This document shows positions 1 through 64,000 of a stretch of 64,000 nt of DNA, in pieces (position 1 is the first letter of the stretch; each line of letters starts with the position of its first letter). Both the position numbers and the translations under genes were made by a program. Source of the stretch: Bradyrhizobium sp. SZCCHNS1050 (GTDB lineage: Bacteria > Pseudomonadota > Alphaproteobacteria > Rhizobiales > Xanthobacteraceae); contig NZ_JAUETR010000001.1 of NCBI RefSeq assembly GCF_032484785.1, positions 1,608,501 to 1,672,500 on the forward strand, written 5' to 3'. The notes under the pieces are model-generated. The model saw only the letters and a list, made by a program, of their open reading frames with translations. It made no database searches and was not told the origin of the DNA.

Positions 1-425
1 GTCTTCGAGCCCCGCTTTCCCCCGAACGATATCGCACCGACCTTCGAAGGCACGCCGGGATCAGCAAGGCTGACGTCCTGCCATTGTCCCCTAATCTCCC
101 CGTCCTCCGACGCCACCGTCTCGCCCGGTTTGCCGGGATCGACGACCCGAAGCGCCGGATAGCGGTATTCGGTCTTCCTGTCCTGTACGCCCTTCGCGTT
201 CGCCTCCACGGGGCTCAGACCCTTCACCCTAAGATAGCGGGCGAACGCCGGCTTCATCTCGTCCCGCACAGGTACGAGCTCGCAGAATTTCGATGTCACG
301 GCCCGCTCGAACCTGAACGCGGCCCCCCCGTCCGTCGTGGCGACGCGACAGATCGCCGAGAGATGACCGGCACGCAGCATGAATTCATCGAGACCGGCGA
401 GCGCCCGTCCTTCCAGGGGGATCAA
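1..425 (-). CDS. unknown protein, last visible gene of HerA/AAA/PLD operon (3' end outside window)
   Basis: A minus-strand frame stays open from a TTG codon at 425 to the window edge, giving 141 codons. The TTG overlaps the stop codon of the HerA-like gene (TTGA overlap), and a GGAGGG Shine-Dalgarno sits about 8 bases upstream, so translation is probably coupled. The visible N-terminal part begins roughly IPLEGRALAGLDEF and contains a conserved-looking stretch around VRDEMKPAFARYLRVKG. I do not recognise the family and see no catalytic motif in this part. By position it is the fourth gene of the operon and could be its nuclease or substrate-recognition subunit; that is inference only. Confidence 0.6.
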   Translation of the reverse strand, partial: MIPLEGRALAGLDEFMLRAGHLSAICRVATTDGGAAFRFERAVTSKFCELVPVRDEMKPAFARYLRVKGLSPVEANAKGVQDRKTEYRYPALRVVDPGKPGETVASEDGEIRGQWQDVSLADPGVPSKVGAISFGGKRGSK

Positions 426-1822
426 GCTTCGTACCCTCCGTGCGCCGAAATCCGCGGCCGAACGGCGGCGACGCAGACGCGCGGAAGCGTGGGAGCGTTT
501 CCGCACGAGAACGTCACGATGCCCGGCGTCAGCGATCGCAGCAAAGCGTCCACTCCCACCTTCTCACCATCGATCCGCGCTTCCGACGGCGGCGGAGACC
601 GCAGGTTCTCCAGCGCCACCGCCGCGTCCTTCGGCGCCGTTAGCTGATGCACTATCAGCGTCTCGACCTGGGAGGTCAGCCGACTGTCGAGCGCGCTCGG
701 CTGCTGGGTGGCGAGAGCAAGCGACAGTCCGTAATTTCTTCCTTCCTTCGCGTACTTGATGAAGGCGTCCCTCGCGATCGAGCCGCGGTCGGAGCCGGCG
801 AGCACATGCGCCTCGTCCAAGAGCACCCAGGTCCGAGGTATGTTCGACGAGATCGTCGCCTTGAGCTCCTCCGTCTCGGGTCCGGTCAGTTCGGGCTGCA
901 AATCCAGCCTCTTCTGCGCGAAGGAGGCGTCCCGCCGCTGCCGCAGGATCCTTCTCAGCAATACCGACACCATCACGTTCTTGAGATCGTCCTGCGCCCG
1001 TCCAAGCATGAGCACACTGACGCGGAACGGCTGGAGCAGCGCCGACAGATCCGTCGGTGTGCCCTGGAAAAGAGGGAGATCGCGAAAAGTCTCCAGACGC
1101 TGGCGGACGGCGCGGACGGTGTTGTCGCTGTAATTCACCGAGAAGGAGGGATCGCCCCCGAGGCAAGCCAGGAGCGCGTCGAAATCGTACGCCGTCGAAG
1201 GCGGCACCGAGCCGCCCGAACGGTCGCTGTAGCCGTAGAGCGACACCCGACCGATGAGGTCGGTCAGCAACATTCCCCGCGGTTCGGTCAGCATGTCGAT
1301 GTCGAAGAGCGCGCCCCAATCGCTCGACTCGAGGTCGGAGGCGCCGATCGCGAGCGAGCGCACGGACAGCGGGTCGATCTCGGGTCTCTCGAAGCCAGCC
1401 GGAATCCATACGTCGACGTTGAGAGGCTGTGACTTCATCCCTCCCTTCCGCATGTTGGCGAACTGGCGGCGAAGCTCCGCGGACCCCTCGTCCACCAGAG
1501 GGATTTGGGTGCTCCAGAAAATATCCATGATGTCGAGAACCAATGCGGCCCGCGGAGTCTGGATGCATGCGATCGCGGTATCGCCCATTCCAGCGGCCAG
1601 ACCTTCGGCGATCACGCCCAGCGAATAGGACTTGCCGGTTCCCCGCTTTCCGAAGATTGCCACGACCTGCTCGCCGGTGATGTCTAGCCAGAGCTTCCTG
1701 CGCGGCCCCGTCTCCGCCAAGGTGCCGAGCAGCACTTTGTCCTTGCCGCGACAAGAAGGGTCGCCCGCGACGATGTCGCCGGCGGTCTTGGAAATAGGGG
1801 GGTCAAGGGCAAAAGACGTCAT
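422..1822 (-). CDS. HerA-like (DUF87) P-loop ATPase
   Basis: A 466-residue P-loop ATPase of the HerA/FtsK-like translocase superfamily. Walker A is GKRGTGKS at residues 58-65, and the Walker B region reads TWVLLDEAH in the C-terminal half, followed by the sensor-like segment ALATQQPSALD. The N-terminal stretch LLGTLAETGPRRKLWLD is typical of the HAS-barrel-to-ATPase transition in HerA proteins. Proteins of this family form hexameric DNA translocases that usually work with a nuclease. The ATG lies one base after the stop of the upstream AAA gene and has a GAGGAT ribosome site. The PLD-nuclease and AAA partners suggest a DNA-targeting defence or DNA-processing complex; the exact system is not identified. 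Confidence 0.85.
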   Translation of the reverse strand: MTSFALDPPISKTAGDIVAGDPSCRGKDKVLLGTLAETGPRRKLWLDITGEQVVAIFGKRGTGKSYSLGVIAEGLAAGMGDTAIACIQTPRAALVLDIMDIFWSTQIPLVDEGSAELRRQFANMRKGGMKSQPLNVDVWIPAGFERPEIDPLSVRSLAIGASDLESSDWGALFDIDMLTEPRGMLLTDLIGRVSLYGYSDRSGGSVPPSTAYDFDALLACLGGDPSFSVNYSDNTVRAVRQRLETFRDLPLFQGTPTDLSALLQPFRVSVLMLGRAQDDLKNVMVSVLLRRILRQRRDASFAQKRLDLQPELTGPETEELKATISSNIPRTWVLLDEAHVLAGSDRGSIARDAFIKYAKEGRNYGLSLALATQQPSALDSRLTSQVETLIVHQLTAPKDAAVALENLRSPPPSEARIDGEKVGVDALLRSLTPGIVTFSCGNAPTLPRVCVAAVRPRISAHGGYEA

Positions 1823-1823
1823 T

Positions 1824-2987
1824 CTACATCCTCGCCTTCCGCAGGGAATCCGGGCCGATCAGCTTGAGATCGTCCTTCATCGCCCGAAACCCGACGTCGT
1901 CGAGCTTGTCGCATATCTCACGCGGCTTGGCCTGCTCCTGGTTGATGTTCCAATACTCGAGAAACTCCCGCCAGCCGTCGTCGGTGAAGGGATATCTGTC
2001 CCAGTCGTAGTCCGCCGAACTGATCTCGCCCGCGGCGACCGCCGCCTCGACCGCCGGCCGGTCTACGAACGCCTCGCGCAGCTTTGCCAGGAAGGTCGTG
2101 ACGTCGGTTGGATCGAGGTTCTTCAATTCTATTAGATTGTTCGATCCGAGCCTGCTGATGATCTGCGCGTCCGAAATGACGGTCGGAATGTTCCTCTGCC
2201 CCTTGCCGCTCAACGTATAGATGAAGCCGAAGGCATCGTTGTTGTCGTCGAAGATCGCCCTGTTGGCCGCTATCCAGTGACGTCGGGTCGCATCGTCGTT
2301 GTCGATGTCCTCAAGCTTCGCCGCTTCGTCCGCGATGAATACGAGTTGGCGACTCTCGACCGCCCGCACCAGGATCCCGCAGGCAAGCAGGACGCCGTAG
2401 AAGTCGTCGCTCTGTACGAGCGGTTCGCCGAGCCCGATGCTGGCCGCCTCCTTCGACCGCAGCCCCCTCAGGAAATCGAAGGACGTCAGCACCGCGGGCG
2501 GCGGCGTCTCGTCGGGAGACGCCAAAAGCAACTTGCCGAAGGCCTCCGCAACGTTTCCGCTGACACCTTTCGCCTTCAGATCGGCCACCACGTGCTTTCC
2601 GGTAGCACCTTGGTAGCCGTGAACCAACCTAATCAGTTCCCTCAGGCCGATCCGTTCCAAGAAGGGGCCCACGAGCTGATCGAACCGCGACTTGCTGGTG
2701 ATGTCGCCGAGCTCGACGATCACAGTCTTCGCCGGGTATTCTAGTAAGTTCTGCTCGAACCACCAAGAGACGTGATTTATCGAATGGGTCTTTCCGACGC
2801 CCCAATCCCCATACAGCACCATCTTCACGGTCTGCGCGGCGGCGAAGCGCCGCTCGATGCTCATGACGATCTCGCCGGAGATCTGGCTTTCATGGCAAAA
2901 CACGGATTGCCTGTCGCGCTGAACGTTTGGCTTGAAACTCGAACGTCCCGACGACAGATGAAACCACTCGGCTAGGGTTCGCGGCAT
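1824..2987 (-). CDS. AAA/P-loop ATPase of HerA-PLD operon
   Basis: A 387-residue ATPase with Walker A GDWGVGKT at residues 60-67 and a Walker B-like LVFIADEA about 140 residues later. The open frame extends further upstream, but the ATG at 2987 is preferred: AGGAGC lies 6 bases before it and it sits 8 bases after the stop of the PLD gene. The fold resembles the broad group of P-loop proteins with a sensing or regulatory role (the kind seen in BREX-like and KAP-like systems), but I cannot assign a named family. A helical C-terminal part follows the ATPase core. Probably regulates or assists the HerA ATPase and the nuclease encoded on either side. Confidence 0.75.
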   Translation of the reverse strand: MPRTLAEWFHLSSGRSSFKPNVQRDRQSVFCHESQISGEIVMSIERRFAAAQTVKMVLYGDWGVGKTHSINHVSWWFEQNLLEYPAKTVIVELGDITSKSRFDQLVGPFLERIGLRELIRLVHGYQGATGKHVVADLKAKGVSGNVAEAFGKLLLASPDETPPPAVLTSFDFLRGLRSKEAASIGLGEPLVQSDDFYGVLLACGILVRAVESRQLVFIADEAAKLEDIDNDDATRRHWIAANRAIFDDNNDAFGFIYTLSGKGQRNIPTVISDAQIISRLGSNNLIELKNLDPTDVTTFLAKLREAFVDRPAVEAAVAAGEISSADYDWDRYPFTDDGWREFLEYWNINQEQAKPREICDKLDDVGFRAMKDDLKLIGPDSLRKARM

Positions 2988-2995
2988 CTTTGCTC

Positions 2996-3490
2996 CTATT
3001 CCAGCGGGACGACGTCGTCGTGCGTCCGCAGCGTCGACGCGTACGACAACAGTTCGGATATCACGGCCGAGGTCGGATCGTCGCGGCCGGACCTGCTGCT
3101 GCGAAATTCGACCGCGAGCTCCTGGTTCTGCTCGTCCGCCGCCGGCGTGAGATTGGGGGAGCCGAATATCGCAGCCCGAAAACCGTTGCACTCGACGATG
3201 TAGAGCTTCGAATGAAGCGCCGCCGAACCGAATACTTCGTGGTTCGAATGTCGCCTCAGGCTCTGAATCGCGCGGAGGTGCCATACTGCCACGGGGGGTC
3301 TGGTGACGACGATCAGACGACAGGGCGTTCCGTTCAACGCCTGGACGATCCTGAAGACGGGATCACTCCCGGAGTCCGCCGAACCGATCCACGGAGCGAT
3401 CAACCAAACCCTGTATAGGCGCCGACTGTTCGCCTGGATGAGATCGGCGAAAGCGCTCAGCACGCCGTCGGTAATTATCGTGATCGACAT
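2996..3490 (-). CDS. phospholipase D-superfamily nuclease (single HKD motif)
   Basis: A 164-residue PLD-fold protein. One HKD-type motif is visible: HSKLYI at residues 93-98 followed 11 residues later by GSPN, the usual His-Lys-Asn arrangement. A single motif implies dimerisation to form one active site, as in small PLD nucleases such as Nuc or BfiI. The longer open frame starts at 3706, but the first 72 residues look non-coding; the ATG at 3490 (GGGGG about 12 bases upstream) fits the family size better. First gene of a tight operon with AAA and HerA-like ATPases, so DNA is the likely substrate. Confidence 0.75.
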   Translation of the reverse strand: MSITIITDGVLSAFADLIQANSRRLYRVWLIAPWIGSADSGSDPVFRIVQALNGTPCRLIVVTRPPVAVWHLRAIQSLRRHSNHEVFGSAALHSKLYIVECNGFRAAIFGSPNLTPAADEQNQELAVEFRSSRSGRDDPTSAVISELLSYASTLRTHDDVVPLE

Positions 3491-3977
3491 GTGACAAGCG
3501 AATCCCCCAATTGCAGCCTTTAAGGCATTGTCGCGAAAGTTGCATGTTTCCGCCGCCTTTCGCAATCCAGCAAAGGTTGAAATGCCGGACAGATTTCGGC
3601 GTCCCGCTGTCGCCTTGCCGAATCCGGTTACGGCATCTACGGGCGGATAGGAGGACAATTTTACCGCAACTAAGACGAGATCCGGCCGCCCCGGTTGGAG
3701 CGTCATTTTCCGTCACCCTCTGGGGCGGGACGGTCGGGGAAGACCTGGTCTCAAGATCAGACGTGGCCTGAATACGACGAAAAGTCGGGAGGGCGTTTCG
3801 AAGTGCAGCGGGCCGCGTGATCCTCGGGGCGCCCACGTGCGCAATGCGGGAAGCCGATCATGCGGCGAACCGGTCCAGTCCGCCGCAACCCGGGCTAATC
3901 CCGTTTCCAAGCTCCGCGCGCTCGATTCGGCAACGCACCGTTCCGATCTGCTGTAGGACGCCGACGGAGGAGGAAAC

Positions 3978-4600
3978 ATGAAACGTCGGACCGTCGTCGT
4001 CGATGGACCGCTCGCATTTCGCATGCGGCGGACTGCCGCTGCGCGCGATGCGGAAAGCGGCCCGCAGATGGTGACGCTGCCGCAGCTTGCCGTCCTTCTC
4101 GGAGGCGGTCTCGTCCGATCGGCCCTATCGCCGGATCTGGACGGCGCAATTCGCAAGCCATTCGCGAGCGCCGGCTTCCGGAACTCCATGGCATCCGCAA
4201 TCCTTCCGGCACGACCCGCGCCGGCGCCAGCATGCTTACCCGCGTCTGGAACGCGGACTTTCGACTGGACGACCGGACCGCGGCATCAGCGCGCGGCTCG
4301 GCGACGATCGAGACGCGCGTCCGTGCAAACCTACCGCTGGCAGTTCTGTCGCCGCGCGACCTTCGCGACTCGGGCCTGGAACGGCTGGCGAACGCTCCCG
4401 TGGTCGGCGGGTTCAGTCGAATTCATCCGCGTCGCACCGGCTTGGCGCCCATTGCTAGACGGATTGGCGCGGGCAGTGTGGCTGATGTGGAGCGATCCCG
4501 GCGCCGCCGAGGCGTCATTGTTTCCGGGCGAGGTGCACCGATCACTTCCCTTAGCGCGACTGCCACCCAGCAAATGCCGGTATCGATTCCGGAGTTCCCT
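3978..4600 (+). pseudogene. multiply frameshifted conserved gene (possible nuclease/helicase-associated protein)
   Basis: An excellent ribosome site (GGAGGAGGAAAC) precedes an ATG at 3978, and the first about 60 codons look coding (MKRRTVVVDGPLAFRMRR, then TLPQLAVLLGGG). The coding signal then moves to other frames: MLTRVWNADFRLDD and SPRDLRDSGLERLANAP in the frame of 4232, then VEFIRVAPAWRPLLDGLA back in the first frame near 4410-4450. The pieces read as one protein when joined across at least three frameshifts, and the 3' part is missing. The N-terminus resembles a conserved protein of rhizobial islands that I associate with PD-(D/E)XK/AddB-like nucleases, but this is recall, not a search result. 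Confidence 0.5.
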
Positions 4601-4656
4601 GATCGCCAAGCGATCAAGCTCACTGCCTCTGTACCGTTGGCTCAGCTCACCCCTGC

Positions 4657-4821
4657 CTAATCGGGAAGCGCGGCAATCAATTCCCAGCCTTCAGCAACAT
4701 CGTCGAAAAGCTCGACGATGTCGGGATCCAGACGAGCGTCTTCATCCTGGAACTCGGGCATCCGATCATGCGACAAGCCAATTGTATCCGGCCAATCATC
4801 GGGAGCACAGGCTCCAGGCAA
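4657..4821 (-). pseudogene. acidic C-terminal remnant or small ORF
   Basis: A 54-codon minus-strand frame (TTG at 4821, stop at 4657) encodes a strongly acidic peptide containing PEFQDEDARLDPDIVELFDD, with the residue balance of a real protein end rather than a random frame. A stop lies shortly upstream and there is no convincing start, so it is more likely the 3' end of a lost gene than a complete one. Family not recognised. Confidence 0.3.
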
Positions 4822-4845
4822 ATAGGATCTATTTTTTGCCTAGCT

Positions 4846-4943
4846 CTTTATAGGCAGGTCCCTTAGGGCTCTGCGGTGAGCCTTTATACGCAGGTCCCTT
4901 TTAGACCCGCGGAGCCGTAGTTCCCTTTCGACCCTGCGGACGC
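4846..4943 (+). repeat. three imperfect tandem direct repeats, about 36-bp period
   Basis: Two copies beginning CTTTATAGGCAGGTCCCTT (4846) and CTTTATACGCAGGTCCCTT (4882) each end in a CTGCGG or CCGCGG block and are exactly 36 bases apart. A third, shortened copy (GTAGTTCCCTTTCGACCCTGCGG, split here as GTAGTTCCC then TTTCGACCCTGCGG) follows from 4917. There are no unique spacers. The array could be an iteron-like binding region of a former mobile element or an unstable tandem duplication. Confidence 0.6.
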
Positions 4944-4953
4944 GCCGAGTTAT

Positions 4954-5508
4954 CTATAGACACGGGCAAATCGGCGGACGACATAGTCGATCTCGCCGAA
5001 CCGGTGTCCGTCCACCATTAGTTGCGCTTCGCCGGTGCGGCGCAAAACGCGCCCCCGGCTCCAACATCCGCCCCAGCGTCCCTGATGATGGCGATCGCAG
5101 CAATCCGATCTCCGTCACATCCTGTCCGTCGACGAGCGCCTTTGCAGCGATCACGAGCGCGCGCCAGCATAGGTCGACCTCCGGTGGAGCCTCGCGCATC
5201 CATAGGGGGGCCGAAAACAATGTCAGCCCATCTATCAAGATGTCATGCAATGATACTCTGCATTAGATAGGTAGCAAGTTTCGCGCGATCACGGTCGCGG
5301 GCGCGCTCCACCGCTTGAGCGACCTGCGGGTCGTCCTTGTGCGACGGCCTCCAGCTCGGCAAGTTCGTTGCTCTTCCGCAGCACCGATGGGAGCGTGGCG
5401 GCTCACACATCGCCTTGGCGAACTCGGCGATCGCCCGGCGAACGTTTCACCAAGAGGCGCTCGGCGCGGGACCTCGCGCTCGGCAAGACGGGCGTCAGGA
5501 AAATTCAC
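4954..5508 (-). pseudogene. decayed minus-strand genes (fragments in several frames)
   Basis: Coding-looking pieces on the minus strand are scattered over different frames: RKSNELAELEAVAQ, then after a frame change DDPQVAQAVERARDRDRAKL running to a stop near 5254, then EVDLCWRALVIAAKALVDGQ, IAAIAIIRDAGADVGAGGAF and finally VDGHRFGEIDYVVRRFARVY near 4960. The pieces join only with one-base shifts. At least two overlapping genes seem to have stood here. I cannot name the families; they are most likely part of a degraded mobile-element module. Confidence 0.4.
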
Positions 5509-5599
5509 GATACCCGCACAACCTCACGCTGAATTGCGATGAAGACGAATATGGGCGCAATCCCAACGCACCGCTCGCCCTCAACGTGTCGAGCGACTA

Positions 5600-5628
5600 T
5601 TGACAGCTAATACGATATCGATAGTATT
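5600..5628 (+). promoter_or_regulatory. sigma70-type promoter with overlapping palindrome
   Basis: A perfect TTGACA at 5600-5605 is followed after 16 bases by TAGTAT (5622-5627), about 64 bases before the lipoprotein ATG. An interrupted inverted repeat AATAC...GTATT (5609-5628) centred on GATATCGATA overlaps the -10 element and could be an operator. Confidence 0.5.
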
Positions 5629-5691
5629 TTCTCATTTTGCGTGCATTCTATTGAGGGTAGTTCGTGTTCGCTTAGGGGGTGAGGGCGGACA

Positions 5692-6729
5692 ATGCTTCGG
5701 AACGCGATATTTGCGCTTGGCAGTCTCTCGCTGTTGGCGGGTTGCGCCATCCATCCGGCCCCGGAGGATGTTACGGGGGTCGATACCGTCGATATCGTGA
5801 AACAGATACGCTGCGAGACCCGCGAGGCCTTGACGCAGCTCATCAAGGTCAAGCTTGAGGACTGGGCCAATCGCGGCAGCCCAGAGGCCGCGAGGCTGTC
5901 GCAGCAATACGCAAGCGATCCTGAGACGATCTCCGACTTCGGTCCTGGCCAGTTTCCGGGGCCGGAATACGTGGAGGTTCGACGTTTCATCAAGGTGTTC
6001 GCCGAGACGGCCATCGCATACAATTTCGAACTCACAATGACCGAGAACAACGATCTCACGACCGATATCGGCTTAGTACGGCCGCTCCTATCCCCGAAGG
6101 TCACGCTCGGAATCAGTGCCGGAGCAAAGCGTAAGCGCAGCAATCTGCGCACGTTCACGACCGCAGACACGTTTGGCTACCTTATCAGCCAGCTGAACCG
6201 CAAGAACCGCTATGACGAGCACTATTGCGACGGAAAGGTGGTTCGGGAAAACTACATCTATCCGCTGTCGGGCCGGGTCGGCATCGACAAGACGGTCGTC
6301 ACTTTCGTCGAACTGAGCGTGTTTGGCAGTCTCGGAGGCGAGAAGGGCAAGGGTCCGCCCACGATGGCTGACAAGCTGACCTTCACGACGGTCGTCAATA
6401 TCTCCGCCAATCCGAAGATCGAATTTACGCCCGTCACCAGCGCTTTCCAACTGGCGAGCGCCGGTCTTAATGCAAATGCAGACCGCACTGATACCCACCA
6501 GGTCTCGGTTGGCCTCTCACTGGGTGACTCGGCCATGGCCGACCTCGGCGCATTGCGGACATTCGGGTTTTCGCCTGAACGAGGCCCGATGAGAAGCCCG
6601 GCACCGGTGAGATATGGGCTTTACCACGGCGAGCGCGTGACCGGGGGCGGCACACCAGCGGAACAGCGGGCTGTGGAGGCGATCGACCAACTCAAGCGTC
6701 GCGAATTGCAGCTGATACCACCGCCATAG
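5692..6729 (+). CDS. outer-membrane or periplasmic lipoprotein of unknown function
   Basis: A 345-residue protein with a lipoprotein signal: hydrophobic residues 4-16 followed by the lipobox LLAGC with Cys18 as the lipidation site. The mature part has no family I recognise; it contains a region around TPVTSAFQLASAGLNANADR that could be beta-rich. Its start ATG follows GAGGGCGG, and it lies under a good promoter. The stop at 6729 is 17 bases before a small gene with a duplicated motif, so the two probably form a transcript. Probably faces the periplasm; the role is unknown. Confidence 0.75.
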   Translation: MLRNAIFALGSLSLLAGCAIHPAPEDVTGVDTVDIVKQIRCETREALTQLIKVKLEDWANRGSPEAARLSQQYASDPETISDFGPGQFPGPEYVEVRRFIKVFAETAIAYNFELTMTENNDLTTDIGLVRPLLSPKVTLGISAGAKRKRSNLRTFTTADTFGYLISQLNRKNRYDEHYCDGKVVRENYIYPLSGRVGIDKTVVTFVELSVFGSLGGEKGKGPPTMADKLTFTTVVNISANPKIEFTPVTSAFQLASAGLNANADRTDTHQVSVGLSLGDSAMADLGALRTFGFSPERGPMRSPAPVRYGLYHGERVTGGGTPAEQRAVEAIDQLKRRELQLIPPP

Positions 6730-6746
6730 CTGGAGGCTGACGTACC

Positions 6747-7001
6747 ATGGCCAAGAAGGCAGCGAAACCGAAGAAGAAGCCCACTGCGCCAGCAGCTGGC
6801 AACAAGAAACGCAAGGTCACAATCGAAGTCTTCGACCCGTTCGGTCCGGGATTTCGGGTGTTCCACAAGCAAGGCGTCAAAAGAACCCATATCGGCGGCT
6901 CAGCCGAGCTCGCTGCCGACGATCAGACCGGAGACAAATTGACCCTCGATATCTTCGACCCGTTCGGTCCGGGATTCAGAGTGGTGAACAAGACCACGTA
7001 A
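6747..7001 (+). CDS. small protein with duplicated FDPFGPGFRV motif
   Basis: An 84-residue protein with a Lys/Ala/Pro-rich basic N-terminus (residues 1-23) and two nearly identical blocks: TIEVFDPFGPGFRVFH (25-40) and TLDIFDPFGPGFRVVN (66-81), a 41-residue period. The DNA of the two blocks is identical over about 25 bases. GGAGG lies about 11 bases before the ATG. It follows the lipoprotein gene closely. No known domain is recognised. The basic tail plus a repeated aromatic/Gly-Pro peptide suggests a binding or displayed peptide rather than an enzyme; this is inference. Confidence 0.65.
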   Translation: MAKKAAKPKKKPTAPAAGNKKRKVTIEVFDPFGPGFRVFHKQGVKRTHIGGSAELAADDQTGDKLTLDIFDPFGPGFRVVNKTT

Positions 7002-7173
7002 TCCACGGCGGCGACATGGCTCTTGGATCGGCACACGAGCAAGCCCGATGCGCCCCATAGCATCCAATGGCTCGCGTGACAGTGGTTCGCGGCTGCGCAT
7101 CAGTCCGAACATGCAATGTTTCTGTTCTTAGCCCGATGTGATCATTCGATGCGACTGATCTTGCCCCCAAGTT

Positions 7174-8103
7174 TTATCCAGATCTGAGTTCGTTCGGGCG
7201 GTTGGATGTGCCCATCTGGGCGGTCGTAGCGGCGGGAGCTGGCGCGGAGCTCTCGGCATAGCGCAGCGCCAGATCCCGACGCGGATTGCAGGTGGCGGCG
7301 AACTCGGATGGCGTCTTCCATCCGAGCTGGGAGTGCGGCCGAGCGTCGTTATAGTCGGTCCGCCAGCATCGGAGCGCGACGCGGGCCTGGGCGAGCGAGG
7401 TGAACAGGGTCTCGTTCAACAGTTCATCCCGCAGGCGGCCGTTGAAGCTCTCGATGAAGGCGTTCTGCATGGGTTTGCCCGGCGCGATGTAGTGCCAGGC
7501 GACACGGCTCTGATCGGTCCATGTCAGGATGGCATTGCTCGTGAGCTCGCTGCCGTTGTCGCTCACCACCATCTTGGGCTTGGCGCGCTCGGCGACCAGC
7601 CGGTCCAGCTCCCGAGCGACCCGGGCGCCCGAGAGTGAAGTGTCGGGCACCAGCGCTAGGCACTCGCGGGTGCAGTCGTCGACGACGGTCAGGATGCGGA
7701 AGCGCCGGCCATTGGTCATCTGATCCGACACGAAGTCGAGCGACCAGCGATCATTCGGGAGCAGCGGCACCGTCATCGGAGTTCGTGTGCCGAGGGCCCG
7801 CTTGCGGCCACCTCTGCGGCGCACCGTGAGCCGTTCCTCCCGGTACAGCCGGAACAGCTTCTTGTGATTGACCGCATAGCCCTCCCGCTTGAGCAGGACG
7901 TGCAGGCGACGATAGCCGAAGCGGCGGCACTCATGGGCGATCGCCCTCATGCGCTGCCGCAGCCCGGCATCATCGGCCCGGCTCGTCTGATATCTGACCG
8001 TCATGCGGCAACATCCGATGGCTTTACACGCCCGCCGTTCGCTCATCCCGTGAACACCCATGAGATGTGCGACAGCTTTCCGCTTCGCAGCGGGCGTTAC
8101 CAC
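7174..8103 (-). CDS. IS3-family transposase OrfB (DDE integrase core)
   Basis: A 309-residue rve/DDE transposase. The catalytic acidic residues lie in [15 protein letters not shown] and [20 protein letters not shown] at 8103 overlaps the orfA stop, so expression is by frameshift fusion or reinitiation. The C-terminal tail after [10 protein letters not shown] is Ala/Pro-rich. No disabling mutation is seen, so the element may be active. Confidence 0.88.
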
Positions 8104-8363
8104 TTCTTTCCCAGGAGATCCTTCAGCGCTGCATTGTCCAGCATGGCGTCCGCCAGCAGCCGCTTGAGCCGCGTGTTCTCGTCCTCCAGCGTCTTCAGCC
8201 GCTTGGCCTCCGAGACGTCCATTCCGCCGAACTTGGCCTTCCACTTGTAAATGCTGGCGTCGCTCACGCCATGCTTGCGGCAGAGATCGGCGACCGGAAC
8301 GCCAGCCTCGTGCTCCTTCAAAATCCCAATGATCTGCTCTTCCGTAAAGCGGCTGCGCTTCAT
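8097..8363 (-). CDS. IS3-family transposase OrfA (helix-turn-helix)
   Basis: An 88-residue protein starting [19 protein letters not shown], with the HTH of IS3 OrfA ([18 protein letters not shown]) and a leucine-zipper-like C-terminus ([20 protein letters not shown]) used for multimerisation and end binding. It ends at LLGKKW. The GGGAAAG run just before the stop is where a -1 shift would produce the OrfAB transposase. Intact. Confidence 0.88.
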
Positions 8364-8553
8364 GCTCTGGTCCTCGTTGGGGCCAGAACGAACTTCAAGC
8401 TGGATTAGGCCCGAGGGGGCAAGGTCATTTCCCCACCAATACCAACGTCTGAGCGCGCGGTAGTTGGCCATCCTCTCCTGTTACCAATGGGAGGTTCGTT
8501 AGCAGTGGGGTGCCGACTGCCCCCGGTTGCCGGCCCAACTTAGCAAACCGGCC

Positions 8554-9021
8554 CTAAGTCACCTTCGGAAGGTGCTCCTTCCACACGTCGCAGGTCGCAG
8601 TATAAGCGTCCTTGAAGAACAAGCGGACAACTAGCGCCGCGACCACCGTGGCGAGCGTTGGCGCTATACCGAATGTACTAACGATCGCTCCAACTAATGT
8701 TGTCGCAAACATTGTTTCACCGAGATTCATGGATTCCAAAATCACCTTCCGCTCAGTCGCGTTGGCGCTGTCAGTGCCGCAGACCAAGTCATAAACGTCT
8801 CGGTTAATCCGTTCAAAGAAACGCCGCCCGATATCACCCATGAATTCTAGGGGACCGGCAAACGGTGCATCGAATGTTGCATCGCTGTCAAACGCACCAG
8901 CCCGGTGCGGCTCAGCTAGCATTGCTGACTTGCGCAGCCCTAGTTCCTCAAAGAGCTGGTCTGGCTCAGACTCCAGCAGCTTTTCTACCGCCATCTTCGG
9001 ATCGTTTGGCGACTTTGGCAT
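8554..9021 (-). CDS. small membrane protein partner of the CHAT protease
   Basis: A 155-residue protein. The first about 100 residues are soluble and acidic. Residues 103-136 form one long hydrophobic block (MFATTLVGAIVSTFG, then LATVVAALVVRLFF) broken by Pro121, consistent with two short membrane helices or a helical hairpin. It starts 25 bases after the CHAT gene with a perfect AAGGAGG site, so the two genes are one operon. No known family is recognised. A plausible role is an effector or pore-forming target released by the CHAT protease, by analogy with protease-activated membrane effectors; there is no direct proof. Confidence 0.7.
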   Translation of the reverse strand: MPKSPNDPKMAVEKLLESEPDQLFEELGLRKSAMLAEPHRAGAFDSDATFDAPFAGPLEFMGDIGRRFFERINRDVYDLVCGTDSANATERKVILESMNLGETMFATTLVGAIVSTFGIAPTLATVVAALVVRLFFKDAYTATCDVWKEHLPKVT

Positions 9022-9046
9022 GACTACCTCCTTGGTTGGCTTCCGG

Positions 9047-12000
9047 TCAAGATCCGCCGATTAGGACCGGCGGACGTAGCGCAGCGTCCGCCGCGCCGAA
9101 AAGAGTGTACGCAAGTCCAAGCGGATTATTCTTCTTGGCAGCGGCCAGCCTTATCTGACGGGTCGCCTCCCCAATGGCTTGCCCGCTGAGAAGCGACGGA
9201 AGCAATTGACGCGCAACAAAGTCTTCGAAGACCGGGCGCATTGAACACTCCGTGCCCAGCACCGCTCGTGCACCTCGCGTCAAAAAGAATTCGATGAAGC
9301 TGTCGGCGAGAGACGGGGTCACTTGCGCCGAGTCGCACATGTTCAAGATTACTATGGGGTTCGCGGTCATCGCCTTGATGTTCCTATAAAGCAGCGGCAG
9401 CTTAAGACGGCCAGAGCTCAATTCAATCCAGGAGCTGTCTTGATCAAACTCTCGTTTTCGAATTCGTTCGTAGATATCGTGCCAAGCATTCCTCGTAGGT
9501 GAGTCATGAGGAAGTTTGTCGTACAGTTCTACAAAGTCTTCTATCGTGACACCTTGGCTACGGATACGCGGCTGCCGCGTGTGGCCGTGTGTAAAAAAGT
9601 ACAAGATGTGACTAGTGCCTGCTTTAAGACACAACTCGGCATCCCGAGGCCCATCGATGGGTTTACTTCCGAAGAGTGTCGCTTTTCGCTGTGTTCGGTC
9701 GAGAAGCTCATTAAGGAATCGCTGCTGGTCTGGCGTTTGAGCGAATTTCCAGTACATTGCGCCTATTTCGATATGCTCAGACCAATTCTCAGGTGGCGCA
9801 GGAAGAACTATCCGCTGTTCGACGACATACCGGAAACCCCAGAAGCCATCGACAACCGGCGTCTGCGTCACACCTATTTTATAGGGCGCGTCTTCGTAAG
9901 GTAACTCGTACAGAAGGTTCCAGGCGAAAGCAAAACCGAAGTCGTCTTGACGAGTCGAAATCTGAATCTTCCCGCCTTCCCGCAGTCGATTGGTCGTAAG
10001 CCATTCACCAATGGTCGACATTCCGCCTTTAGGACCGTGACAGAACATTACTGCCCACAAATCTCGTCCTATCGCGGCCAACTTGGCCATATGTTTCTGG
10101 AACTCATTTGTATCTCCGTCGACCCGCTGCTGCAGGGTGTCGGAAGCTGAGACTTGGAACAAGACCCGCCGAGCTTCGCGTATCTGGTCCTCGAGCTGTA
10201 GAGGCGAAAGAGAAATTGGGGACGTAAACTTCAACTCATGGAGCTCGGGGTAGGTAAAGACGATGACGTATTGGCCGTTGTCGAGTTCGATATCGATGTG
10301 GAGTTCGCTCGGGGTGATCAGATCGAAATCGTTGGGATCACACTGCCGATCCTGAGTGAGCTGCGGTCTCGCGACGTCGACTCCGTTGTCTTCAGCAGGA
10401 AGAACACCGGCGCTAAGGGTAAGTTTCTCAAGGAGATTGTAACGATAGAAGAGACGAAAACGGATTTTCGCAACATCGATGAGGTCATGTGTTGAACGAA
10501 GCGGCTGAAGCCGAAACACAGCATCAGCGGTGGAATCGCCGCTTGGAGGAAGAACAATCTTGTCCACATGCGGAGTAATCCTGAAGTCTTGCTCTACGAG
10601 CGAGTGCGCAGTGACAAAGATATCAACAGGCGCTTCTTGCTTTGGTTGCCGAATTGGCCTACGCGGAGCGCTGGTTTGCACCCCGATAGGTCTCACGCGT
10701 ATCGAGACCACGGCTTGGTACCATTGCTGGGCCCGCAGTCGCCCATCTTCACTCAGTTCGGGGCCACGTTTTCCAGTCTCTTTTTCCTCGAATATCTGGA
10801 CCGTTGCGTAACGTGGTTGGGGCCCTGGCGTGTCCAGAGCCACCGGAGTACGCCGCTCCTTCTCTAAGGCCACCGCACGAGCATAATCATCTGCTGGGGA
10901 TGGCGCCGCAAAAACTCTTTCCGGCCGCGGGGGCCGCATCAACTCCTTCAGCAGCCACTGATCATTTAGCTCGTGCGCCGCAGCAAGCAGCTTTGGCTTC
11001 CACTCGAATGGGAAATGCGGAGCGACCGCCCTGAGCGCCTTCCGTCGAATTTCCGGATCATGGATTTGCTGTACTGCGCCCAGCAAGTCTTCATCCAGCT
11101 GCCCTAAAAATACGTGGCTAGTCGCCACGTCGATTAAGGCGTCCGCACGAGTTCCCTCGTCCTTGATTGAGCATACTGCTGCAAGCAATTCTTGCTTGGC
11201 TGCAAGTAGCTCCGACTCAAGCGTTCCGAGTAAGAACGGCGTCACCCCTTCTAGGGCCTCGCCACGAGCTTTGTAGCTTGGGATCGAACGAGCTGCAGCG
11301 AGAAGCTCAGACTTATGAGCTTTGGAAATTCTCCGTGCCACGGTTGATAGGGTCTTTGCGCGCAATTCCTCATCTTGCAAAGAGGATATTGTCACGAGAA
11401 GCTGCGAATGCAGTGTTTCGGGCAGAAAAGGTGCCACTCCTTGCAGCGCTTCCGCTCGATGGGGCTCCTCCTGCATTGTACCTACTGCCGCTAGCAGATC
11501 AGGCTGCAAGACTTTCGGCAGATATGGGGCTATAATGCTCAACAGATCGGCTCGAAGTGGTTCTGCTTGTATTGCACACGCTGCGGTGAAGACGTCTGAG
11601 TGTAACGCTTCCGGCAGGTATGGCGCGATTCCTTCTAGCTTCAGCTTGCGAACCTTTTCGTCGCGGATTGCGGAAACCCCGGCAAGTAGGTCTCTTTGTG
11701 CGGCGAGCGCCTCTGAGCCTAATGTTTGGGGCAGAAACTGAGTTGCTTCGTTCAGCGTCTTCGCTCGAAGCTCTTCATCTTGGATCGCGAGCGTCGCAGC
11801 TAGCAAGTCTGGCTTCAATTCCAATGGCAGGCTCTGCGCTACCCGTCCGAGCACCCAGCCACGGCTTTGTTCGTCTAAGGCACACGTGGCATCGAGCAAG
11901 TCCCGTTGCGAGCTCTCAGGCAAGAACTGCGCTATATTGACCAACGCCGCGTCGCGCTCGGTACCTTTAATATCAAGGGCCGCGCGAAGAAGCGCTGGCC

Positions 12001-12211
12001 TCAATCGCAAGTGCAAGCGTGGAGCTACGGTGCCGAGCAGACGGGCTCGAGCCGGCTCATTATTGATTTGCCTAACCAGTTTAAGCAGCTTCGGCTGCAG
12101 CTTCTCGGGTACGTAAGGCGCCACGTCCTTGAGCGCCTCAATCCGAAATTCTTCGTTCTGAATTCCACTGGCTCGGTCGAGCAGGCCTTTGATCGTGCGC
12201 ATTGCGGCCAT
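9047..12211 (-). CDS. CHAT-domain protease with N-terminal ARM/HEAT-like repeats
   Basis: A 1054-residue protein. Residues 1 to about 440 are about a dozen degenerate helical repeats of the type LLAAV..I.DE..RA..L..VAPFLPE, which resemble ARM/HEAT-like repeats found in bacterial signalling and conflict proteins. A Pro-rich linker and a beta-rich middle region (about 480-690) follow. The C-terminal third is a caspase-like CHAT domain: the catalytic His is H875 in FFTHGH and the catalytic Cys is C959 in VILNMCDSA. No TPR repeats or NTPase are seen. The minus-strand operon continues with a small membrane protein. Its base composition is visibly less GC-rich than the core genes, which fits horizontal transfer. 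Likely a defence or programmed-death protease; the trigger is unknown. Confidence 0.85.
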   Translation of the reverse strand: MAAMRTIKGLLDRASGIQNEEFRIEALKDVAPYVPEKLQPKLLKLVRQINNEPARARLLGTVAPRLHLRLRPALLRAALDIKGTERDAALVNIAQFLPESSQRDLLDATCALDEQSRGWVLGRVAQSLPLELKPDLLAATLAIQDEELRAKTLNEATQFLPQTLGSEALAAQRDLLAGVSAIRDEKVRKLKLEGIAPYLPEALHSDVFTAACAIQAEPLRADLLSIIAPYLPKVLQPDLLAAVGTMQEEPHRAEALQGVAPFLPETLHSQLLVTISSLQDEELRAKTLSTVARRISKAHKSELLAAARSIPSYKARGEALEGVTPFLLGTLESELLAAKQELLAAVCSIKDEGTRADALIDVATSHVFLGQLDEDLLGAVQQIHDPEIRRKALRAVAPHFPFEWKPKLLAAAHELNDQWLLKELMRPPRPERVFAAPSPADDYARAVALEKERRTPVALDTPGPQPRYATVQIFEEKETGKRGPELSEDGRLRAQQWYQAVVSIRVRPIGVQTSAPRRPIRQPKQEAPVDIFVTAHSLVEQDFRITPHVDKIVLPPSGDSTADAVFRLQPLRSTHDLIDVAKIRFRLFYRYNLLEKLTLSAGVLPAEDNGVDVARPQLTQDRQCDPNDFDLITPSELHIDIELDNGQYVIVFTYPELHELKFTSPISLSPLQLEDQIREARRVLFQVSASDTLQQRVDGDTNEFQKHMAKLAAIGRDLWAVMFCHGPKGGMSTIGEWLTTNRLREGGKIQISTRQDDFGFAFAWNLLYELPYEDAPYKIGVTQTPVVDGFWGFRYVVEQRIVLPAPPENWSEHIEIGAMYWKFAQTPDQQRFLNELLDRTQRKATLFGSKPIDGPRDAELCLKAGTSHILYFFTHGHTRQPRIRSQGVTIEDFVELYDKLPHDSPTRNAWHDIYERIRKREFDQDSSWIELSSGRLKLPLLYRNIKAMTANPIVILNMCDSAQVTPSLADSFIEFFLTRGARAVLGTECSMRPVFEDFVARQLLPSLLSGQAIGEATRQIRLAAAKKNNPLGLAYTLFGAADAALRPPVLIGGS

Positions 12212-12472
12212 GGGAAACTCGTTGCACGCTATAAAGGACTTTAATAGAGGCGTAATCTCAAGCGCTGCTCTTGATCTGGATCAACGTCCGGTTGTCTTCT
12301 GATGGATGCAAGTGCCTAGGCCGAGAAGGTTCATCGAGCGCCGGCGCATGTTAATCGCACTGCTCAAGGTCGGCTGAGTTGCATCTATTACCCATCCCGC
12401 TCCATAGCGATGCACAGTGACTGTTGTGAGTAAATGCGTGAGTAGCCTTAGGGTAGCGAAATTATTATTCCT

Positions 12473-12943
12473 TTATTTGTAACCACTTATTGCAGTATCG
12501 CGATCCCGGCCAGGGGCACCAATTGTGCTGGATGGCGGCTGCGGCGTATCGCAAAGATGTTGCCGGGCAAGAAATCGGATCCCGTCCGGCGGGCAGTTGC
12601 GCAAGTAAGCGGCAGGCGCGCCGAACAGCGTACACAGCTGGCCAAAACTCCAGTGCGTCGGCGTGACAGGCTCAGTTTGTCCCGCAACGATCAAGGCCAG
12701 GCGCTCGGCATTCTCGTGGACAGCCTCCACGCGGATGGTCCGACTTTCGACGGTGCGCACCTGCGCACGTTCGGCCCGGCTGCGCACGGCGTCATAGAGG
12801 TCCGGCAAATTGAGGTAGCGTTCGTCATCTGGACGCGCAAACCACTCCGACGACACCCGGCCAATCCGCTGGCCGCGTGAGATATCTACCCGGAAACCAC
12901 TGGAAACCGACTGTTCGCCGTGCTTTGACATCGTCACGTTCAT
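12473..12943 (-). pseudogene. truncated DUF932 (phage/plasmid-like) gene
   Basis: The ATG at 12943 has an AGGAG site and the first about 130 residues match the N-terminal part of DUF932 proteins (NLPDLYDAVRSRAERAQVRT, then WSFGQLCTLFGAPAAYLRN). DUF932 proteins normally run to about 350-400 residues, but this one leaves the family pattern after RFLARQHLC and stops at residue 156. A 3' deletion or frameshift has removed the rest. Such genes belong to plasmid and integrative-element cargo. Confidence 0.65.
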
Positions 12944-13468
12944 TGTCACTCTCCTGTTCAGGTTGAAGCGCAGCGCTGCGCTGCAACCCTGCCCGTCGGC
13001 GAGACCTGGGGTAGCAAGGGCAAGGGCGGCCGGGAGCGAAGGGGACTCCCCACCTTTTGCAAGAGCATTCTGCTTGCGAGTGCGACCAACCATTGCAGCT
13101 TCGATTTCGCGTTAGGCAGGGTGAAGAGCGCACAAGCGCGCTCGAACCTCTGCCTCGCGGCGAGCAGCGGGTGTGCAAGCGGAGCGAGTGCTTTCGCGGG
13201 GAACCGGCTGCAGGGAGCGTGTTGAAGCCGTCGCTGATGGCCCCGTGAGCCGCGACTGAAGCTGGGCGGAAGGCACTCGGAAGCGCGCTGAGGGCGGCGC
13301 CCTAAGCCTTCGGTGTGTGAGCGAAGTGGCGCGCAAAGCACCGCCACTAAGCGACAACGCGTCAAGGTCATCGCTCGCTCATGTGAACAGACTGATCGGC
13401 GACATTCGGGCCTGTCGTCGTCGCGACGCTCCGCTATGCGAAGGCTTCGCGCCTCGCCGACGACAGGA
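12944..13468. other. no gene seen
   Basis: About 525 bases between the DUF932 remnant and the IS110 remnant. Several short frames exist but none has a ribosome site, family signature or consistent codon use. It may hold IS110 flanking DNA; no ends could be defined. Confidence 0.4.
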
Positions 13469-14720
13469 TCAAACCGCCGCGGAGTGCGGAGTTCGGTCTC
13501 TGTCGAAGAGTTCGCCGGTCCTCAGCATGGCGCAAGCAACCCCAATCAAACGGCTGCCGATCGAACGCAGCGCGCGAGCATGAGAGTCTCCGCGCTTTCG
13601 TAAGGCGGCATATCGATTGCGTGTTTGGAAGTCGTGCAGCACCGCCACGCGCGCCCAATGGTAGACAGCCGTTCTGAGACGATGCGGACAAGACTGTCGC
13701 ATAACCACGAGAATCTGCTTACCGCTGCGCCGCGTGACGGGCGCGACTCCAGACAGGCCCCTAAGTGCATGGGCATCGCGGCGAGCGACCGCGTCATGTG
13801 CTTCGGACAAGAGCGCCGCGAGAACGATCGTCCCTACTCCAGGCATTGACCGCAAGATCTCGGGATCGGCCTGGGAGTTCGGTACGACGCCGATTGCTGG
13901 CCGGGAGCTCGGCGACCGCGGAACACAGGCGCTCGAACTGCTTCAGCGCGACCTTCATCTGCTGCATTACCAGTCGCAGACGCTGCAGGATCAGCTCGCA
14001 ATGCGCGACGCAGGCTTCCGTAACACCGTCTGCCACCGTTATCGGCTTGCCACGAAGATGGTTGAGCAACGTGTCGGCCGTCCACTTCTTCACCCGGCTT
14101 TGCTTCAGTCGCTTTGCGACCGTCGACGCTCTCACCGTTTGTGCTTTGGCGGGTGTGGAGATCAAGTCCCAGAGCTCCAAGATCCAATGCTGCGACCAAT
14201 CTTCCGCAAGGTCCAGCATCTGCGGAAAGTAGCGCCAGAGCTGATGCCGAAAGCGGTTAGCCAAACGATTGCGTTTGGCAGACAAGTCCTCTGCCATGCG
14301 TGACCACTCACGCAACTGGATGATCGTCGGATGCACCGGTTCCAAGAACCGATAGAAACGCCGATCTGTTCGCAGAGACTCGGCAAGCACGAGCGCATCG
14401 AGCCGATCATCCTTGGCACCCGCCATGGTAAATCGATCTCGAAAGCGATCAAGTTGCTTCGGATTCAAGGCATGCACGAGAAAACCAGACTCCATCAGGC
14501 TCTCGACGACTGGTCCGTGCGGGACTTCGATTCCAACAGCGATGCGCCCCGGCTCGGCACCCGCCGTTGTTCGGATCCAGTCAGCAAGTTCAGCCAACCC
14601 TTCACCGCTATGCTGAAACGAGCGATGGCCGAGCTTTGCTCCTTGGGCATCCAACGCATAAACGTAGTGCGTCGCCGATGCCCAATCGATGCCCACGTAT
14701 GCAGCAATTTCTTCAGTCAT
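13469..14720 (-). pseudogene. frameshifted IS110-family transposase
   Basis: The N-terminal part (ATG 14720, AGGAGG upstream) has the RuvC-like DEDD domain of IS110 enzymes (AAYVGIDWASATHY, then GAKDDRLDALVLAESLR). The C-terminal transposase_20 part (RSMPGVGTIVLAALLSEA and LSGVAPVTRRSGK) lies in a different frame. A single-base shift near 13890-13903 joins them into one protein of about 415 residues ending at 13469. Inactive unless the shift is programmed, which is not usual in IS110. Confidence 0.8.
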
Positions 14721-15148
14721 TCCTTTCCTCCTGGCTCAGTCGGGCAGCTGCGCTCCTCGCCGGCCCTGTTCTGGCGCTCAAAGGCGCAACTCCCCACGGG
14801 GCGTCGAACGCAGCTCATCCGTCGGAGCACTCGTCCCCTCTAGGCGCTCACGGCGCTGGATCACCAGGTGACTCCCAACGAATCAGCCCGCAGACGACGA
14901 TAGCCCGTGAGGAGCATCGTGATTGGAACAGGGATCACCCGCCTGACAAGGGCGCGCGAGGTCCGCGCGCGTCTGCACAAGCCATTCAGAGCGAGAGCAG
15001 TGAGATTGATCGAGAGGCGCGGAAGACCGGGGAAACCGTTCCGGCCGGCACATTTCGTGCGTACCCTTGCCCGCGAGGGCGGAGCCATTAGCAATCCCTT
15101 CGAAAGAAAATGTTCTTTCCGCTTCCAAGGCAGCGGCGCAAGAAGCGC
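14721..15148. other. no gene seen
   Basis: About 430 bases downstream of the DUF736 remnant (minus strand) and upstream of the IS110 gene. Open frames exist in both directions but none shows family features or a ribosome site. Possibly the remains of element backbone DNA. Confidence 0.35.
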
Positions 15149-15178
15149 AAAAGGCCCCGCTCTCGAAGAGGTAGGGCC
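15149..15178 (-). terminator. Rho-independent terminator after DUF736
   Basis: On the minus strand the GGCCC...GGGCC stem, with an inner CTCTTCGAGAG hairpin, is followed by TTTT. It lies just downstream of the DUF736 remnant. Confidence 0.55.
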
Positions 15179-15195
15179 GACGACGCGGCCGTGCA

Positions 15196-15505
15196 TTAGT
15201 CCCCTGCGCGGCGGGACCAGATCAGCGTAATACCGTCGTCGTCCTCGACCTTGACCAGCGATGCATAGATCGGCGCGGGGAGCTCGGATCGTCGAGCTTG
15301 ACCGAGAGGCATTCGCGATCGCTGTCGCGGGCGGTCTTCTTCCAGGCCGCGCCGAACTCCGTGGAGCCTGCAAGATGCGGTAGTCGGGCGCCTTATCTTT
15401 GTCTTTCTCGGATGTGACAAACTTGGCCTTGATGTTGAGCGTCAGCGTCTTGATCGAACCGTTATAGCCGTTCTCCGATGCGGTGAAGGTGCCGATGGTC
15501 GCCAT
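15196..15505 (-). pseudogene. DUF736 gene with two one-base deletions
   Basis: Begins MATIGTFTASENGYNGSIKT, the standard DUF736 start, and ends [20 protein letters not shown] with the usual terminal WSR. Between them the frame changes twice: near TTGCAGG (the expected TTGGCAGG would restore [20 protein letters not shown]) and near CCGAGCTCCCC (one base missing before PAPIYASL). DUF736 genes are a hallmark of rhizobial integrative conjugative elements, so this is backbone debris. Confidence 0.8.
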
Positions 15506-15682
15506 GATGATCTCCGACTGTCTGCTCGGGCCGCGCCCATCGCGGCCTCGATGGCGCCCTTGCGCCCGGAGACGATCGGCCCGCAGCCCAGGGAAGATCA
15601 AGACTCCCCCATGCTGAACGCCGACGCCATGAATAGCGTCATTGCGGGTGTCCTGGACCACGTCTGCAAATAGGAGAGGGAA

Positions 15683-16009
15683 ATGCGCACACTGCTTACC
15701 GCGATATCCTTTCTAGTCTGCCTCAACCCGGCGGCAGGAGCATCACTATCGATTGAGCAGCCCGAACAGACGTGCAAGAGCCGCAACGGCCAAGCGGCCT
15801 GCGCGGCGTATCTCATGGGCATGGTTCATGGGCTGCAGCTTGCGACGACCTGAACGAAGCGAGGAGACCTGTTCTGCATTCCGGAGAGCATCAGCGCGCC
15901 ACAGGCGATTGATCTCTTCACGGGCTCGATATCGAAGGCTTACGACGTCAAGGCCTCAGCCGGATCATTTTTTGCGGCGCTGTTGTCGAACAAATATCCA
16001 TGCCATTGA
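15683..16009 (+). pseudogene. Rap1a/Tai-like immunity-type protein with in-frame TGA
   Basis: A 108-codon frame with a good AGGAG site. A signal peptide (LLTAISFLVCLNPAAGA) is followed by the pattern of Rap1a-type periplasmic proteins: paired cysteines, AAYLMGMVHGLQLATT, CIPESISAPQAIDLF and a C-terminal KYPC. Codon 57 (15851-15853) is TGA where a Trp would fit (TGG to TGA), splitting the gene. Both halves are otherwise intact. Rap1a/Tai proteins neutralise secreted amidase toxins; no toxin gene is visible nearby, so if functional it would be an orphan. Confidence 0.6.
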
Positions 16010-16383
16010 GGCTGCTTGCGACCCTCAAGCTCTTTCATGGCAGCCGCCTTAATCATTGCATAGCAAGTACGAGAGACTTCGCGGATGACCGGTCCTGTGA
16101 CGGCATCGCTGCCGGTTTCAATCTCGCGTTTCGTCAATCGATCGGCAAGGCCGCTACCGTAACATGTACAATACTGCTGAAAGTACAGCAGCAGAATGAC
16201 TTTCATTTCTGGATCGCTGTCCCGGCCTCTCAAGCAAGAATTGGAAACGCCAGCGATGAACGAGGCCCGGTCAGCGCCAACCAGGTACTGCGCCGTTGCC
16301 GGGGTCGCCAACACTGACAAAACCATATCGGCCCAAGCGGCTAGGCTCCCTATCGCAACGTCGCGCGGCGTCTTTATGAACAT
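15940..16383 (-). CDS. secreted Cys-containing hypothetical protein
   Basis: A 147-residue protein with an N-terminal signal-like segment (VAIGSLAAWADMVLSVLATPATA, in two parts: VAIGSLAAWA then DMVLSVLATPATA) and a mature part with four or more cysteines (SNSCLRG, QQYCTCYGSG, SRTCYAM). The last about 20 residues lie antisense to the Rap1a-like pseudogene. No family is recognised. Probably periplasmic. The start at 16383 is chosen because the longer frame lacks a signal-compatible N-terminus. Confidence 0.5.
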   Translation of the reverse strand: MFIKTPRDVAIGSLAAWADMVLSVLATPATAQYLVGADRASFIAGVSNSCLRGRDSDPEMKVILLLYFQQYCTCYGSGLADRLTKREIETGSDAVTGPVIREVSRTCYAMIKAAAMKELEGRKQPQWHGYLFDNSAAKNDPAEALTS

Positions 16384-16426
16384 CGAGGATACTCGCTGGT
16401 TGCACGAGGCTGATAGCAAGCTTTAG

Positions 16427-16921
16427 CTATGCGTAGCCCACATTGAGCAGATCTTTCGGATCGACGCCGTTGGCTCGACAGTAGGCCTCAAGTTCGGCTC
16501 GGCCACTGGCGGAATTCTCAAAAGCCTTCCACTCATCTCGCTTCAGGGAAACCTCCAAGGTATGGAGTCCGTACGTGTTCATTTCTCGCTTATGCGGTTT
16601 AAACACATCCGCGGCCGTCACTTTTCTCTTGTTCTTCTTGGGATGAGTGTAGATTTCGTATTGTCGTTCGCGCAGCTCGCGAAGCACAAACTCCTCCAAC
16701 TTCCATTTCATACTCGAAATACTTGGGCGCTGAGAATCGGGCGGTGATCGACCAAACATTTGCCGATAACCGTCGAATCCCTTGCCGTGGTATTCATAGG
16801 TTTGCAGCGCGCCCCTGATCCACTGCGATTGCCAGAGGGAATCGACGATCATAAGCGCAATTTGGCGCTCGTTTTCTTCCCGGAATTCTATCTCTTCGTC
16901 CGTTTCATCGTTGCGAGCCAT
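16427..16921 (-). CDS. hypothetical cytoplasmic protein
   Basis: A 164-residue charged protein (ATG 16921; a GTG 24 bases upstream is the alternative). An acidic N-terminus (NDETDEEIEFREENERQIAL) is followed by a mixed alpha/beta-like part ending ELEAYCRANGVDPKDLLNVG. No motif that allows assignment. Base composition and codon use are less GC-biased than in the core genes. Confidence 0.55.
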   Translation of the reverse strand: MARNDETDEEIEFREENERQIALMIVDSLWQSQWIRGALQTYEYHGKGFDGYRQMFGRSPPDSQRPSISSMKWKLEEFVLRELRERQYEIYTHPKKNKRKVTAADVFKPHKREMNTYGLHTLEVSLKRDEWKAFENSASGRAELEAYCRANGVDPKDLLNVGYA

Positions 16922-16978
16922 GGTTTTCTCACCCCGTTCTGTCACACGTCACGGCCAATGACCGGCAGTGCCATCAGC

Positions 16979-17578
16979 CTAAGCCGCAATTTTACCTAAC
17001 CTCTTCACTCGCGCGCACGCCTCCCGCGCGTTGCTCATGTGCTCGGCACCGCGTCCGGCGGCAGCTTCACGTCGGCGGCGATAGAGATCCCGAGCAGCTT
17101 TTGCCTCGATGACCATCGGCGCGAATTGGCCCCAATCGATTTTCCATTTCTTCTTGCTGCGCAACCGCCAAATTCTAAAAGAGCGCACGACATGCCGCTC
17201 GAACGCAGCCCTGGTGCATTTGTTGACCCGCATAAACTGACTAATCAATCGTCGCTCGTCCGCCGGCGAAATAATGCCTATGATCAGGAGCTGCTGAACA
17301 CGTCCTCAATGCTGAACCGAGTGGCAAATGGTGCAGATCGCGTCGACCCCGACCAGTGTGGCAACTCCGCTGCGAGACCGTTCGACATACCTCCAGTTTT
17401 CGTGGTCGTGCAGGCGGTCCTTCCTTCCACAGATTGAACACTTGCCGAGGGCCGACCGGGTTGCTCTGCTGAGCTTTAACCAGCGACCGGGCCCTAGACC
17501 GACCACGTTGGATCGGAGATTCCGGCCCCAAAGGGGCTCTGGGATGAGTTCTAAGCGGAGCCTGTTCCTCGGCGGCAT
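16979..17578 (-). pseudogene. HNH-like nuclease gene interrupted by one TGA
   Basis: The ATG at 17578 has a GGGGAGG site. The first 90 codons carry a zinc/HNH-like signature: CSICGRKDRLHDHENWRY at 47-64 and VDAICTICHSVQH at 78-90. Codon 91 is TGA (17306-17308). The same frame then continues with coding character (GRVQQLLIIGIISPADERRL, later KKKWKIDWGQFAPMV) to a stop at 16979, for 199 residues in all. Homologous proteins usually have Trp or Ile followed by Gly-Arg after this His, so TGG to TGA is the likely lesion. Function if read through: DNA or RNA nuclease of the HNH superfamily. Confidence 0.6.
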
Positions 17579-17704
17579 CGCTTGCCTCCCCTTGGCTAGC
17601 GGGGTCTTTGATCACATACGAGACGATAAGACGGCGATAATACCTGGCAGTGTATAGGAAAGTTCATATTCGCCACCCCCTCGAATCCGTGTTATGGCTT
17701 GATC

Positions 17705-17911
17705 ATGACCGAGAAGCGCAAAGGCTCCAGCATCAATTCCTCCACCCGCGTCTTGGGAGATAAGACTTTTGCGGCCATTTCGGCTGTAGAAGGGTTGAAG
17801 CTTGGCAAGGCTTCTAGGGATCGCCTGTCCTCTCTCGACAAGGCAAAATTGACGCCGGCCCAAAAGCGGGCCGAGGTTTTGAGAGCGTATGTTCGGCCCA
17901 AGGGCCGCTAG
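17705..17911 (+). CDS. VbhA-like Fic antitoxin
   Basis: A 68-residue protein immediately upstream of a Fic gene. It carries an alpha-helical segment, FAAISAVEGLKLGKASRDRL, that resembles the inhibitory helix of class I Fic antitoxins, whose motif is (S/T)xxxE(G/N). Here the Ser is three rather than four residues before the Glu. The ATG at 17705 is preferred over TTG at 17699; no strong ribosome site is seen. It is expected to block ATP binding in the Fic active site. Confidence 0.75.
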   Translation: MTEKRKGSSINSSTRVLGDKTFAAISAVEGLKLGKASRDRLSSLDKAKLTPAQKRAEVLRAYVRPKGR

Positions 17912-17916
17912 CGCCG

Positions 17917-18492
17917 TTGAGCAGTTACGACGTCTTCGACGATCCCTACTGCTACAAGGGCACCTCGGTCCTTAAGAACCGAGCGCGCCTGAGGGACGCA
18001 AAAACCCTAGAGGCGTTCGAACTCGAAATGTCGACGTTGAGGTCACGCGAACCTCTCCCAGACGGGCAATTCAATCCTGCGCATTACAAGCGCATCCACC
18101 ACCATCTGTTTCAGGACGTCTACACCTGGGCCGGCAAGTACCGCACCGTCCGCACCTCAAAGGGTGGCAACCCGTTCGCCTATCCTGAGCACATTGCCTC
18201 CTATATGGACGAGGTGTTCGGAAAGCTCGCGCTTCCGGCCCTGAAGCCTGGGTCGAGCGATGCGGACTTCCTGGATGCCGCCGCAGACTTCCTGGCCGAA
18301 CTCAACGCCATCCATCCCTTTCGGGAAGGCAATGGACGATCCCAGCTCTCGCTTATGCACCTTGTCGGCCATCGGGCAGGACACCCGCTCGTCCTGACGC
18401 GTATTAACCGCGACACGTTCCTGCCGGCCATGATCGCGAGCTTCGACCGCGATCTCGACCCGCTTAAAGCCGAATTGCAAAAGCTTCTGTAA
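17917..18492 (+). CDS. Fic-domain AMP-transferase toxin
   Basis: A 191-residue Fic protein. The catalytic motif HPFREGNGRS is complete at residues 133-142. The N-terminal half (NRARLRDAKTLEAFELEMST and HHHLFQDVYTWAGKYRTVRT) is typical of VbhT/Fic core domains. It uses TTG at 17917, five bases after the antitoxin stop, so translation is coupled. No inhibitory motif lies inside the protein, consistent with class I control by the upstream gene. Members of this class AMPylate topoisomerases such as GyrB and ParE; the target here is unproven. Confidence 0.88.
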   Translation: MSSYDVFDDPYCYKGTSVLKNRARLRDAKTLEAFELEMSTLRSREPLPDGQFNPAHYKRIHHHLFQDVYTWAGKYRTVRTSKGGNPFAYPEHIASYMDEVFGKLALPALKPGSSDADFLDAAADFLAELNAIHPFREGNGRSQLSLMHLVGHRAGHPLVLTRINRDTFLPAMIASFDRDLDPLKAELQKLL

Positions 18493-18499
18493 CCCGCCG

Positions 18500-18721
18500 C
18501 TACTCTGAGCCGGCTTGCCGAGCCAGCAGACGACGCGCGCGAGCAAGCCGAGCTTTCAGGTCGTCCTGAAAGGCGGGGTCCTTGCGCCGATTCTCGATGT
18601 GCTCGCTGATCGCGGCGCGAATCACGTCCGAAACGGCTCGCTGCTCGACCGACGCAACGGTTTCGAGCGCCTCGGCCTGTTCGTCAGTGAGGCGGATGGT
18701 CATGGCTTTGGTCGTTTTCAT
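18500..18721 (-). CDS. ribbon-helix-helix (CopG/Arc-type) regulator
   Basis: A 73-residue protein starting MKTTKAMTIRLTDEQAEALE, the N-terminal strand of an RHH DNA-binding domain, then VASVEQRAVSDVIRAAISEH for the two helices and a basic tail. The stop is 7 bases from the convergent Fic gene, and its start faces the ubiquitin-like operon across an 83-base divergent region with an obvious palindrome. It probably represses its own gene and perhaps the ubiquitin-like operon. Confidence 0.75.
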   Translation of the reverse strand: MKTTKAMTIRLTDEQAEALETVASVEQRAVSDVIRAAISEHIENRRKDPAFQDDLKARLARARRLLARQAGSE

Positions 18722-18761
18722 GCGGGAAATTTGCACCTTAGCACCGGCCTTGTCAAGCGGC

Positions 18762-18787
18762 TTGATACCATGGTATCTTGGTATCAA
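18762..18787. promoter_or_regulatory. inverted-repeat operator between RHH regulator and Ubl operon
   Basis: TTGATACCA (18762-18770) and TGGTATCAA (18779-18787) are perfect 9-bp inverted arms. A third TGGTATC half-site in the centre also gives the perfect 14-bp palindrome GATACCATGGTATC (18764-18777). Three evenly spaced half-sites in a divergent promoter region suit an RHH protein. Confidence 0.6.
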
Positions 18788-18804
18788 TCAACGGAGGTGC
18801 CACA

Positions 18805-19203
18805 ATGTCTGAACATGAGAGAATCGGCCGGGACGACCGCGAGAAGGAACTTGAGGCTTTCAAGGAACGCCAGCTTCGCGAGCTGCGAGAATTCGAGGAA
18901 CGCCAGAAGAAGGAGCTGGAGGAATTCGAGCGCCAGGAGCTGGAGGAGCTGAAGCAGCCCGAGGAGCGTCAGCACCCGTACGAGATCAAGATCGACCGCA
19001 CCGAGTTCAAGGTGAAGGAGCACTTCCTCACGGGCGCCCAGCTCAGGGCACTGCCCAACCCGCCCATCGGCCCTGACCGCGACCTGTTCGAGGTCGTGCC
19101 CGGCGGTTCGGATGAAAAGATCGCGGACACGCAGAAGGTGAAAATGCGCGACGGCCTGCGCTTCTTCACGGCGCCCACGCAGATCAACCCGGGCCTCGCC
19201 TAA
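18805..19203 (+). CDS. ubiquitin-like protein (multiubiquitin family) with N-terminal coiled coil
   Basis: A 132-residue protein. Residues about 10-56 are a charged coiled coil rich in Glu, Arg and Leu (ERQLRELREFEERQKKELEE). Residues 58-125 match the Multiubiquitin beta-grasp domain: HPYEIKIDRTEFKVKEHFLT, ALPNPPIGPDRDLFEVVPGG, KMRDGLRFFTAPTQI. The C-terminus reads INPG followed by LA, so there is no terminal Gly-Gly and two residues follow the Gly. GGAGG lies 8 bases before the ATG. It is followed by E2-like and JAB-E1 genes. It is expected to be the conjugated modifier. Many family members have two or more Ubl domains; this one has one. Confidence 0.85.
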   Translation: MSEHERIGRDDREKELEAFKERQLRELREFEERQKKELEEFERQELEELKQPEERQHPYEIKIDRTEFKVKEHFLTGAQLRALPNPPIGPDRDLFEVVPGGSDEKIADTQKVKMRDGLRFFTAPTQINPGLA

Positions 19204-19215
19204 GGAACAACTACC

Positions 19216-19602
19216 GTGCTGCCTTCACACGACATCGAATATCTGAACGCCAAGGCTCCAGGCCATCAGGTCACTGCTGAAGGCGGCGTTATCTGCGTGC
19301 TCGTTCCATCGTACCGGCTTCCGAAGGGATTCGACCAGGAGGCCAGCGATCTGCTTATTCGCCTAGCTCCTGGTTATCCCGATGTGCCGCCGGATATGTG
19401 GTGGTTCGACCCGCCCGTACGCCGAACAGACGGCGTTGTCATCCCGGCGACCGAGGCCCGGGAGGGCCACCTCGGACGTCAATGGCAGCGCTGGTCGAGG
19501 CACTTCACGCCGGGCCAATGGCGCTCGGGCATCGACTCACTTCAAAGCTACTTCGCTTTGATCAGAAACGAGCTGCTGAAAGCGGCGCCGGGGAATTCAT
19601 GA
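19216..19602 (+). CDS. E2-like protein (Prok-E2 family E)
   Basis: A 128-residue protein starting at GTG 19216 (AAGGA upstream). It carries the E2-fold signature GYPDVPPDMWWF (53-64) and the family's W.RW..HFTPGQW..GID block (90-106). The only Cys is C27 in a predicted beta strand (GGVICVLVPSY), not at the canonical catalytic position after the PxxP region, so either C27 or another nucleophile is used, or transfer is direct from E1. The stop overlaps the JAB-E1 start (ATGA). Confidence 0.82.
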   Translation: MLPSHDIEYLNAKAPGHQVTAEGGVICVLVPSYRLPKGFDQEASDLLIRLAPGYPDVPPDMWWFDPPVRRTDGVVIPATEAREGHLGRQWQRWSRHFTPGQWRSGIDSLQSYFALIRNELLKAAPGNS

Positions 19603-20981
19603 CAATTACGCTGGTCCTGACAGAACCGCTCTTCCAGGAGATTGAGCAGACCGCCCGGCTTCCGGTGGAAACCGCAGGCGTGCTGCTCGCAGGCTTCGCC
19701 CGCGCACCGAATGGCGATATCCGGCTGCTCGGACGTGGGATGCGCTGGGTGCCGCAAGATGCCTATCTCGCGCGCGAAGGAGATCACCTGACCATCGCGT
19801 CGCAGGGGTACGTCCCTGCCCTCGCTGAAGCCGAGCGCATCGGTGCCATTCCGATCTGGTTTCACACCCATCCCGGCACGATCGGTCACCCGACACCCAG
19901 CATGGCCGACCGCAAGGTCGATCAGGATATCTCCGACCTCTTCCGGCTGCGTTCGGGCTCGGAACTGTACGTCACGCTCATCGCGTCTCCACGCGACGAC
20001 GGAATCACCTTTACCGGCGAGGTACATCTCGGCGATGGCAGGAAAACGCCGATCGACCGCCTGTGGCGCGTCGGCGACAAGTGGCAGCTCCTCCATTCCT
20101 TCAATTCGGCCGCCCCGCAAATCCCCGCAATCTTTGACCGGAGCGTCCGCGCTTTCGGCGCTGACATCCAGCAGACTCTTGGCGCTTTGCGCGTGGGAAT
20201 CGTCGGCTGCGGCGGCACCGGGTCGGCTGTCACCGAGCAACTGGTGCGTCTTGGCGTCCGTCATCTCACCCTAATCGATGCCGATACGCTGACCGAGAGC
20301 AACGTCACGCGGGTCTATGGCTCGACATCCACTGCCGTCGGCAGAGCGAAGACGGCCGTGTTGCAAAGCCACCTGACAGCGATCGCGCCCGATCTCGAAT
20401 GCCATACCGTGGCGGCGATGGTGACCCTCGAGAAGACGGCGCGCGAACTGATCCCTTGCGATGTCGTTTTCGGCTGCACCGATGACAACGCCGGCCGCCT
20501 GGTTCTCTCGCGGTTCTCGACCTTCCTGGCTGCCCCCGTCATCGATTGCGGCGTGCTGCTGGGCGGTGATGGAGCGCTTGCGAGCATCAACGGCCGCGTC
20601 ACCACGCTCACGCCGGGCGGGGCTTGCCTGGTCTGCCGCGACCGAATCGACCTCGCCCGGGCGCAAACCGAGCTGCGAACGCCGGAGGAGCGGATACGGC
20701 TTGAGAATGAAGGCTATGCGCCCGTCCTGGGAGCCGTTGAACCAGCGGTGGTGACGTTCACTACCAGCATCGCTTCCGCCGCCATTAATGAGCTGCTGGA
20801 GCGCCTGATCGGCTTCGGGCCCAGCCCGAGGCCGACGGAGGTTCTATTCCGCTGGCATGAGAGAGAAATCTCGACCAACAATGCGAAGCCTCGACCCGGT
20901 CATTACTGCGACCCGGAAAGCCAAAAGATCGGCAGGGGCGATGGCACCCCCTTCCTTGAACAAGCGTGGCCCGGCGCATGA
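19599..20981 (+). CDS. JAB-domain/E1-like (ThiF) fusion enzyme
   Basis: A 460-residue two-domain protein. The N-terminal JAB/MPN metalloprotease has the JAMM ligands in order: E24 (VETAGVLL), H89 and H91 (FHTHP), S101 and D104 (SMAD). The C-terminal E1/ThiF domain has the nucleotide-binding GCGGTG at 203-208, acidic DAD at 228-230, a Cys pair C343/C346 (ACLVC) and a further Cys at 437 (GHYC), suggesting a zinc site. C317 in VIDCGVLLG is one candidate catalytic residue. The fusion combines Ubl activation with Ubl processing or removal. It overlaps the genes on both sides by 4 bases. Confidence 0.88.
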   Translation: MTITLVLTEPLFQEIEQTARLPVETAGVLLAGFARAPNGDIRLLGRGMRWVPQDAYLAREGDHLTIASQGYVPALAEAERIGAIPIWFHTHPGTIGHPTPSMADRKVDQDISDLFRLRSGSELYVTLIASPRDDGITFTGEVHLGDGRKTPIDRLWRVGDKWQLLHSFNSAAPQIPAIFDRSVRAFGADIQQTLGALRVGIVGCGGTGSAVTEQLVRLGVRHLTLIDADTLTESNVTRVYGSTSTAVGRAKTAVLQSHLTAIAPDLECHTVAAMVTLEKTARELIPCDVVFGCTDDNAGRLVLSRFSTFLAAPVIDCGVLLGGDGALASINGRVTTLTPGGACLVCRDRIDLARAQTELRTPEERIRLENEGYAPVLGAVEPAVVTFTTSIASAAINELLERLIGFGPSPRPTEVLFRWHEREISTNNAKPRPGHYCDPESQKIGRGDGTPFLEQAWPGA

Positions 20982-21403
20982 AGATTCGTTGGTGGCAGTG
21001 GCGGTGGGTCGACTGGCTACCTCAGTGGCTGACGCCTCCGCCGCGGTGGCAGTGGCAACGGCCTGATTGGCTTCCTCAGTGGCTGATTCATCAGCCACCG
21101 TTGTACTGTCTCGGCCGGGTCGAGTCGGCTGATGAGATACCAGTGAAGCTGCCGAGAAGCACCGCCGTCGTCGTCGGCGACATATCGCGCCGGAAGTGGA
21201 TCGCCTTCGATTGTCCGTGCCGAAGCGGCCATCGCATCATGCTCAACCTCGATCGCGACCGGAGCCCTTTCTGGCAATTATCTACGGTTGATGGCCCCCT
21301 TTCGCTTTCGCCAAGCGTGAACTACTATGATGGCCGGCGCAGATGCCACTACTTCATAAGAGATGGGAAGGTCGATTGGGTGGGGGATACATTCGGTGAG
21401 TGA
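20978..21403 (+). CDS. DUF6527-type protein with Trp-rich N-terminus
   Basis: A 141-residue protein. Residues 1-40 contain ten Trp, with the block DWLPQWL repeated at 12-18 and 30-36 between Pro-rich linkers. The C-terminal domain has FDCPCRSGHRIMLNLDRDR (C79, C81, H85) and RRCHYFIRDGKVDWVG (C123, H124), the pattern of DUF6527 proteins, which occur next to bacterial ubiquitin-like genes and probably bind zinc. Start by ATGA overlap with the JAB-E1 gene. It could be an E3-like or target-adaptor component; the Trp-rich segment could bind membranes or peptides. Function not established. Confidence 0.75.
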   Translation: MKIRWWQWRWVDWLPQWLTPPPRWQWQRPDWLPQWLIHQPPLYCLGRVESADEIPVKLPRSTAVVVGDISRRKWIAFDCPCRSGHRIMLNLDRDRSPFWQLSTVDGPLSLSPSVNYYDGRRRCHYFIRDGKVDWVGDTFGE

Positions 21404-22295
21404 CAACAGCCAAGAATCCCTGCCGGCATCTGAGGCTGCGCCGCCCAAGGCCGAGCGTCCGCTTACGAAGACGCCCATGTACGCGGCGATGAACGCGGGT
21501 CGCTACCAACGGCAGGAGCTTATCAAACACATCAACGCAACCGAGGGCACAAAGCTCATCTGCTACGTTTCGAGCTTGGAAACCGAGATCGACCGCAACG
21601 ATGTGATCGGCTTTGTGGAGATGCTCCACAACATTCCCGAAAATTCCCCGATCGATCTCCTTCTCAATACCGGCGGCGGTGACGTCGACGCCTGCGAGAA
21701 GCTGGTCAAGCTCGTGCTGGCGAAGGCAGGCACACAGCCGTTACGTGTGATCGTGCCCGACCTGGCGAAGAGTGCCGGTACCCTGATGGCACTCGCCGCC
21801 AGCAAGATAATCATGAGCAACACTTCTGAGCTTGGCATGATCGATCCGCAATTCCTCCTGAAGGACGCCCGCGGCAATGAGCTGACCTACTCAGTGATGG
21901 GCTACTTGGAAGCTTATGAAGAGCACTGCGAGGTGATGCGCAAAAACCCGAACGACCCGATTGCGCTATTGATGCTCGATAGCTTCGACGCCAGGACTGT
22001 CAAGAAGTTTCAGGGTATCCGCGACCGTGTGAGGACGTTCGCCGAAGACATGCTGAAGCGCCGTGGCGCACCGAGTTCAACGATTTCCCAGGCTCTGATG
22101 AGCGCCAGCCAATGGAAGACTCACGGCCAGCCCATTGATTACGCCGATGCCAAACAGCTCGGCCTACCGATCGAGTACCTTGCACCGGATGACGAGCGGT
22201 GGAGCCGCTATTGGGAGCTGTACTGCCTGCTTCGCCTTGAGACGGAAGAAGGCAAGAAAATCTACGAGTCGGCTTACGCGTCGCAGATCGTGTAG
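21396..22295 (+). CDS. SDH/SppA-like ClpP-fold serine protease
   Basis: A 299-residue protein of the serine-dehydrogenase-proteinase (SDH_sah) or SppA-like group. The oxyanion region is LLLNTGGGDVDA (88-99) and the nucleophile is S126 in DLAKSAGTLMALAA; GMIDPQF and a C-terminal KTHGQPIDYADAKQLG match the ClpP-like fold. No signal peptide, so it is cytoplasmic. The GTG at 21396 (8-base overlap with the DUF6527 stop, GGGGG upstream) is preferred to an ATG at 21363. As the last gene of the ubiquitin-like operon it may degrade modified targets; this is inference. Confidence 0.8.
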   Translation: MSDNSQESLPASEAAPPKAERPLTKTPMYAAMNAGRYQRQELIKHINATEGTKLICYVSSLETEIDRNDVIGFVEMLHNIPENSPIDLLLNTGGGDVDACEKLVKLVLAKAGTQPLRVIVPDLAKSAGTLMALAASKIIMSNTSELGMIDPQFLLKDARGNELTYSVMGYLEAYEEHCEVMRKNPNDPIALLMLDSFDARTVKKFQGIRDRVRTFAEDMLKRRGAPSSTISQALMSASQWKTHGQPIDYADAKQLGLPIEYLAPDDERWSRYWELYCLLRLETEEGKKIYESAYASQIV

Positions 22296-22300
22296 GCGTT

Positions 22301-23221
22301 CTACGGCTTGGGGGATACCGGCTGGACGAACTGCATCGTCATCGAATCGTGCGCCCTGCCGTCCTCCCAGCTCATTGTCAGCCAATTGGTCGCAGCGGGA
22401 TACGCTATGACGATCCTTCCTGGTCGATATCTAGCGCCGCGCAGGAAGGGATATTTGCTTTCCTCGAGAGGTTCGAGCAGCAGCACAAAGCTTAGACCTA
22501 AGATATTCACCGCCAGCGCTTCGATATCCTCCTGGTCATTTGTCAGGGGCTGTAGCTGAAAGCGCGAATGGTTGAGAGTTCGATCGCCCGCCTTCATGGT
22601 GCAATAAAGCCCAGCACCGTCCGGCCAATAACGGGGGTCGTCGAGCATGTCCAACAGCGCTGCGTCGCGTGAGAACGCGCCAGATAGCGGCGCCCTGCCC
22701 CTGGCAAGGTTCTTCGAGACCGCAGCCGCCTTGGCCGTTTTTAGCAGCCATCGTTCGAGGTCGTGCCCCGAGACAAGGGCGTGTCTCGATCCCGCATCCT
22801 TCTCCAGGTATGACTTGAGGGAAGCGAAGAAATACTTGGCGGCATCATCGAGTGGATGAAGGGTGCTGTTATGTTTGGTGCAAAGACAGTTCGAACGCAG
22901 ATTTTGGGGTGCGAGAATCTTTTCCTCGCCGGGCGCGAGCCAAGGAAGGCCGCCCACGGAGAAATCTCCGTCGCCCATCAAAAGCCTGATGACCGACTCC
23001 GAAATAATGTGCTCGCCCGAGATGGGGCCGACGCACGAACCCATACCGTTCATATAGCATCTGGAGATGTTCGATGCCTGCGGAAGCGCGCTCAATCCAA
23101 GGACAGCGGACGCCTTGTACCAGTCCTTGCCATTGAAACAGCACACCCGCCCGGGACGCGTCGAACCGCACGGGCAAGGGCCATTCAAGACGGACTCTCT
23201 TTTTCGCTTCGCCTCGCCCAC
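22301..23221 (-). CDS. SEC-C motif plus HNH-like nuclease candidate
   Basis: A 306-residue protein. The N-terminal zinc motif CPCGS...CC (C16, C18, C27, C28) is a SEC-C domain. An HNH-like region follows: SGEHIISESVIR (69-80) and NLRSNCLCTKHNSTLHPLDD (107-126), with His, Asn and Cys residues spaced as in HNH folds. The C-terminal half is unassigned. GTG start at 23221, 8 bases after the HEPN gene stop, so the two genes are an operon convergent with the ubiquitin-like operon. Confidence 0.65.
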   Translation of the reverse strand: MGEAKRKRESVLNGPCPCGSTRPGRVCCFNGKDWYKASAVLGLSALPQASNISRCYMNGMGSCVGPISGEHIISESVIRLLMGDGDFSVGGLPWLAPGEEKILAPQNLRSNCLCTKHNSTLHPLDDAAKYFFASLKSYLEKDAGSRHALVSGHDLERWLLKTAKAAAVSKNLARGRAPLSGAFSRDAALLDMLDDPRYWPDGAGLYCTMKAGDRTLNHSRFQLQPLTNDQEDIEALAVNILGLSFVLLLEPLEESKYPFLRGARYRPGRIVIAYPAATNWLTMSWEDGRAHDSMTMQFVQPVSPKP

Positions 23222-23229
23222 TGTGGTTC

Positions 23230-23895
23230 TCAGGACCTCATACGAGAATTAAATACCGTAGTCCAAGCTTCATGCTCAGCTTTGAGGTTCTCGACGAGGG
23301 CGGTCACTGTCTCGTCGTTGATGGCCTGTGGCTTCCCATGGCTAAATTCGTTTCGACGCTTGTGAATGTCAGTGAGCAGGTCGGCAACTGACACAAAGCC
23401 ATGGTCGCGCAGATCGTCGAAATAATTCGTGCCAAAGAATATCTTGTACAGATCGTACAGCCGGCTCCCGATCCCAGAATATCGCTTGAGTTGGTCATCG
23501 AGGACGCGCTGCGGAAGCTTTCGCATCGCTGCACGGTGAAGTCTCTCAATACGGGTCTCGAAGTAACCCCAGAACAGCAGCACCAAGGCCGCTTGCGCTG
23601 ATGGACGTTCCGCACCGGCAAGTGCCTGGAACTCGACAACTGGGCGCTCCCACTCGCGCTGGAGCATCTGTAGGTAGATGTAGTCCTCGTAGCGACCTTC
23701 AGCGCCCGCGAATGTCGCATGCAGAACCATCTCCTCGCCATCTATGACAATGGTTTGAGGCGTTAAATCAAAAGGATCAGCACCGCAGCCGGGGCAGGGC
23801 CCGTGGATCGTGCGAATAGCGGGGCAGCTACCGCAAGCCACATATCCCGACCATAGGCTTGTCCATGACTTTCCCGGTAGCTTGTCGTACCACAT
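23230..23895 (-). CDS. HEPN-like protein with zinc ribbon
   Basis: A 221-residue protein. The N-terminal four-Cys zinc ribbon has CGSC at 21-24 and CPGC at 34-37. The C-terminal helical part ends with KRRNEFSHGKPQ, in which R181 to H186 is the Rx4H motif of HEPN RNases, followed by Gly as in that family. Proteins of this kind cut RNA in toxin-antitoxin and abortive-infection systems or act as helical dimers. ATG start with GAGGG 9 bases upstream. It leads the SEC-C/HNH gene. Confidence 0.65.
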   Translation of the reverse strand: MWYDKLPGKSWTSLWSGYVACGSCPAIRTIHGPCPGCGADPFDLTPQTIVIDGEEMVLHATFAGAEGRYEDYIYLQMLQREWERPVVEFQALAGAERPSAQAALVLLFWGYFETRIERLHRAAMRKLPQRVLDDQLKRYSGIGSRLYDLYKIFFGTNYFDDLRDHGFVSVADLLTDIHKRRNEFSHGKPQAINDETVTALVENLKAEHEAWTTVFNSRMRS

Positions 23896-23897
23896 GA

Positions 23898-24257
23898 GAT
23901 AACCCTCGCGAGCGAGTCGGCCGCTTCAATGCGCTGCTGAAGAGCTGGGGAGGCGATTCTATATACTTCTGGCTGGAAGATGAGAGACTGAAGGCCCTCG
24001 TCGCAACAATCGGCCGTCCGCGCATCCTTGAGGTAACCGTCCCCCTCGCCAAGACAACGCATTCATATTTGGCCGGCCGTGCAGTCATCGGCGCAGTCGC
24101 ACGCACACTGGGCTGTCGACCTGACCGCGAAGGGTTCGACGTCTATACCGTGGAACCGTTAGAACCGACTGCCGTACTTGCCATCCATACCGAGGGCGAG
24201 CCGAAGTTCAACAAGGTCGGTAGGGGCTACCCGGCCGCGTTCAAGGCCTGTCGGTAG
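23898..24257 (+). pseudogene. C-terminal fragment of an unknown protein
   Basis: A frame on the plus strand is open from a stop at 23895 to a stop at 24257 and looks coding throughout (FNALLKSWGGDSIYFWLEDE, TVPLAKTTHSYLAGRAVIG, then HTEGEPKFNKVGRGYPAAF), but has no usable ATG, GTG or TTG with a ribosome site in its first part; the first ATG-type start is 24069. It seems to be a gene that lost its 5' end at the point where the HEPN gene now begins. Confidence 0.4.
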
Positions 24258-24454
24258 AGGCCGGCAACATCGCCAAAACAGGCCCTATTCATATGCCGGC
24301 ACCGGCTTTTCCGGCTTCGATCAGCAGAAATATTTTCCGCCAGAATCTGCCAAATCCAGCAGGGCGGCACGCTCATCCACCTAAATACCCAGAACGATCG
24401 GTGATCGTCTCCCTTGATTTGAGGTGCAAATCTCTATGACCAAAGGAGTTCAAC

Positions 24455-24526
24455 GTGTACGCGTTTGCTTACGGTCTGGTGACCTTGGGTTACCTGATCC
24501 TTTTCATCAAGAGTCTGGGTCTCTGA
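24455..24526 (+). CDS. 23-residue single-helix membrane microprotein
   Basis: A GTG at 24455 with AAAGGAG 7 bases upstream opens a 23-codon frame. The product is almost entirely hydrophobic (YGLVTLGYLILFIK is its core) and would span the membrane once, ending KSLGL. It is followed 8 bases later by a strong hairpin, which supports a real transcription unit. The family is unknown. Such peptides can be type I toxins or regulators of membrane proteins. Confidence 0.45.
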   Translation: MYAFAYGLVTLGYLILFIKSLGL

Positions 24527-24534
24527 TCCAGGTC

Positions 24535-24558
24535 GCAGGGCAGTTTCGACTGCCCTGC
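24535..24558 (+). terminator. hairpin with TTCG tetraloop after microprotein
   Basis: GCAGGGCAGT, loop TTCG, ACTGCCCTGC: a perfect 10-bp stem closed by a stable UUCG tetraloop. No long T-run follows, so it is an imperfect intrinsic terminator or an RNA stability element. Confidence 0.5.
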
Positions 24559-24775
24559 CCTAGCTCCCACTCAGCAGAATTTCCTCAAGCCGTGTCTGGA
24601 TGCGATGCGACAGCCCCGCCATCATGTCCCAGGATAGCTTCAGCTCGGCTGGCAGGAACCATAAATCGCGCACTGCACGACGGCCCCCCTACGGAAAGTC
24701 CGCCATTGTCCGCTAAGGCTTATTCGACGGATATTCGACGACTTTAGTGGGATCGATATAAATCATTGATTTTAT

Positions 24776-24850
24776 TGGCGCTCCCTAGGGGAATCGAACC
24801 CCTGTTTCAGCCTTGAGAGGGCCGCGTCCTAACCGCTAGACGAAGGGAGC
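24776..24850 (-). tRNA. tRNA-Glu (anticodon CTC)
   Basis: Minus-strand cloverleaf: acceptor arms GCTCCCT (5' end at 24850) and AGGGAGC, D-arm with GTCTAGCGGTTAGGAC, anticodon loop CTCTCAA giving anticodon CTC (Glu), T-arm AGGGGTTCGATTCCCCT, and an encoded CCA at 24776-24778. Its 3' end faces the accessory island, the usual orientation for integration at the 3' end of a tRNA. Confidence 0.92.
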
Positions 24851-24899
24851 GTGAGGTGAACCGCATAGCCTTGAACGCGCCGCGCCGCAAGACGGGGGA

Positions 24900-25200
24900 T
24901 GCAGAATTTGTGGGTGGAGGAGGAGAGAGTCCCCGGGGGGACCCCCACCCCCGACCCCTCCCCGCAAGGGGGAGGGGAGCTCACCGCCCGGGTGGTGAGG
25001 GGAGTGGATATCAATGGGAATGGAATCAGCCGACCGCGAGGGCGGTGGGCTCCCTCTCCCGCTTGCGGGGGAGGGTTGGGGTGGGGGCGCCGCGAGCACC
25101 GGTGCCAGAGGAGAGAGTTCCCCCACCCGCATCGCATCTTCGATGCGATGCGACCTCCCCCGCAGGCGGGGGAGGCGCTGACTGCCCGCGGGCGGGGAGA
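24900..25200. repeat. G/C-rich extragenic palindromic elements
   Basis: The 405 bases between tRNA-Glu and the DUF6476 gene hold no gene. They contain several inverted blocks of the type CTCCCCGCAAGGGGGAG and CTCTCCCGCTTGCGGGGGAG, plus runs of G and C. The same family of palindromes returns near 57.6 kb. These resemble the extragenic repeats of bradyrhizobia and may act as transcription or mRNA-end structures. Confidence 0.6.
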
Positions 25201-25256
25201 TGGGCCAAAGTCAAAAAGAGAAAGGGCCGAAATGGCCGGGCGAAACCGCCCTGCCC

Positions 25257-25601
25257 TCACGGCTCGACCGCGAAGCGGAGGCGGCCGGTGGGCTTGAGGG
25301 TCTTGGCGTCGAAGGTGCGGATCTCGGTGGTGCCGCCCACATCGAGCGTCACCGCCAGGCGGTCGCCGGCGGTGCCGGTGGCGACGATGCGGGCGCCCTT
25401 CGGGAGCATGGCGGTGAGGTCCGGGCCCGACGCAGTGCTTCCATCGCCGCGGAAAAGGCGGTAGCCGATGGCGACCAGAAGCACTGCGATCGCGATCGAG
25501 GTGGTCACGCCCGCGATCATCATCATGCGCCGCAGCCGCGCCATCAGCTGGGCCTGCTCGGGCGAGGACGGCTCGGGCGCAACGGTAGAGTTCATGGACA
25601 T
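25257..25601 (-). CDS. DUF6476-like single-pass membrane protein
   Basis: A 114-residue protein. A short cytoplasmic N-terminus is followed by a single membrane segment (MMMIAGVTTSIAIAVLLVAI) and a small periplasmic domain (GARIVATGTAGDRLAVTLDV, then GGTTEIRTFD). It is divergent from rluD, as is common in alphaproteobacteria. Start at ATG 25601 or the second ATG at 25595. Function unknown; conserved in the order. Confidence 0.7.
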   Translation of the reverse strand: MSMNSTVAPEPSSPEQAQLMARLRRMMMIAGVTTSIAIAVLLVAIGYRLFRGDGSTASGPDLTAMLPKGARIVATGTAGDRLAVTLDVGGTTEIRTFDAKTLKPTGRLRFAVEP

Positions 25602-25626
25602 CTCGACTTCACAATCCCACGGTCTG

Positions 25627-26607
25627 ATGACGGTCATTGTCGCCGGCGACGAAGGCTCGCCGCGGCTCGATCGCGTGCTGGCAGCCAGGCTGCCGGAGCT
25701 GTCGCGGTCGCGGCTGAAGGCGCTGATCCTGGCCGGACAGGTGTCGCTCCGCGCCGAGGCCGTGCGGGACCCCGCTTATCACGTCACAGCCGGCGACACG
25801 ATCACAATCGACGTGCCGGAGGCTGTCGCCGCCGAGCCCGCGGCCGAGGCGATCCCGCTGAAAATCATCTACGAGGACGACGACATCGTCGTCATCGACA
25901 AGCCGGCCGGCCTCGTCGTGCATCCCGCCGCCGGACACGAGACGGGAACACTGGTGAACGCGCTGATCGCGCATTGCGGCGCCAGTCTTTCCGGGATCGG
26001 CGGGGTCAAGCGCCCCGGCATCGTGCACCGGCTGGACAAGGACACCACCGGGCTGATGGTGGTGGCGAAGAACGATCACGCGCACGCCTCGCTGAGCGCG
26101 CAGTTCGCCGACCACGGCCGCACCGGCGCGATGGAGCGCGGCTATCTGGCGTTCGCGTGGGGGGTGCCGCACCGGCCGCATGGCACCGTCAACGCCCCGA
26201 TCGACCGGCATCCGCATGCCCGCGACAAGATGGCGGTGCGGCCCAAAGGCCGCGAGGCCATCACCCATTACGAGGTGCAGGAGAGTTTTGCCGGCCGCGA
26301 CGGCAAGCCGGTGGCGTCGCTGATCGCCTGCCATCTCGAGACCGGGCGCACCCACCAGATCCGGGTGCATCTGGCCCATCTCGGCCATCCGCTGCTCGGC
26401 GATGCCGTCTATGGCCCGCACTTCAAGACCAAGGCGAACCAGCTCGCGCCGGGCGCGCGGGCGGCGCTCGCGGCGCTCGGGCGGCAGGCGCTGCACGCCT
26501 ATCTGCTGGTGATCGAGCACCCCCGGACGGGAGAAATAATGCGCTGGGAATCGGAGCTTCCGGAGGATCTTTCTCTTTTGGGGGAGGCCCTGCGAGCGGC
26601 GCTATGA
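25627..26607 (+). CDS. rluD: RluA/RluD-family 23S rRNA pseudouridine synthase
   Basis: A 326-residue pseudouridine synthase. An S4-like N-terminal domain (RLDRVLAARLPELSRSRLKA) is followed by the catalytic domain with GIVHRLDKDTTGLMVVAKND, whose Asp after HRL is the nucleophile, and by HLETGRTHQIRVHLAHLGHP. RluD isomerises uridines in helix 69 of 23S rRNA. The start at 25627 (MTVIVAGDEGS) is preferred; an ATG at 25594 would overlap the divergent gene's start. It precedes rpoH, a conserved arrangement. Confidence 0.88.
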   Translation: MTVIVAGDEGSPRLDRVLAARLPELSRSRLKALILAGQVSLRAEAVRDPAYHVTAGDTITIDVPEAVAAEPAAEAIPLKIIYEDDDIVVIDKPAGLVVHPAAGHETGTLVNALIAHCGASLSGIGGVKRPGIVHRLDKDTTGLMVVAKNDHAHASLSAQFADHGRTGAMERGYLAFAWGVPHRPHGTVNAPIDRHPHARDKMAVRPKGREAITHYEVQESFAGRDGKPVASLIACHLETGRTHQIRVHLAHLGHPLLGDAVYGPHFKTKANQLAPGARAALAALGRQALHAYLLVIEHPRTGEIMRWESELPEDLSLLGEALRAAL

Positions 26608-26826
26608 CGCAGGACCTTCAGAAAAACGCAAGCATGTCAAAAACTTAATGGAGCCACACGGGGTCGTGACCCCCGGAATCCTTCCACCGGGGGGCGAAAA
26701 TGGTGTATGTTGCGCCTGCGTCGAATGGTCGACGCATGGAACGTCGCAAACCGGCCGGCTTTAACCAAGCGACCGCTTTGCCTGGCCCGCCGCTATCGGG
26801 GGCCTGAACCAACTGGAGGGCGCTCG

Positions 26827-27726
26827 ATGGCCCGTACAGCTACACTGCCGGTTCTCAACGGAGAATCGGGACTTTCACGCTACCTCGCCGAGATCCGCAA
26901 GTTCCCGATGCTGGAACCGCAGGAGGAGTACATGCTCGCCAAGCGTTGGCGCGAGCATGACGACAGCGACGCAGCGCATAAACTCGTGACCAGCCACCTC
27001 AGGCTCGTGGCCAAGATCGCCATGGGCTATCGCGGCTACGGCCTGCCGATATCCGAAGTCGTATCGGAAGGCAATGTCGGCCTGATGCAGGCGGTGAAAA
27101 GGTTCGAGCCCGAGAAGGGCTTTCGCCTCGCCACCTACGCCATGTGGTGGATCAAGGCGTCGATACAAGAGTACATTCTGAGATCGTGGTCGCTCGTGAA
27201 GATGGGCACCACCGCGAACCAGAAGAAGCTGTTCTTCAACCTGCGCAAGGCCAAGAGCCGCATCAACGCGCTGGATGAAGGCGATCTGCATCCGGATCAG
27301 GTCAAGCTGATCGCGAAGCGCCTCGGCGTGACCGATCAGGACGTGGTCGACATGAACCGCCGCCTCGGCGGCGACGCCTCGCTGAACGCGCCGATCCGCG
27401 ACGACGGCGAAGCGGGCGAATGGCAGGACTGGCTGGTCGACAATACGCCCAACCAGGAAGCCATCATGGCCGAGCACGAGGAATACGACCACCGGCGGCA
27501 GGCGCTGAACGGCGCGATCGGCGTGCTCAACGCGCGCGAGCGCCGCATCTTCGAGGCGCGGCGTCTGGCCGACGAGCCGATGACGCTCGAGGACCTGGCG
27601 GCCGAGTTCGGCGTGTCGCGCGAGCGGGTGCGCCAGATCGAGGTGCGCGCGTTCGAGAAGGTGCAGTCCGCCGTCAAGGGCGCCATCGCCAGACAGGAGG
27701 CGGCGGCCCTGGAGGCCGCGCACTAG
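26827..27726 (+). CDS. rpoH: heat-shock sigma factor RpoH
   Basis: A 299-residue sigma-32 protein. Region 2 (HKLVTSHLRLVAKIAMGYRG, FRLATYAMWWIKASIQEYIL), the RpoH box NQKKLFFNLRK, and region 4 with LAAEFGVSRERVRQIE are all present. The ATG at 26827 has GGAGGG upstream. It directs transcription of chaperone and protease genes. Bradyrhizobia often have several rpoH copies, so the paralog number is not assigned. A hairpin terminator follows. Confidence 0.93.
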   Translation: MARTATLPVLNGESGLSRYLAEIRKFPMLEPQEEYMLAKRWREHDDSDAAHKLVTSHLRLVAKIAMGYRGYGLPISEVVSEGNVGLMQAVKRFEPEKGFRLATYAMWWIKASIQEYILRSWSLVKMGTTANQKKLFFNLRKAKSRINALDEGDLHPDQVKLIAKRLGVTDQDVVDMNRRLGGDASLNAPIRDDGEAGEWQDWLVDNTPNQEAIMAEHEEYDHRRQALNGAIGVLNARERRIFEARRLADEPMTLEDLAAEFGVSRERVRQIEVRAFEKVQSAVKGAIARQEAAALEAAH

Positions 27727-27767
27727 GCGCGCGGCTTGCTTGAAGGTGGTTTTTGGATGCGATCGGA

Positions 27768-27790
27768 GCCGGCGGAGACGCCGGCTTCTT
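27768..27790 (+). terminator. intrinsic terminator after rpoH
   Basis: A perfect 7-bp stem GCCGGCG/CGCCGGC with loop GAGA, followed by TTCTTGTT, 41 bases after the rpoH stop. Confidence 0.65.
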
Positions 27791-27801
27791 GTTAGGTGCA
27801 G

Positions 27802-28431
27802 TTAGTCGGGCGCGGCGCGGGCGAGCTCGGCGAGCGCACAGCCCTCGCAGTGGCGGGCGTCCTTGTAGTCGATCCAGTTGTGCGCATAGATCCGCTCCCG
27901 GGCGATGCCATAGCGCAGCCGGAGCAGCTTCGAGAGCACGCGCCAGGCGGCGACCTGGGCGTCCGTCGGAGGCGTGGTGACGTCGGGATAGTTGCCGGCG
28001 AACTCCACGCCAATGGAATTGTCGCGCACGACCTTGCGATAGGTGGGGCCGTTGTCGATATAGCGGCTGTCGTTGCGGTTGGCGCCGTCGCCATGCAAGG
28101 TCACCAGGGTGTCCGGCACCGCCCAATACACCGTGCCGTCGGTTTCCACCCACACGGTGACGCCGCGCCGTTTCGGATTCTTGGCCTGCGCCAGCGCCCC
28201 CGCCCGCGCCGACCCGGCCGGGCCCTCGGTCTGGTGGACGATGATGTTGGTCCAGGGATGGGCGAGGTGCGGATCGCCCCACGGCGCCAGCCAGACCATC
28301 TTCAGTCCCGGGATGTCCGGCGTGCCCGACGAACGGGCGAGCGACGTGAGATCCTCAGCCGCAACAGGCAGAGGCAGCGCGACGAGAAGCAGCGCGAGCG
28401 CTGCGCGGAGGGAGAACAGGACCGGCCTCAT
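27802..28431 (-). CDS. periplasmic N-acetylmuramoyl-L-alanine amidase (Amidase_2)
   Basis: A 209-residue protein with a signal peptide (LRAALALLLVALPLPVAA). The Amidase_2/PGRP zinc ligands are visible: the first His in NIIVHQTEG and a later His in the segment RIYAHNWIDYKDARHCEG; EFAGNYPD is also typical. It cleaves the bond between muramic acid and the stem peptide. The ATG at 28431 is preferred to 28449. It lies 3' of and close to the diguanylate cyclase gene on the same strand (21-base gap). Confidence 0.8.
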   Translation of the reverse strand: MRPVLFSLRAALALLLVALPLPVAAEDLTSLARSSGTPDIPGLKMVWLAPWGDPHLAHPWTNIIVHQTEGPAGSARAGALAQAKNPKRRGVTVWVETDGTVYWAVPDTLVTLHGDGANRNDSRYIDNGPTYRKVVRDNSIGVEFAGNYPDVTTPPTDAQVAAWRVLSKLLRLRYGIARERIYAHNWIDYKDARHCEGCALAELARAAPD

Positions 28432-28452
28432 GGTCGGCAACGATAGCACCGG

Positions 28453-29688
28453 CTACCCGGCAGCGGCATCCTGCCGACGCGGCGGCGCCATCATCGGCTC
28501 GATCTGGTCCGGCGCCAATGTCGGCGTCTCGTGGTCGGCGGCGAAGACGGCATAGCGGTTCTTGCCCTCCTTCTTGGCGGCATAGAGCGCCTGGTCCGCT
28601 CGCGCCATCAGCCGGTCGGGGAATGCGCCGACATCCTCGGTCCATTCGGCGACGCCGATCGAGACCTCGATCGGCACCTCGGCGCCGGCACAGGCCTCCG
28701 CATCGTCGCGGCAGACCTGCAGGATGCGCCGCGCGATCATCGCGCCTTCGCGCAAGGCGGACGCCGGCAGCACGATGCAGAATTCGTCGCCGCCGGTGCG
28801 CGCCAGCATGTCGCCGGGGCGCAGCCGGGTCTGGGCCATCAGCGTGAAGTGCTGCAGGCAGGCATCGCCGGCGGCATGGCCATGGGTGTCGTTGATGATC
28901 TTGAAGCCGTCGAGATCGATCACCAATAGCGCGAACGGCCGCCGCGAGCGCTCGGCGCGCGCGCATTCCTCGCTCAGGCGCTGCATCAGGTGACGGCGGT
29001 TGGCGACGCCGGTGAGATCGTCGAGCAGCGCGAGGTCGGCGACCTCGTTGCGCAGCCGGTCCACCGCCATCAGCAGGAAGCCGAAATTGAGCGACATCGA
29101 CAGGAAGATCAGCAGCAGCACCGCGGCGGCCTGACCGCTGGTGGAGCGGCTGAAATTGAAATCGGCGCCGATGAACGCCCCGATCGAGCGCGCGGCAAAC
29201 ACCGCGATGATCAGAACGGACAGCAGGCCGGCCAGCCGCGCTCCCGGATTGACGGGCCCGCGCCTCGCATCCAGCACCAGCCGCGCGATGATCGCCATGG
29301 GGACCGCCTGCCCGATCGAGTAGCACAGGATCCTCAGCGGGCCGTGGTCGTATCCGTATTGGAAAAATGCGATCGACGAGCAGGTCATCGCGACGACGGT
29401 CAAGCTCAGTCGCCACGACGCCCTGGAGCCATAGAAGCGCTCGACGCCCATCGCCGCGAGGCAGATCGCGAAGGTCATCAGCGAGCCGCCGACCAGCAGC
29501 GGAACGAACGAGCCGAAATAGAACCGCGTCAGCGCGAACGCCGCCGCCGGCGCGCACATGAACGCAGATGCCGTCCAGTACCGCGCCGAATCCAGATTGG
29601 GATAGCTGCGCATCACGTAGGCCCAGATCAGGCCCAACGCGAGGAAATTGACCACGAAGGCGGTCCACAGCGTCGGAACGTTCAGCAT
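28453..29688 (-). CDS. membrane-bound diguanylate cyclase (GGDEF)
   Basis: A 411-residue protein. The N-terminal half has about six predicted membrane segments (FVVNFLALGLIWAYVMRSY, LLVGGSLMTFAICLAAMGV and others). The C-terminal GGDEF domain has an intact signature GGDEFCIVLP and an RPGD I-site five residues before it, so product inhibition by c-di-GMP is expected. No EAL domain. Probably senses an envelope or membrane signal. Confidence 0.88.
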   Translation of the reverse strand: MLNVPTLWTAFVVNFLALGLIWAYVMRSYPNLDSARYWTASAFMCAPAAAFALTRFYFGSFVPLLVGGSLMTFAICLAAMGVERFYGSRASWRLSLTVVAMTCSSIAFFQYGYDHGPLRILCYSIGQAVPMAIIARLVLDARRGPVNPGARLAGLLSVLIIAVFAARSIGAFIGADFNFSRSTSGQAAAVLLLIFLSMSLNFGFLLMAVDRLRNEVADLALLDDLTGVANRRHLMQRLSEECARAERSRRPFALLVIDLDGFKIINDTHGHAAGDACLQHFTLMAQTRLRPGDMLARTGGDEFCIVLPASALREGAMIARRILQVCRDDAEACAGAEVPIEVSIGVAEWTEDVGAFPDRLMARADQALYAAKKEGKNRYAVFAADHETPTLAPDQIEPMMAPPRRQDAAAG

Positions 29689-30062
29689 CCCGACAGCAGG
29701 ACGCCGCAGGTCCTGTCCTCGATGTTCAATAACGCCGCGCTCATGAGCTACCCTGTTGCTCGAGGCAACATGGGCGCGGCGCAGTTAACGGTTCCTCAAG
29801 GGCCCAACCAAGGTTGCGCCTTGGTTTTGAATCAATGAAGACACCTTTTACGATCCGCTAACCTTGTCACACCCCGAGCGCCAGCGGCGCAACTGGCCGG
29901 CGAATGCATCGAGCTGTGGATAAGCGCAACCGCGCTGGTGACAGCGTGAGGCAGAGCTTCGCGAATCTGCTGGGATCGACACCCGAGGCTGATGCATGGC
30001 TGGCGTGCGCCAGCGAAGCCTCAAAGTCGCGTTGCAATCCATCAACTCCTGACGAGGATTCC
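29689..30062. other. no gene seen; upstream region of Lys/Ala peptide gene
   Basis: A 374-base intergenic region between the divergent diguanylate cyclase gene and the small basic peptide gene. No conserved motif apart from ordinary promoter-like AT patches near 29840. Confidence 0.4.
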
Positions 30063-30143
30063 ATGGCGAAGAAGGCGAAGAAGGCCGCAAAGGCCACCAA
30101 GAAAGCTGCGAAGAAGACCAAGAAGGCTGCCAAGAAGAAGTAG
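30063..30143 (+). CDS. 26-residue Lys/Ala-rich histone-like peptide
   Basis: An ATG at 30063 with GAGG 8 bases upstream opens 26 codons made only of Met, Ala, Lys and Thr (MAKKAKKAAKATKK start, KKTKKAAKKK end). It resembles the basic tails of bacterial H1-like proteins, but here it stands alone. A longer frame in phase exists upstream, without coding character. It may bind nucleic acid non-specifically. Confidence 0.55.
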   Translation: MAKKAKKAAKATKKAAKKTKKAAKKK

Positions 30144-30248
30144 TTGCACTTCCCGGGTGGGAGCGCGGCTTCCACCCGGCTCTCAGTCAGCTCGACCCGC
30201 TAGCCGATCCTACGTCTCCACCGGTCGGCGGTTGCCACGCAACACGCC

Positions 30249-30638
30249 TCACCTGATATCGGGCGTGCGCTCGAGCGTCACCTCGGCTTCGCGCAGCACG
30301 TCCAGCGGCGCCCACGGCTTGCTCCAGAACTTCGTGCCGCCCGGCAGCGGCTGCGACAACGGCCGGCCAGAAGTGACGACCACATTGATGTGGGGGTGAC
30401 GCGCCTTGGCGAGATGGGCAAGCTCGACCCCGTTCATGCGGCCCGCCAGATTGACGTCGGTCATCAGCAGCACGATGCGATGACCCGGCTTGTTCAGGAC
30501 GAGTTCGGCGGCCTCCGCGCTCTCACACGCGATCACGTCGTACTCGCTCTCTTCGAGCAGCAGCGTGATCATCTCGCGCTGCGCCAGATCGTCTTCCACG
30601 ATCAGTGCGGTGGCGCGAAAAGGTTGCGACTGTCCCAT
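30249..30638 (-). CDS. stand-alone response regulator receiver protein
   Basis: A 129-residue single-domain receiver. The acidic pocket is ALIVEDD at residues 11-17, the phosphoacceptor is D61 in LLMTDVNLAG, and the conserved Lys is in FWSKPW near residue 109. No output domain. The ATG at 30638 has GGAGG upstream. It may act in a phosphorelay, with chemotaxis proteins or with a hybrid kinase encoded elsewhere. Confidence 0.82.
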   Translation of the reverse strand: MGQSQPFRATALIVEDDLAQREMITLLLEESEYDVIACESAEAAELVLNKPGHRIVLLMTDVNLAGRMNGVELAHLAKARHPHINVVVTSGRPLSQPLPGGTKFWSKPWAPLDVLREAEVTLERTPDIR

Positions 30639-30789
30639 GCAGGTCCTCCACGAATGTGTGCTCGCAAAGTAATGTGAGTTAAAAGCTGAACGGCCGGATG
30701 GTTCGGTTCCAATCAGAAAAAGTGGCCGAAAACCCAGCTGCAATTGGAACAGGCACGCAGAACCGGTCGATCAGGGGAGTGAAGCGACA

Positions 30790-31629
30790 ATGACGATCAT
30801 TCGAGGCGCATCTGCCGCCGTGACAGGCGCAGCCAGCGGCATTGGCCGTGCGCTGGCGCAGGAGCTGGCGGCCCGCGGTTGCGATCTCGCGCTCGCCGAC
30901 CGCGACGAGGCGGGCCTCGCAAGCCTCGCCGCCGAACTCACCGCAAGCGGCCGCAAGGTGACCACGCACCGGCTGGACGTCAGCGATGTGGCTGCAGTCA
31001 CCCAGTTCGCAGTAGACGCGACCCGCGCGCATCCCGGCCTCAACATCGTCGTCAACAATGCTGGCGTGGCACTGTTCGGCAGCTTCGCCGAGATCGATCA
31101 GGCGGAGATGGAGTGGCTGTTCAACATCAATTTCTGGGGCGTCGTGCACGGCACGCGCGCGTTCCTGCCGCATCTTTCGCGCCAGCGCGAAGCGCACGTC
31201 GTCAACCTGTCCTCGATCTTCGGCATCATCGCTCCGCCCGGCCAATCGGCCTACGCCGCGGCAAAGTTCGCAGTAAGGGGATTTTCCGAGAGCCTGCGTC
31301 ACGAACTCACAGCCGCCGGCAGTCCCGTGCGGCTGTCCGTCGTGCATCCCGGCGGCATCGCCACGGCGATTGCGCGCAATGCCCGCGCCGGCCAGGGCAT
31401 GACCGACAATGCGCGCCGCGTGCAGGCCATCGAGCGGTTCGAGCGGCTTGCCAGGACCAGCCCGCGCGACGCCGCGTTGCGGATCATCGAGGGCATCGAG
31501 CGCAATGAGCCCCGCATCCTGATTGGCGGCGATGCGCGCTTCATGGATCTCCTGCAGCGGTTCATGCCGGCCACCTATTGGCGCGTGATGGCGAAGCGGC
31601 TCGAGAAGGCGGCCGCGAAGCAGGGATGA
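30790..31629 (+). CDS. short-chain dehydrogenase/reductase
   Basis: A 279-residue SDR. The cofactor site is VTGAASGIGRALAQEL, NNAG is present and the catalytic pair is in SAYAAAKFA (YxxxK), with the Ser in VNLSSIFG. The Asp after the second strand (LADRDEAG) suggests NAD rather than NADP. The C-terminus is longer than in minimal SDRs. Substrate unknown. Confidence 0.82.
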   Translation: MTIIRGASAAVTGAASGIGRALAQELAARGCDLALADRDEAGLASLAAELTASGRKVTTHRLDVSDVAAVTQFAVDATRAHPGLNIVVNNAGVALFGSFAEIDQAEMEWLFNINFWGVVHGTRAFLPHLSRQREAHVVNLSSIFGIIAPPGQSAYAAAKFAVRGFSESLRHELTAAGSPVRLSVVHPGGIATAIARNARAGQGMTDNARRVQAIERFERLARTSPRDAALRIIEGIERNEPRILIGGDARFMDLLQRFMPATYWRVMAKRLEKAAAKQG

Positions 31630-31729
31630 GCCACGGGACAGGAGCCCCCGCCCCGGCTCGCGCCCGTGGCGGATACGCCGGAGTGATCGGCGTGTCGGCG
31701 AGCTTGTACTTCAGCCACCCAACGACCGG

Positions 31730-33697
31730 TCAGGCCGCCCTGATATGGGCTAGGAACTGGTTGACCTCGCTACGCAGCCGGGTCGACTGCTGCGCGAGCT
31801 CCCCGGCCGCCGACAGCACCTCGTTGGCGGCGTGGCCGGTCTGCACCACCCCGGACGTGACGCCCGCGATGTTGCGCGTGACGTCCTGGGTCTTGCCGGC
31901 GACGACGTTCACATTGCCGGCGATCTCGCGGGTCGCGGCGTCCTGTTGCGCGATCGATGAGGCGATGATGGTCGAGATCTCGTCGACCTCCTGGATCGTG
32001 GTGCAGATCATGCCGATGCTCTGGACCGCGGCGGCGGTTTCGGCCTGAACCGCGGCGATCTGAGCACCAATCTCTTCGGTCGCCTTGGCCGTTTGGGTCG
32101 CCAGCGTCTTCACCTCGCTGGCGACGACGGCGAATCCCCTGCCCGACTCGCCGGCGCGCGCGGCCTCGATCGTCGCATTCAGCGCCAGCAGATTGGTCTG
32201 GCTGGCGATCTGGGTGATGAGTGCGACGACCTCGCCGATCTTGCTGGCCGCAATGTTGAGCCGCTGCACCTTGTCGTTGGATTGCTGCCCTTCGTCCGCG
32301 GCCTTGCGAACCACGGACGACGCACGCTCGAGCGTCTTGCTGATCTCGTTCATCGAGGATGACAGCTCCTCGGCCGCCGAGGCAACGGTGTTGACATTGT
32401 CCGACGCGGAGCCGCACGCCTGCGATACCGTCAGGGCCTGCTGCTTCGACTGATCGATCGTCACCGACATCGAACGGGCGGTCGCCTCCATTTCGATGGC
32501 CGCAGCCGACACGGCGTCGACGACGCCGCGGACGCTGGCCTCGAAGCCATCGGCCACCTCCATCAGCATGCGGCGCCGGTCCTCCTCGGCACGAGCCTGG
32601 GCCTTCTCCTGCTCCGCCTGCAGATCCCTCATCCGGACGGCGTTGTCCCTGAAGATCGAAACGGCGCGTGCCATCTGTCCGACCTCGTCCTTGCGCCAGT
32701 CGGCCGGGACGCGAACGTCCAGGTTGCCGTCGGCGAGCTCGCGCATGGCGCTCGTCATCTGGACGATCGGGCGGGAGATGCTGCGCGCGATCAACAGCCC
32801 GGCGAGCGCGATCAGCACGAGGCCGGCCAGCGTCATCCCGATCGCCAACGCCCCGGCGCGATTGCGGGCCTGGATGAACTCGCTGTTGTCCATGATGATC
32901 TCGACGGCCCCGATCGGCTTGCCGGAGAAATCCTTGATCGGGCCCAGCAGCGCGACGACCGGAACACCCTTGAGCTGTCCTTGGCGCGACAGGAAGCTGC
33001 CGGCCGATGCCTCCCGATAGTCGCCGCTTGCAAAGAAGGAGGTCTCCCCGATCGTCGTCGCGAACAGCTTGAAGCCGGTGTCACCGGCCAGGCGGAACGC
33101 AACCTCGACATTCCGGCTGCGCTTGAACTCGTCGAAGAAGTTTTGGCCAAAGGTCAGGCCGAACTCGACCGAACCCAGATGTTTGCCGGCGGAAACGATC
33201 GGTACGACGCCGCGGAGGCCGAGGCCGGCAACGCCGCCCTCCAGCCCGACGATCGGCTTGCGGTCGGTGTTGGCGGCCACCACCGTCTTGCGGAATCCCG
33301 ACAGATCGTCGCCGAACTTGGCGGGCTGGTGCACCCGCAGGAAGGACATCGCCGGCGGCGTGTGAAACTGAAACTGGTCGACGCCGTAATCGGATTTCAG
33401 GCTGGCCATGCCCGCGCCGAACAGCCGCATCAAGGCGTCGCGGTCGTTCTGCGCCATGGCGTCCTGGACAGCAGGGATCTTGGCGACCACCGCGCTCATC
33501 GCTTCCGCGCGGGTCGACTCCAGCTGCAGGCGCGAATTGAAGGCGTCATATTGGGCGTGGAGCTCGCGCTCATTGGCGCGGTCGATGATACCGCCGATGA
33601 TCCACATGGCGACCAGCAGCACGAAGAGGGCCGTCGCTGCCGCACCGATCACCAGAGAAAGGGTGATCCGGGTTCTCAAGCCAACAAACTTCAACAT
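31730..33697 (-). CDS. methyl-accepting chemotaxis protein (Cache-type sensor)
   Basis: A 655-residue chemoreceptor. Membrane segment near residues 10-30 ([20 protein letters not shown]), a periplasmic domain of about 270 residues with Cache-like character ([20 protein letters not shown], then [17 protein letters not shown]), a second membrane segment ([20 protein letters not shown]), a HAMP domain and a signalling domain with [20 protein letters not shown]. It lies at the edge of the sulfur region, so the ligand could be a sulfur compound; unproven. Confidence 0.88.
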
Positions 33698-33955
33698 GCA
33701 ATCCTCGAACGTCGACCGGTGTTCGAGTATTGCAGCGTTGCAACTAATTATTCCTGAACGAGTCAACCAATGGACTGGACCAACAGCAGATTAGCTGCTG
33801 CGAGGCGAGAACGGCTATCGAAGCTTTCCGCCGCACACTTTGCTCTTAACCTGCCGCAATCCATGCTGGTTGCAGATCATTTCATCTCAACCAGAACGGA
33901 TCCGCTCGGAACGTCCTGACAGAGCAGAACGTCCGACCTGTCCGGCAGGGCGCGT

Positions 33956-34297
33956 TCAGGCAACAGGACCGCCGCGCGCCCGCCAGCCGCTCATGCCGCC
34001 GGCATAGTGGCGGATATCCTGCCGCCCGGCCGACAGCGCCCGCCGCAGGGCGGTGGCCGAGCGGCCGCCGGCCTGGCAGATCAGAACCACCGGCTTGTCG
34101 TGCACGAGGCTGCCCGGGTCGAAACGCGACAGCGGGTGATTGACGGCGCCAGGGATGTGGCCGCCCTTGAACTCATGCGGCTCGCGCACGTCGACGATGA
34201 CGCAGCTCCGCTGCTGATGCGCCCGCACCAGCTCATCATGCTCGATCGCCGGCACGCTGGTCGACCCGGTCAACCTGCTGAACAGTCCTGATAGCAT
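33956..34297 (-). CDS. rhodanese-domain protein
   Basis: A 113-residue single rhodanese domain: VIVDVREPHEFKGGHIPGAV and the active-site loop LICQAGGRS with catalytic Cys74. It transfers sulfane sulfur to thiophilic acceptors. It is the last gene of the yeeE pair unit (48-base gap). No signal peptide, so it is cytoplasmic and would receive sulfur carried in by the YeeE/YedE proteins. Confidence 0.85.
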   Translation of the reverse strand: MLSGLFSRLTGSTSVPAIEHDELVRAHQQRSCVIVDVREPHEFKGGHIPGAVNHPLSRFDPGSLVHDKPVVLICQAGGRSATALRRALSAGRQDIRHYAGGMSGWRARGGPVA

Positions 34298-34345
34298 GGG
34301 AGGAACCTCTCACTGTTTGACATAGGGGCATTCGGGCGACTCAGC

Positions 34346-34903
34346 CTAGCCCTGTGTCCGCTTCGCTTTGGCCCCGGACGCTTCGACCCAGAAGAAGAAC
34401 GCACCTGCACCGATCGCCAGCGCGGCGAACCAGACGCCATCCGGCACGCCGGTGATGTCGGGCAGCCGCACCTTGCCGAGCGCCCAAACGTTCAGGACGT
34501 GGGCCTTCACCCAGTCGAAGCTCAGCGCATAGAGGATCGCACCGACGATCATGCCGAAAGCGCCCACTGCGGCATGCACGCTGCCGCTGGCGATGGCGCC
34601 GAGCGCGGTGCCCGGGCAGTAGCCGTAAACCACCATGCCGACGCCGAACAGCGCCGCGCCGAGCGCGACCGCAAGCATGTTGGCGTCCTTGACGTAATAC
34701 TTGGTGTTGCCGGTATCGACCAGCAGCAGAACGCCGATACCGCCGACCACGATCGCCGTGCCCATCACCTTCAGCACGGTGAAGTCGCGCAGCCGGAACT
34801 GGTTCTCGATCACGTTGCAGCTCGTGACCTTGCCCTGCTGCAGGAGATAGCCGAACACGGCGCCCATCAACAGCGGGCCGGCGATGCTCATCAATGACGT
34901 CAT
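34346..34903 (-). CDS. YeeE/YedE half-transporter, C-terminal-type unit
   Basis: A 185-residue membrane protein with a conserved YeeE/YedE motif around VVYGYCPGTALGAIASGS; the Cys in GYCPG is the sulfur-relay position. AGGAGAAGG lies before the ATG. With the upstream gene it forms a split two-gene transporter of the thiosulfate/sulfur-uptake family. Four or five membrane helices are expected. Confidence 0.85.
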   Translation of the reverse strand: MTSLMSIAGPLLMGAVFGYLLQQGKVTSCNVIENQFRLRDFTVLKVMGTAIVVGGIGVLLLVDTGNTKYYVKDANMLAVALGAALFGVGMVVYGYCPGTALGAIASGSVHAAVGAFGMIVGAILYALSFDWVKAHVLNVWALGKVRLPDITGVPDGVWFAALAIGAGAFFFWVEASGAKAKRTQG

Positions 34904-34913
34904 GGCCCTTCTC

Positions 34914-35465
34914 CTATGCTTTGCGGAACATGACGCGCGACACCACCAGGCCGGTCGCGAACATCACGGCGAGGAACAGCCAGCTCGACAGCGCCAGTTG
35001 CAGACCGCCTGAAATGCCGTGGCCGCTGGTGCAGCCGCCGGCCAGACGCGCGCCATACATGATGACGATGCCGCCGAGAAACGCAGCGACGAAGCGCTTG
35101 AACACCGACGGACCAAAGCGCTCCCTCCAGACCTCCGGCACCAGCTCGAGCCGCCACGTGCCGGAGACAACCGCCGACAAGAATGCGCCGAGCGGAATGC
35201 CGACCAGAAACCAGACGCCATAGTCCCATTTCAACGGCATCGACTTCCAATAGCTGTTGGCGGCGACGGCGTCGGATCCGATCACCGGCACGGCGAACAG
35301 CGACGCGATGCGCGAGAACGCCGTCGTCACACCGAGCGGGTCGCCGAACCCGGCAAAGGCCACCCAGCTGAGGATGCCGATGCCGGCGCCGACCAGATAA
35401 GGCGACCAGTCGATGCGCCCGGACTGGCCCAGATCCTTGACCATCACATCGTTCATCATTGCCAC
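34914..35465 (-). CDS. YeeE/YedE half-transporter, N-terminal-type unit
   Basis: A 183-residue membrane protein. The conserved motif GARLAGGCTSGHGISGGLQL carries the family Cys. GGAGG lies 7 bases before a GTG at 35465, which is preferred to an ATG at 35459. The promoter region holds a palindrome of the sox-operator type. It is translated 10 bases before its partner. Confidence 0.82.
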   Translation of the reverse strand: MAMMNDVMVKDLGQSGRIDWSPYLVGAGIGILSWVAFAGFGDPLGVTTAFSRIASLFAVPVIGSDAVAANSYWKSMPLKWDYGVWFLVGIPLGAFLSAVVSGTWRLELVPEVWRERFGPSVFKRFVAAFLGGIVIMYGARLAGGCTSGHGISGGLQLALSSWLFLAVMFATGLVVSRVMFRKA

Positions 35466-35520
35466 GACGGATCCTCCCTGCTGACGCGGTCCAACGGCGC
35501 GACCGACGCACGCCACCATA

Positions 35521-35542
35521 TGCATATATTCGAATTTATGCA
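35521..35542. promoter_or_regulatory. sox-type operator palindrome upstream of yeeE pair
   Basis: TGCATA, TATTCGAATT, TATGCA: a 22-bp near-perfect palindrome centred on ATTCGAAT (35528-35535), about 56 bases before the yeeE start. The rest of the 394-base intergenic region up to 35859 holds no gene. Confidence 0.65.
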
Positions 35543-35859
35543 ATTATAAATCAGCCGGTGCCGATACGTGAAAGGCGAGGTCCTGCGGCAGCGTGACGGC
35601 GAGGACCCAGCTGCACGGACGACCTCGGGGATCGCAGGCCCGAGCAAACCGCAGCGGAGCATGATCCGCCGCAGCCCGACGCGCTGTTCATGTCGGCCCG
35701 GCCTCTCGCAGATCCACCGTCACCACACGACTCGGTCGCGCAGCTTGCCGCGGCCGCGGGAGAAGTCCTCGAGATGAGGCTCACGGGCCAACGCAGAAGC
35801 GAGGGCCCGGCGAGTGGCGGCGAGATCGGATCTGCGCGGGTCTCAGTCGCCGCGAGTTC

Positions 35860-37548
35860 CTAGGCGGCTCTCACGCCGGCGATGAACTTCTTCACTTCCA
35901 TGCTTAGTCTGGCACTGTCGTCGGCCAGCGATTTCGCGGCGGACAGCACCTGGGACGCGGCGGTTCCGGTATCGACGGCGCCGCGCTGCACATCCGCAAC
36001 GTTGGCTGAGACCTGCTGCGTTCCCGCCGCCGCGTGCTGGACGTTGCGCGAGATCTCCTGCGTGGCAGCGCCCTGCTGCTCCACGGCCGATGCGATCGTC
36101 GACGAAATCTCCTGCAATTTCTCGATGGTGATGCTGATGTCGCGGATGGCACCGACGGATTGCTGGGTGGCGGACTGGATGCCGGAGATCTGCTGGCCGA
36201 TCTCGCCCGTGGCCTTCGCCGTCTGCTCGGCCAGCGCCTTGACCTCGGATGCGACCACCGCAAATCCGCGGCCGGCCTCGCCGGCGCGTGCGGCCTCGAT
36301 CGTTGCATTCAGCGCGAGCAGATTGGTCTGTCCGGCAATCGTATTGATCAGCTCGACGACGTCGCCGATGCGGGCAGCGGACTTCGAGAGCTCGCTGACC
36401 TGTTCATTGGTCTTGCGGGCCTGTGCCACCGCCTCATTGGCCATCCGGGCCGAATCCTGGACTTGCCTGCTGATCTCGTTGACGGACGCCGAGAGTTCCT
36501 CGGTCGCAGATGCCACCGACTGCACATTGGTGCAGGCTTCCTCGGAAGCTGCGGTGACGGATGTGGCCAGGTTCTGTGCACGGCTCGCCGTGTTGCTGAG
36601 GCCGCCGGCGTGACCTTCCAAAGTGCTCGATGCCGTGGACACGGTGTCGACGATCTCGCCGACCACGGCCTCGAAGCGGCCAGTGATCTCGTCGAGCCGC
36701 CGGCCGCGTTCCAGTTTCACCTCTGCCTCTCTCGAAGCGATATCGTCGGCCTGCTTCTTCGCAATCAAGGCGGTCTTGAAAACCTCCAGGGCGTCGGCCA
36801 TCATGCCTACTTCGGTCTTCTGACCGCGATAGGGGATCTCGATCGCCAGGTTACCCTCACCGAGCGCCTGCATCGGCCTGATGATGGAAGCGATGCACCG
36901 GGAAATGTCGCGAACGAACCAGCTTCCGACGCCGATGCCGGTGAGAACGGCAAGGACGATGACCGTCGACATCAATGCAAATGCCTCGGCATAGCCATCC
37001 GCGGCGATCTTGGTTTCGGCGTCGGCGCCACGATTGTTGAGGTCAATCAGCTTTCGAAGAAATTCGTCCGACTGATTGGCGACGCTCCGGACCGTCTTGT
37101 TGAACAGATCGCTCGCCTGCTTGGTCGCGTTGCCGTTCCCTGCGCGCAGCACCTCGAGCACACCATCGGCAGCCTTGACATATTGCTCCCAGCCCCGCGA
37201 CCAGCTCTCGAACAGGCTGCGCTCCTCGGCCGACGAGATCATCGCCTCATAGGAGCGGCGCGCCGTCGCGATGACGGCGAGCGTTGCCTTCATGTTGCGG
37301 TCGAGATTGTCCTTCTCCTCAGTCGTATCTGCCGTCATGTAGGCTCGCAGCTGCGCCCGATTGAGATTGATCGCCGAACGCAACTCGCCGAGCACGCGCA
37401 CGCTCGGCAGCCAGTTCTTGGCGATCTGTTCGGTATGCGTATTGATTGTCTGCATGCCGCGGACGGCCAGCAACCCGACGATGGTCATCGCCACCAGCAG
37501 CAGCGCAATGACGGCCGCCATTTTTGCTCGAATGGAGAGTTGCGACAT
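35860..37548 (-). CDS. methyl-accepting chemotaxis protein (four-helix-bundle sensor)
   Basis: A 562-residue chemoreceptor. N-terminal membrane segment ([20 protein letters not shown]), a periplasmic four-helix-bundle domain of about 155 residues, a second membrane segment ([20 protein letters not shown]), a HAMP domain and the signalling hairpin [20 protein letters not shown]. It is inserted between yeeE genes within the sulfur locus. Confidence 0.88.
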
Positions 37549-37966
37549 CACGCGTGCCTTTCGTAGTCCCGGCGATTCGTATCGGTCCGCCGCATGATTG
37601 CGTCGTCCCCTCGCGACGGTATCACCCGACCTTCGCAAATTGGTTAACGGGCGGGATTTCCAGACTGGAATCTACCAACGTCATGATCGGGCACGATGGT
37701 CCGAATGCCGTGTTCGGCACGCATCTCCTGTGGCCAATCCGCGGACTACGCGATCTGCGCTCCGGCGTGACGACGCAAAGACGCGTGTCTTCGGGCTCGA
37801 TCCGATCTGATCAGACAATGTTCTTCGTCGGAGGCTTGAAGTGCGCCGACACGCCACGCGTCGACGAGCCTGTGACAGACAGGTCCCGGAGATTCATGGA
37901 TGCTGCGCCTTGACGCTGCATGTCCAATGCCGCTCAGCAGAAGCAGGCTCGCTTCCGCAGGATGCC
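37549..37966. other. no gene seen
   Basis: A 418-base region upstream of the chemoreceptor and downstream of a YeeE gene. Only short shadow frames are present. A promoter for the chemoreceptor is expected near 37640, but I cannot place it. Confidence 0.35.
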
Positions 37967-39067
37967 TCAAGAAGGCATGACGGAGGGCGACTGAACCGGG
38001 CTCTGCGCCGGCTTGGTGGCGAACAGCCAGCGGTCGACGACAAAATCGGTGACGGCCGCACCCAACCACATGCCACCGAGCACGATCCACGCTGTGAGCG
38101 CAAACACCGATGCCCCGGTTACGCCGGCGCCAACGGCGCAGCCGCCCGCCAGCATCGCACCGAATCCCATCAGGACGGCGCCGATCATGTAACGGCGCAT
38201 GCCGCGCCCATCCGAGAAGCCTTCGAGATTGAGTTCACGCGCCAGCGCAGCCGCAACGAACGAGCCGATGAACACCCCCGGAATGATGCCGAGATCGAAG
38301 CCCGGCTTCAGTTGCGGGCTGGCGAGCACCTGCATCAGCAGCTCCGCCGAAGGACCGCTGAATGTCAGGCTCTTCAGCGGCACCGGCGAGAACGAGGCCT
38401 GGCCGAGCTGATAGGTGAGGAGCCAGCCCCCGGCGACCGCCGCGCCCGCGGCCACCGCCGAGCGCAGGATCTTCGGGCCAACCTGAAACTTCGACACGGC
38501 GGCGAGCCCGGCCAGGAACCACAGCATGCCGAAGCCGAGCTTCTCGGGCGTACCCCCGCCGAACAGGCTCATGATGTCGCGCGACGGTCCGCCGTCGACG
38601 AGCCAAAGATTGGTGAGCCACTCGCGTGCCGGCGCGAGCAGGCCGCGATAGGCCGACTGCGCCGTCACCGCGAAGACGAGGCCGGACAGCAGCGCCCGCA
38701 GATTGCCGTTGGCCGAGAGCACCAGCAGACGGCTGGCACAGCCTCTCGCCAGGATCATGCCGCAGCCGAACAGCGTGCCGCCGATCATCGCGCCGGAAAT
38801 GCTGCCCTGCTGCGCCAGCTGGCGCGCTTCGGAGACGTCGAGCAGGCCCATCGCCACCAGCGCCTGGGTGCCCAGCAGCGCCGAGGCGAAGGTGAGGAGC
38901 CACACCGCCAGCCGCGGACCGCCCTGCCCGCGCGCGAACTCGACCGTGGCCGCCCGGAGGCAGAAGCGGCTGCGCTGGGCGAAGAAGCCGAACGCGCCGC
39001 CGGCCGCGAGCCCGCACAGCAGCGACACCAGCTCCTCACCCAGAAGGTCGATCAATGCGGTGAGCAC
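37967..39067 (-). CDS. YeeE/YedE (TsuA-like) thiosulfate/sulfur transporter, full length
   Basis: A 366-residue membrane protein with two internally related halves. The N-half has SGAMIGGTLFGCGMILARGC and the C-half GAMLAGGCAVGAGVTGAS, the Cys-containing motifs that pass thiosulfate or sulfane sulfur in TsuA-type carriers. About nine or ten membrane helices. It is followed upstream by a DsrE-like gene, so it belongs to the sox transcription unit or one close to it. Confidence 0.85.
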   Translation of the reverse strand: MLTALIDLLGEELVSLLCGLAAGGAFGFFAQRSRFCLRAATVEFARGQGGPRLAVWLLTFASALLGTQALVAMGLLDVSEARQLAQQGSISGAMIGGTLFGCGMILARGCASRLLVLSANGNLRALLSGLVFAVTAQSAYRGLLAPAREWLTNLWLVDGGPSRDIMSLFGGGTPEKLGFGMLWFLAGLAAVSKFQVGPKILRSAVAAGAAVAGGWLLTYQLGQASFSPVPLKSLTFSGPSAELLMQVLASPQLKPGFDLGIIPGVFIGSFVAAALARELNLEGFSDGRGMRRYMIGAVLMGFGAMLAGGCAVGAGVTGASVFALTAWIVLGGMWLGAAVTDFVVDRWLFATKPAQSPVQSPSVMPS

Positions 39068-39135
39068 AGGCGCTCCCGTCGTTCAGGCCTGCCGCTCAAC
39101 ATGCCGGGCGGCATCGGCAAGGACGCATGCGCCCG

Positions 39136-39576
39136 TCACGGGCGCAGGTAGGCGTATCCACTCTGCTGCAGCTCCGTGAGGCGCACGACGCCGCCCTTCT
39201 CCGCCACCGCGAACCCTGGCAAGAGATCGTCGAGTTTCACGCCTTGCGCCTTCATGGTGTTCGCACAGGCCTCGAAGCCGACGCCGGCTTTCATGAGGCG
39301 CTCGGCCAGAGCCGAGATGGTCTGGTCGGCCGAAATCGCATGAAAGGCCCGCAAGCCCGGACCGTGGATCACCAGGCGAATGTCTGCGCGTCCAGGTCCT
39401 CCGGTGCCATCGACGTGGTTCTGGAGGTTGCCGAGAACGAACAGGGCGCGGTCCTGATCGGCGAGATGATAGGCGACGCGCTGGCGCGGAGATTCCGTCG
39501 CCGCGCGTGCGCTGCTGACACCGAAGATTCCAAACAGGCCGGCAAGACCGGCTTGCATCAAAGATCGACGTTCCAT
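39136..39576 (-). CDS. DsrE-like exported protein
   Basis: A 146-residue protein with a signal sequence beginning MERRSLMQAGLAGLFGIFG, consistent with export. The mature DsrE/DsrF-like fold includes VIHGPGLRAFHA and GVGFEACANTMKAQGVKLDD, with a single Cys in the position used by sulfur-carrier DsrE proteins. Paralog of the gene at 40498. Probably a periplasmic sulfur-binding protein. Confidence 0.78.
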   Translation of the reverse strand: MERRSLMQAGLAGLFGIFGVSSARAATESPRQRVAYHLADQDRALFVLGNLQNHVDGTGGPGRADIRLVIHGPGLRAFHAISADQTISALAERLMKAGVGFEACANTMKAQGVKLDDLLPGFAVAEKGGVVRLTELQQSGYAYLRP

Positions 39577-39584
39577 GGTGGCTC

Positions 39585-40487
39585 CTAACGCGCGGCTGCA
39601 ATGAATCCTGCGATGCGATCAGCGGCATCCTCGGCGGCGAGATCGCGAAAGAAGTGATCTGCGTCGTCAATCGTCTCCAGTCGGACACGGCTGCCGGCGC
39701 GTGACGCCAGCGGCGCGAACGACGCTGCCACGTCCGGTACCGTCTTGTCTTGCGCTGCCGCAAGCACCAGAACCGGCAGGCTCACATCGGCGACCAGCGC
39801 CGCCGTATCCTGACGCCGGTCGGCGCGATAGAATGCTGCGAATGCGCGCGCCGTCACCTTGGCATCGCGGCAATAGATGAAGCCCGGCACCGACATCCAA
39901 TCACCGCCGCGCCCGGCGGCGATCGCTGCCTCAGCCTTGTCGAGCAGCGGCGCCAATCGCTGGCCGTAGCTCTCCGCATAGGCGTCTCTCAAACCGGCCT
40001 CGATGCTCGCCGTCGCGGGCGCCAGCAGGATCGCACCGTCGACCGCCGCTTTGGGATTGGCGGCCAGATAGCGCGCGACCTGATTGGCGCCGCGCGAATG
40101 ACCGAGGACGAAGACGTGCGACGACGTCTTGCGCGCTTCACTCAGCCAGGCGGCGATCTCCACGACAGCATCGTCCGTCACATAGTCATGGGGTTTGGCA
40201 CAATCGTACATGCCAGTGCGGCGATCGAGACCGAGCACGAGATTGTGCGCGAGCGACGCGATCCCCCGCTCGGCCAACGCCTTGGACAGACCCTGGATGG
40301 TCTCCATGTCCTTGTGCGCGAGCGTGCCGTGCGTCATCAGCACCAGCGGTACATCCGGTCCAGACTGCGCCGGCAGTCGGAGCGTGCCGAGCGCCGTACG
40401 CCCGCCGATCGTGAGCTCGCGCGGCTCCTCGGCCGCGAAGGCGATCGACGCAATGAACGAGACGACAAGAGCGAGCCACCACCGCAT
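39585..40487 (-). CDS. exported alpha/beta-hydrolase
   Basis: A 300-residue protein with a signal peptide (WWLALVVSFIASIAFA). Nucleophile elbow GHSRGAN, oxyanion region MTHGTLAHKDME and a terminal His in DDADHFFRDL complete a Ser-Asp-His triad. It sits between two DsrE-like genes in the sox cluster, with 8- to 10-base gaps, so it is co-transcribed. Substrate unknown; a thioester or sulfur-organic compound is possible. Confidence 0.78.
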   Translation of the reverse strand: MRWWLALVVSFIASIAFAAEEPRELTIGGRTALGTLRLPAQSGPDVPLVLMTHGTLAHKDMETIQGLSKALAERGIASLAHNLVLGLDRRTGMYDCAKPHDYVTDDAVVEIAAWLSEARKTSSHVFVLGHSRGANQVARYLAANPKAAVDGAILLAPATASIEAGLRDAYAESYGQRLAPLLDKAEAAIAAGRGGDWMSVPGFIYCRDAKVTARAFAAFYRADRRQDTAALVADVSLPVLVLAAAQDKTVPDVAASFAPLASRAGSRVRLETIDDADHFFRDLAAEDAADRIAGFIAAAR

Positions 40488-40497
40488 CGCAAATTCC

Positions 40498-40962
40498 TCA
40501 GGGACGCACGATCGTCCAGTTCTTCTCGGACAGCTCCAGCAGGGTCGCGACCCCGGTCTTGACGACCGTGACACCGTCGAGCAGAGGCGGCTGCCGTCCC
40601 TCCTTGCTCGCGAGCGTCTCCAAGGTATTGCCGCAGGCGATGAAGCTCACATTGGGCATCGACTTGGCGAAGCCGAGCACCCGCTCCTTCACCGGCGAGC
40701 GGTCGGCCAGCAGCATGTCGAGGCCGCCATTGAACGCGACGATCACGATCTCGACCTCCGCGCCCTCGCCCGAATAGTGGCGGGAGACATTCGCGGCCAC
40801 GTCGAGCACCGCGCGCATCTTGGCCGGATCCTCGTCGCTGATCTGCAACGCGAGCCTATGTGGCTCGGCTGCAGTGGCGACGGACGCAACCCCGCTTCCG
40901 GCCAGGGCGACGGATGCGGCCGCCAACAGCATCTGGCGGCGGCTGCATCCGGCAATCCTCAC
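40498..40962 (-). CDS. DsrE-like exported protein
   Basis: A 154-residue protein starting at GTG 40962, which overlaps the soxD stop (GTGA). It has an N-terminal twin-Arg-like signal (CSRRQMLLAAASVALAG) and a DsrE fold with VSFIACGNTLETLASKEG and VKTGVATLLELSEKNW. One Cys near the expected position. It follows soxD directly, so it belongs to the sox operon. Confidence 0.75.
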   Translation of the reverse strand: MRIAGCSRRQMLLAAASVALAGSGVASVATAAEPHRLALQISDEDPAKMRAVLDVAANVSRHYSGEGAEVEIVIVAFNGGLDMLLADRSPVKERVLGFAKSMPNVSFIACGNTLETLASKEGRQPPLLDGVTVVKTGVATLLELSEKNWTIVRP

Positions 40963-41672
40963 TCGACGCCTCGCGGCTTGCCGTCCTTGTCTTCCGGCGT
41001 GACGTCGACCGCTGTCGCGCGTCCGGTGATCTTGACCGGCGCGATGCAGTTCTTCATGCAAGGATCCTTCTGCCAGAACGCCTTCTCGCTCGTGCTCCGG
41101 TCATCCATGATGAACCCGCCCTCGTTCGGCATCTTGATCGTGGCGAGATTGCTGTTGCTCAGCTCGAAGTTCTGATCGGTGATCACGTCGTTCAGATACA
41201 GCACATAGGCGACCAGCGCGTAGTACTCGTCGACCTTCAGCGACTGCGGGCTGCCGAACGGCATCGCGTGGCGGACGTAGTCGAACAGCGTCGAGGCGTA
41301 GGGCCAGTAGGAACCGACCGTCTTGACCGGATTGTCTGATGTCAGCGATCCCTTGCCGCCGGCGAGCACCGGCCAGCGGCCGGCACCCTCGCCGAATTCG
41401 CCATGGCAACTGGCGCAATTGTCCATGAACAGCTTCTCGCCCTGGGCGACGGTGCCCTTGCCGACTGGCAGCCCCTGCCCGTCCGGACGCACGTCGATGT
41501 CCCAGCCGCGGATCTCCTCAGCGCTCGGCGCGCGGCCGATGTTGAAGCGCTGCGGCGCCTTGGCATCGGACTTGGCCTCGGTCTTCTCGCTCGGACCGCC
41601 GGCGAACGCCGCCGAGCCCGCAAGCGTTGCCAGCGCTGCGGCGGCAATGATGAGCTTAGGCGACCTCGACAT
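40959..41672 (-). CDS. soxD: SoxD-like c-type cytochrome of sulfite dehydrogenase, monoheme
   Basis: A 237-residue protein with a signal peptide (LIIAAAALATLAGSAAFA). One heme-binding motif, CASCH at C86-C89-H90, and axial Met candidates in HAMPFGSPQSL. The C-terminus contains DPCMKNC without a CxxCH, so a second heme is absent. Paracoccus SoxD is diheme and about 380 residues, so this is a short form. It overlaps soxC by 17 bases and would pair with SoxC to oxidise the sulfane-bound sulfur. Confidence 0.8.
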   Translation of the reverse strand: MSRSPKLIIAAAALATLAGSAAFAGGPSEKTEAKSDAKAPQRFNIGRAPSAEEIRGWDIDVRPDGQGLPVGKGTVAQGEKLFMDNCASCHGEFGEGAGRWPVLAGGKGSLTSDNPVKTVGSYWPYASTLFDYVRHAMPFGSPQSLKVDEYYALVAYVLYLNDVITDQNFELSNSNLATIKMPNEGGFIMDDRSTSEKAFWQKDPCMKNCIAPVKITGRATAVDVTPEDKDGKPRGVE

Positions 41673-42948
41673 TCTCGACCTCACCGTTTGCCTGCACATG
41701 CCAGGTCTGGATGCCATTGTTGTGATAGATGGAGTTGTAGCCGCGGACCTTGCGCAGCTCGGCCTTGGACGGCTGGACGTAGCCGGTCTCGTCCTGGACG
41801 CGCGACTGCAGCAGCAGCGGCTCGCCGTTCCAGTCGAACTCGTAGTAGAACCGGGTCAGCGCCTTGTCGAGCACCGGGCCGTCGATCCGCGCCGGCCACC
41901 AGTTGCGGCCACCATCGAGCGAGACGTCGACGCGCTTGACCTTGCCGTTGCCCGACCACGCCAGCCCTGAGACGATCGTAAAGCCCTTGCCGTGCTTGAT
42001 CGGCGCCTGCGGGCTCGGGCTCGTGATCACCGACTTGGCATCCATCGCCCAGGTGAAGCGCCGCGCCTTTCCGTTCGGCAAGAGATCGGTGTATTTCGAG
42101 GTTTCCTCGCGGGTGTGCCAGGGCTGGTCGCCGACCTTGATACGGCGCAGCCACTTGACCCAGAGATTGCCCTGCCAGCCCGGCACGACCAGGCGCATCG
42201 GATAGCCCTGCTCGGGATACAGCGCCTCGCCGTTCATCTTGTAGGCGATGATGCAGTCGTCGAGCGCCTTCTCGATCGGCAGGCTGCGATCCATCGACGC
42301 GGAGTCGGCGCCCTCCACCAGCAGCCATTTGCCGTTGGTCTTGACGCCGGCCTCTTCGAGCAGGGTGCGCAGCGAGACGCCGGTATATTGCACGCAGTGG
42401 ATCATGCCATGCGTGAACTGGCAGCCATTGAGCTGGGCGCCGCGCCACTCCATGCCGGAGTTGGCCGCGCATTCCATGAAGTGGATGCGGTTGACGCGCG
42501 GGTAGCGCTTGAGCTCATCGAGCGTCAGCAGCAGCGGCCGCTCGACCAGGCCATGGATCATCAGCCGGTGATCGGCCGGATCGACGTCGGCTACGCCGCC
42601 GTGATGGCGCTCGAAGCACAGCCCGTTCGGCGTGATGATGCCTTCGAGCTCATGCAGCGGCGTGAAGCTGACCGAGGATTCGCGCGAAGCCGTCAGCCAT
42701 TCGACGTCGCGGCGGACGACGTCCTTCTCGAACTTCGACGGCTTGCCGTAGGGGCGCACAGCGACGCCCTCGCCGAGGGTCCGCGTCCATTCCGGCACGT
42801 TCGGCGGCTGGTTGGCGGGATTGCCGACGCCGGCACGCGCCTGCGAGGCCAGCGCCGTGGCGGCAAGACCGCCGGCTGCGGTCAGGAAACCACGGCGCGA
42901 CGCGCGTGGGGCTGAGGGAAGTAGTTTGTCCTTGGACATCGTCGTCAC
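41656..42948 (-). CDS. soxC: sulfite dehydrogenase molybdenum subunit SoxC
   Basis: A 430-residue molybdopterin oxidoreductase of the sulfite-oxidase family. It has a Tat signal (RASRRGFLTAAGGLAATALA), the Mo ligand is C160 in IHFMECAANSGMEWR, and the C-terminal dimerisation domain includes SGLAWSGNGKVKRVDVSLDG. A GTG start overlaps the soxB stop by 4 bases (ATG four codons later is an alternative). Works with SoxD in the periplasm. Confidence 0.92.
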   Translation of the reverse strand: MTTMSKDKLLPSAPRASRRGFLTAAGGLAATALASQARAGVGNPANQPPNVPEWTRTLGEGVAVRPYGKPSKFEKDVVRRDVEWLTASRESSVSFTPLHELEGIITPNGLCFERHHGGVADVDPADHRLMIHGLVERPLLLTLDELKRYPRVNRIHFMECAANSGMEWRGAQLNGCQFTHGMIHCVQYTGVSLRTLLEEAGVKTNGKWLLVEGADSASMDRSLPIEKALDDCIIAYKMNGEALYPEQGYPMRLVVPGWQGNLWVKWLRRIKVGDQPWHTREETSKYTDLLPNGKARRFTWAMDAKSVITSPSPQAPIKHGKGFTIVSGLAWSGNGKVKRVDVSLDGGRNWWPARIDGPVLDKALTRFYYEFDWNGEPLLLQSRVQDETGYVQPSKAELRKVRGYNSIYHNNGIQTWHVQANGEVENVEVA

Positions 42949-44639
42949 ACTCCGGAGACTTTGACGGCCCGGTTGGGCTCGAGACGAACGGTTTTCTGGC
43001 GCTGCAGATAGCTCGACACGACCTCCCAGATCGGCGGCCCCTGCGTGCCTTCGTTGACGCTGGCCCAGCCCGCGACCTGATACTCGCGCGTCGGATCGAT
43101 CGCGGCCCCGGTCTTGATCAGGCGCATGTCGGAGATGCGCTGCCCCTGCGGCTTGTTGACGTCGATGGCGTAGGACATGCCGCCGATGCGGACCATGTCG
43201 CCGCCCTGCTGGTAGTAAGGATCGACGTTGAACAGGTTGTCGGCGACGTCCTCGATGATCTCCTTCAGCCGCATGCCGGTCATGCCCATGCGATAGACGG
43301 CCGGATAGGTGATCGCGGTGGCGTTGGTGACGTCCTCGAAGGTGATTTCCTGGCCCGGCATCACGCTGGTGCCCCAGCGGAAGCCCGGCGACAGCGCGAT
43401 CTCCGCATCGCGCTCCTGCAGCAGCGCCTGGCAGATGAGGTCATCGAACGTGCCGTTGAAATTGCCGCGGCGATACAGCAGCGTCTCGGTCCGTCCCAGC
43501 GGGCGGGCGAGATCGGCGGCAAACGGCTTGCGCACCTCGGCGATCTTGGCCGCCATCGCCGGATCCGGCGTGATCACGTCGGAGAACAGCGGAATCAGCT
43601 TGTAACGATAGCCCTTCACCTCGCCGTCCTTGACGTCGAGATCGAGCCGCGAGACGAACTTGCCGGAGGAGCCCGACGCGATCAGCAGCGTCTTGCCGAC
43701 CTTGACCGCTTCAGGCAATGCATCATGGGTATGACCCGTGAGAATGACGTCGAGACCCTTGACGCGGCTGGCCAGCTTGCGGTCGACGTCGAAGCCATTG
43801 TGTGACAGCAGCACCACGAGGCCGGCGCCGTCCTTGCGTGCCTTGTCGACTTGGGTCTGAACATCCTCCTCGCGCACGCCGAACGACCAGTTCGGAATCA
43901 TCCAGCGGGGATTGGCGACCGGCGTGTACGGGAATGCCTGGCCGAGCACCGCGATCTTGACGCCGCCGCGCTCGATCATCGTCGAGGCTTCGAACGCCGG
44001 CTCGTTCCATTCGGTGTCGCGGATGTTGAGGCCGAGGAAGGGGAAGCCCAGACCATCGACCGCCTGCTTGACGCGCTCGGTGCCGTAGGTGAACTCCCAA
44101 TGCCCCGTCATCGCATCCGGCTTCAGCAGCGCCATGCAGTCGATCATGTCCTGGCCGCGGGTCTTCAGCGACGACCATGAGCCCTGCCAGGTGTCACCGC
44201 CATCGAGCAGCACGACCTTGTCGCCGCGCTCGGCGCGGATGGCCTTGATGACGGTGGCGGCGCGGTCGAGCCCGCCGATCCGCCCGTAGGTCTTGGCGAG
44301 CGCCTCGAAATCCTCCGAGGTCAGCGCATAGGCCGACGACGAGCCCGGCGCGATGCCGAAGCGGGTGAGGAAATCCTTGCCGGTGACATGCGGCGGCTGG
44401 CCCTTGGCGTCACCGACGCCGAGATTGGTCGACGGCTCGCGGAAATACAGCGGCATTAGCTGGCCGTGGATGTCGGTGACATGCACCAAGGTGACGTTGC
44501 CGACCGGATCGAACGCCAGCAGCTCCTTCTCGGTCAGCTTCTGCTGAGCAAAGGCGCGGGTCGCACCCGCAAGACCGGAGCCACCCGCCAGGGCAGCCGC
44601 CGCCAATGCGACCTGAACGAATTCGCGACGCGATATCAT
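42945..44639 (-). CDS. soxB: sulfate thiohydrolase SoxB
   Basis: A 564-residue dimanganese hydrolase. Tat signal (MISRREFVQVALAAAALAG), metal-binding motifs VHVTDIHGQLMP and DGGDTWQGS, GHWEFTYG and GHTHDALPEA. It releases sulfate from the SoxY-bound thiosulfonate. It sits between soxA and soxC. Confidence 0.95.
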   Translation of the reverse strand: MISRREFVQVALAAAALAGGSGLAGATRAFAQQKLTEKELLAFDPVGNVTLVHVTDIHGQLMPLYFREPSTNLGVGDAKGQPPHVTGKDFLTRFGIAPGSSSAYALTSEDFEALAKTYGRIGGLDRAATVIKAIRAERGDKVVLLDGGDTWQGSWSSLKTRGQDMIDCMALLKPDAMTGHWEFTYGTERVKQAVDGLGFPFLGLNIRDTEWNEPAFEASTMIERGGVKIAVLGQAFPYTPVANPRWMIPNWSFGVREEDVQTQVDKARKDGAGLVVLLSHNGFDVDRKLASRVKGLDVILTGHTHDALPEAVKVGKTLLIASGSSGKFVSRLDLDVKDGEVKGYRYKLIPLFSDVITPDPAMAAKIAEVRKPFAADLARPLGRTETLLYRRGNFNGTFDDLICQALLQERDAEIALSPGFRWGTSVMPGQEITFEDVTNATAITYPAVYRMGMTGMRLKEIIEDVADNLFNVDPYYQQGGDMVRIGGMSYAIDVNKPQGQRISDMRLIKTGAAIDPTREYQVAGWASVNEGTQGPPIWEVVSSYLQRQKTVRLEPNRAVKVSGV

Positions 44640-44663
44640 GATGTATCTTCCTTGTGTCCGCGG

Positions 44664-45488
44664 CTAGTTGCGGACCGACGGTGTCTCGACGGGCAGCCCG
44701 ATGCCGCGCCAGGCGACGTAGACTTCGAGCGCGAGGAACTCGTCCGACAGCGGCTTGTAGGGCACGCCGCGAACGTCGAACATGCAGCCCTCGAACCGTT
44801 CGTGCAGCGGGATCAGGCGCTGATCGCGCAGCCGGTAGGTCGGAAAGCCGTTGGTCTGGCCTTGGCTCAGAAAATCGGCGCGCATGAACTTGCCGTTGTT
44901 CTTCTCGTGGCAGGACGCGCAGGCGAGATCGAGCTGCCCGACCCGCGTATAGTAGATCTCCTTGCCCTTCTCGAACCATGGCGACATCGGACCGTCGGTC
45001 TTCACCGCCACCGGCATGCCGCGCGACTGGTAGCGGACGAACGCCGTCATGTCCGTCAGTTCCTTCGACTTGAAGGCCCAGGGCTGCGCCTTCATGTGCT
45101 CGGTGCGACAGATGTTGATCTGCTGCTCGAGATTGACCGGCTTGTTGAGCTTATCGCTCCATTTGGGCATGGCGGCGCCGACGCCCTTCATGGTCTTTTC
45201 CGCCTCGCCGTGGCAGCTCATGCACGACTTGCCTTCGCTGCCGTCGACCGTCTTCCAGACGTCGGCGGCCCGCTCCACCGCGAGGAAGCCGGGATTCTCC
45301 AGGTCGTCATCCTGGAGCGCGCGCGTTTCCTTGGTGCGGAACTGATAGCCCGAGATGATGGTCTTGAAGACGTGACCGGGAGGCGCCGGAATGCCCTTCC
45401 GTTCGGCATCCTGGCCGAAGGTCGCGACTGCCGACAGGGCCAGCGCGGCCGAAGCCAGGACGGCGAGAGAACCGTAGCGAATGGACAT
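44664..45488 (-). CDS. soxA: diheme c-type cytochrome SoxA
   Basis: A 274-residue protein with a signal peptide. Two CxxCH motifs: C89-C92-H93 (CMSCHG) and C190-C193-H194 (CASCHE). C235 in FEGCMFDVRGVPY is the axial Cys, which is converted to a persulfide in the SoxAX family. With SoxX it joins thiosulfate to the SoxY Cys. Confidence 0.94.
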   Translation of the reverse strand: MSIRYGSLAVLASAALALSAVATFGQDAERKGIPAPPGHVFKTIISGYQFRTKETRALQDDDLENPGFLAVERAADVWKTVDGSEGKSCMSCHGEAEKTMKGVGAAMPKWSDKLNKPVNLEQQINICRTEHMKAQPWAFKSKELTDMTAFVRYQSRGMPVAVKTDGPMSPWFEKGKEIYYTRVGQLDLACASCHEKNNGKFMRADFLSQGQTNGFPTYRLRDQRLIPLHERFEGCMFDVRGVPYKPLSDEFLALEVYVAWRGIGLPVETPSVRN

Positions 45489-45521
45489 CCGTCACTCCTC
45501 CTAGCGATCACACGCTGCCGA

Positions 45522-45848
45522 TCAGGCCTTCAACGCGATCTTCTCTTCGGCCGTCACCACGGAGCCATCATCATCCGTCCATGCGAACTTGAACGTGCCT
45601 TCCTCGTCGATCCTTGCGTCGAACTGGATGTACGGGTTGGCGGAGATCGCCGGCTCCAGCGCGCAGGAGAACACCGGCTTGCCGTTGAACTCGCAGGTGA
45701 ACTTGTTGATGATCTTGCGCGGGATCGGCTTGCCCTGCGCATCCTTGCGCTGACCCGATTCCATCAGATGCGAGACCAGCGTCTTGATCTGGATGATCTC
45801 GCCCTTCTTGGCTTCCTTCGGAAGCTTGATGCGCGGCTTGTCTGCCAT
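45522..45848 (-). CDS. soxZ: SoxZ
   Basis: A 108-residue protein with an immunoglobulin-like fold: KGEIIQIKTLVSHLMESGQR and FTCEFNGKPVFSCALEPAIS are typical. No signal peptide; it is exported as a complex with SoxY through Tat. 18 bases after soxY. Confidence 0.93.
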   Translation of the reverse strand: MADKPRIKLPKEAKKGEIIQIKTLVSHLMESGQRKDAQGKPIPRKIINKFTCEFNGKPVFSCALEPAISANPYIQFDARIDEEGTFKFAWTDDDGSVVTAEEKIALKA

Positions 45849-45866
45849 GTTCGTCTCTCCCCTGTC

Positions 45867-46319
45867 TCAGCCGCCGCAGCCGCCGATGGTGACCTTGACG
45901 GTCTTGCGCTCCGTGAAGAGCGAGCCGTCACTCATCTTCGCGACCGCGATCACGTTCTGGGTCTGCGCCAGACGGATGCGGATCGATGCCTCGGCCTTGC
46001 CGGACATCGGCGTGAACATCAGCGTGGCGACGCCGGCATTCGGATTGCCGTCGGCCACGAACAGCACTTCCTTGACGTAGTTCTCGGCGGTCATCGGGCT
46101 TTCGACCGAGAGCGCGAGCGGCACGGTGTTGCCGTTCTCGGCGATCTCAGGCAGATCGAGCGTGATCTTGCCCTTGGCCGCTTCCTTGCCGCCGGTGAAC
46201 TTCTTGATCATCTCGGCCGCGTCGTTGCTCGGCTCGGCGTTGGCGGCCATCGGCAGCACCGTCAGGGCGACGAAACCGCCGCCGAGAAGGAACGCCTGTC
46301 GTCTGTTGATTGCGCCCAT
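45867..46319 (-). CDS. soxY: sulfur-carrier protein SoxY
   Basis: A 150-residue protein with Tat signal (INRRQAFLLGGGFVALTVLP) and the terminal GGCGG whose Cys carries the sulfur intermediates. Lies between soxX and soxZ. Confidence 0.95.
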   Translation of the reverse strand: MGAINRRQAFLLGGGFVALTVLPMAANAEPSNDAAEMIKKFTGGKEAAKGKITLDLPEIAENGNTVPLALSVESPMTAENYVKEVLFVADGNPNAGVATLMFTPMSGKAEASIRIRLAQTQNVIAVAKMSDGSLFTERKTVKVTIGGCGG

Positions 46320-46339
46320 GCATCATCCTCCAGAGGCGG

Positions 46340-46783
46340 TTACTTCAATGTTTCGAGAAAGGCGACGACGTCCTCGACCTGCGCGGCGGTGAGGACGGGT
46401 TTGCCGACGAACTCCGGCCTGACGCGATTGAGTCCGTCGTTCTTGTAGAAGGCGGGCATCACCGTATCGGTGAAGATGCGCTTGGGATCGGCGACGATCA
46501 GGCGCAATTGCGCCGCGTTGTAGCGGGTCGCGACGCCGTCGAGCGACGGACCGAACTCGCCGTGAAACTCTTCCGACTTCAGCGACGACACCTGATGGCA
46601 GGCGAGGCAATTGCCCAGCGTCCGCGTCAAGAACACCTTCTTGCCGGCATCGGCATTGCCGGGCGCGCCCGTCAGCGATTTCGGAATGGCATAGTCGACG
46701 ACATCGAGCCTGATCGGCTCGTCACCCCGCGCGGCTGCCGACAGCAACACGCAGAGCAAGGCGGCCGGAATCAAACGGCGCAT
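46340..46783 (-). CDS. soxX: c-type cytochrome SoxX
   Basis: A 147-residue cytochrome with a signal peptide and one heme motif CLACH (C59-H63). The axial Met is in DTVMPAFYKNDG. First gene of the soxXYZABCD operon; a near-palindromic operator lies upstream at 46848. Confidence 0.92.
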   Translation of the reverse strand: MRRLIPAALLCVLLSAAARGDEPIRLDVVDYAIPKSLTGAPGNADAGKKVFLTRTLGNCLACHQVSSLKSEEFHGEFGPSLDGVATRYNAAQLRLIVADPKRIFTDTVMPAFYKNDGLNRVRPEFVGKPVLTAAQVEDVVAFLETLK

Positions 46784-46847
46784 GTTTCCACCCTGACCGA
46801 CGAGGCGTCCCCTCGCCTTACGATGACACGACGGACTTACGATCCAT

Positions 46848-46864
46848 CATATTCAAGAATTATG
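46848..46864. promoter_or_regulatory. sox-type operator upstream of soxX
   Basis: CATATTCAAGAATTATG: near-perfect inverted repeat with ATTC and GAAT arms, 65 bases before the soxX start, in the soxW-soxX interval. Confidence 0.6.
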
Positions 46865-46912
46865 ATTTGATAATGTGATTGGTGTCAAGCGTATTTCGAT
46901 GCCGCACTGCAC

Positions 46913-47503
46913 TCAACCCTTGGTCGAAGCGAGATAGTCGCGGAAGGTGCCGCGCTCGTAGGCCCTCTCGCGCACGAAGCGGAACATTGCGAGGAAATGC
47001 GGCGGCTTGAGATAGCCCGGCGCGCGCGCCACCTCGCGCGCGAGCGGCTCCTTCGCAGAGACCCCCTCGGCCGATGGCGGAAAGAACTGGAACGTCGGCG
47101 TGAAGCGGATCGCGTAGCGCTCGGCGAGCTCCTTCTCGGCAAGCTCCTTGCCATCGAAGTCGATCACCTTGCGCGCGCCGAGCAGGTTGAGCTGCAGCAC
47201 TTCGAAATTGGCACGGATGTAGTCCGTGATCTCTTGATCGGCAAAGTTCACCAGATGCGTCTCGCGGCAATACGGGCAGCCGCGCAGCTCCCACATGATC
47301 GCAAGCCGCTTGCCTTCCGACGCCGCGCTTTCGAGATCCTCGCGCAGGTCCAGGAAGCTGTTGAGAAACCAGGACTGGTGATAGAGCCCGTCGTCGCCGA
47401 GCGCCGCGTCGGCCTGCGCCGGCGCCGACGCCGGGCCGACGGCCGCAGCAGCAGAGAGCAGCGCAACCAGATCGCGCCGCGTCATCGTCCGGTTCGTCGT
47501 CAT
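46913..47503 (-). CDS. soxW: thioredoxin-fold SoxW-like protein
   Basis: A 196-residue exported thioredoxin-like protein. Tat-like signal (TMTRRDLVALLSAAAAVGPA) and active site GCPYCRETHLVNF. SoxW proteins keep periplasmic Sox cysteines reduced, using electrons passed by SoxV. ATG at 47503 chosen; the longer frame lacks coding character. It lies immediately before soxX on the same strand with the operator between. Confidence 0.82.
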   Translation of the reverse strand: MTTNRTMTRRDLVALLSAAAAVGPASAPAQADAALGDDGLYHQSWFLNSFLDLREDLESAASEGKRLAIMWELRGCPYCRETHLVNFADQEITDYIRANFEVLQLNLLGARKVIDFDGKELAEKELAERYAIRFTPTFQFFPPSAEGVSAKEPLAREVARAPGYLKPPHFLAMFRFVRERAYERGTFRDYLASTKG

Positions 47504-47563
47504 CAGCCTGCTCGCGCGCTTTGCCAAGTCCACTTTGCCAAGTCCACGGAATTTCGATACATG

Positions 47564-47575
47564 ATATTCGAATAA
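47564..47575. promoter_or_regulatory. sox-type operator between soxW and divergent gene
   Basis: ATATTCGAATAA with the 8-bp palindrome ATTCGAAT at 47566-47573, between soxW (minus) and the gene starting at 47598 (plus). Serves both by position. Confidence 0.6.
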
Positions 47576-47597
47576 CAGAATGTGAAAAGGACATTCG

Positions 47598-48314
47598 ATG
47601 CTGCGCCGCGTCATCATGCTGTCGCTCGTGCTGTCATGCCTCACGCATGGCGTCCGTGGGCACGCCGAAGAGAACGCGGACGTTGCTGCCTTCATGCGCT
47701 CGGCGATGGCCAGCCTGCGCACCGCCGCGAGCTATGGCCGCACCGGCAATGTGGGCCTGGCGCAGATCGAGCTCGACGACGCCCGGATCGCCTGGGGCAG
47801 GCTCAGCCGGCTCGCCGAGCGCTCCAATGCGCCCTATTCGGCCAAATCCTTTGCAGAACTGATCGCCACCGGAAACGATCGCCTGAAGCAGGCGGACGAA
47901 GCGCTGACCGCAGGTGACGGGGCACGCGCTGCGGCGGCCATTGCCGCGTTGCGCCGGTCGCTTCACGCCCTGAGGCAGGACGCCGGCGTGGTCGAGCTCA
48001 GCGATTGCGTGTTCGACCTGTCACCCGTCATGGACGCGTTGCGCAACGCAGCTGCGCGGTTCGCTGCGGGCAAGGCCGAGCCTGGCGAGGTCGTCCAGGC
48101 CGGCACAGCGCTGCGCGACCGGCTGCAACGCTGCAACGGCCTCGCCGCGCCCGACGTGGCGAGCCAGGCCGAGTTCCGCCGCCTGATCGACGGCGCCACG
48201 ACGAGTGCCGGCGAGATCGGCCGCGCGGCGCGCGAGAGCGACGCCGGCCTGGTGCATCGCTATGAGATCGAACTGCAGTCCTTCGTCAATCTATTGGACT
48301 TCCGCTTCGGCTGA
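47598..48314 (+). CDS. exported helical protein of sox locus, unknown
   Basis: A 238-residue protein with a signal peptide (LSLVLSCLTHGVRG). The mature protein is almost all helical (RTAASYGRTGNVGLAQIELD, ARAAAAIAALRRSLHALRQD) with two cysteines (LSDCVFD and LQRCNGLA). No heme motif. Divergent from soxW under an ATTCGAAT operator, so it is probably a sox regulon member. Its stop TGA and the soxV stop (TCA read on the other strand) are back to back. Confidence 0.65.
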   Translation: MLRRVIMLSLVLSCLTHGVRGHAEENADVAAFMRSAMASLRTAASYGRTGNVGLAQIELDDARIAWGRLSRLAERSNAPYSAKSFAELIATGNDRLKQADEALTAGDGARAAAAIAALRRSLHALRQDAGVVELSDCVFDLSPVMDALRNAAARFAAGKAEPGEVVQAGTALRDRLQRCNGLAAPDVASQAEFRRLIDGATTSAGEIGRAARESDAGLVHRYEIELQSFVNLLDFRFG

Positions 48315-49049
48315 TCAGCCGATGGTGGCGAGCGACGGAAAGCGCTCGAAGATCCATTCCGACATCCGCGGGATCACGCCGGCGAGAAAGGCCGCGCCGG
48401 TCAGGACGAGAAAGCCGCCCATCGTCTTCTCGACCAGGGGGAGATGCGGCTTGATGCCCTTGAGCATGGTCATGAACTGTCCCGTGAAGGCAGCGGCGAT
48501 CAGGAACGGGATGCCGGTCCCGACCGAATAGGCGGCGAGCAGCAGCGCACCCTTCCCCACCGTCGCCTCCGCGCCGGCCATCATCAGGACGGCGGCAAGG
48601 ACCGGCCCCGCACACGGTGTCCAGCCGAAGGCGAAGGCAAGTCCCATCACGAACGCACCGAGCAGGCCGGCCGGCTTGCTTCCGACGTCGATCGTCGCGC
48701 TCCGGTACAGCAGCGGGATCCGGAGCACCCCGAGGAAATGCAGCCCCATCGTGATGATGACGAGGCCAGCGAGGATGCCGAGCTGGCTGAGATGGCCGGC
48801 AATGAACCTTCCGAACACCGAGGCGGTGGCGCCGAGACCGACGAACACCAGCGAAAAACCGCCGACGAAGCACAGCGCCGTCAGCACCGTCCGCCGCCGC
48901 TGGGCCATGCTGGTTTCGCCGATCGCGTCGGCCGCCGAGACGCCGGCCATGTAGCACAGGAACGGCGGGACCAGCGGCAGAATGCACGGTGACAGAAACG
49001 ACAACAGACCCGCGGCCAGCGCGGCGCCCAGCGTGACGTCGAGATCCAT
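48315..49049 (-). CDS. soxV: SoxV/CcdA-like thiol-disulfide transporter
   Basis: A 244-residue membrane protein of the CcdA/DsbD family. The two transport Cys lie in LSFLSPCILPLVPPFL and FAFGWTPCAGPVLAAVLMMA, with PCAGP typical of the family. Six helices are expected. It carries reducing equivalents from cytoplasmic thioredoxin to SoxW and SoxS. Divergent from soxS with a palindrome between. Confidence 0.9.
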   Translation of the reverse strand: MDLDVTLGAALAAGLLSFLSPCILPLVPPFLCYMAGVSAADAIGETSMAQRRRTVLTALCFVGGFSLVFVGLGATASVFGRFIAGHLSQLGILAGLVIITMGLHFLGVLRIPLLYRSATIDVGSKPAGLLGAFVMGLAFAFGWTPCAGPVLAAVLMMAGAEATVGKGALLLAAYSVGTGIPFLIAAAFTGQFMTMLKGIKPHLPLVEKTMGGFLVLTGAAFLAGVIPRMSEWIFERFPSLATIG

Positions 49050-49119
49050 CTTTCCCCCCGGTCGGCCAGCGCTACGTGCCCGGCCTGCCGGGCAGGATTC
49101 GGAAATCGCGCACTAGTAC

Positions 49120-49131
49120 ATATTCGAATTT
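49120..49131. promoter_or_regulatory. sox-type operator between soxV and soxS
   Basis: CATATTCGAATTTA region with ATTCGAAT at 49122-49129, in the 121-base divergent interval of soxV and soxS. The position matches the operator reported for SoxR repressors of other sulfur oxidisers (soxS-soxV interval). Confidence 0.65.
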
Positions 49132-49170
49132 AATGATAGATTGGCCGCCAAGTCCAGAGAGGATCTCGGC

Positions 49171-49560
49171 ATGACCAGCAGACGTGCATCGCGCGGATTC
49201 GCAACGCTCGCAGGAGCCGTAGTGACCGGCATTTGCCTCTCGTCCCCGGCGTTCGCCTCCGAGCTCGTGATGTTCGAACGTCCGGGCTGCGGCTGGTGCG
49301 CCCGCTTCAACGCGGAAATCGGTCCGATCTATGACAAGACCGACGAGGGGCGCGCGCTGCCGCTGCGACGGGTCGACCTTGCCAAGCCGCTGCCGACGGA
49401 CCTTTCCGGTATCGATCCGGGAGCGTTCACCCCGACCTTCGTGGTGGTCGATCAGGGCCGCGAGATCGGACGCATCCGCGGTTATCCCGGCGATGCGTTC
49501 TTCTTTGGGCTGCTCGGCCGCATAATGAATGCTACAAGCGGGGCTCCGGCCCGCTCCTGA
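49171..49560 (+). CDS. soxS: periplasmic thioredoxin SoxS
   Basis: A 129-residue protein with a signal peptide and a thioredoxin active site FERPGCGWCARFNAEI (C40, C43). SoxS restores the catalytic SoxY Cys to the reduced form. It is co-transcribed with soxR (24-base gap). Confidence 0.88.
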   Translation: MTSRRASRGFATLAGAVVTGICLSSPAFASELVMFERPGCGWCARFNAEIGPIYDKTDEGRALPLRRVDLAKPLPTDLSGIDPGAFTPTFVVVDQGREIGRIRGYPGDAFFFGLLGRIMNATSGAPARS

Positions 49561-49584
49561 CGCCAACCGAGGGATTCAGAATTC

Positions 49585-49935
49585 ATGCCGCTGCCGAAGT
49601 TGAAGGACATCGAAACCTCTGCCGAGCTCGAGCAGATGATCGAGAAGGCGCGGGAAGCCAGCGAGATGCTGAAGGCACTGTCCCACGAGTCCCGGCTTTT
49701 GCTGCTCTGCATCCTTGCCGAAGGCGAAAAATCCGTCACCGAGCTCGAGCAGTTCCTGGGCGAGCGGCAGTCGACCGTCTCGCAGCAGCTCGCCCGTCTC
49801 AGGCTCGACCGGCTGGTCACGACGCGGCGCGAGGGCAAGACGATCTACTACAGCCTTGCGAGCGAAGATGTCCGCAAGATCCTGACGGCGATCTACGACG
49901 TCTATTGCGAGCCGGTCCGCAAGCGCCGCCGCTGA
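49585..49935 (+). CDS. soxR: ArsR-type sulfide/persulfide-sensing repressor SoxR
   Basis: A 116-residue winged-helix ArsR protein related to BigR, SqrR and SoxR. The HTH is VTELEQFLGERQSTVSQQLA, and the two conserved sensor cysteines are present: C42 (LLLLCILAEGEKSV) and C108 (YDVYCEPV). In this family sulfane sulfur joins them by a tetrasulfide or disulfide and releases DNA. Four ATTC..GAAT palindromes in front of sox units are likely its operators. Not the [2Fe-2S] SoxR of enterics. Confidence 0.85.
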   Translation: MPLPKLKDIETSAELEQMIEKAREASEMLKALSHESRLLLLCILAEGEKSVTELEQFLGERQSTVSQQLARLRLDRLVTTRREGKTIYYSLASEDVRKILTAIYDVYCEPVRKRRR

Positions 49936-50056
49936 CCGGTTGGCCCTCGCGGTCTCGGGCTTCGCATCGGCGCGCCCCGTAGCGGCGCAAGAGGTCTGGC
50001 GTCCCCGCCGCTCCTGGCGCACAATGCCAGGAAACCAACGAGGATGTCGGAGAGGA

Positions 50057-51142
50057 ATGCTCAGCCCATCAGCACTGACGTTCATGTGTGGGCTCCTCGC
50101 GGGCGCCGTTCTCGGCGTCGCCGGTCGCGCCGGCCGCTTCTGTACGCTCGCGATGCTGGAGGACGCGTTCTTCGGCGCCGATACCCGGCGACTCAAATCC
50201 TTCGCTCTGGCGGCCGCGGTCGCGCTGGTCGCAACCCAGCTGCTCGCCAGCTTCGGCCTGATCGACCTGTCGCGCTCGATCTACTTGACGTCGTCCATTC
50301 CGCTCGGCGGCGCCATCCTCGGCGGCTTGTCGTTCGGAATCGGGATGGCCCTGGTCGGCACCTGCGGCTTCGGGACACTGGTCCGTATCGGCGGCGGTGA
50401 TTTGCGCGCCATCGTCGTGTTTCTGGTGCTGGGCGTGTCAGCCCTGGCCGCGATGCGCGGGCTCACGGGATTCCTGCGCATCTCGCTGATCGAGCCGCTC
50501 TCCATACGCCTGCCCGAAACGATGACCCAGGGCATGGATATGCTGCTGTCGCCCGCACTTGGCTCATATGCGCGGCCGGCAACCGTTTCCGTCGCAGCGG
50601 TCGCGCTCGCGGCCTGGGCATTGGCCGACGGGCGCCTCGTGAGATCGCCGCGCCTGCTGCTCTCCGGCCTCGCCGTAGGCTGCGCGGTGGCGTTCGGCTG
50701 GTTCGCCACCAGCTGGCTCGGCAATGACGATTTCGATCCGGCGCGCGTGGCATCCCTGACCTTCGTTGCCCCGCTCGGCAATACCGTGCTCTACATCGCC
50801 ACGCTGTCCGGCAGCCGGGCCGATTTTGCGATCGGCTCCGTCGCCGGCGTGATCCTGGGCTCGTTCGTCGCGGCAATGTTTTCGCGCGTCTTCCGCTGGG
50901 AGGCCTGCGATGATGCGCGCGAGCTGAAGCGTCACATGACCGGCGCGCTGCTGATGGGCACCGGCGGCATCATGTCGATGGGCTGCACGATCGGACAGGG
51001 CCTGTCGGCATTCTCGACGTTGGCGGTCTCGGCGCCGCTGACGATGCTGGCGATCACCTGCGGCGCACGTCTCGGCCTCGAATACACCATGACCGGCGAA
51101 TGGCGCCCTGCCGTGCGCAACCTGCTGCGTCTGACATCGTGA
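50057..51142 (+). CDS. YeeE/YedE (TsuA-like) transporter, full length
   Basis: A 361-residue membrane protein. The family Cys motifs are GGLSFGIGMALVGTCGFGT and GALLMGTGGIMSMGCTIGQG, with RAGRFCTLAML near the N-terminus. It follows soxR on the same strand (121 bases). It gives a third YeeE/YedE locus in this region. Start at ATG 50057 with GAGAGGA. Confidence 0.82.
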   Translation: MLSPSALTFMCGLLAGAVLGVAGRAGRFCTLAMLEDAFFGADTRRLKSFALAAAVALVATQLLASFGLIDLSRSIYLTSSIPLGGAILGGLSFGIGMALVGTCGFGTLVRIGGGDLRAIVVFLVLGVSALAAMRGLTGFLRISLIEPLSIRLPETMTQGMDMLLSPALGSYARPATVSVAAVALAAWALADGRLVRSPRLLLSGLAVGCAVAFGWFATSWLGNDDFDPARVASLTFVAPLGNTVLYIATLSGSRADFAIGSVAGVILGSFVAAMFSRVFRWEACDDARELKRHMTGALLMGTGGIMSMGCTIGQGLSAFSTLAVSAPLTMLAITCGARLGLEYTMTGEWRPAVRNLLRLTS

Positions 51143-51426
51143 CGGCGGCTGCGCTCGCGCAATGTGCAAGCTCGCTCCCACGCCAGGGCAATGGGGTTGT
51201 ACCGCAGGCAGACGGATTGTGGATTTCGCCGTTGCCTCAATACTTCAGTTCACGCGCTTCGCAGATTGTCTGCCGGCTCGCATGGTCGCCTGAGCGCCGT
51301 CCTGGTGATAATTCCCGGATCTTCCGATGCCACGCTTCAGGGGGAGACGGCACTGTCCTCAGCTGCACAGCAGCTCACAAACCAAAACTCCCGCAGCCTC
51401 GTCGGCTACGGGAGTGTCGGTCTCAA

Positions 51427-51503
<77 letters not shown>

Positions 51504-51989
51504 TTAACTTGTGCGTCACCTTCAGAGAAGCGCCGGGCGGTCCTGGCAGACACCGAGGCGCTGCCGATCCATCCCAAAGGCTTCCTGAGAAGGCTTGAGC
51601 CCGTTGGCCTAGCCGGCCGTCGGGTGCGGGCGGTATGTACCAATGCGAGGCCGGTTTGGAAAGGCCTTTCGGGAAGTTTTTTTGCCGGATTGTGACACCG
51701 CCTCTCTCACGACTCACATCAGAAATTACCTCAACATTACAAATACATATGAGAGCGACCTATTTGCCGGCCGGGACCACGGCACGGCCCGGGCTGGGGA
51801 CAAGGACAAGTTCTTCGGGGGGCGGCGGCAGGGACCGACGACACACACCCCAAATGGATTGGCTCCACGCTCGCGCCCAGCCGGCACAAAACCGACGCCG
51901 TGCTTGCCAAGGGTCCCGCAACGCGGCAGCTTTAAGCCAACCAGAATGACGGCCCTGCACGCGGCCGCGGTACACGCGAGGAGACGTCC
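51504..51989. other. no gene seen; AT-rich patch
   Basis: About 486 bases between tRNA-fMet and the aldehyde dehydrogenase. An AT-rich block near 51720-51760 (AATTACCTCAACATTACAAA) stands out in an otherwise GC-rich interval and may hold the promoter of the next gene. Confidence 0.4.
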
Positions 51990-53423
51990 ATGGACCAGTC
52001 CCTGAAGAGCCCAGCCCTCTCGGCGCTCGACGACGCGTTCCACGCCCAGGTCGAGGCCTCCCGCAATGCGCCCCCGCCCGCTCTCGCGGCACGGCTGGAC
52101 GGCCTGAAGCGGCTGCGAGCGATGCTGTCGGACAACGAGAAGCGCCTGGAGCAGGCGATCTCGGCCGATTTCGGCCACCGCTGCGCCGTCGAGACGACGA
52201 TTGCCGAAACGCTGTTCCTGCAGGCCGAGATCAGGCACACGCTCAAGGTGCTGCCGCGCTGGATGGCGCCGCGGCGCATCGCCACCGCGCTGCAGTTCTG
52301 GCCGGCGCGCAACCGCCTGATCCCGCAGCCGCTCGGCGTGGTCGGCATCATCGCGCCGTGGAATTACCCGTTGCAGCTGACGCTGGCGCCAGCAATCGGC
52401 GCGCTCGCCGCCGGCAACCGGGTCATGATCAAGCCGAGCGAGCTGACGCCGCACTTCTCCGCGCTGCTCAAGGAGCTCATCGCGGCGAATTTCGACCCGA
52501 CTGAGCTCATCGTCACCGGCATCGAGGACGGCGTCGCGGAGACCTTTGCCGCGCTGCCGTTCGATCATCTGGTCTTCACCGGCTCGACCCGCGTCGGCCG
52601 CATCGTCGCTGAGGCCGCCGGGCGCAACCTGACCCCGGTGACGCTCGAGCTCGGCGGCAAGTCACCGACCATCGTCGACGTCTCCGCCGACATCGACGAA
52701 GCCGCGGAGCGCATCGCCTATGCCAAGCTGCTCAACGCCGGCCAGACCTGCATCGCGCCGGACTACGTGTTCGTGCCCGAACAGCACGCGGACGCATTCG
52801 CGAGCAAGCTGCACCGGCACATGCTGCAGATGTTCGGCACCAACCCGGCCAATGGCGACTACACGTCGATCATCTCCGAGCGGCACTATGCTAGGCTGGA
52901 AGGATTGCTGCGCGATGCGATCGCGCGCGGCGCCAGGACGCTGAGCACGACCAGCCCGGAAGATCCGGCCTGGAAGAAGCTGCGGAAATTTCCACCGACG
53001 ATCGTGGTCGGCGCGAGCGCGGACATGGCGGTCATGCAGGAGGAGATCTTCGGTCCGCTGCTGCCGATCATGACCTATCGGCAATCCGACGACGTCATCC
53101 GCCACATCAACGCCCACGACCGGCCGCTCGCGCTGTACTGGTTCGGCACTGACGCTGCGGCCCGTGACACGGTGCTGGCGCGCACCGTCTCCGGCGGCGT
53201 CACCATCAACGACTGCCTTCTGCATTTTGCGCAGATGAACCAGCCGATGGGCGGCGTCGGCGCCTCCGGCATCGGCCATTATCACGGCGAATGGGGCTTC
53301 AACAGCTTCAGCAAGTTGAAGCCGGTGTTCTACCGCTCTCCCTTCAACCGCATGAAGGATCTCTATCCACCCTACGGCGCCAGCATCGCGCGGATCGAAA
53401 AGCTTCTGCGATTCCTGTCCTAG
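51990..53423 (+). CDS. coniferyl-aldehyde-dehydrogenase-like NAD(P)+ enzyme
   Basis: A 477-residue ALDH of the short, coniferyl-aldehyde-dehydrogenase group. Cofactor and oxyanion site IIAPWNYPLQL, Glu in LELGGKSPTIVDV, nucleophile Cys in NAGQTCIAPDYV. GAGGAG precedes the ATG. It oxidises aromatic or aliphatic aldehydes; with the next gene, an alcohol or choline-type oxidase, it may run a two-step alcohol-to-acid pathway. Confidence 0.85.
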   Translation: MDQSLKSPALSALDDAFHAQVEASRNAPPPALAARLDGLKRLRAMLSDNEKRLEQAISADFGHRCAVETTIAETLFLQAEIRHTLKVLPRWMAPRRIATALQFWPARNRLIPQPLGVVGIIAPWNYPLQLTLAPAIGALAAGNRVMIKPSELTPHFSALLKELIAANFDPTELIVTGIEDGVAETFAALPFDHLVFTGSTRVGRIVAEAAGRNLTPVTLELGGKSPTIVDVSADIDEAAERIAYAKLLNAGQTCIAPDYVFVPEQHADAFASKLHRHMLQMFGTNPANGDYTSIISERHYARLEGLLRDAIARGARTLSTTSPEDPAWKKLRKFPPTIVVGASADMAVMQEEIFGPLLPIMTYRQSDDVIRHINAHDRPLALYWFGTDAAARDTVLARTVSGGVTINDCLLHFAQMNQPMGGVGASGIGHYHGEWGFNSFSKLKPVFYRSPFNRMKDLYPPYGASIARIEKLLRFLS

Positions 53424-53596
53424 CCAATCGTCGTTCCCGGGGCGCAGAGCGCGCCCCCAGGAATCCCGAGACGATCGGGTGCAGATCAAACTCTCGATTC
53501 CGAGTTCGACGCTCAGCGCAAATGACTTCGCCACCTGCCGCGCGCCGCCGGAACGACATTCGAACAACAAGCAAAACAAACATCAGGGAGAGATGC

Positions 53597-55198
53597 GTGA
53601 CGGACGAGGTCGATTTCATCGTCGTGGGCGGCGGCAGCGGCGGCGCAACGGTTGCCGGCCGCCTGTCGGAAGATCCGGCGACATCCGTCGCGCTGCTCGA
53701 CGCCGGGGGACGCAACGACAACTGGATCGTGACCACGCCCTACATGCTGTTCCTGATGGTCGCGGGGCCCGTCAACAACTGGTCCTTCACCACCGTGCCG
53801 CAAAAGGGCCTGGACGGGCGCAGCGGCTATCAGCCGCGCGGCCGCGGGCTCGGCGGCTCCTCCGCGATCAACGCCATGGTCTACATCCGCGGCCACCGCG
53901 CCGACTACGATCATTGGGCTTCCCTCGGCAACACCGGATGGTCGTATGACGACGTGCTGCCCTACTTCAAGCGCGCCGAGAACAACGCCGAGTTCAACGG
54001 CGCGTATCACGGCCAATCGGGACCACTGCCGGTCAGCCGGCTGCGGACCGACAATCCCGTGCACGACATCTTTCTCCAGGCGGCGCGCGAAGCGCAGTTT
54101 CCGGTCCGCGACGATTTCAATGCCGACACGCAGGAAGGGCTCGGGCTCTATCAGGTCACGCAGAAGAATGGCGAGCGCTGGAGCGCGGCACGGGCCTACA
54201 TCCAGCCGCATCTCGGCAGCCGCAGCAACCTGCGGGTCGAGACCTCGGCGCATGCGTCGATGATCCTGTTCGAGGGCAAGCGCGCGGTCGGCGTCAAGTA
54301 TCGCCAGGGCAAGGAGGTCAAGGAGATCCGCTCCCGGCGCGAAGTGATCCTCGCCTCCGGCGCGTTCCAGACCCCGCAATTGCTGATGCTGTCGGGCATC
54401 GGCGACGCGAGCGCCCTGGCGCGGCTCGGCATCGCCGGCGTCCACCATTTGCCGGGTGTCGGACAGAACCTGCAGGACCATCCGGATTTCATCTTCGCCT
54501 ACACCTCCGACAACCCCAACTTCTCTTCCCTGTCGCCGAAGGGCCTGCGCCGGCTGCTGGCGGGCATCGGCCAATATCGCCGCGAGCGCCGCGGCGTCCT
54601 GACCTCGAACTTCGCCGAATGCGGCGGCTTCCTGAAGACGCGGCCTGATCTCGACGTGCCCGACATCCAGTTGCATTTCGGCATGGCCGTCACCGACGAT
54701 CACGGCCGCAAGCGCCACGGCAATGGCTTCTCCTGCCATTTCTGTCTGCTCCGGCCGAAGAGCCGCGGCATGGTCGGCTTGAAGAATGCCGATCCGCTCG
54801 CCGCGCCGCTGATCGATCCCAACTTCCTGGGCGAGGCCGACGATCTCGAAACCATGGTGGCCGGCTACAAGACCACGCTGCGGCTGATGCAGACGCCGGC
54901 GATGCGCAGCCTCGGCAAGCGCGACCTGTTCACGTCGGATGTCAGGACCGACGACGACATCCGCGCCATCCTGCGCGCCCGCGTCGATACGGTCTACCAT
55001 CCTGTCGGCACCTGCAAGATGGGCGTCGACGATCCGCTCGCCGTGGTCGATCCCGAATTGAAGGTGCGCGGAATGTCCGGCCTGCGCGTGGTCGACGCCT
55101 CGATCATGCCGACCCTGATCGGCGGCAACACCAATGCGCCGACCATCATGATCGGCGAGAAGGCCGCCGACATGATCAAGCGCGAGCTGAAAGGCTGA
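53597..55198 (+). CDS. GMC-family FAD oxidoreductase
   Basis: A 533-residue flavoprotein. FAD motif DFIVVGGGSGGATVAGRL, PRGRGLGGSSAINAMVYIRG signature 1, ASGAFQTPQLLMLSGIG signature 2 and a C-terminal HPVGTCKMGVDDPLAVVD with the catalytic His. It resembles choline and alcohol dehydrogenases. GTG at 53597 with GGGAGAG upstream is preferred; upstream codons in the same frame lack coding character. Confidence 0.86.
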   Translation: MTDEVDFIVVGGGSGGATVAGRLSEDPATSVALLDAGGRNDNWIVTTPYMLFLMVAGPVNNWSFTTVPQKGLDGRSGYQPRGRGLGGSSAINAMVYIRGHRADYDHWASLGNTGWSYDDVLPYFKRAENNAEFNGAYHGQSGPLPVSRLRTDNPVHDIFLQAAREAQFPVRDDFNADTQEGLGLYQVTQKNGERWSAARAYIQPHLGSRSNLRVETSAHASMILFEGKRAVGVKYRQGKEVKEIRSRREVILASGAFQTPQLLMLSGIGDASALARLGIAGVHHLPGVGQNLQDHPDFIFAYTSDNPNFSSLSPKGLRRLLAGIGQYRRERRGVLTSNFAECGGFLKTRPDLDVPDIQLHFGMAVTDDHGRKRHGNGFSCHFCLLRPKSRGMVGLKNADPLAAPLIDPNFLGEADDLETMVAGYKTTLRLMQTPAMRSLGKRDLFTSDVRTDDDIRAILRARVDTVYHPVGTCKMGVDDPLAVVDPELKVRGMSGLRVVDASIMPTLIGGNTNAPTIMIGEKAADMIKRELKG

Positions 55199-55243
55199 GA
55201 CCGCTCGCCATCGAGGGAAATCAACCTGCCGATCAGCAGGGCC

Positions 55244-56005
55244 TCACGTCAGCAGGAAGCCGCCGTCCACCGTGACGACGCTGCCGGTCATGTAGCGCGA
55301 GGCGTTGGACGCCAGCAGCAGGATCGCGCCGTCGAGGTCGCTCTCGTGGCCGACGCGCCGCTGCGGAATCCGCTTGACCAGCTTCTCGCCCGCCGGTGTC
55401 TCCCAGACCTCGTGATTGATGTCGGTGTCGATGTAGCCGGGCGCCAGTGCGTTGACGCGGATGCCGCTCGCCGCGAGCTCCAGCGCCAGCGCCTTGGTCG
55501 CCTGCACCACGCCGGCCTTGGAGATCGCATAGGGCGAGATGAACTTGACGACGCTGAAGCCGAGCACCGAGGCGATGTTGATGATGTTGCCGCCGGTCTT
55601 GCGCGCGGCCATGCGCCGAGCTGCTTCGGTTGCGGCAAAATAGGCGCCCTTCAGATTGGCGCCGATCACGGCGTCCCAATCCGCCTCGCTCTGCTCGACC
55701 GCGAGCTTCTCTACCGCGATGCCGGCATTGTTGATCAGCACCGTCACGGGTCCGAGCGCGGCCTCGGCCGCATCCATGCCCCTGACGATCGATGCCATGC
55801 TCGTCACGTCCATCTCGACCGCGGCGGCGCGACCACCCCTTGCCTTGAGCTCCGCCTCCAACGCCTTGAGCTTGCCGGTCTGGCGTGCCGCGAGCGCGAC
55901 GGCGGCGCCACGCGCCGATAGAACCCGGGCGAACTGCCGGCCGAGCCCCTGGCTCGCGCCGGTGATCAGGATCACCTCGCGGCTGACGTCGAACAGCTCG
56001 GACAT
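55244..56005 (-). CDS. short-chain dehydrogenase/reductase
   Basis: A 253-residue SDR. ILITGASQGLGRQFARVL, NNAG, Ser in NIASVLGFS and SPYAISKAG (YxxxK). C-terminal GSVVTVDGG signature of classical SDRs. ATG at 56005 with GGAGG. Confidence 0.85.
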   Translation of the reverse strand: MSELFDVSREVILITGASQGLGRQFARVLSARGAAVALAARQTGKLKALEAELKARGGRAAAVEMDVTSMASIVRGMDAAEAALGPVTVLINNAGIAVEKLAVEQSEADWDAVIGANLKGAYFAATEAARRMAARKTGGNIINIASVLGFSVVKFISPYAISKAGVVQATKALALELAASGIRVNALAPGYIDTDINHEVWETPAGEKLVKRIPQRRVGHESDLDGAILLLASNASRYMTGSVVTVDGGFLLT

Positions 56006-56115
56006 GGTTCCTCCCACGATTGCTCATTTGTTGCGGCGCATTGATACAGACGATTTGAAGTAGCGCAAACCGGAATCGTTTACCGGGCCCGGCCTACAAC
56101 CGCGGCGGAGCAACC

Positions 56116-56631
56116 ATGAACGCTTTCGACCTCGCCGCTTGTGCCGCACTGATGGTTGCCGTCTACAGCGGCTTCTCGACCGGGCTGTTGCGCAGCGCCA
56201 TCACGATTCTGGCCTACCTGCTCGCGATGCCGCTGGCGATGGGCGCGGTTGCGGCGATGAGCCCGCAACTGCGCGACGTGCACGGCACTCCGCTGGCACA
56301 GAACTGGCTGCAGTTCTTCGCCGCCTTCGTCGTCATCGGCATGGCGCTGGGCAAGATCGGCCGCATCCTGCTCGACGAAGCGATCGGTTCCGAGGCCGGT
56401 TTTGGCGACCGGCTCGGCGGCGCTCTGCTGGGCGCCGTGCGCACCGGCATGGTCGCGACCACGCTGGTGCTGGTGTTCGACAGGATCGTTCCCCCCGAGC
56501 GTCAGCCGCGCTTCCTTGAGGGATCACGCCTGCGGCCGATGCTCTCGCTCGCAGGCGCAAAAGGCTTCCGCTCGCTGCCTCCGGAGCTCGCAAGCCTGAT
56601 CGACCGGCTGAAGCAGGAACGGCGCATCTGA
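56116..56631 (+). CDS. CvpA-family inner-membrane protein
   Basis: A 171-residue protein with four expected membrane helices (LRSAITILAYLLAMPLAMGA, FFAAFVVIGMALGKIGRILL) and the CvpA-type N-terminus FDLAACAALMVAVYSGFSTG. Function in other bacteria is linked to envelope integrity. Neighbours are SDR genes. Confidence 0.75.
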   Translation: MNAFDLAACAALMVAVYSGFSTGLLRSAITILAYLLAMPLAMGAVAAMSPQLRDVHGTPLAQNWLQFFAAFVVIGMALGKIGRILLDEAIGSEAGFGDRLGGALLGAVRTGMVATTLVLVFDRIVPPERQPRFLEGSRLRPMLSLAGAKGFRSLPPELASLIDRLKQERRI

Positions 56632-56772
56632 CGGACACGGCGGCGCCGCCTCTCCCGTCATAGCGAGCCATGCAATTCGGCAGAGGCCGGCTGCTCTTAT
56701 CAGCGGCAATTCGGTTGGCTAGAATGCGCCCATCTTTCTTCCAGCCTCACTGACATATCGGAGTGATCAATC

Positions 56773-57555
56773 GTGGATCTCGGGATCAAGGGCCGCCGCG
56801 CCATCGTCTGCGCCTCCAGCAAGGGCCTGGGCCGCGCCTGCGCCATCGCGCTGGCCAATGAAGGCGTACATGTCACGATCACGGCGCGCGGCGCCGAAGT
56901 GCTGGCGAAGACCGCGGCCGAGATCCGCGCGGCCAATCCTGGCGTCACCGTCACGGAAGTGGCGGGCGACATCACCACGCCCGAGGGCCGCGCCGCCGTG
57001 CTGAAGGCCTGCCCGGATCCGGACATCCTGATCAACAACGCCGGCGGCCCGCCGCCCGGCGATTTCCGCAACTGGACCCGCGACGACTGGATCAAGGCGC
57101 TCGACGCCAACATGCTGACGCCGATCGAGCTGATCAAGGCGACCGTCGACGGCATGATGGCGCGCAAGTTCGGCCGCATCGTCAACATCACCTCGGCCGC
57201 GGTGAAGGCGCCGATCGACATTCTCGGCCTCTCCAACGGCGCCCGCGCCGGCCTCACCGGCTTCGTCGCCGGCCTGTCGCGCAAGACCGTGATCAACAAC
57301 GTCACGATCAATGCGCTGCTGCCGGGGCCGTTCGAGACCGACCGCCTGCTCTCGACGGCAAAGGGCGAGGCCGAGAAGCGCGGTGTCACGCCGGAGCAGA
57401 TCCTCGCCGACCGCGCCAAGACGAACCCTGCAGGTCGCTTCGGCGATCCCGAGGAATTTGGACTCGCCTGCGCCTTCCTGTGCGGCGCCAAGGCCGGCTA
57501 CATCACCGGCCAGAACATCCTGCTCGACGGCGGCGCCTTCCCAGGCACGCTGTAA
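56773..57555 (+). CDS. short-chain dehydrogenase/reductase
   Basis: A 260-residue SDR with CASSKGLGRACAIALANEG at the cofactor site, NNAGGPPPGDF and IVNITSAAVKAP. The YxxxK position is replaced in this subgroup by SNGARAG, so the catalytic Tyr and Lys seem missing. GTG start at 56773. The substrate is unknown. Confidence 0.78.
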   Translation: MDLGIKGRRAIVCASSKGLGRACAIALANEGVHVTITARGAEVLAKTAAEIRAANPGVTVTEVAGDITTPEGRAAVLKACPDPDILINNAGGPPPGDFRNWTRDDWIKALDANMLTPIELIKATVDGMMARKFGRIVNITSAAVKAPIDILGLSNGARAGLTGFVAGLSRKTVINNVTINALLPGPFETDRLLSTAKGEAEKRGVTPEQILADRAKTNPAGRFGDPEEFGLACAFLCGAKAGYITGQNILLDGGAFPGTL

Positions 57556-57611
57556 GACAGACTTCCTTGGGCGGTCTGGCGCGGAAACCTGCTACGCCGA
57601 TCCCGGGCTTT

Positions 57612-57747
57612 CACCTCGCCCCGCTTGCGGGGAGAGGTCGGATTGCATCGCGAGATGCAATCGGGGTGAGGGGGGCTCTCCGCGAACGCGGTGTCTGTGG
57701 AGAGTCCCTCTCACCCCAACCCTCTCCCCGCAAGCGGGGCGAGGGAG
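57612..57747. repeat. extragenic inverted repeat element
   Basis: A 23-bp sequence (CTCGCCCCGCTTGCGG plus GGAGAGG) at about 57615 is repeated in inverted orientation at about 57723-57745. Each arm is itself a hairpin. Between the arms lies ATTGCATC...GATGCAAT. It belongs to the family also seen at 24.9-25.2 kb. Confidence 0.7.
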
Positions 57748-57848
57748 CGCAGTGCCGGCGCAATAGGAATTCGAATCCAACTAATAAAGCTGTGAGTTCT
57801 GTTTGCCATCCGCGCTATGAATACAGCGACTCTGCCTTTCCGAACGAC

Positions 57849-58298
57849 CTACCGCTTCTCGTCCTCGTCGCGCTGGCTTGGGCTCGACGAATCCGCCGTG
57901 GTGCGGCCTTCGGTCCAATCGATGCCGAACGCATCGAGGCCCTCCGCCAGCAGGTCGCCGAGCATCGGCTCGCCCAGCAGATAACGCGCGGTGTGGCGGT
58001 CGCGCTGGCCGGCGGCCTCGCGGCGCAGATCGTCCCACTCGTCGATATCGCCGTCGCCGCGGCCGAGCCGCATCAAGGCGACGAGATCGGTCTGCTCGTC
58101 CTCGGTCATCGCGTTGATGAAGCCGGTGATCTCGCGCACCACGGGATCATCGCCGCTATCCTGGAGCACGTCGACCATGTCGTCATCGACGGCATTCGAG
58201 CCGGATTCCTCATCGGTCGCCTGCTCCTTGACGTCGAACTCGCGCGCCTTTTCGATCAGGAAGGCGACCTTCTCGGGCGATATCGTCAGCTCTGGCAT
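57849..58298 (-). CDS. DUF3775 family protein
   Basis: A 149-residue acidic protein beginning MPELTISPEKVAFLIEKARE and with NAMTEDEQTDLVALMRLGRG and REAAGQRDRHTARYLLGEP, the DUF3775 pattern. No catalytic site known. ATG 58298 is preferred over a GTG/ATG 30 bases upstream because the family starts here. Confidence 0.8.
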   Translation of the reverse strand: MPELTISPEKVAFLIEKAREFDVKEQATDEESGSNAVDDDMVDVLQDSGDDPVVREITGFINAMTEDEQTDLVALMRLGRGDGDIDEWDDLRREAAGQRDRHTARYLLGEPMLGDLLAEGLDAFGIDWTEGRTTADSSSPSQRDEDEKR

Positions 58299-58414
58299 GG
58301 CGTTCTCCTCATGGACGGACTGCAGCAACGCCTGTTCCGGGCAGTTGATCCATTGCGCCGGAACAAGCCGCGCGGCATCGTGACCGGCATCAAGAATAGG
58401 ACGAGGAAGCGCGC

Positions 58415-59278
58415 ATGTCTTGGACGATCGGCCGGGTCAGGGTCACCAAATTCGTCGAGCTGGAGACCGTCGGCGGCACCCGCTTCATCCTGCCGCAGGC
58501 AACACCCGAGACGATCCGCGAGCTGTCCTGGCTCACGCCCGATTTTGCGACCGATGAAGGTCGGCTGAAGATGTCGATCCACACCCTGGTGCTGGAAACA
58601 CCGACGATGCGGATCGTGGTCGACACCGGGCTCGGCAACGACAAGCAGGGCCGCAGCGTGCCAATGTGGAACAACCGCGCGACACCGTTCCTGGAGACGA
58701 TGAGCGCTGCCGGCCTCCCGCCTGAAAGCATCGACATGGTGATCTGCACCCACCTCCATGTCGACCATGTCGGATGGAATACGCGGCTGGTCGACGGCCG
58801 CTGGGTCCCGACTTTCTCCGATGCGCGCTACGTTTTCGGCCGCACCGAATATGAGCATTGGCGCGATCACAGCGAGGCCGCCGACGAGACGGCGACCTTC
58901 GCCGATTCCGTGCAGCCGATCGTCGCCGCCGGACGCGCGGAGTTCGTCGGAAGCGAAGCGGTGATCACCGACGAGATCACCCTGATCCCGACGCCGGGGC
59001 ACAGCCCGGGTCATGTCAGCCTGCACATCCGCTCGGATGGCGCGCAGGCCGTGCTCACCGGGGACGTCGCCCACCATCCCTGCCAGATGGCGCGTCTCGA
59101 TTGGAGCTCGACGGTCGATTCCGATCCGGCGCAGGCGATCGCGACCCGGCGGGCGCTGTTCTCGCGTTTTGCCGACACCGAGACGCTGGTGATCGGCGGC
59201 CATTTCCATGCCGGCCATATCCGGCGGGACGGCGCCGCCTTCCGCTTCGAGGCATTACAGGGCAGCGGCGACGCATAG
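58415..59278 (+). CDS. MBL-fold metallo-hydrolase
   Basis: A 287-residue beta-lactamase-fold hydrolase. The zinc motif is CTHLHVDHVGW and later ligands are in TPGHSPGH, LTGDVAHHP and IGGHFHAGHI. It is paralogous to the gene at 60952. Substrate unknown; such proteins are often lactonases or thioester hydrolases in aromatic pathways. Confidence 0.84.
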   Translation: MSWTIGRVRVTKFVELETVGGTRFILPQATPETIRELSWLTPDFATDEGRLKMSIHTLVLETPTMRIVVDTGLGNDKQGRSVPMWNNRATPFLETMSAAGLPPESIDMVICTHLHVDHVGWNTRLVDGRWVPTFSDARYVFGRTEYEHWRDHSEAADETATFADSVQPIVAAGRAEFVGSEAVITDEITLIPTPGHSPGHVSLHIRSDGAQAVLTGDVAHHPCQMARLDWSSTVDSDPAQAIATRRALFSRFADTETLVIGGHFHAGHIRRDGAAFRFEALQGSGDA

Positions 59279-59355
59279 CCCGCAAGGTTGAATTTCCTCC
59301 CGCCATGCTCCATGACAGGGCTCTGGAATACCAGGGATTTGAGGGAGAGAAACCA

Positions 59356-60198
59356 ATGAAGCTTGTTCGCTACGGCGAGAAGGGCGCGGAAAAGCCGGGC
59401 CTGATCGACGCATCCGGCCAGTTGCGCGACCTGTCGGCGCATGTGAAGGACCTCGATGGCGCGGCCTATGCGCCGGAGTCGCTGAAGAAGCTCGCCGCGC
59501 TCGATCCGGCCTCCCTGCCCGCCGTTGCCGGCAAGCCGCGGCTCGGCGCCCCTGTCACCGGCATCTCGAAATTCGTGGCGATCGGCCTCAACTACTCCGA
59601 CCATGCCAAGGAGACCGGCAACCCGATCCCGGCCGAGCCGATCTTCTTCCTGAAAGCCAACACCGCGCTGTGCGGTCCCTATGATCAGGTCGAGAAGCCG
59701 CGCGGCTCGACCAAGCTCGACTGGGAAGTCGAGATCGCCGCCATCATCGGCACTCGCGCCAAATACGTCTCAGAGGCCGAGGCGTTGAACCACATCGCGG
59801 GCTACACGATCTGCAACGACGTCTCCGAGCGCAACTTCCAGATCGAGCGCCTGGGCCAGTGGACCAAGGGCAAGTCGCACGACACGTTCGGTCCCGTAGG
59901 TCCGTGGCTCGTCACCAAGGACGAGATTCCAGACGTGCAGAACCTGTCGATGTGGCTCGACGTCAACGGCCAGCGCCGCCAGACCGGCACCACCGCGACG
60001 ATGATCTTCTCGATGGCGAAGTGCATCTCCTACGTCTCGCAGTTCATGACGCTGCTGCCCGGCGACATCGTCACCACGGGCACGCCTCCGGGTGTCGGCA
60101 TGGGCATGAAGCCGCCGACCTTCCTCAACGTCGGCGACGTCGTCACGCTCGGCATCGAGCGCCTCGGCGAGCAGCACCAGGAGATCATCGAGGCGTAA
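59356..60198 (+). CDS. fumarylacetoacetate-hydrolase-family protein
   Basis: A 280-residue FAH-fold enzyme. FVAIGLNYSDHAKETG, KLDWEVEIAAIIG (the metal-binding Glu residues) and MTLLPGDIVTTGTPPGVGMG are family blocks. It probably acts on a 2-oxo-acid or dihydroxy-dienoate as in aromatic catabolism. ATG at 59356 with GAGGGAGAG. Confidence 0.87.
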   Translation: MKLVRYGEKGAEKPGLIDASGQLRDLSAHVKDLDGAAYAPESLKKLAALDPASLPAVAGKPRLGAPVTGISKFVAIGLNYSDHAKETGNPIPAEPIFFLKANTALCGPYDQVEKPRGSTKLDWEVEIAAIIGTRAKYVSEAEALNHIAGYTICNDVSERNFQIERLGQWTKGKSHDTFGPVGPWLVTKDEIPDVQNLSMWLDVNGQRRQTGTTATMIFSMAKCISYVSQFMTLLPGDIVTTGTPPGVGMGMKPPTFLNVGDVVTLGIERLGEQHQEIIEA

Positions 60199-60220
60199 GG
60201 CGCGATATCGACTTGTGAGT

Positions 60221-60296
60221 CATTCCGGGATGGCGCGTAGCGCCAGACCCGGAATCTCGAGATTCCGGGTTCGATGCTTCGCATCGCCCCGGAATG
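60221..60296. repeat. palindromic extragenic element
   Basis: CATTCCGGG (60221) and CCGGAATG (60289-60296) form the outer arms. Inside are GGCGC..GCGCC, a perfect 22-bp palindrome centred at 60258-60259 (CCCGGAATCTC and its complement), and GATGC..GCATC. Typical of small repeat elements of bradyrhizobia. Confidence 0.7.
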
Positions 60297-60317
60297 ACCA
60301 GCCAGAGGACACTTCCG

Positions 60318-60932
60318 ATGAAACTCACCTTCTCGCCCGCCTCGCCATTCGCCCGCAAGGTGCGCATCGCCGCCATCGAACTCGGGCTGATCGACCGGCT
60401 CGAATTCGTGCCTGCAGCCGTGGTGCCGGGCCAGGCCAATGAGGAGTATTCGAAGATCACGCCGCTGAAGAAGCTGCCGGTGCTGATCCTCGACAATGGC
60501 GACGTGATCCTGGATTCCTACGTGATCGTCGAATATCTCGACGAGCTCGCCGGCGGCAACAAGCTGATCCCCGCTTCCGGCCCGTCGCGCTGGAAGGTCA
60601 AGAGCGAGCATTCCATGCTGCAAGGCATGCTCGATTCCATGCTGCTATGCCGCTACGAGGCGATGGTGCGGCCCGAGGGCCTACGCTGGCAGGCCTGGTC
60701 CGACGATCATTGGAACAGGGCCTGGATGGGCATGGCGCGCTTCAATGCGCAGCCCGACTTGATGACGCGCCCGTTCGACATCGTCGCGATCGGACTCGTC
60801 TGCGTACTCGGCTATGCCGATTTCCGCTTCGCCGATTGCGGCTGGCGCAAGGCATTTCCAGCACTCGACGCGTTCCACAACAAGATGCTCGAACGCGAAT
60901 CGGTGAAGATCTCGGTGCCGCCGGCGGCTTGA
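60318..60932 (+). CDS. glutathione S-transferase family protein
   Basis: A 204-residue GST. The N-terminal thioredoxin-fold domain starts MKLTFSPASPFARKVRIAAI and has KKLPVLILDNGDVILDSYVI, where the Ser/Asp pair binds glutathione. The all-helical C-domain follows. The active residue appears to be Ser8 (SPFARK). Start at ATG 60318 with AGAGGA. Confidence 0.86.
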   Translation: MKLTFSPASPFARKVRIAAIELGLIDRLEFVPAAVVPGQANEEYSKITPLKKLPVLILDNGDVILDSYVIVEYLDELAGGNKLIPASGPSRWKVKSEHSMLQGMLDSMLLCRYEAMVRPEGLRWQAWSDDHWNRAWMGMARFNAQPDLMTRPFDIVAIGLVCVLGYADFRFADCGWRKAFPALDAFHNKMLERESVKISVPPAA

Positions 60933-60951
60933 TCCCTGAACAGGAGCTGCC

Positions 60952-61818
60952 GTGACGCTGACGTTCTCGGTTGCAGACACGACCATTCATCGCATCATCG
61001 AGCAGGAAACCACGTTCCTGCCGGCGCGTGAGATGTTTCCCGAGCTGACATCGGAGATGCTGGCGGCAGAGCGCAGCGCGCTGCAGGCGGCCGGTGCCCT
61101 CGATGCGCAGGACACGCTGATCCTGTGCTTTCAGTCCTACGTGGTGAGGACGCCTCACCACACCATCCTGATCGACAGCTGCATCGGCAACGACAAGCCG
61201 CGCGCGCGGCCGGTCTGGAACATGAAGACCGACGACAGCTACATGCTTGCGCTTGCGGCCGCGGGCGTATCGGTCGACGACATCGACGTCGTGATGTGCA
61301 CGCATCTGCACACCGATCATGTCGGCTGGAATACGCGGCTCGACAACGGCCGCTGGGTGCCGACCTTCCCGAATGCGCGCTACGTGTTCGCGCAGCGCGA
61401 ATATGACTACTGGGTGGCGCAGAATGCCAAGGCCGAGGTGCCTCCATTCGCCGACAGCGTGCTGCCGGTGGTCGAGGCCAAGCGCGCCGACATCGTCGGC
61501 GACGCATTCGCGATCGGTGATCATGTCCGGCTGCTGCCGACGCCGGGCCACACGCCCGGCCATATCGCAGTCGCCGTCGGCAGGGGCAGAGACGATGCGG
61601 TGTTCGCCGGCGACCTGATCCACACGCCGCTGCAGCTCAGCTTTCCCGAGCTGTCACCGAGATTCGACGTCGACCCGGCTCAGGCCGGGGTGACGCGCCG
61701 CGCCTTTCTCGAGCGCTATTGCGACACGTCGACGCTGTGCTGCACGGCGCACTTCCCGTCGCCCTCGGTCGGCCGCATTACCCGCAAGGGCAACGGCTTC
61801 GCCTGCGAGGCGGTCTGA
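60952..61818 (+). CDS. MBL-fold metallo-hydrolase (paralog of the gene at 58415)
   Basis: A 288-residue MBL-fold protein with CTHLHTDHVGWNTRL, TPGHTPGHIA, FAGDLIHTP and CTAHFPSPS. The central part (IGNDK, then NGRWVPTFPNARYVF) is closely similar to the gene at 58415. GTG start at 60952 with GGAGC. Confidence 0.84.
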   Translation: MTLTFSVADTTIHRIIEQETTFLPAREMFPELTSEMLAAERSALQAAGALDAQDTLILCFQSYVVRTPHHTILIDSCIGNDKPRARPVWNMKTDDSYMLALAAAGVSVDDIDVVMCTHLHTDHVGWNTRLDNGRWVPTFPNARYVFAQREYDYWVAQNAKAEVPPFADSVLPVVEAKRADIVGDAFAIGDHVRLLPTPGHTPGHIAVAVGRGRDDAVFAGDLIHTPLQLSFPELSPRFDVDPAQAGVTRRAFLERYCDTSTLCCTAHFPSPSVGRITRKGNGFACEAV

Positions 61819-61821
61819 GAC

Positions 61822-61850
61822 ACGGGCGCGGCGCCGGTCACCGCGCCCGT
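61822..61850. terminator. bidirectional hairpin between convergent genes
   Basis: Perfect 10-bp stem ACGGGCGCGG/CCGCGCCCGT with a 9-base loop, between the stops of the MBL gene and ogt. No T-run on either side, but the position fits a shared terminator. Confidence 0.5.
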
Positions 61851-62392
61851 CAATCGAACAGGCTCGGCGTATGGTTCACCGCGGCGCCTTCGATCGCCAG
61901 CATCTTCAGCTTGGTCTCGACACCGCCATTGGCGGAGAAGCCGCCGGGCTTGTTGCCCGCCGCCAGCACGCGATGGCAGGGTACGACGATCGGGCACGGG
62001 TTGCGCCCGAGCGCCTGGCCGACCTCGCGTGACAGCTCGACTCCCCCGAGCTGCTTGGCGATATCGCCATAGGTCAGGGTTCGGCCCGGCGGGATCCGGC
62101 GCGCGATCTCGTAGACGCCGCGCTGGAACGCGCTGACGCCGTCGAGATCGAGGTCGACATCGCTGAGATCATCCGGCTCTCCGGCAAGCAGCGCCGTGAT
62201 CCGCGTGATGGTGCGCCGCACATGCGGCGGCGGCTCGGCTTCGCCGATGCCTTCGTAACGCTGCTGCATCCGGATGCGGATCTGCGCGACGCCGCCCATC
62301 GGCAGTTGCACCGCATTGATGCCGCGCGCTCCCCATGCGATCGCGCAAGCGCCGATCGCGGTCTCGAAAATTGCAAAGCTTTGCTCTGACAT
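61850..62392 (-). CDS. ogt: methylated-DNA--protein-cysteine methyltransferase
   Basis: A 180-residue O6-alkylguanine transferase. The active site is PIVVPCHRVLAAGNKPGGFS, and RIPPGRTLTYGDIAKQLGG is the upstream DNA-binding helix region. It repairs O6-methylguanine by suicide transfer. It could also be ada-like, but no AraC domain is present. Confidence 0.9.
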   Translation of the reverse strand: MSEQSFAIFETAIGACAIAWGARGINAVQLPMGGVAQIRIRMQQRYEGIGEAEPPPHVRRTITRITALLAGEPDDLSDVDLDLDGVSAFQRGVYEIARRIPPGRTLTYGDIAKQLGGVELSREVGQALGRNPCPIVVPCHRVLAAGNKPGGFSANGGVETKLKMLAIEGAAVNHTPSLFD

Positions 62393-62601
62393 GACGGACT
62401 CCATCGCCGCTCTGCCCCGTATCATCTGCCAGTCAACTTAGGCTTGGAGAATGTTGCGATCCACCCGGATTCTGCCAATGTCGACAGCGGAAGCACCGTG
62501 ATGTCCATCGGCAGGCCGAAAGGATGGGAGCACGGCGCAGGGGCAGCCCGGCGCAAAGAGCGGGCGCCTCATCCGAGGAAACCAAGGCGAGGGAGACGGC
62601 C

Positions 62602-63405
62602 ATGAAGCTGACGCCGGAGCAGATCGCATTCTTCAACCGCGAGGGCTGGCTGTTCCTGCCCGAGCTGTTCAGCCCCGAGGAGACCGCCTTTCTCGCCCGC
62701 GAGGCCGAGGCGATCTATGCGGCTAACCGTCCCGAGGTCTGGCGCGAGAAGAGCGGCGCGCCGCGCACGGCGTTTGCCGCCCACCTCTACAACGACGCCT
62801 TCCGCGTGCTCGCGGCGCATCCGCGCATGATCGAGCCGATCGAGCAGATCTTCGGCGAGAAGGTCTACATGCATCAGTTCAAGATCAACGCCAAATCGGC
62901 CTTCACCGGTGATGTCTGGCAATGGCACCAGGACTACGGCACCTGGAAGCGCGACGACGGCATGCCGGAGCCGCGCGCGATGAACATCGCGATCTTCCTC
63001 GACGAGGTGATGCCGATCAACGGCCCCTTGATGCTGGTGCCGCGCAGCCAGCATGCCGGCGACCTCGAGGCGTCGCATGATCTCGCGACCACGTCCTATC
63101 CGTTGTGGACCTTGGACGAGGCGACGGTGACGCGGCTGGTCGCGGAAGGCGGCATCGTCGCGCCGACCGGAAAGCCCGGCGGCATGCTGATGTTCCACGG
63201 CAATCTTGTGCACGGCTCCGCCGGCAACATCACGCCTTACCCGCGCAAGATCGTGTACCTCACGCTCAACGCCGTCTCGAACCATATCCGCACCCCGACG
63301 CGGCCGGAGTACATCGCGCATCGCGACTTCACCCCGATCGCGATGCTTCCGGATGACGCGCTGCTGAAGCTCGCTCGCGCGAAAAATCGCGAGGCGGCGG
63401 AGTGA
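62602..63405 (+). CDS. phytanoyl-CoA-dioxygenase-like (EctD-type) Fe(II)/2OG oxygenase
   Basis: A 267-residue 2-oxoglutarate oxygenase. The metal-binding motif HQD lies in VWQWHQDYGTWKRDDGM and the distal His in FHGNLVHGSAGN. The segment around GDVWQWHQDYGTW resembles ectoine hydroxylase and related PhyH enzymes, but no ectoine genes are near. Start at ATG 62602. Confidence 0.82.
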   Translation: MKLTPEQIAFFNREGWLFLPELFSPEETAFLAREAEAIYAANRPEVWREKSGAPRTAFAAHLYNDAFRVLAAHPRMIEPIEQIFGEKVYMHQFKINAKSAFTGDVWQWHQDYGTWKRDDGMPEPRAMNIAIFLDEVMPINGPLMLVPRSQHAGDLEASHDLATTSYPLWTLDEATVTRLVAEGGIVAPTGKPGGMLMFHGNLVHGSAGNITPYPRKIVYLTLNAVSNHIRTPTRPEYIAHRDFTPIAMLPDDALLKLARAKNREAAE

Positions 63406-63501
63406 GGCTCGCACTCCACCATCTAACAGGTCGTCATGCCCGGGCTTGACGAGTGAGTATTGGCCGCATCGACCTGCGTCGAAGAAGCACTGGATCTTTC
63501 A

Positions 63502-64000
63502 ATGAACCTCCACGCCCTCCTCCAAGCCCGCGCCGCCGCCGGCAAGCCTGTGCGCGTCGCACTGATCGGCGCCGGCAAGTTCGGCTCGATGTTCCTGGCG
63601 CAGGTGCCGCACGTCGCGGGCCTCGAGGTCCCCGTCATCATCGACCTCGATCCCGAGCGCGCCCGCGACGCGTGCCGGACGGTCGGCTGGAGCGCCGAGC
63701 TGATCGCGCGCACGAATTTCAGCCCCGACGGGTCGAAGGCGACGGGTGAGGGCATTGACGTCGTTGTCGAAGCGACCGGCAACCCTGCTGCCGGCATCCG
63801 CCACGCGCGCGCCGCGATCAAGGCCGGCAAGCACATCGTGATGGTCAATGTCGAAGCCGACGTGCTGGCCGGACCGCTTCTCGCGGAAGAGGCGCGCAAG
63901 GCGGGCGTGGTCTATTCGCTGGCCTATGGCGACCAGCCGGCGCTGACGGCCGAGCTCGTCGACTGGGCGCGCGCGACCGGCTTCCACGTGGTCGCGGCCG
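63502..64000 (+). CDS. NAD(P)-binding oxidoreductase, homoserine-dehydrogenase-like (3' end outside window)
   Basis: A frame of 166 codons runs to the window edge. The N-terminal Rossmann fold is VRVALIGAGKFGSMFLAQV, then VVVEATGNPAAGIRHARAAI and GKHIVMVNVEADVLAGPLLA. It resembles homoserine-dehydrogenase-like or SAF-domain oxidoreductases. Start at ATG 63502. Family assignment is from motifs only. Confidence 0.7.
   Translation, partial: MNLHALLQARAAAGKPVRVALIGAGKFGSMFLAQVPHVAGLEVPVIIDLDPERARDACRTVGWSAELIARTNFSPDGSKATGEGIDVVVEATGNPAAGIRHARAAIKAGKHIVMVNVEADVLAGPLLAEEARKAGVVYSLAYGDQPALTAELVDWARATGFHVVAA

Follow-up and report, generated by a model that had tools for sequence, protein, structure and literature searches.

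A mobile Bub operon of Bradyrhizobium with an RHH regulator and an SDH-type ClpP-fold protease: a probable distinct subtype

The window, a stretch of 64,000 nucleotides of Bradyrhizobium sp. SZCCHNS1050, carries what its sequence marks as a mobile operon of the Bub (bacterial ubiquitination-like, formerly "type 6e") pathway, apparently of a distinct subtype in which a ribbon-helix-helix (RHH) regulator gene and five Bub/SDH genes are near-constant. At the sequence level this assignment is supported by the gene set, its origin in one clade, active-site motifs that are intact and repeats conserved over the promoter. For the locus as a whole the best explanation is an RHH-controlled Bub operon with the SDH protease as output enzyme, a reading that we hold to be evenly balanced between right and wrong.

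Gene content and protein features

All five reading frames are found on the + strand, overlapping or tightly spaced as the first-pass annotation had described them, with a 12-bp gap between the Ubl and E2 genes followed by overlaps of 4, 4 and 8 bp. They encode a BubA-like Ubl protein (132 aa, 18805-19203; Multi_ubiq, 8e-9), the E2-like BubB (128 aa, 19216-19602; Prok-E2_E, 1e-34; Citrobacter BubB, 6e-13), BubCD, a JAB (JAMM) peptidase-ThiF/E1 fusion (460 aa, 19599-20981; ThiF, 1e-35; Citrobacter BubCD, 1.4e-19), a DUF6527 protein (141 aa, 20978-21403; PF20137, 3e-19) and an SDH-type ClpP-fold serine protease (299 aa, GTG at 21396 to 22295; SDH_protease, 1e-16), the frame of which is open from an upstream ATG at 21363. 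The five Pfam families (Multi_ubiq, Prok-E2_E, ThiF, DUF6527 and SDH_protease) all score above their cut-offs and, together with the BubB and BubCD matches, bear out the earlier view of a Ubl conjugation operon that ends in a protease of its own. The identical gene order is repeated across five phyla, and the arrangement is thus far beyond chance. The count of five genes was right for the + strand but missed a sixth conserved gene, that of the RHH regulator (73 aa, 18500-18721, minus strand), which is divergent. Its operator, a 48-kb island at tRNA-Glu that holds the operon, and a pair of optional neighbours, a small antitoxin-like gene (17699-17911, +) and a Fic gene (17917-18492, +; Fic, 5e-20 in Pfam), had also been overlooked.

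The Bub pathway of Citrobacter (BubA, BubB, BubCD) was reportedly described by Gong in 2025 and Ye in 2026. The window shares with it the Multi_ubiq Ubl, Prok-E2_E E2, JAB-E1 fusion and DUF6527 protein, the set (with an E2 lacking the cysteine) that defines Bub/type 6e; its subtype differs in the near-constant SDH and RHH genes, in a separate, well-supported E1 clade and in having mostly one Ubl domain. Bil (bacterial ISG15-like) operons likewise bring Ubl, E1, E2 and a JAB peptidase together in a single transcription unit, and the window is set apart from these by an E2 without the invariant Cys, the fusion of JAB to E1, DUF6527, RHH and SDH. The Bub operon of Synechocystis pSYSX has Ubl, E2, ThiF and DUF6527 in the same order as the window but, unlike it, divergent HTH and ImmA/IrrE peptidase regulators and no SDH. 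In the portions of Iyer et al. (2006, PMC1779556) covered here, type 6e polyUbl operons are mobile and sporadic, like the operon of the window, and contain the same set of Ubl, inactive E2/RWD-like protein, JAB-E1 and metal-binding Y protein; no protease was found in these portions, and the term ClpP is absent from the whole paper.

The Multi_ubiq match of the window Ubl reaches 36 bits (cut-off 24.5), with the Ubl domain at about residues 59-124. The protein ends in INPG followed by a two-residue tail (LA); INPG is invariant in 33 of 33 BubA-like proteins, with tails of 2-15 residues, and two Ubl domains instead of one occur in two loci, L038 and L042. The first-pass description of the E2-like protein needs one correction: the 33-locus alignment contains no cysteine among its near-invariant columns; the invariant residues of BubB are W-S94-R-H96 and D107. 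Both BubB and BubCD match the solved Citrobacter proteins. The JAB domain remains under its Pfam cut-off (17.8 against 25 bits) and a search of the genome itself with the JAB family gave no match. Of the 35 subtype loci, 33 nevertheless keep an intact JAMM motif, HTHP..PS..D, and the other two (L027 and L028) have a disrupted or truncated E1 gene.

The DUF6527 protein has a Trp-rich N-terminus, and C79, P112, S113 and H124 are invariant among 24 diverse family members. The Y-protein signature C-x3-C-x35-38-H-x2-C of type 6e (PMC1779556, in the part covered) is replaced by CPC..GH and CH, which we take as variation within the family because the Pfam DUF6527 domain is present. With its invariant Ser and His the protein may be a hydrolase, in which case SDH is perhaps neither the only nor the main second peptidase. 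Comparison with PDB gave no significant match, and a literature search on DUF6527 found no paper.

The SDH protein scores 61 bits against PF01972 (cut-off 31.3) and 76 bits against the equivalog NF047768 (cut-off 250), indicating a relative of the latter but not the equivalog itself. Its sequence points to a ClpP fold with a catalytic serine, and motifs suggest S126-H243-D150 as the candidate triad. The fold is common to ClpP and 1510-N (PH1510), the stomatin-specific NfeD protease. S126 lines up with the 1510-N serine, in our reading Ser97, while Lys138 of 1510-N has no equivalent in SDH and lines up with S166, which 29 of the 32 intact Bub copies share. This rules out a Ser-Lys dyad of the 1510-N type. 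On our reading of the motifs, His occupies the ClpP-Asp position and Asp the ClpP-His position. A ClpP fold by itself does not degrade folded proteins, and among the genes of the operon (ORFs, Pfam) no AAA+ unfoldase was found, so the earlier label of "modify and degrade" is not borne out; a host unfoldase is possible.

Linkage of the protease to one E1 clade

In all 34 loci with a close relative of the protease, spread over five phyla, Bub genes adjoin it, within the reach of a scan that needs exact 8-residue patterns and misses diverged relatives. DUF6527, JAB-E1 and protease occur together in 35 of 35 subtype loci including the window, all chosen through the protease, and the protease in none of 26 other Bub loci. 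Searches seeded with E1 agree: the protease accompanies nine of nine close Bradyrhizobium matches (one protease broken), seven of seven plasmid records with E1 at 50% identity or more (one with a fragmented protease) and the Acidobacteriota genome G1396, which the protease scan had not turned up. No intact E1 of the subtype clade without protease was detected in these searches. The conservation of the protease beside the other genes, expected from the start, thus stood up except for one decayed E1 relic (G707/L136), with no protease, RHH or other Bub gene in the examined stretch, which suggests that parts can be lost.

The E1 tree gives the subtype a single origin with support of 100, in agreement with the protease having become tied to one E1 clade by one change. 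Left out of this tree were L027, L028, L043, L107, L109, L110 and the short loci L001-L014, and out of a later one also L115. Chance adjacency of the protease is ruled out by the tree, the E1-seeded searches and the locus survey. The counts include near-copies (L138 of L024, L030 of L043), and absence of the protease is unsure for L110, L135, L160 and L165, where the contig ends within or soon after the Bub genes. Scans with exact patterns found no relatives in viral contigs; seven phage records match at 25-34% identity, none covering 80% of the query, and phage carriage was rejected on these grounds.

Since none of the 26 other Bub loci has it, the protease is unneeded for the core chemistry. 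In another Bub subtype an APH/TCAD9 kinase-like accessory gene takes the place of the protease, suggesting a variable output slot. Among the papers listed for polyUbl/ClpP-like and for Bub, none shows the link to the protease.

SDH could instead be a second deconjugase or Ubl-processing enzyme beside JAB, acting for example on bonds that JAB cannot cut. ClpP-fold serine enzymes do cut peptide bonds, conjugation through the NPG glycine would require removal of the BubA tail, and the distances of SDH correlate with those of BubCD (r 0.86 in 29 loci, 0 of 500 permutations; L027, L028 and L043-L046 left out), a correlation that counts equally in favor of the output role. JAB, however, is intact in nearly all subtype loci, and JAB operons without SDH (L161, L134, L111) have the same type of tail beyond NPG (INPGG..., NPGARR...), which excludes SDH as the sole Ubl maturase and makes the second-enzyme role unlikely. 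In six operons without the JAB motif the Ubl ends without a tail. From these few loci JAB alone looks sufficient for Ubl maturation, against which stand L142 (the Synechocystis operon) and L105 with an EG end and no tail. An output enzyme rather than a Ubl-maturing one remains our preferred role for SDH, held at slightly less than even confidence, with a small share of the weight left to roles not named here.

Regulator, operator and promoter

The RHH protein exceeds the cut-off of DUF6290 and falls just below that of RHH_1 (20.4 against 20.5 bits); it resembles RelB antitoxins below the family cut-off. A divergent RHH homologue is found in 33 of 35 subtype loci versus none of the 26 other Bub loci, and in all 33 its gene is beside bubA. 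The bubA promoter and putative operator (18750-18785, +) comprise a -35 element TTGTCA (18750-18755), a -10 element TATCTT (18774-18779) and, with an 8-bp period, the half-sites GATACC (18764-18769), GGTATC (18772-18777) and GGTATC (18780-18785), all on the + strand. This is the sole promoter-like site found in 18480-22500 and lies directly 5' of the Ubl gene, weak evidence alone as shuffles average 0.9. GGTATC is present in 28 of 32 distinct regions, with 52 copies versus 0.84 in shuffles; the distance between neighbouring GGT[AG][TG]C sites is 8 bp in 32 pairs and 16 bp in 7, and the repeats appear too in five of five further regions. RHH is likely to be, as predicted from these repeats, an autorepressor of the operon.

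Frequent but non-defining regulators of Bub are CapW (WYL), CapH+CapP (HTH+M78) and CapK+CapS (GHKL/STAS). The scanned neighbours in the window contain no M78, WYL or GHKL domain, and RHH is there instead; among upstream neighbours of other Bub loci, with genes called by a GC heuristic, 9 of 15 scanned carry HTH+M78 peptidase, WYL or UvrD-M78. As CapP cleaves CapH upon ssDNA binding (PMC13373217, in the part seen), RHH and SDH might stand in for this pair, with SDH cleaving the RHH repressor after a signal. The regulators at the same place in those nine loci and in Synechocystis pSYSX, and the near-universal presence of both RHH and SDH in the subtype and of neither in the 26 others, would fit such a switch. 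SDH, however, would be made from the very promoter that RHH represses, whereas the CapH and CapP genes lie outside the operon, and the SDH-RHH covariation (0.79) is no higher than that of other gene pairs; we regard the switch as very unlikely.

The pair of Fic and small antitoxin-like partner occurs in 21 of 35 subtype loci, whereas a single one of the 26 other Bub loci has Fic; the best NCBIfam match of Fic is VbhT, below cut-off. With the RelB-like RHH, this pair might form an adjoining toxin-antitoxin unit, leaving five genes to the Bub system, but 12 of 35 loci have RHH and no Fic, and wherever RHH is present it keeps its divergent place by bubA, with the repeats over the bubA promoter. 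We consider this reading very unlikely.

Proposed mode of action and meaning

In the RHH-controlled operon that we favor, RHH would bind the tandem GGTATC sites and repress its own operon. Once repression is lifted, the JAB domain would cut BubA back to its NPG end, the E1 domain would adenylate the exposed glycine, and BubB would hand BubA on to targets with no cysteine intermediate; the conjugation would be reversed by JAB and perhaps also by DUF6527. The SDH peptidase may then act on proteins delivered by the Ubl system in stress or infection. A bacterial counterpart of ubiquitin-proteasome logic, in which Ubl marks or recruits proteins to the operon's own protease and loss of RHH, possibly via the protease, fires the module, is distinctly improbable.

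The pathway is of an already known kind, and the subtype that carries the protease and RHH is a widely spread version of it. The constant, apparently intact protease offers a concrete enzyme to follow for Bub output, and the putative RHH operator a simple means of inducing the operon in a laboratory host. The exchange of HTH+M78 or WYL regulators for RHH, and of the kinase-like gene for the protease, suggests a modular design for Bub, with input and output parts that can be swapped.

The operon and the linkage of its protease

The first-pass annotation had recognised a five-gene operon, and its genes were confirmed on the plus strand: one 12-bp gap is followed by overlaps of 4, 4 and 8 bp. Homology of the E2-like protein to Citrobacter BubB (E-value 6e-13) and of JAB-E1 to BubCD (1.4e-19) places the operon among the Bub pathways. 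Its Bub gene set is the same as that of type 6e, described by Iyer et al. (2006, PMC1779556) as polyUbl, an inactive E2/RWD-like protein, JAB-E1 and a metal-binding protein.

A scan for the protease pattern, with one genome per species, gave 42 loci. In all 34 loci with at least 42% identity over at least 160 residues, the Bub genes adjoin the protease on the same strand, and the order bubA-bubB-bubCD-DUF6527-SDH, as far as each gene is present, is kept in 33, the exception being L038, in which the protease comes first. The locus L028 is devoid of bubA and bubB because its contig starts there, and L046 has no separate bubA. These loci span Pseudomonadota, Acidobacteriota, Actinomycetota, Chloroflexota and Planctomycetota. 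No Bub genes were found at the remaining 8 loci, which match with 24-28% identity or, over a stretch of 67 residues, with 43%. The protease reading frame is broken at L045, L046/L130 and L140, the operons being otherwise recognisable. In Acidicapsa, a second, diverged SDH gene (L037:53-1189) lies upstream of the Bub protease, at a distance of 5.7 kb.

As these loci had been picked via the protease, E1-seeded searches were added. The window's genus (265 genomes) gave 10 matches at a threshold of 1e-80; the protease was present in all 9 protease-type loci (one copy broken), and was absent from the tenth, far weaker match (2e-99). Because the nine genomes are the window's own and eight already found by the protease scan, this result states only that an intact E1 of the protease clade was never met without the protease in the genus search. 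On plasmids, E1 matched in 33 records, and the 7 with at least 50% identity are identical to the 7 with a protease of at least 45% identity, including a Microbacterium plasmid with the protease in pieces. No protease was seen with a partial E1 (H74) from a Paracoccus plasmid, an E1 similar to the other type. Among 396 Acidobacteriota (threshold 1e-60), 8 matched; two, one of them new (G1396), are of the protease type and have both protease and RHH, while neither was seen near the six weaker matches, of which the contigs of L160 and L165 end early (0.4 kb past DUF6527 and 1.5 kb past E1, respectively). Across the Mesorhizobium family (394 genomes, 1e-80), the seed genome gave the only match. 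Three of 385 genomes of the class matched at 1e-40: the window's own, L135 (a weak match on a contig ending early) and G707, with a decayed protease-type E1 relic (L136:7480-8472), its pieces 69% and 81% identical to locus L025. The relic adjoins a Fic-like frame, and neither protease nor RHH nor any further Bub gene was detected with it in the 9.9 kb examined. Conservation of the protease beside the other Bub genes was upheld by the protease-selected loci and by the E1-seeded searches, with this relic as the one exception. A DUF6527 survey covering 397 Pseudomonadota found the gene in 22 genomes at 24 places; the association with Bub held for 17 of these, that with the protease for the window's own only.

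Divergent RHH gene and its putative operator

A sixth component of the system, the ribbon-helix-helix (RHH) gene (18500-18721, minus strand), is flanked by the Fic gene and bubA and is divergent from the latter. Divergent homologues occupy the equivalent place in 33 of the 35 protease-type loci, the truncated L028 and degraded L046 being the exceptions, and none was found at 26 other Bub loci. Within 32 distinct RHH-bubA intergenic regions, TTGTCAA is present in 30 and GGTATC in 28, the latter in 52 copies versus 0.84 in dinucleotide shuffles. With the looser pattern GGT[AG][TG]C, a spacing of 8 bp separates 32 pairs of neighbouring sites, and one of 16 bp another 7. Five further regions outside the motif discovery, including L138, a near-copy of L024, carry GGTATC in 5/5 and TTGTCA in 4/5. 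In the window there are three sites, at 18764, 18772 and 18780, and they overlap the -10 element of the bubA promoter-like site, the only one found in the operon. This repeat arrangement is the layout of a putative repressor operator, at which binding is predicted from the sequence.

The regulators of other Bub loci differ from the RHH of the protease subtype. Upstream of Bub, 9 of 15 other loci scanned carry HTH with M78 peptidase (L081, L095, L097, L105, L113), WYL (L088, L108) or, on the same strand, UvrD-M78 fusions (L083, L086); the other 6 yielded at most an AAA ATPase or a transposase fragment. In L083 and L086, the M78 peptidase, directly upstream of Bub, is fused with UvrD helicase and PD-(D/E)XK nuclease. 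The Bub locus of Synechocystis pSYSX has HTH and ImmA/IrrE as regulators, in contrast to the RHH of the window. Of 544 Bub operons, 219 are reported to be accompanied by CapW or by CapH plus CapP, and 59 by CapK plus CapS (PMC13373217); ribbon, RHH and ClpP are not among the words of its main text. Another Bub subtype (L095, L097, L111, L112) has a kinase-like gene, matching TCAD9 and APH in L095 and with an HGDxHxxN-type motif, spotted by eye, in the other three.

Genomic island and neighbouring genes

The Bub operon is located close to the tRNA end of a 48.1-kb island. At the tRNA-Glu integration site (window 24776-24850), the 3' end of the tRNA is repeated exactly over 44 bp, at window 24776-24819 and at C1:1585149-1585192 in contig coordinates, 48.1 kb leftward (stretches L144, L145), where no full tRNA was found. 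This far end holds a clear integrase gene that extends into the repeat, another integrase match scoring below its cut-off, and the genes for TrwB and TrwC. The G+C content is 0.55-0.61 across 8-24 kb versus 0.62-0.68 beyond. The island also carries C5 methylase, Hsp90-like and PLD genes, and an IS110-type transposase (window 13794-14720). Related Bub operons are carried by plasmids.

A Fic (VbhT-like) gene and a small antitoxin-like partner (window 17699-18492) recur at 21 of the 35 protease-type loci in both orientations, the Fic frame being split in two copies (L033, L045). Two minus-strand genes lie at window 22301-23895; one encodes a 221-aa protein that matches HEPN_Apea weakly and is found again next to Bub in Bradyrhizobium and adjoining Fic in Sphingomonadales (L019-L021). 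PADLOC assigned defence-associated models to 5 of the 8 large genes scanned beside related loci, including a type I restriction enzyme; several are generic helicase matches, so the support for a defence role is weak.

BubA maturation and the protease subtype

Protease-type BubA closes with INPG and a variable tail of 2 to 15 residues (33/33). Removal of this tail fits JAB: tails also occur in protease-less JAB operons (for example L161, L134, L111, L112, L114), but in six operons that lack the JAB motif (L081, L083, L085, L091, L092, L094) the protein ends in RTVQS, RTIQS, TDKS or SDKS. Against this, L142 and L105 terminate at EG and have no tail. DUF6527 of the protease subtype bears an N-terminal Trp-rich motif, WWQW..LP..W (window 20978-21100), grown into repeats in Bradyrhizobium, and possibly a membrane or partner contact.

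In E1 trees of 57 and 69 rows, the protease label is explained by one change, with a clade support of 100; in the larger tree, L135, L160 and L165 are labelled as protease-free with some doubt, since their contigs end early. Protease and BubCD distances are correlated (0.86, 29 loci). An output role of the SDH protease within the Bub system is the reading we favour over its rivals, at slightly less than even odds; in structural terms, Bub loci with protease and RHH very probably constitute a distinct subtype.
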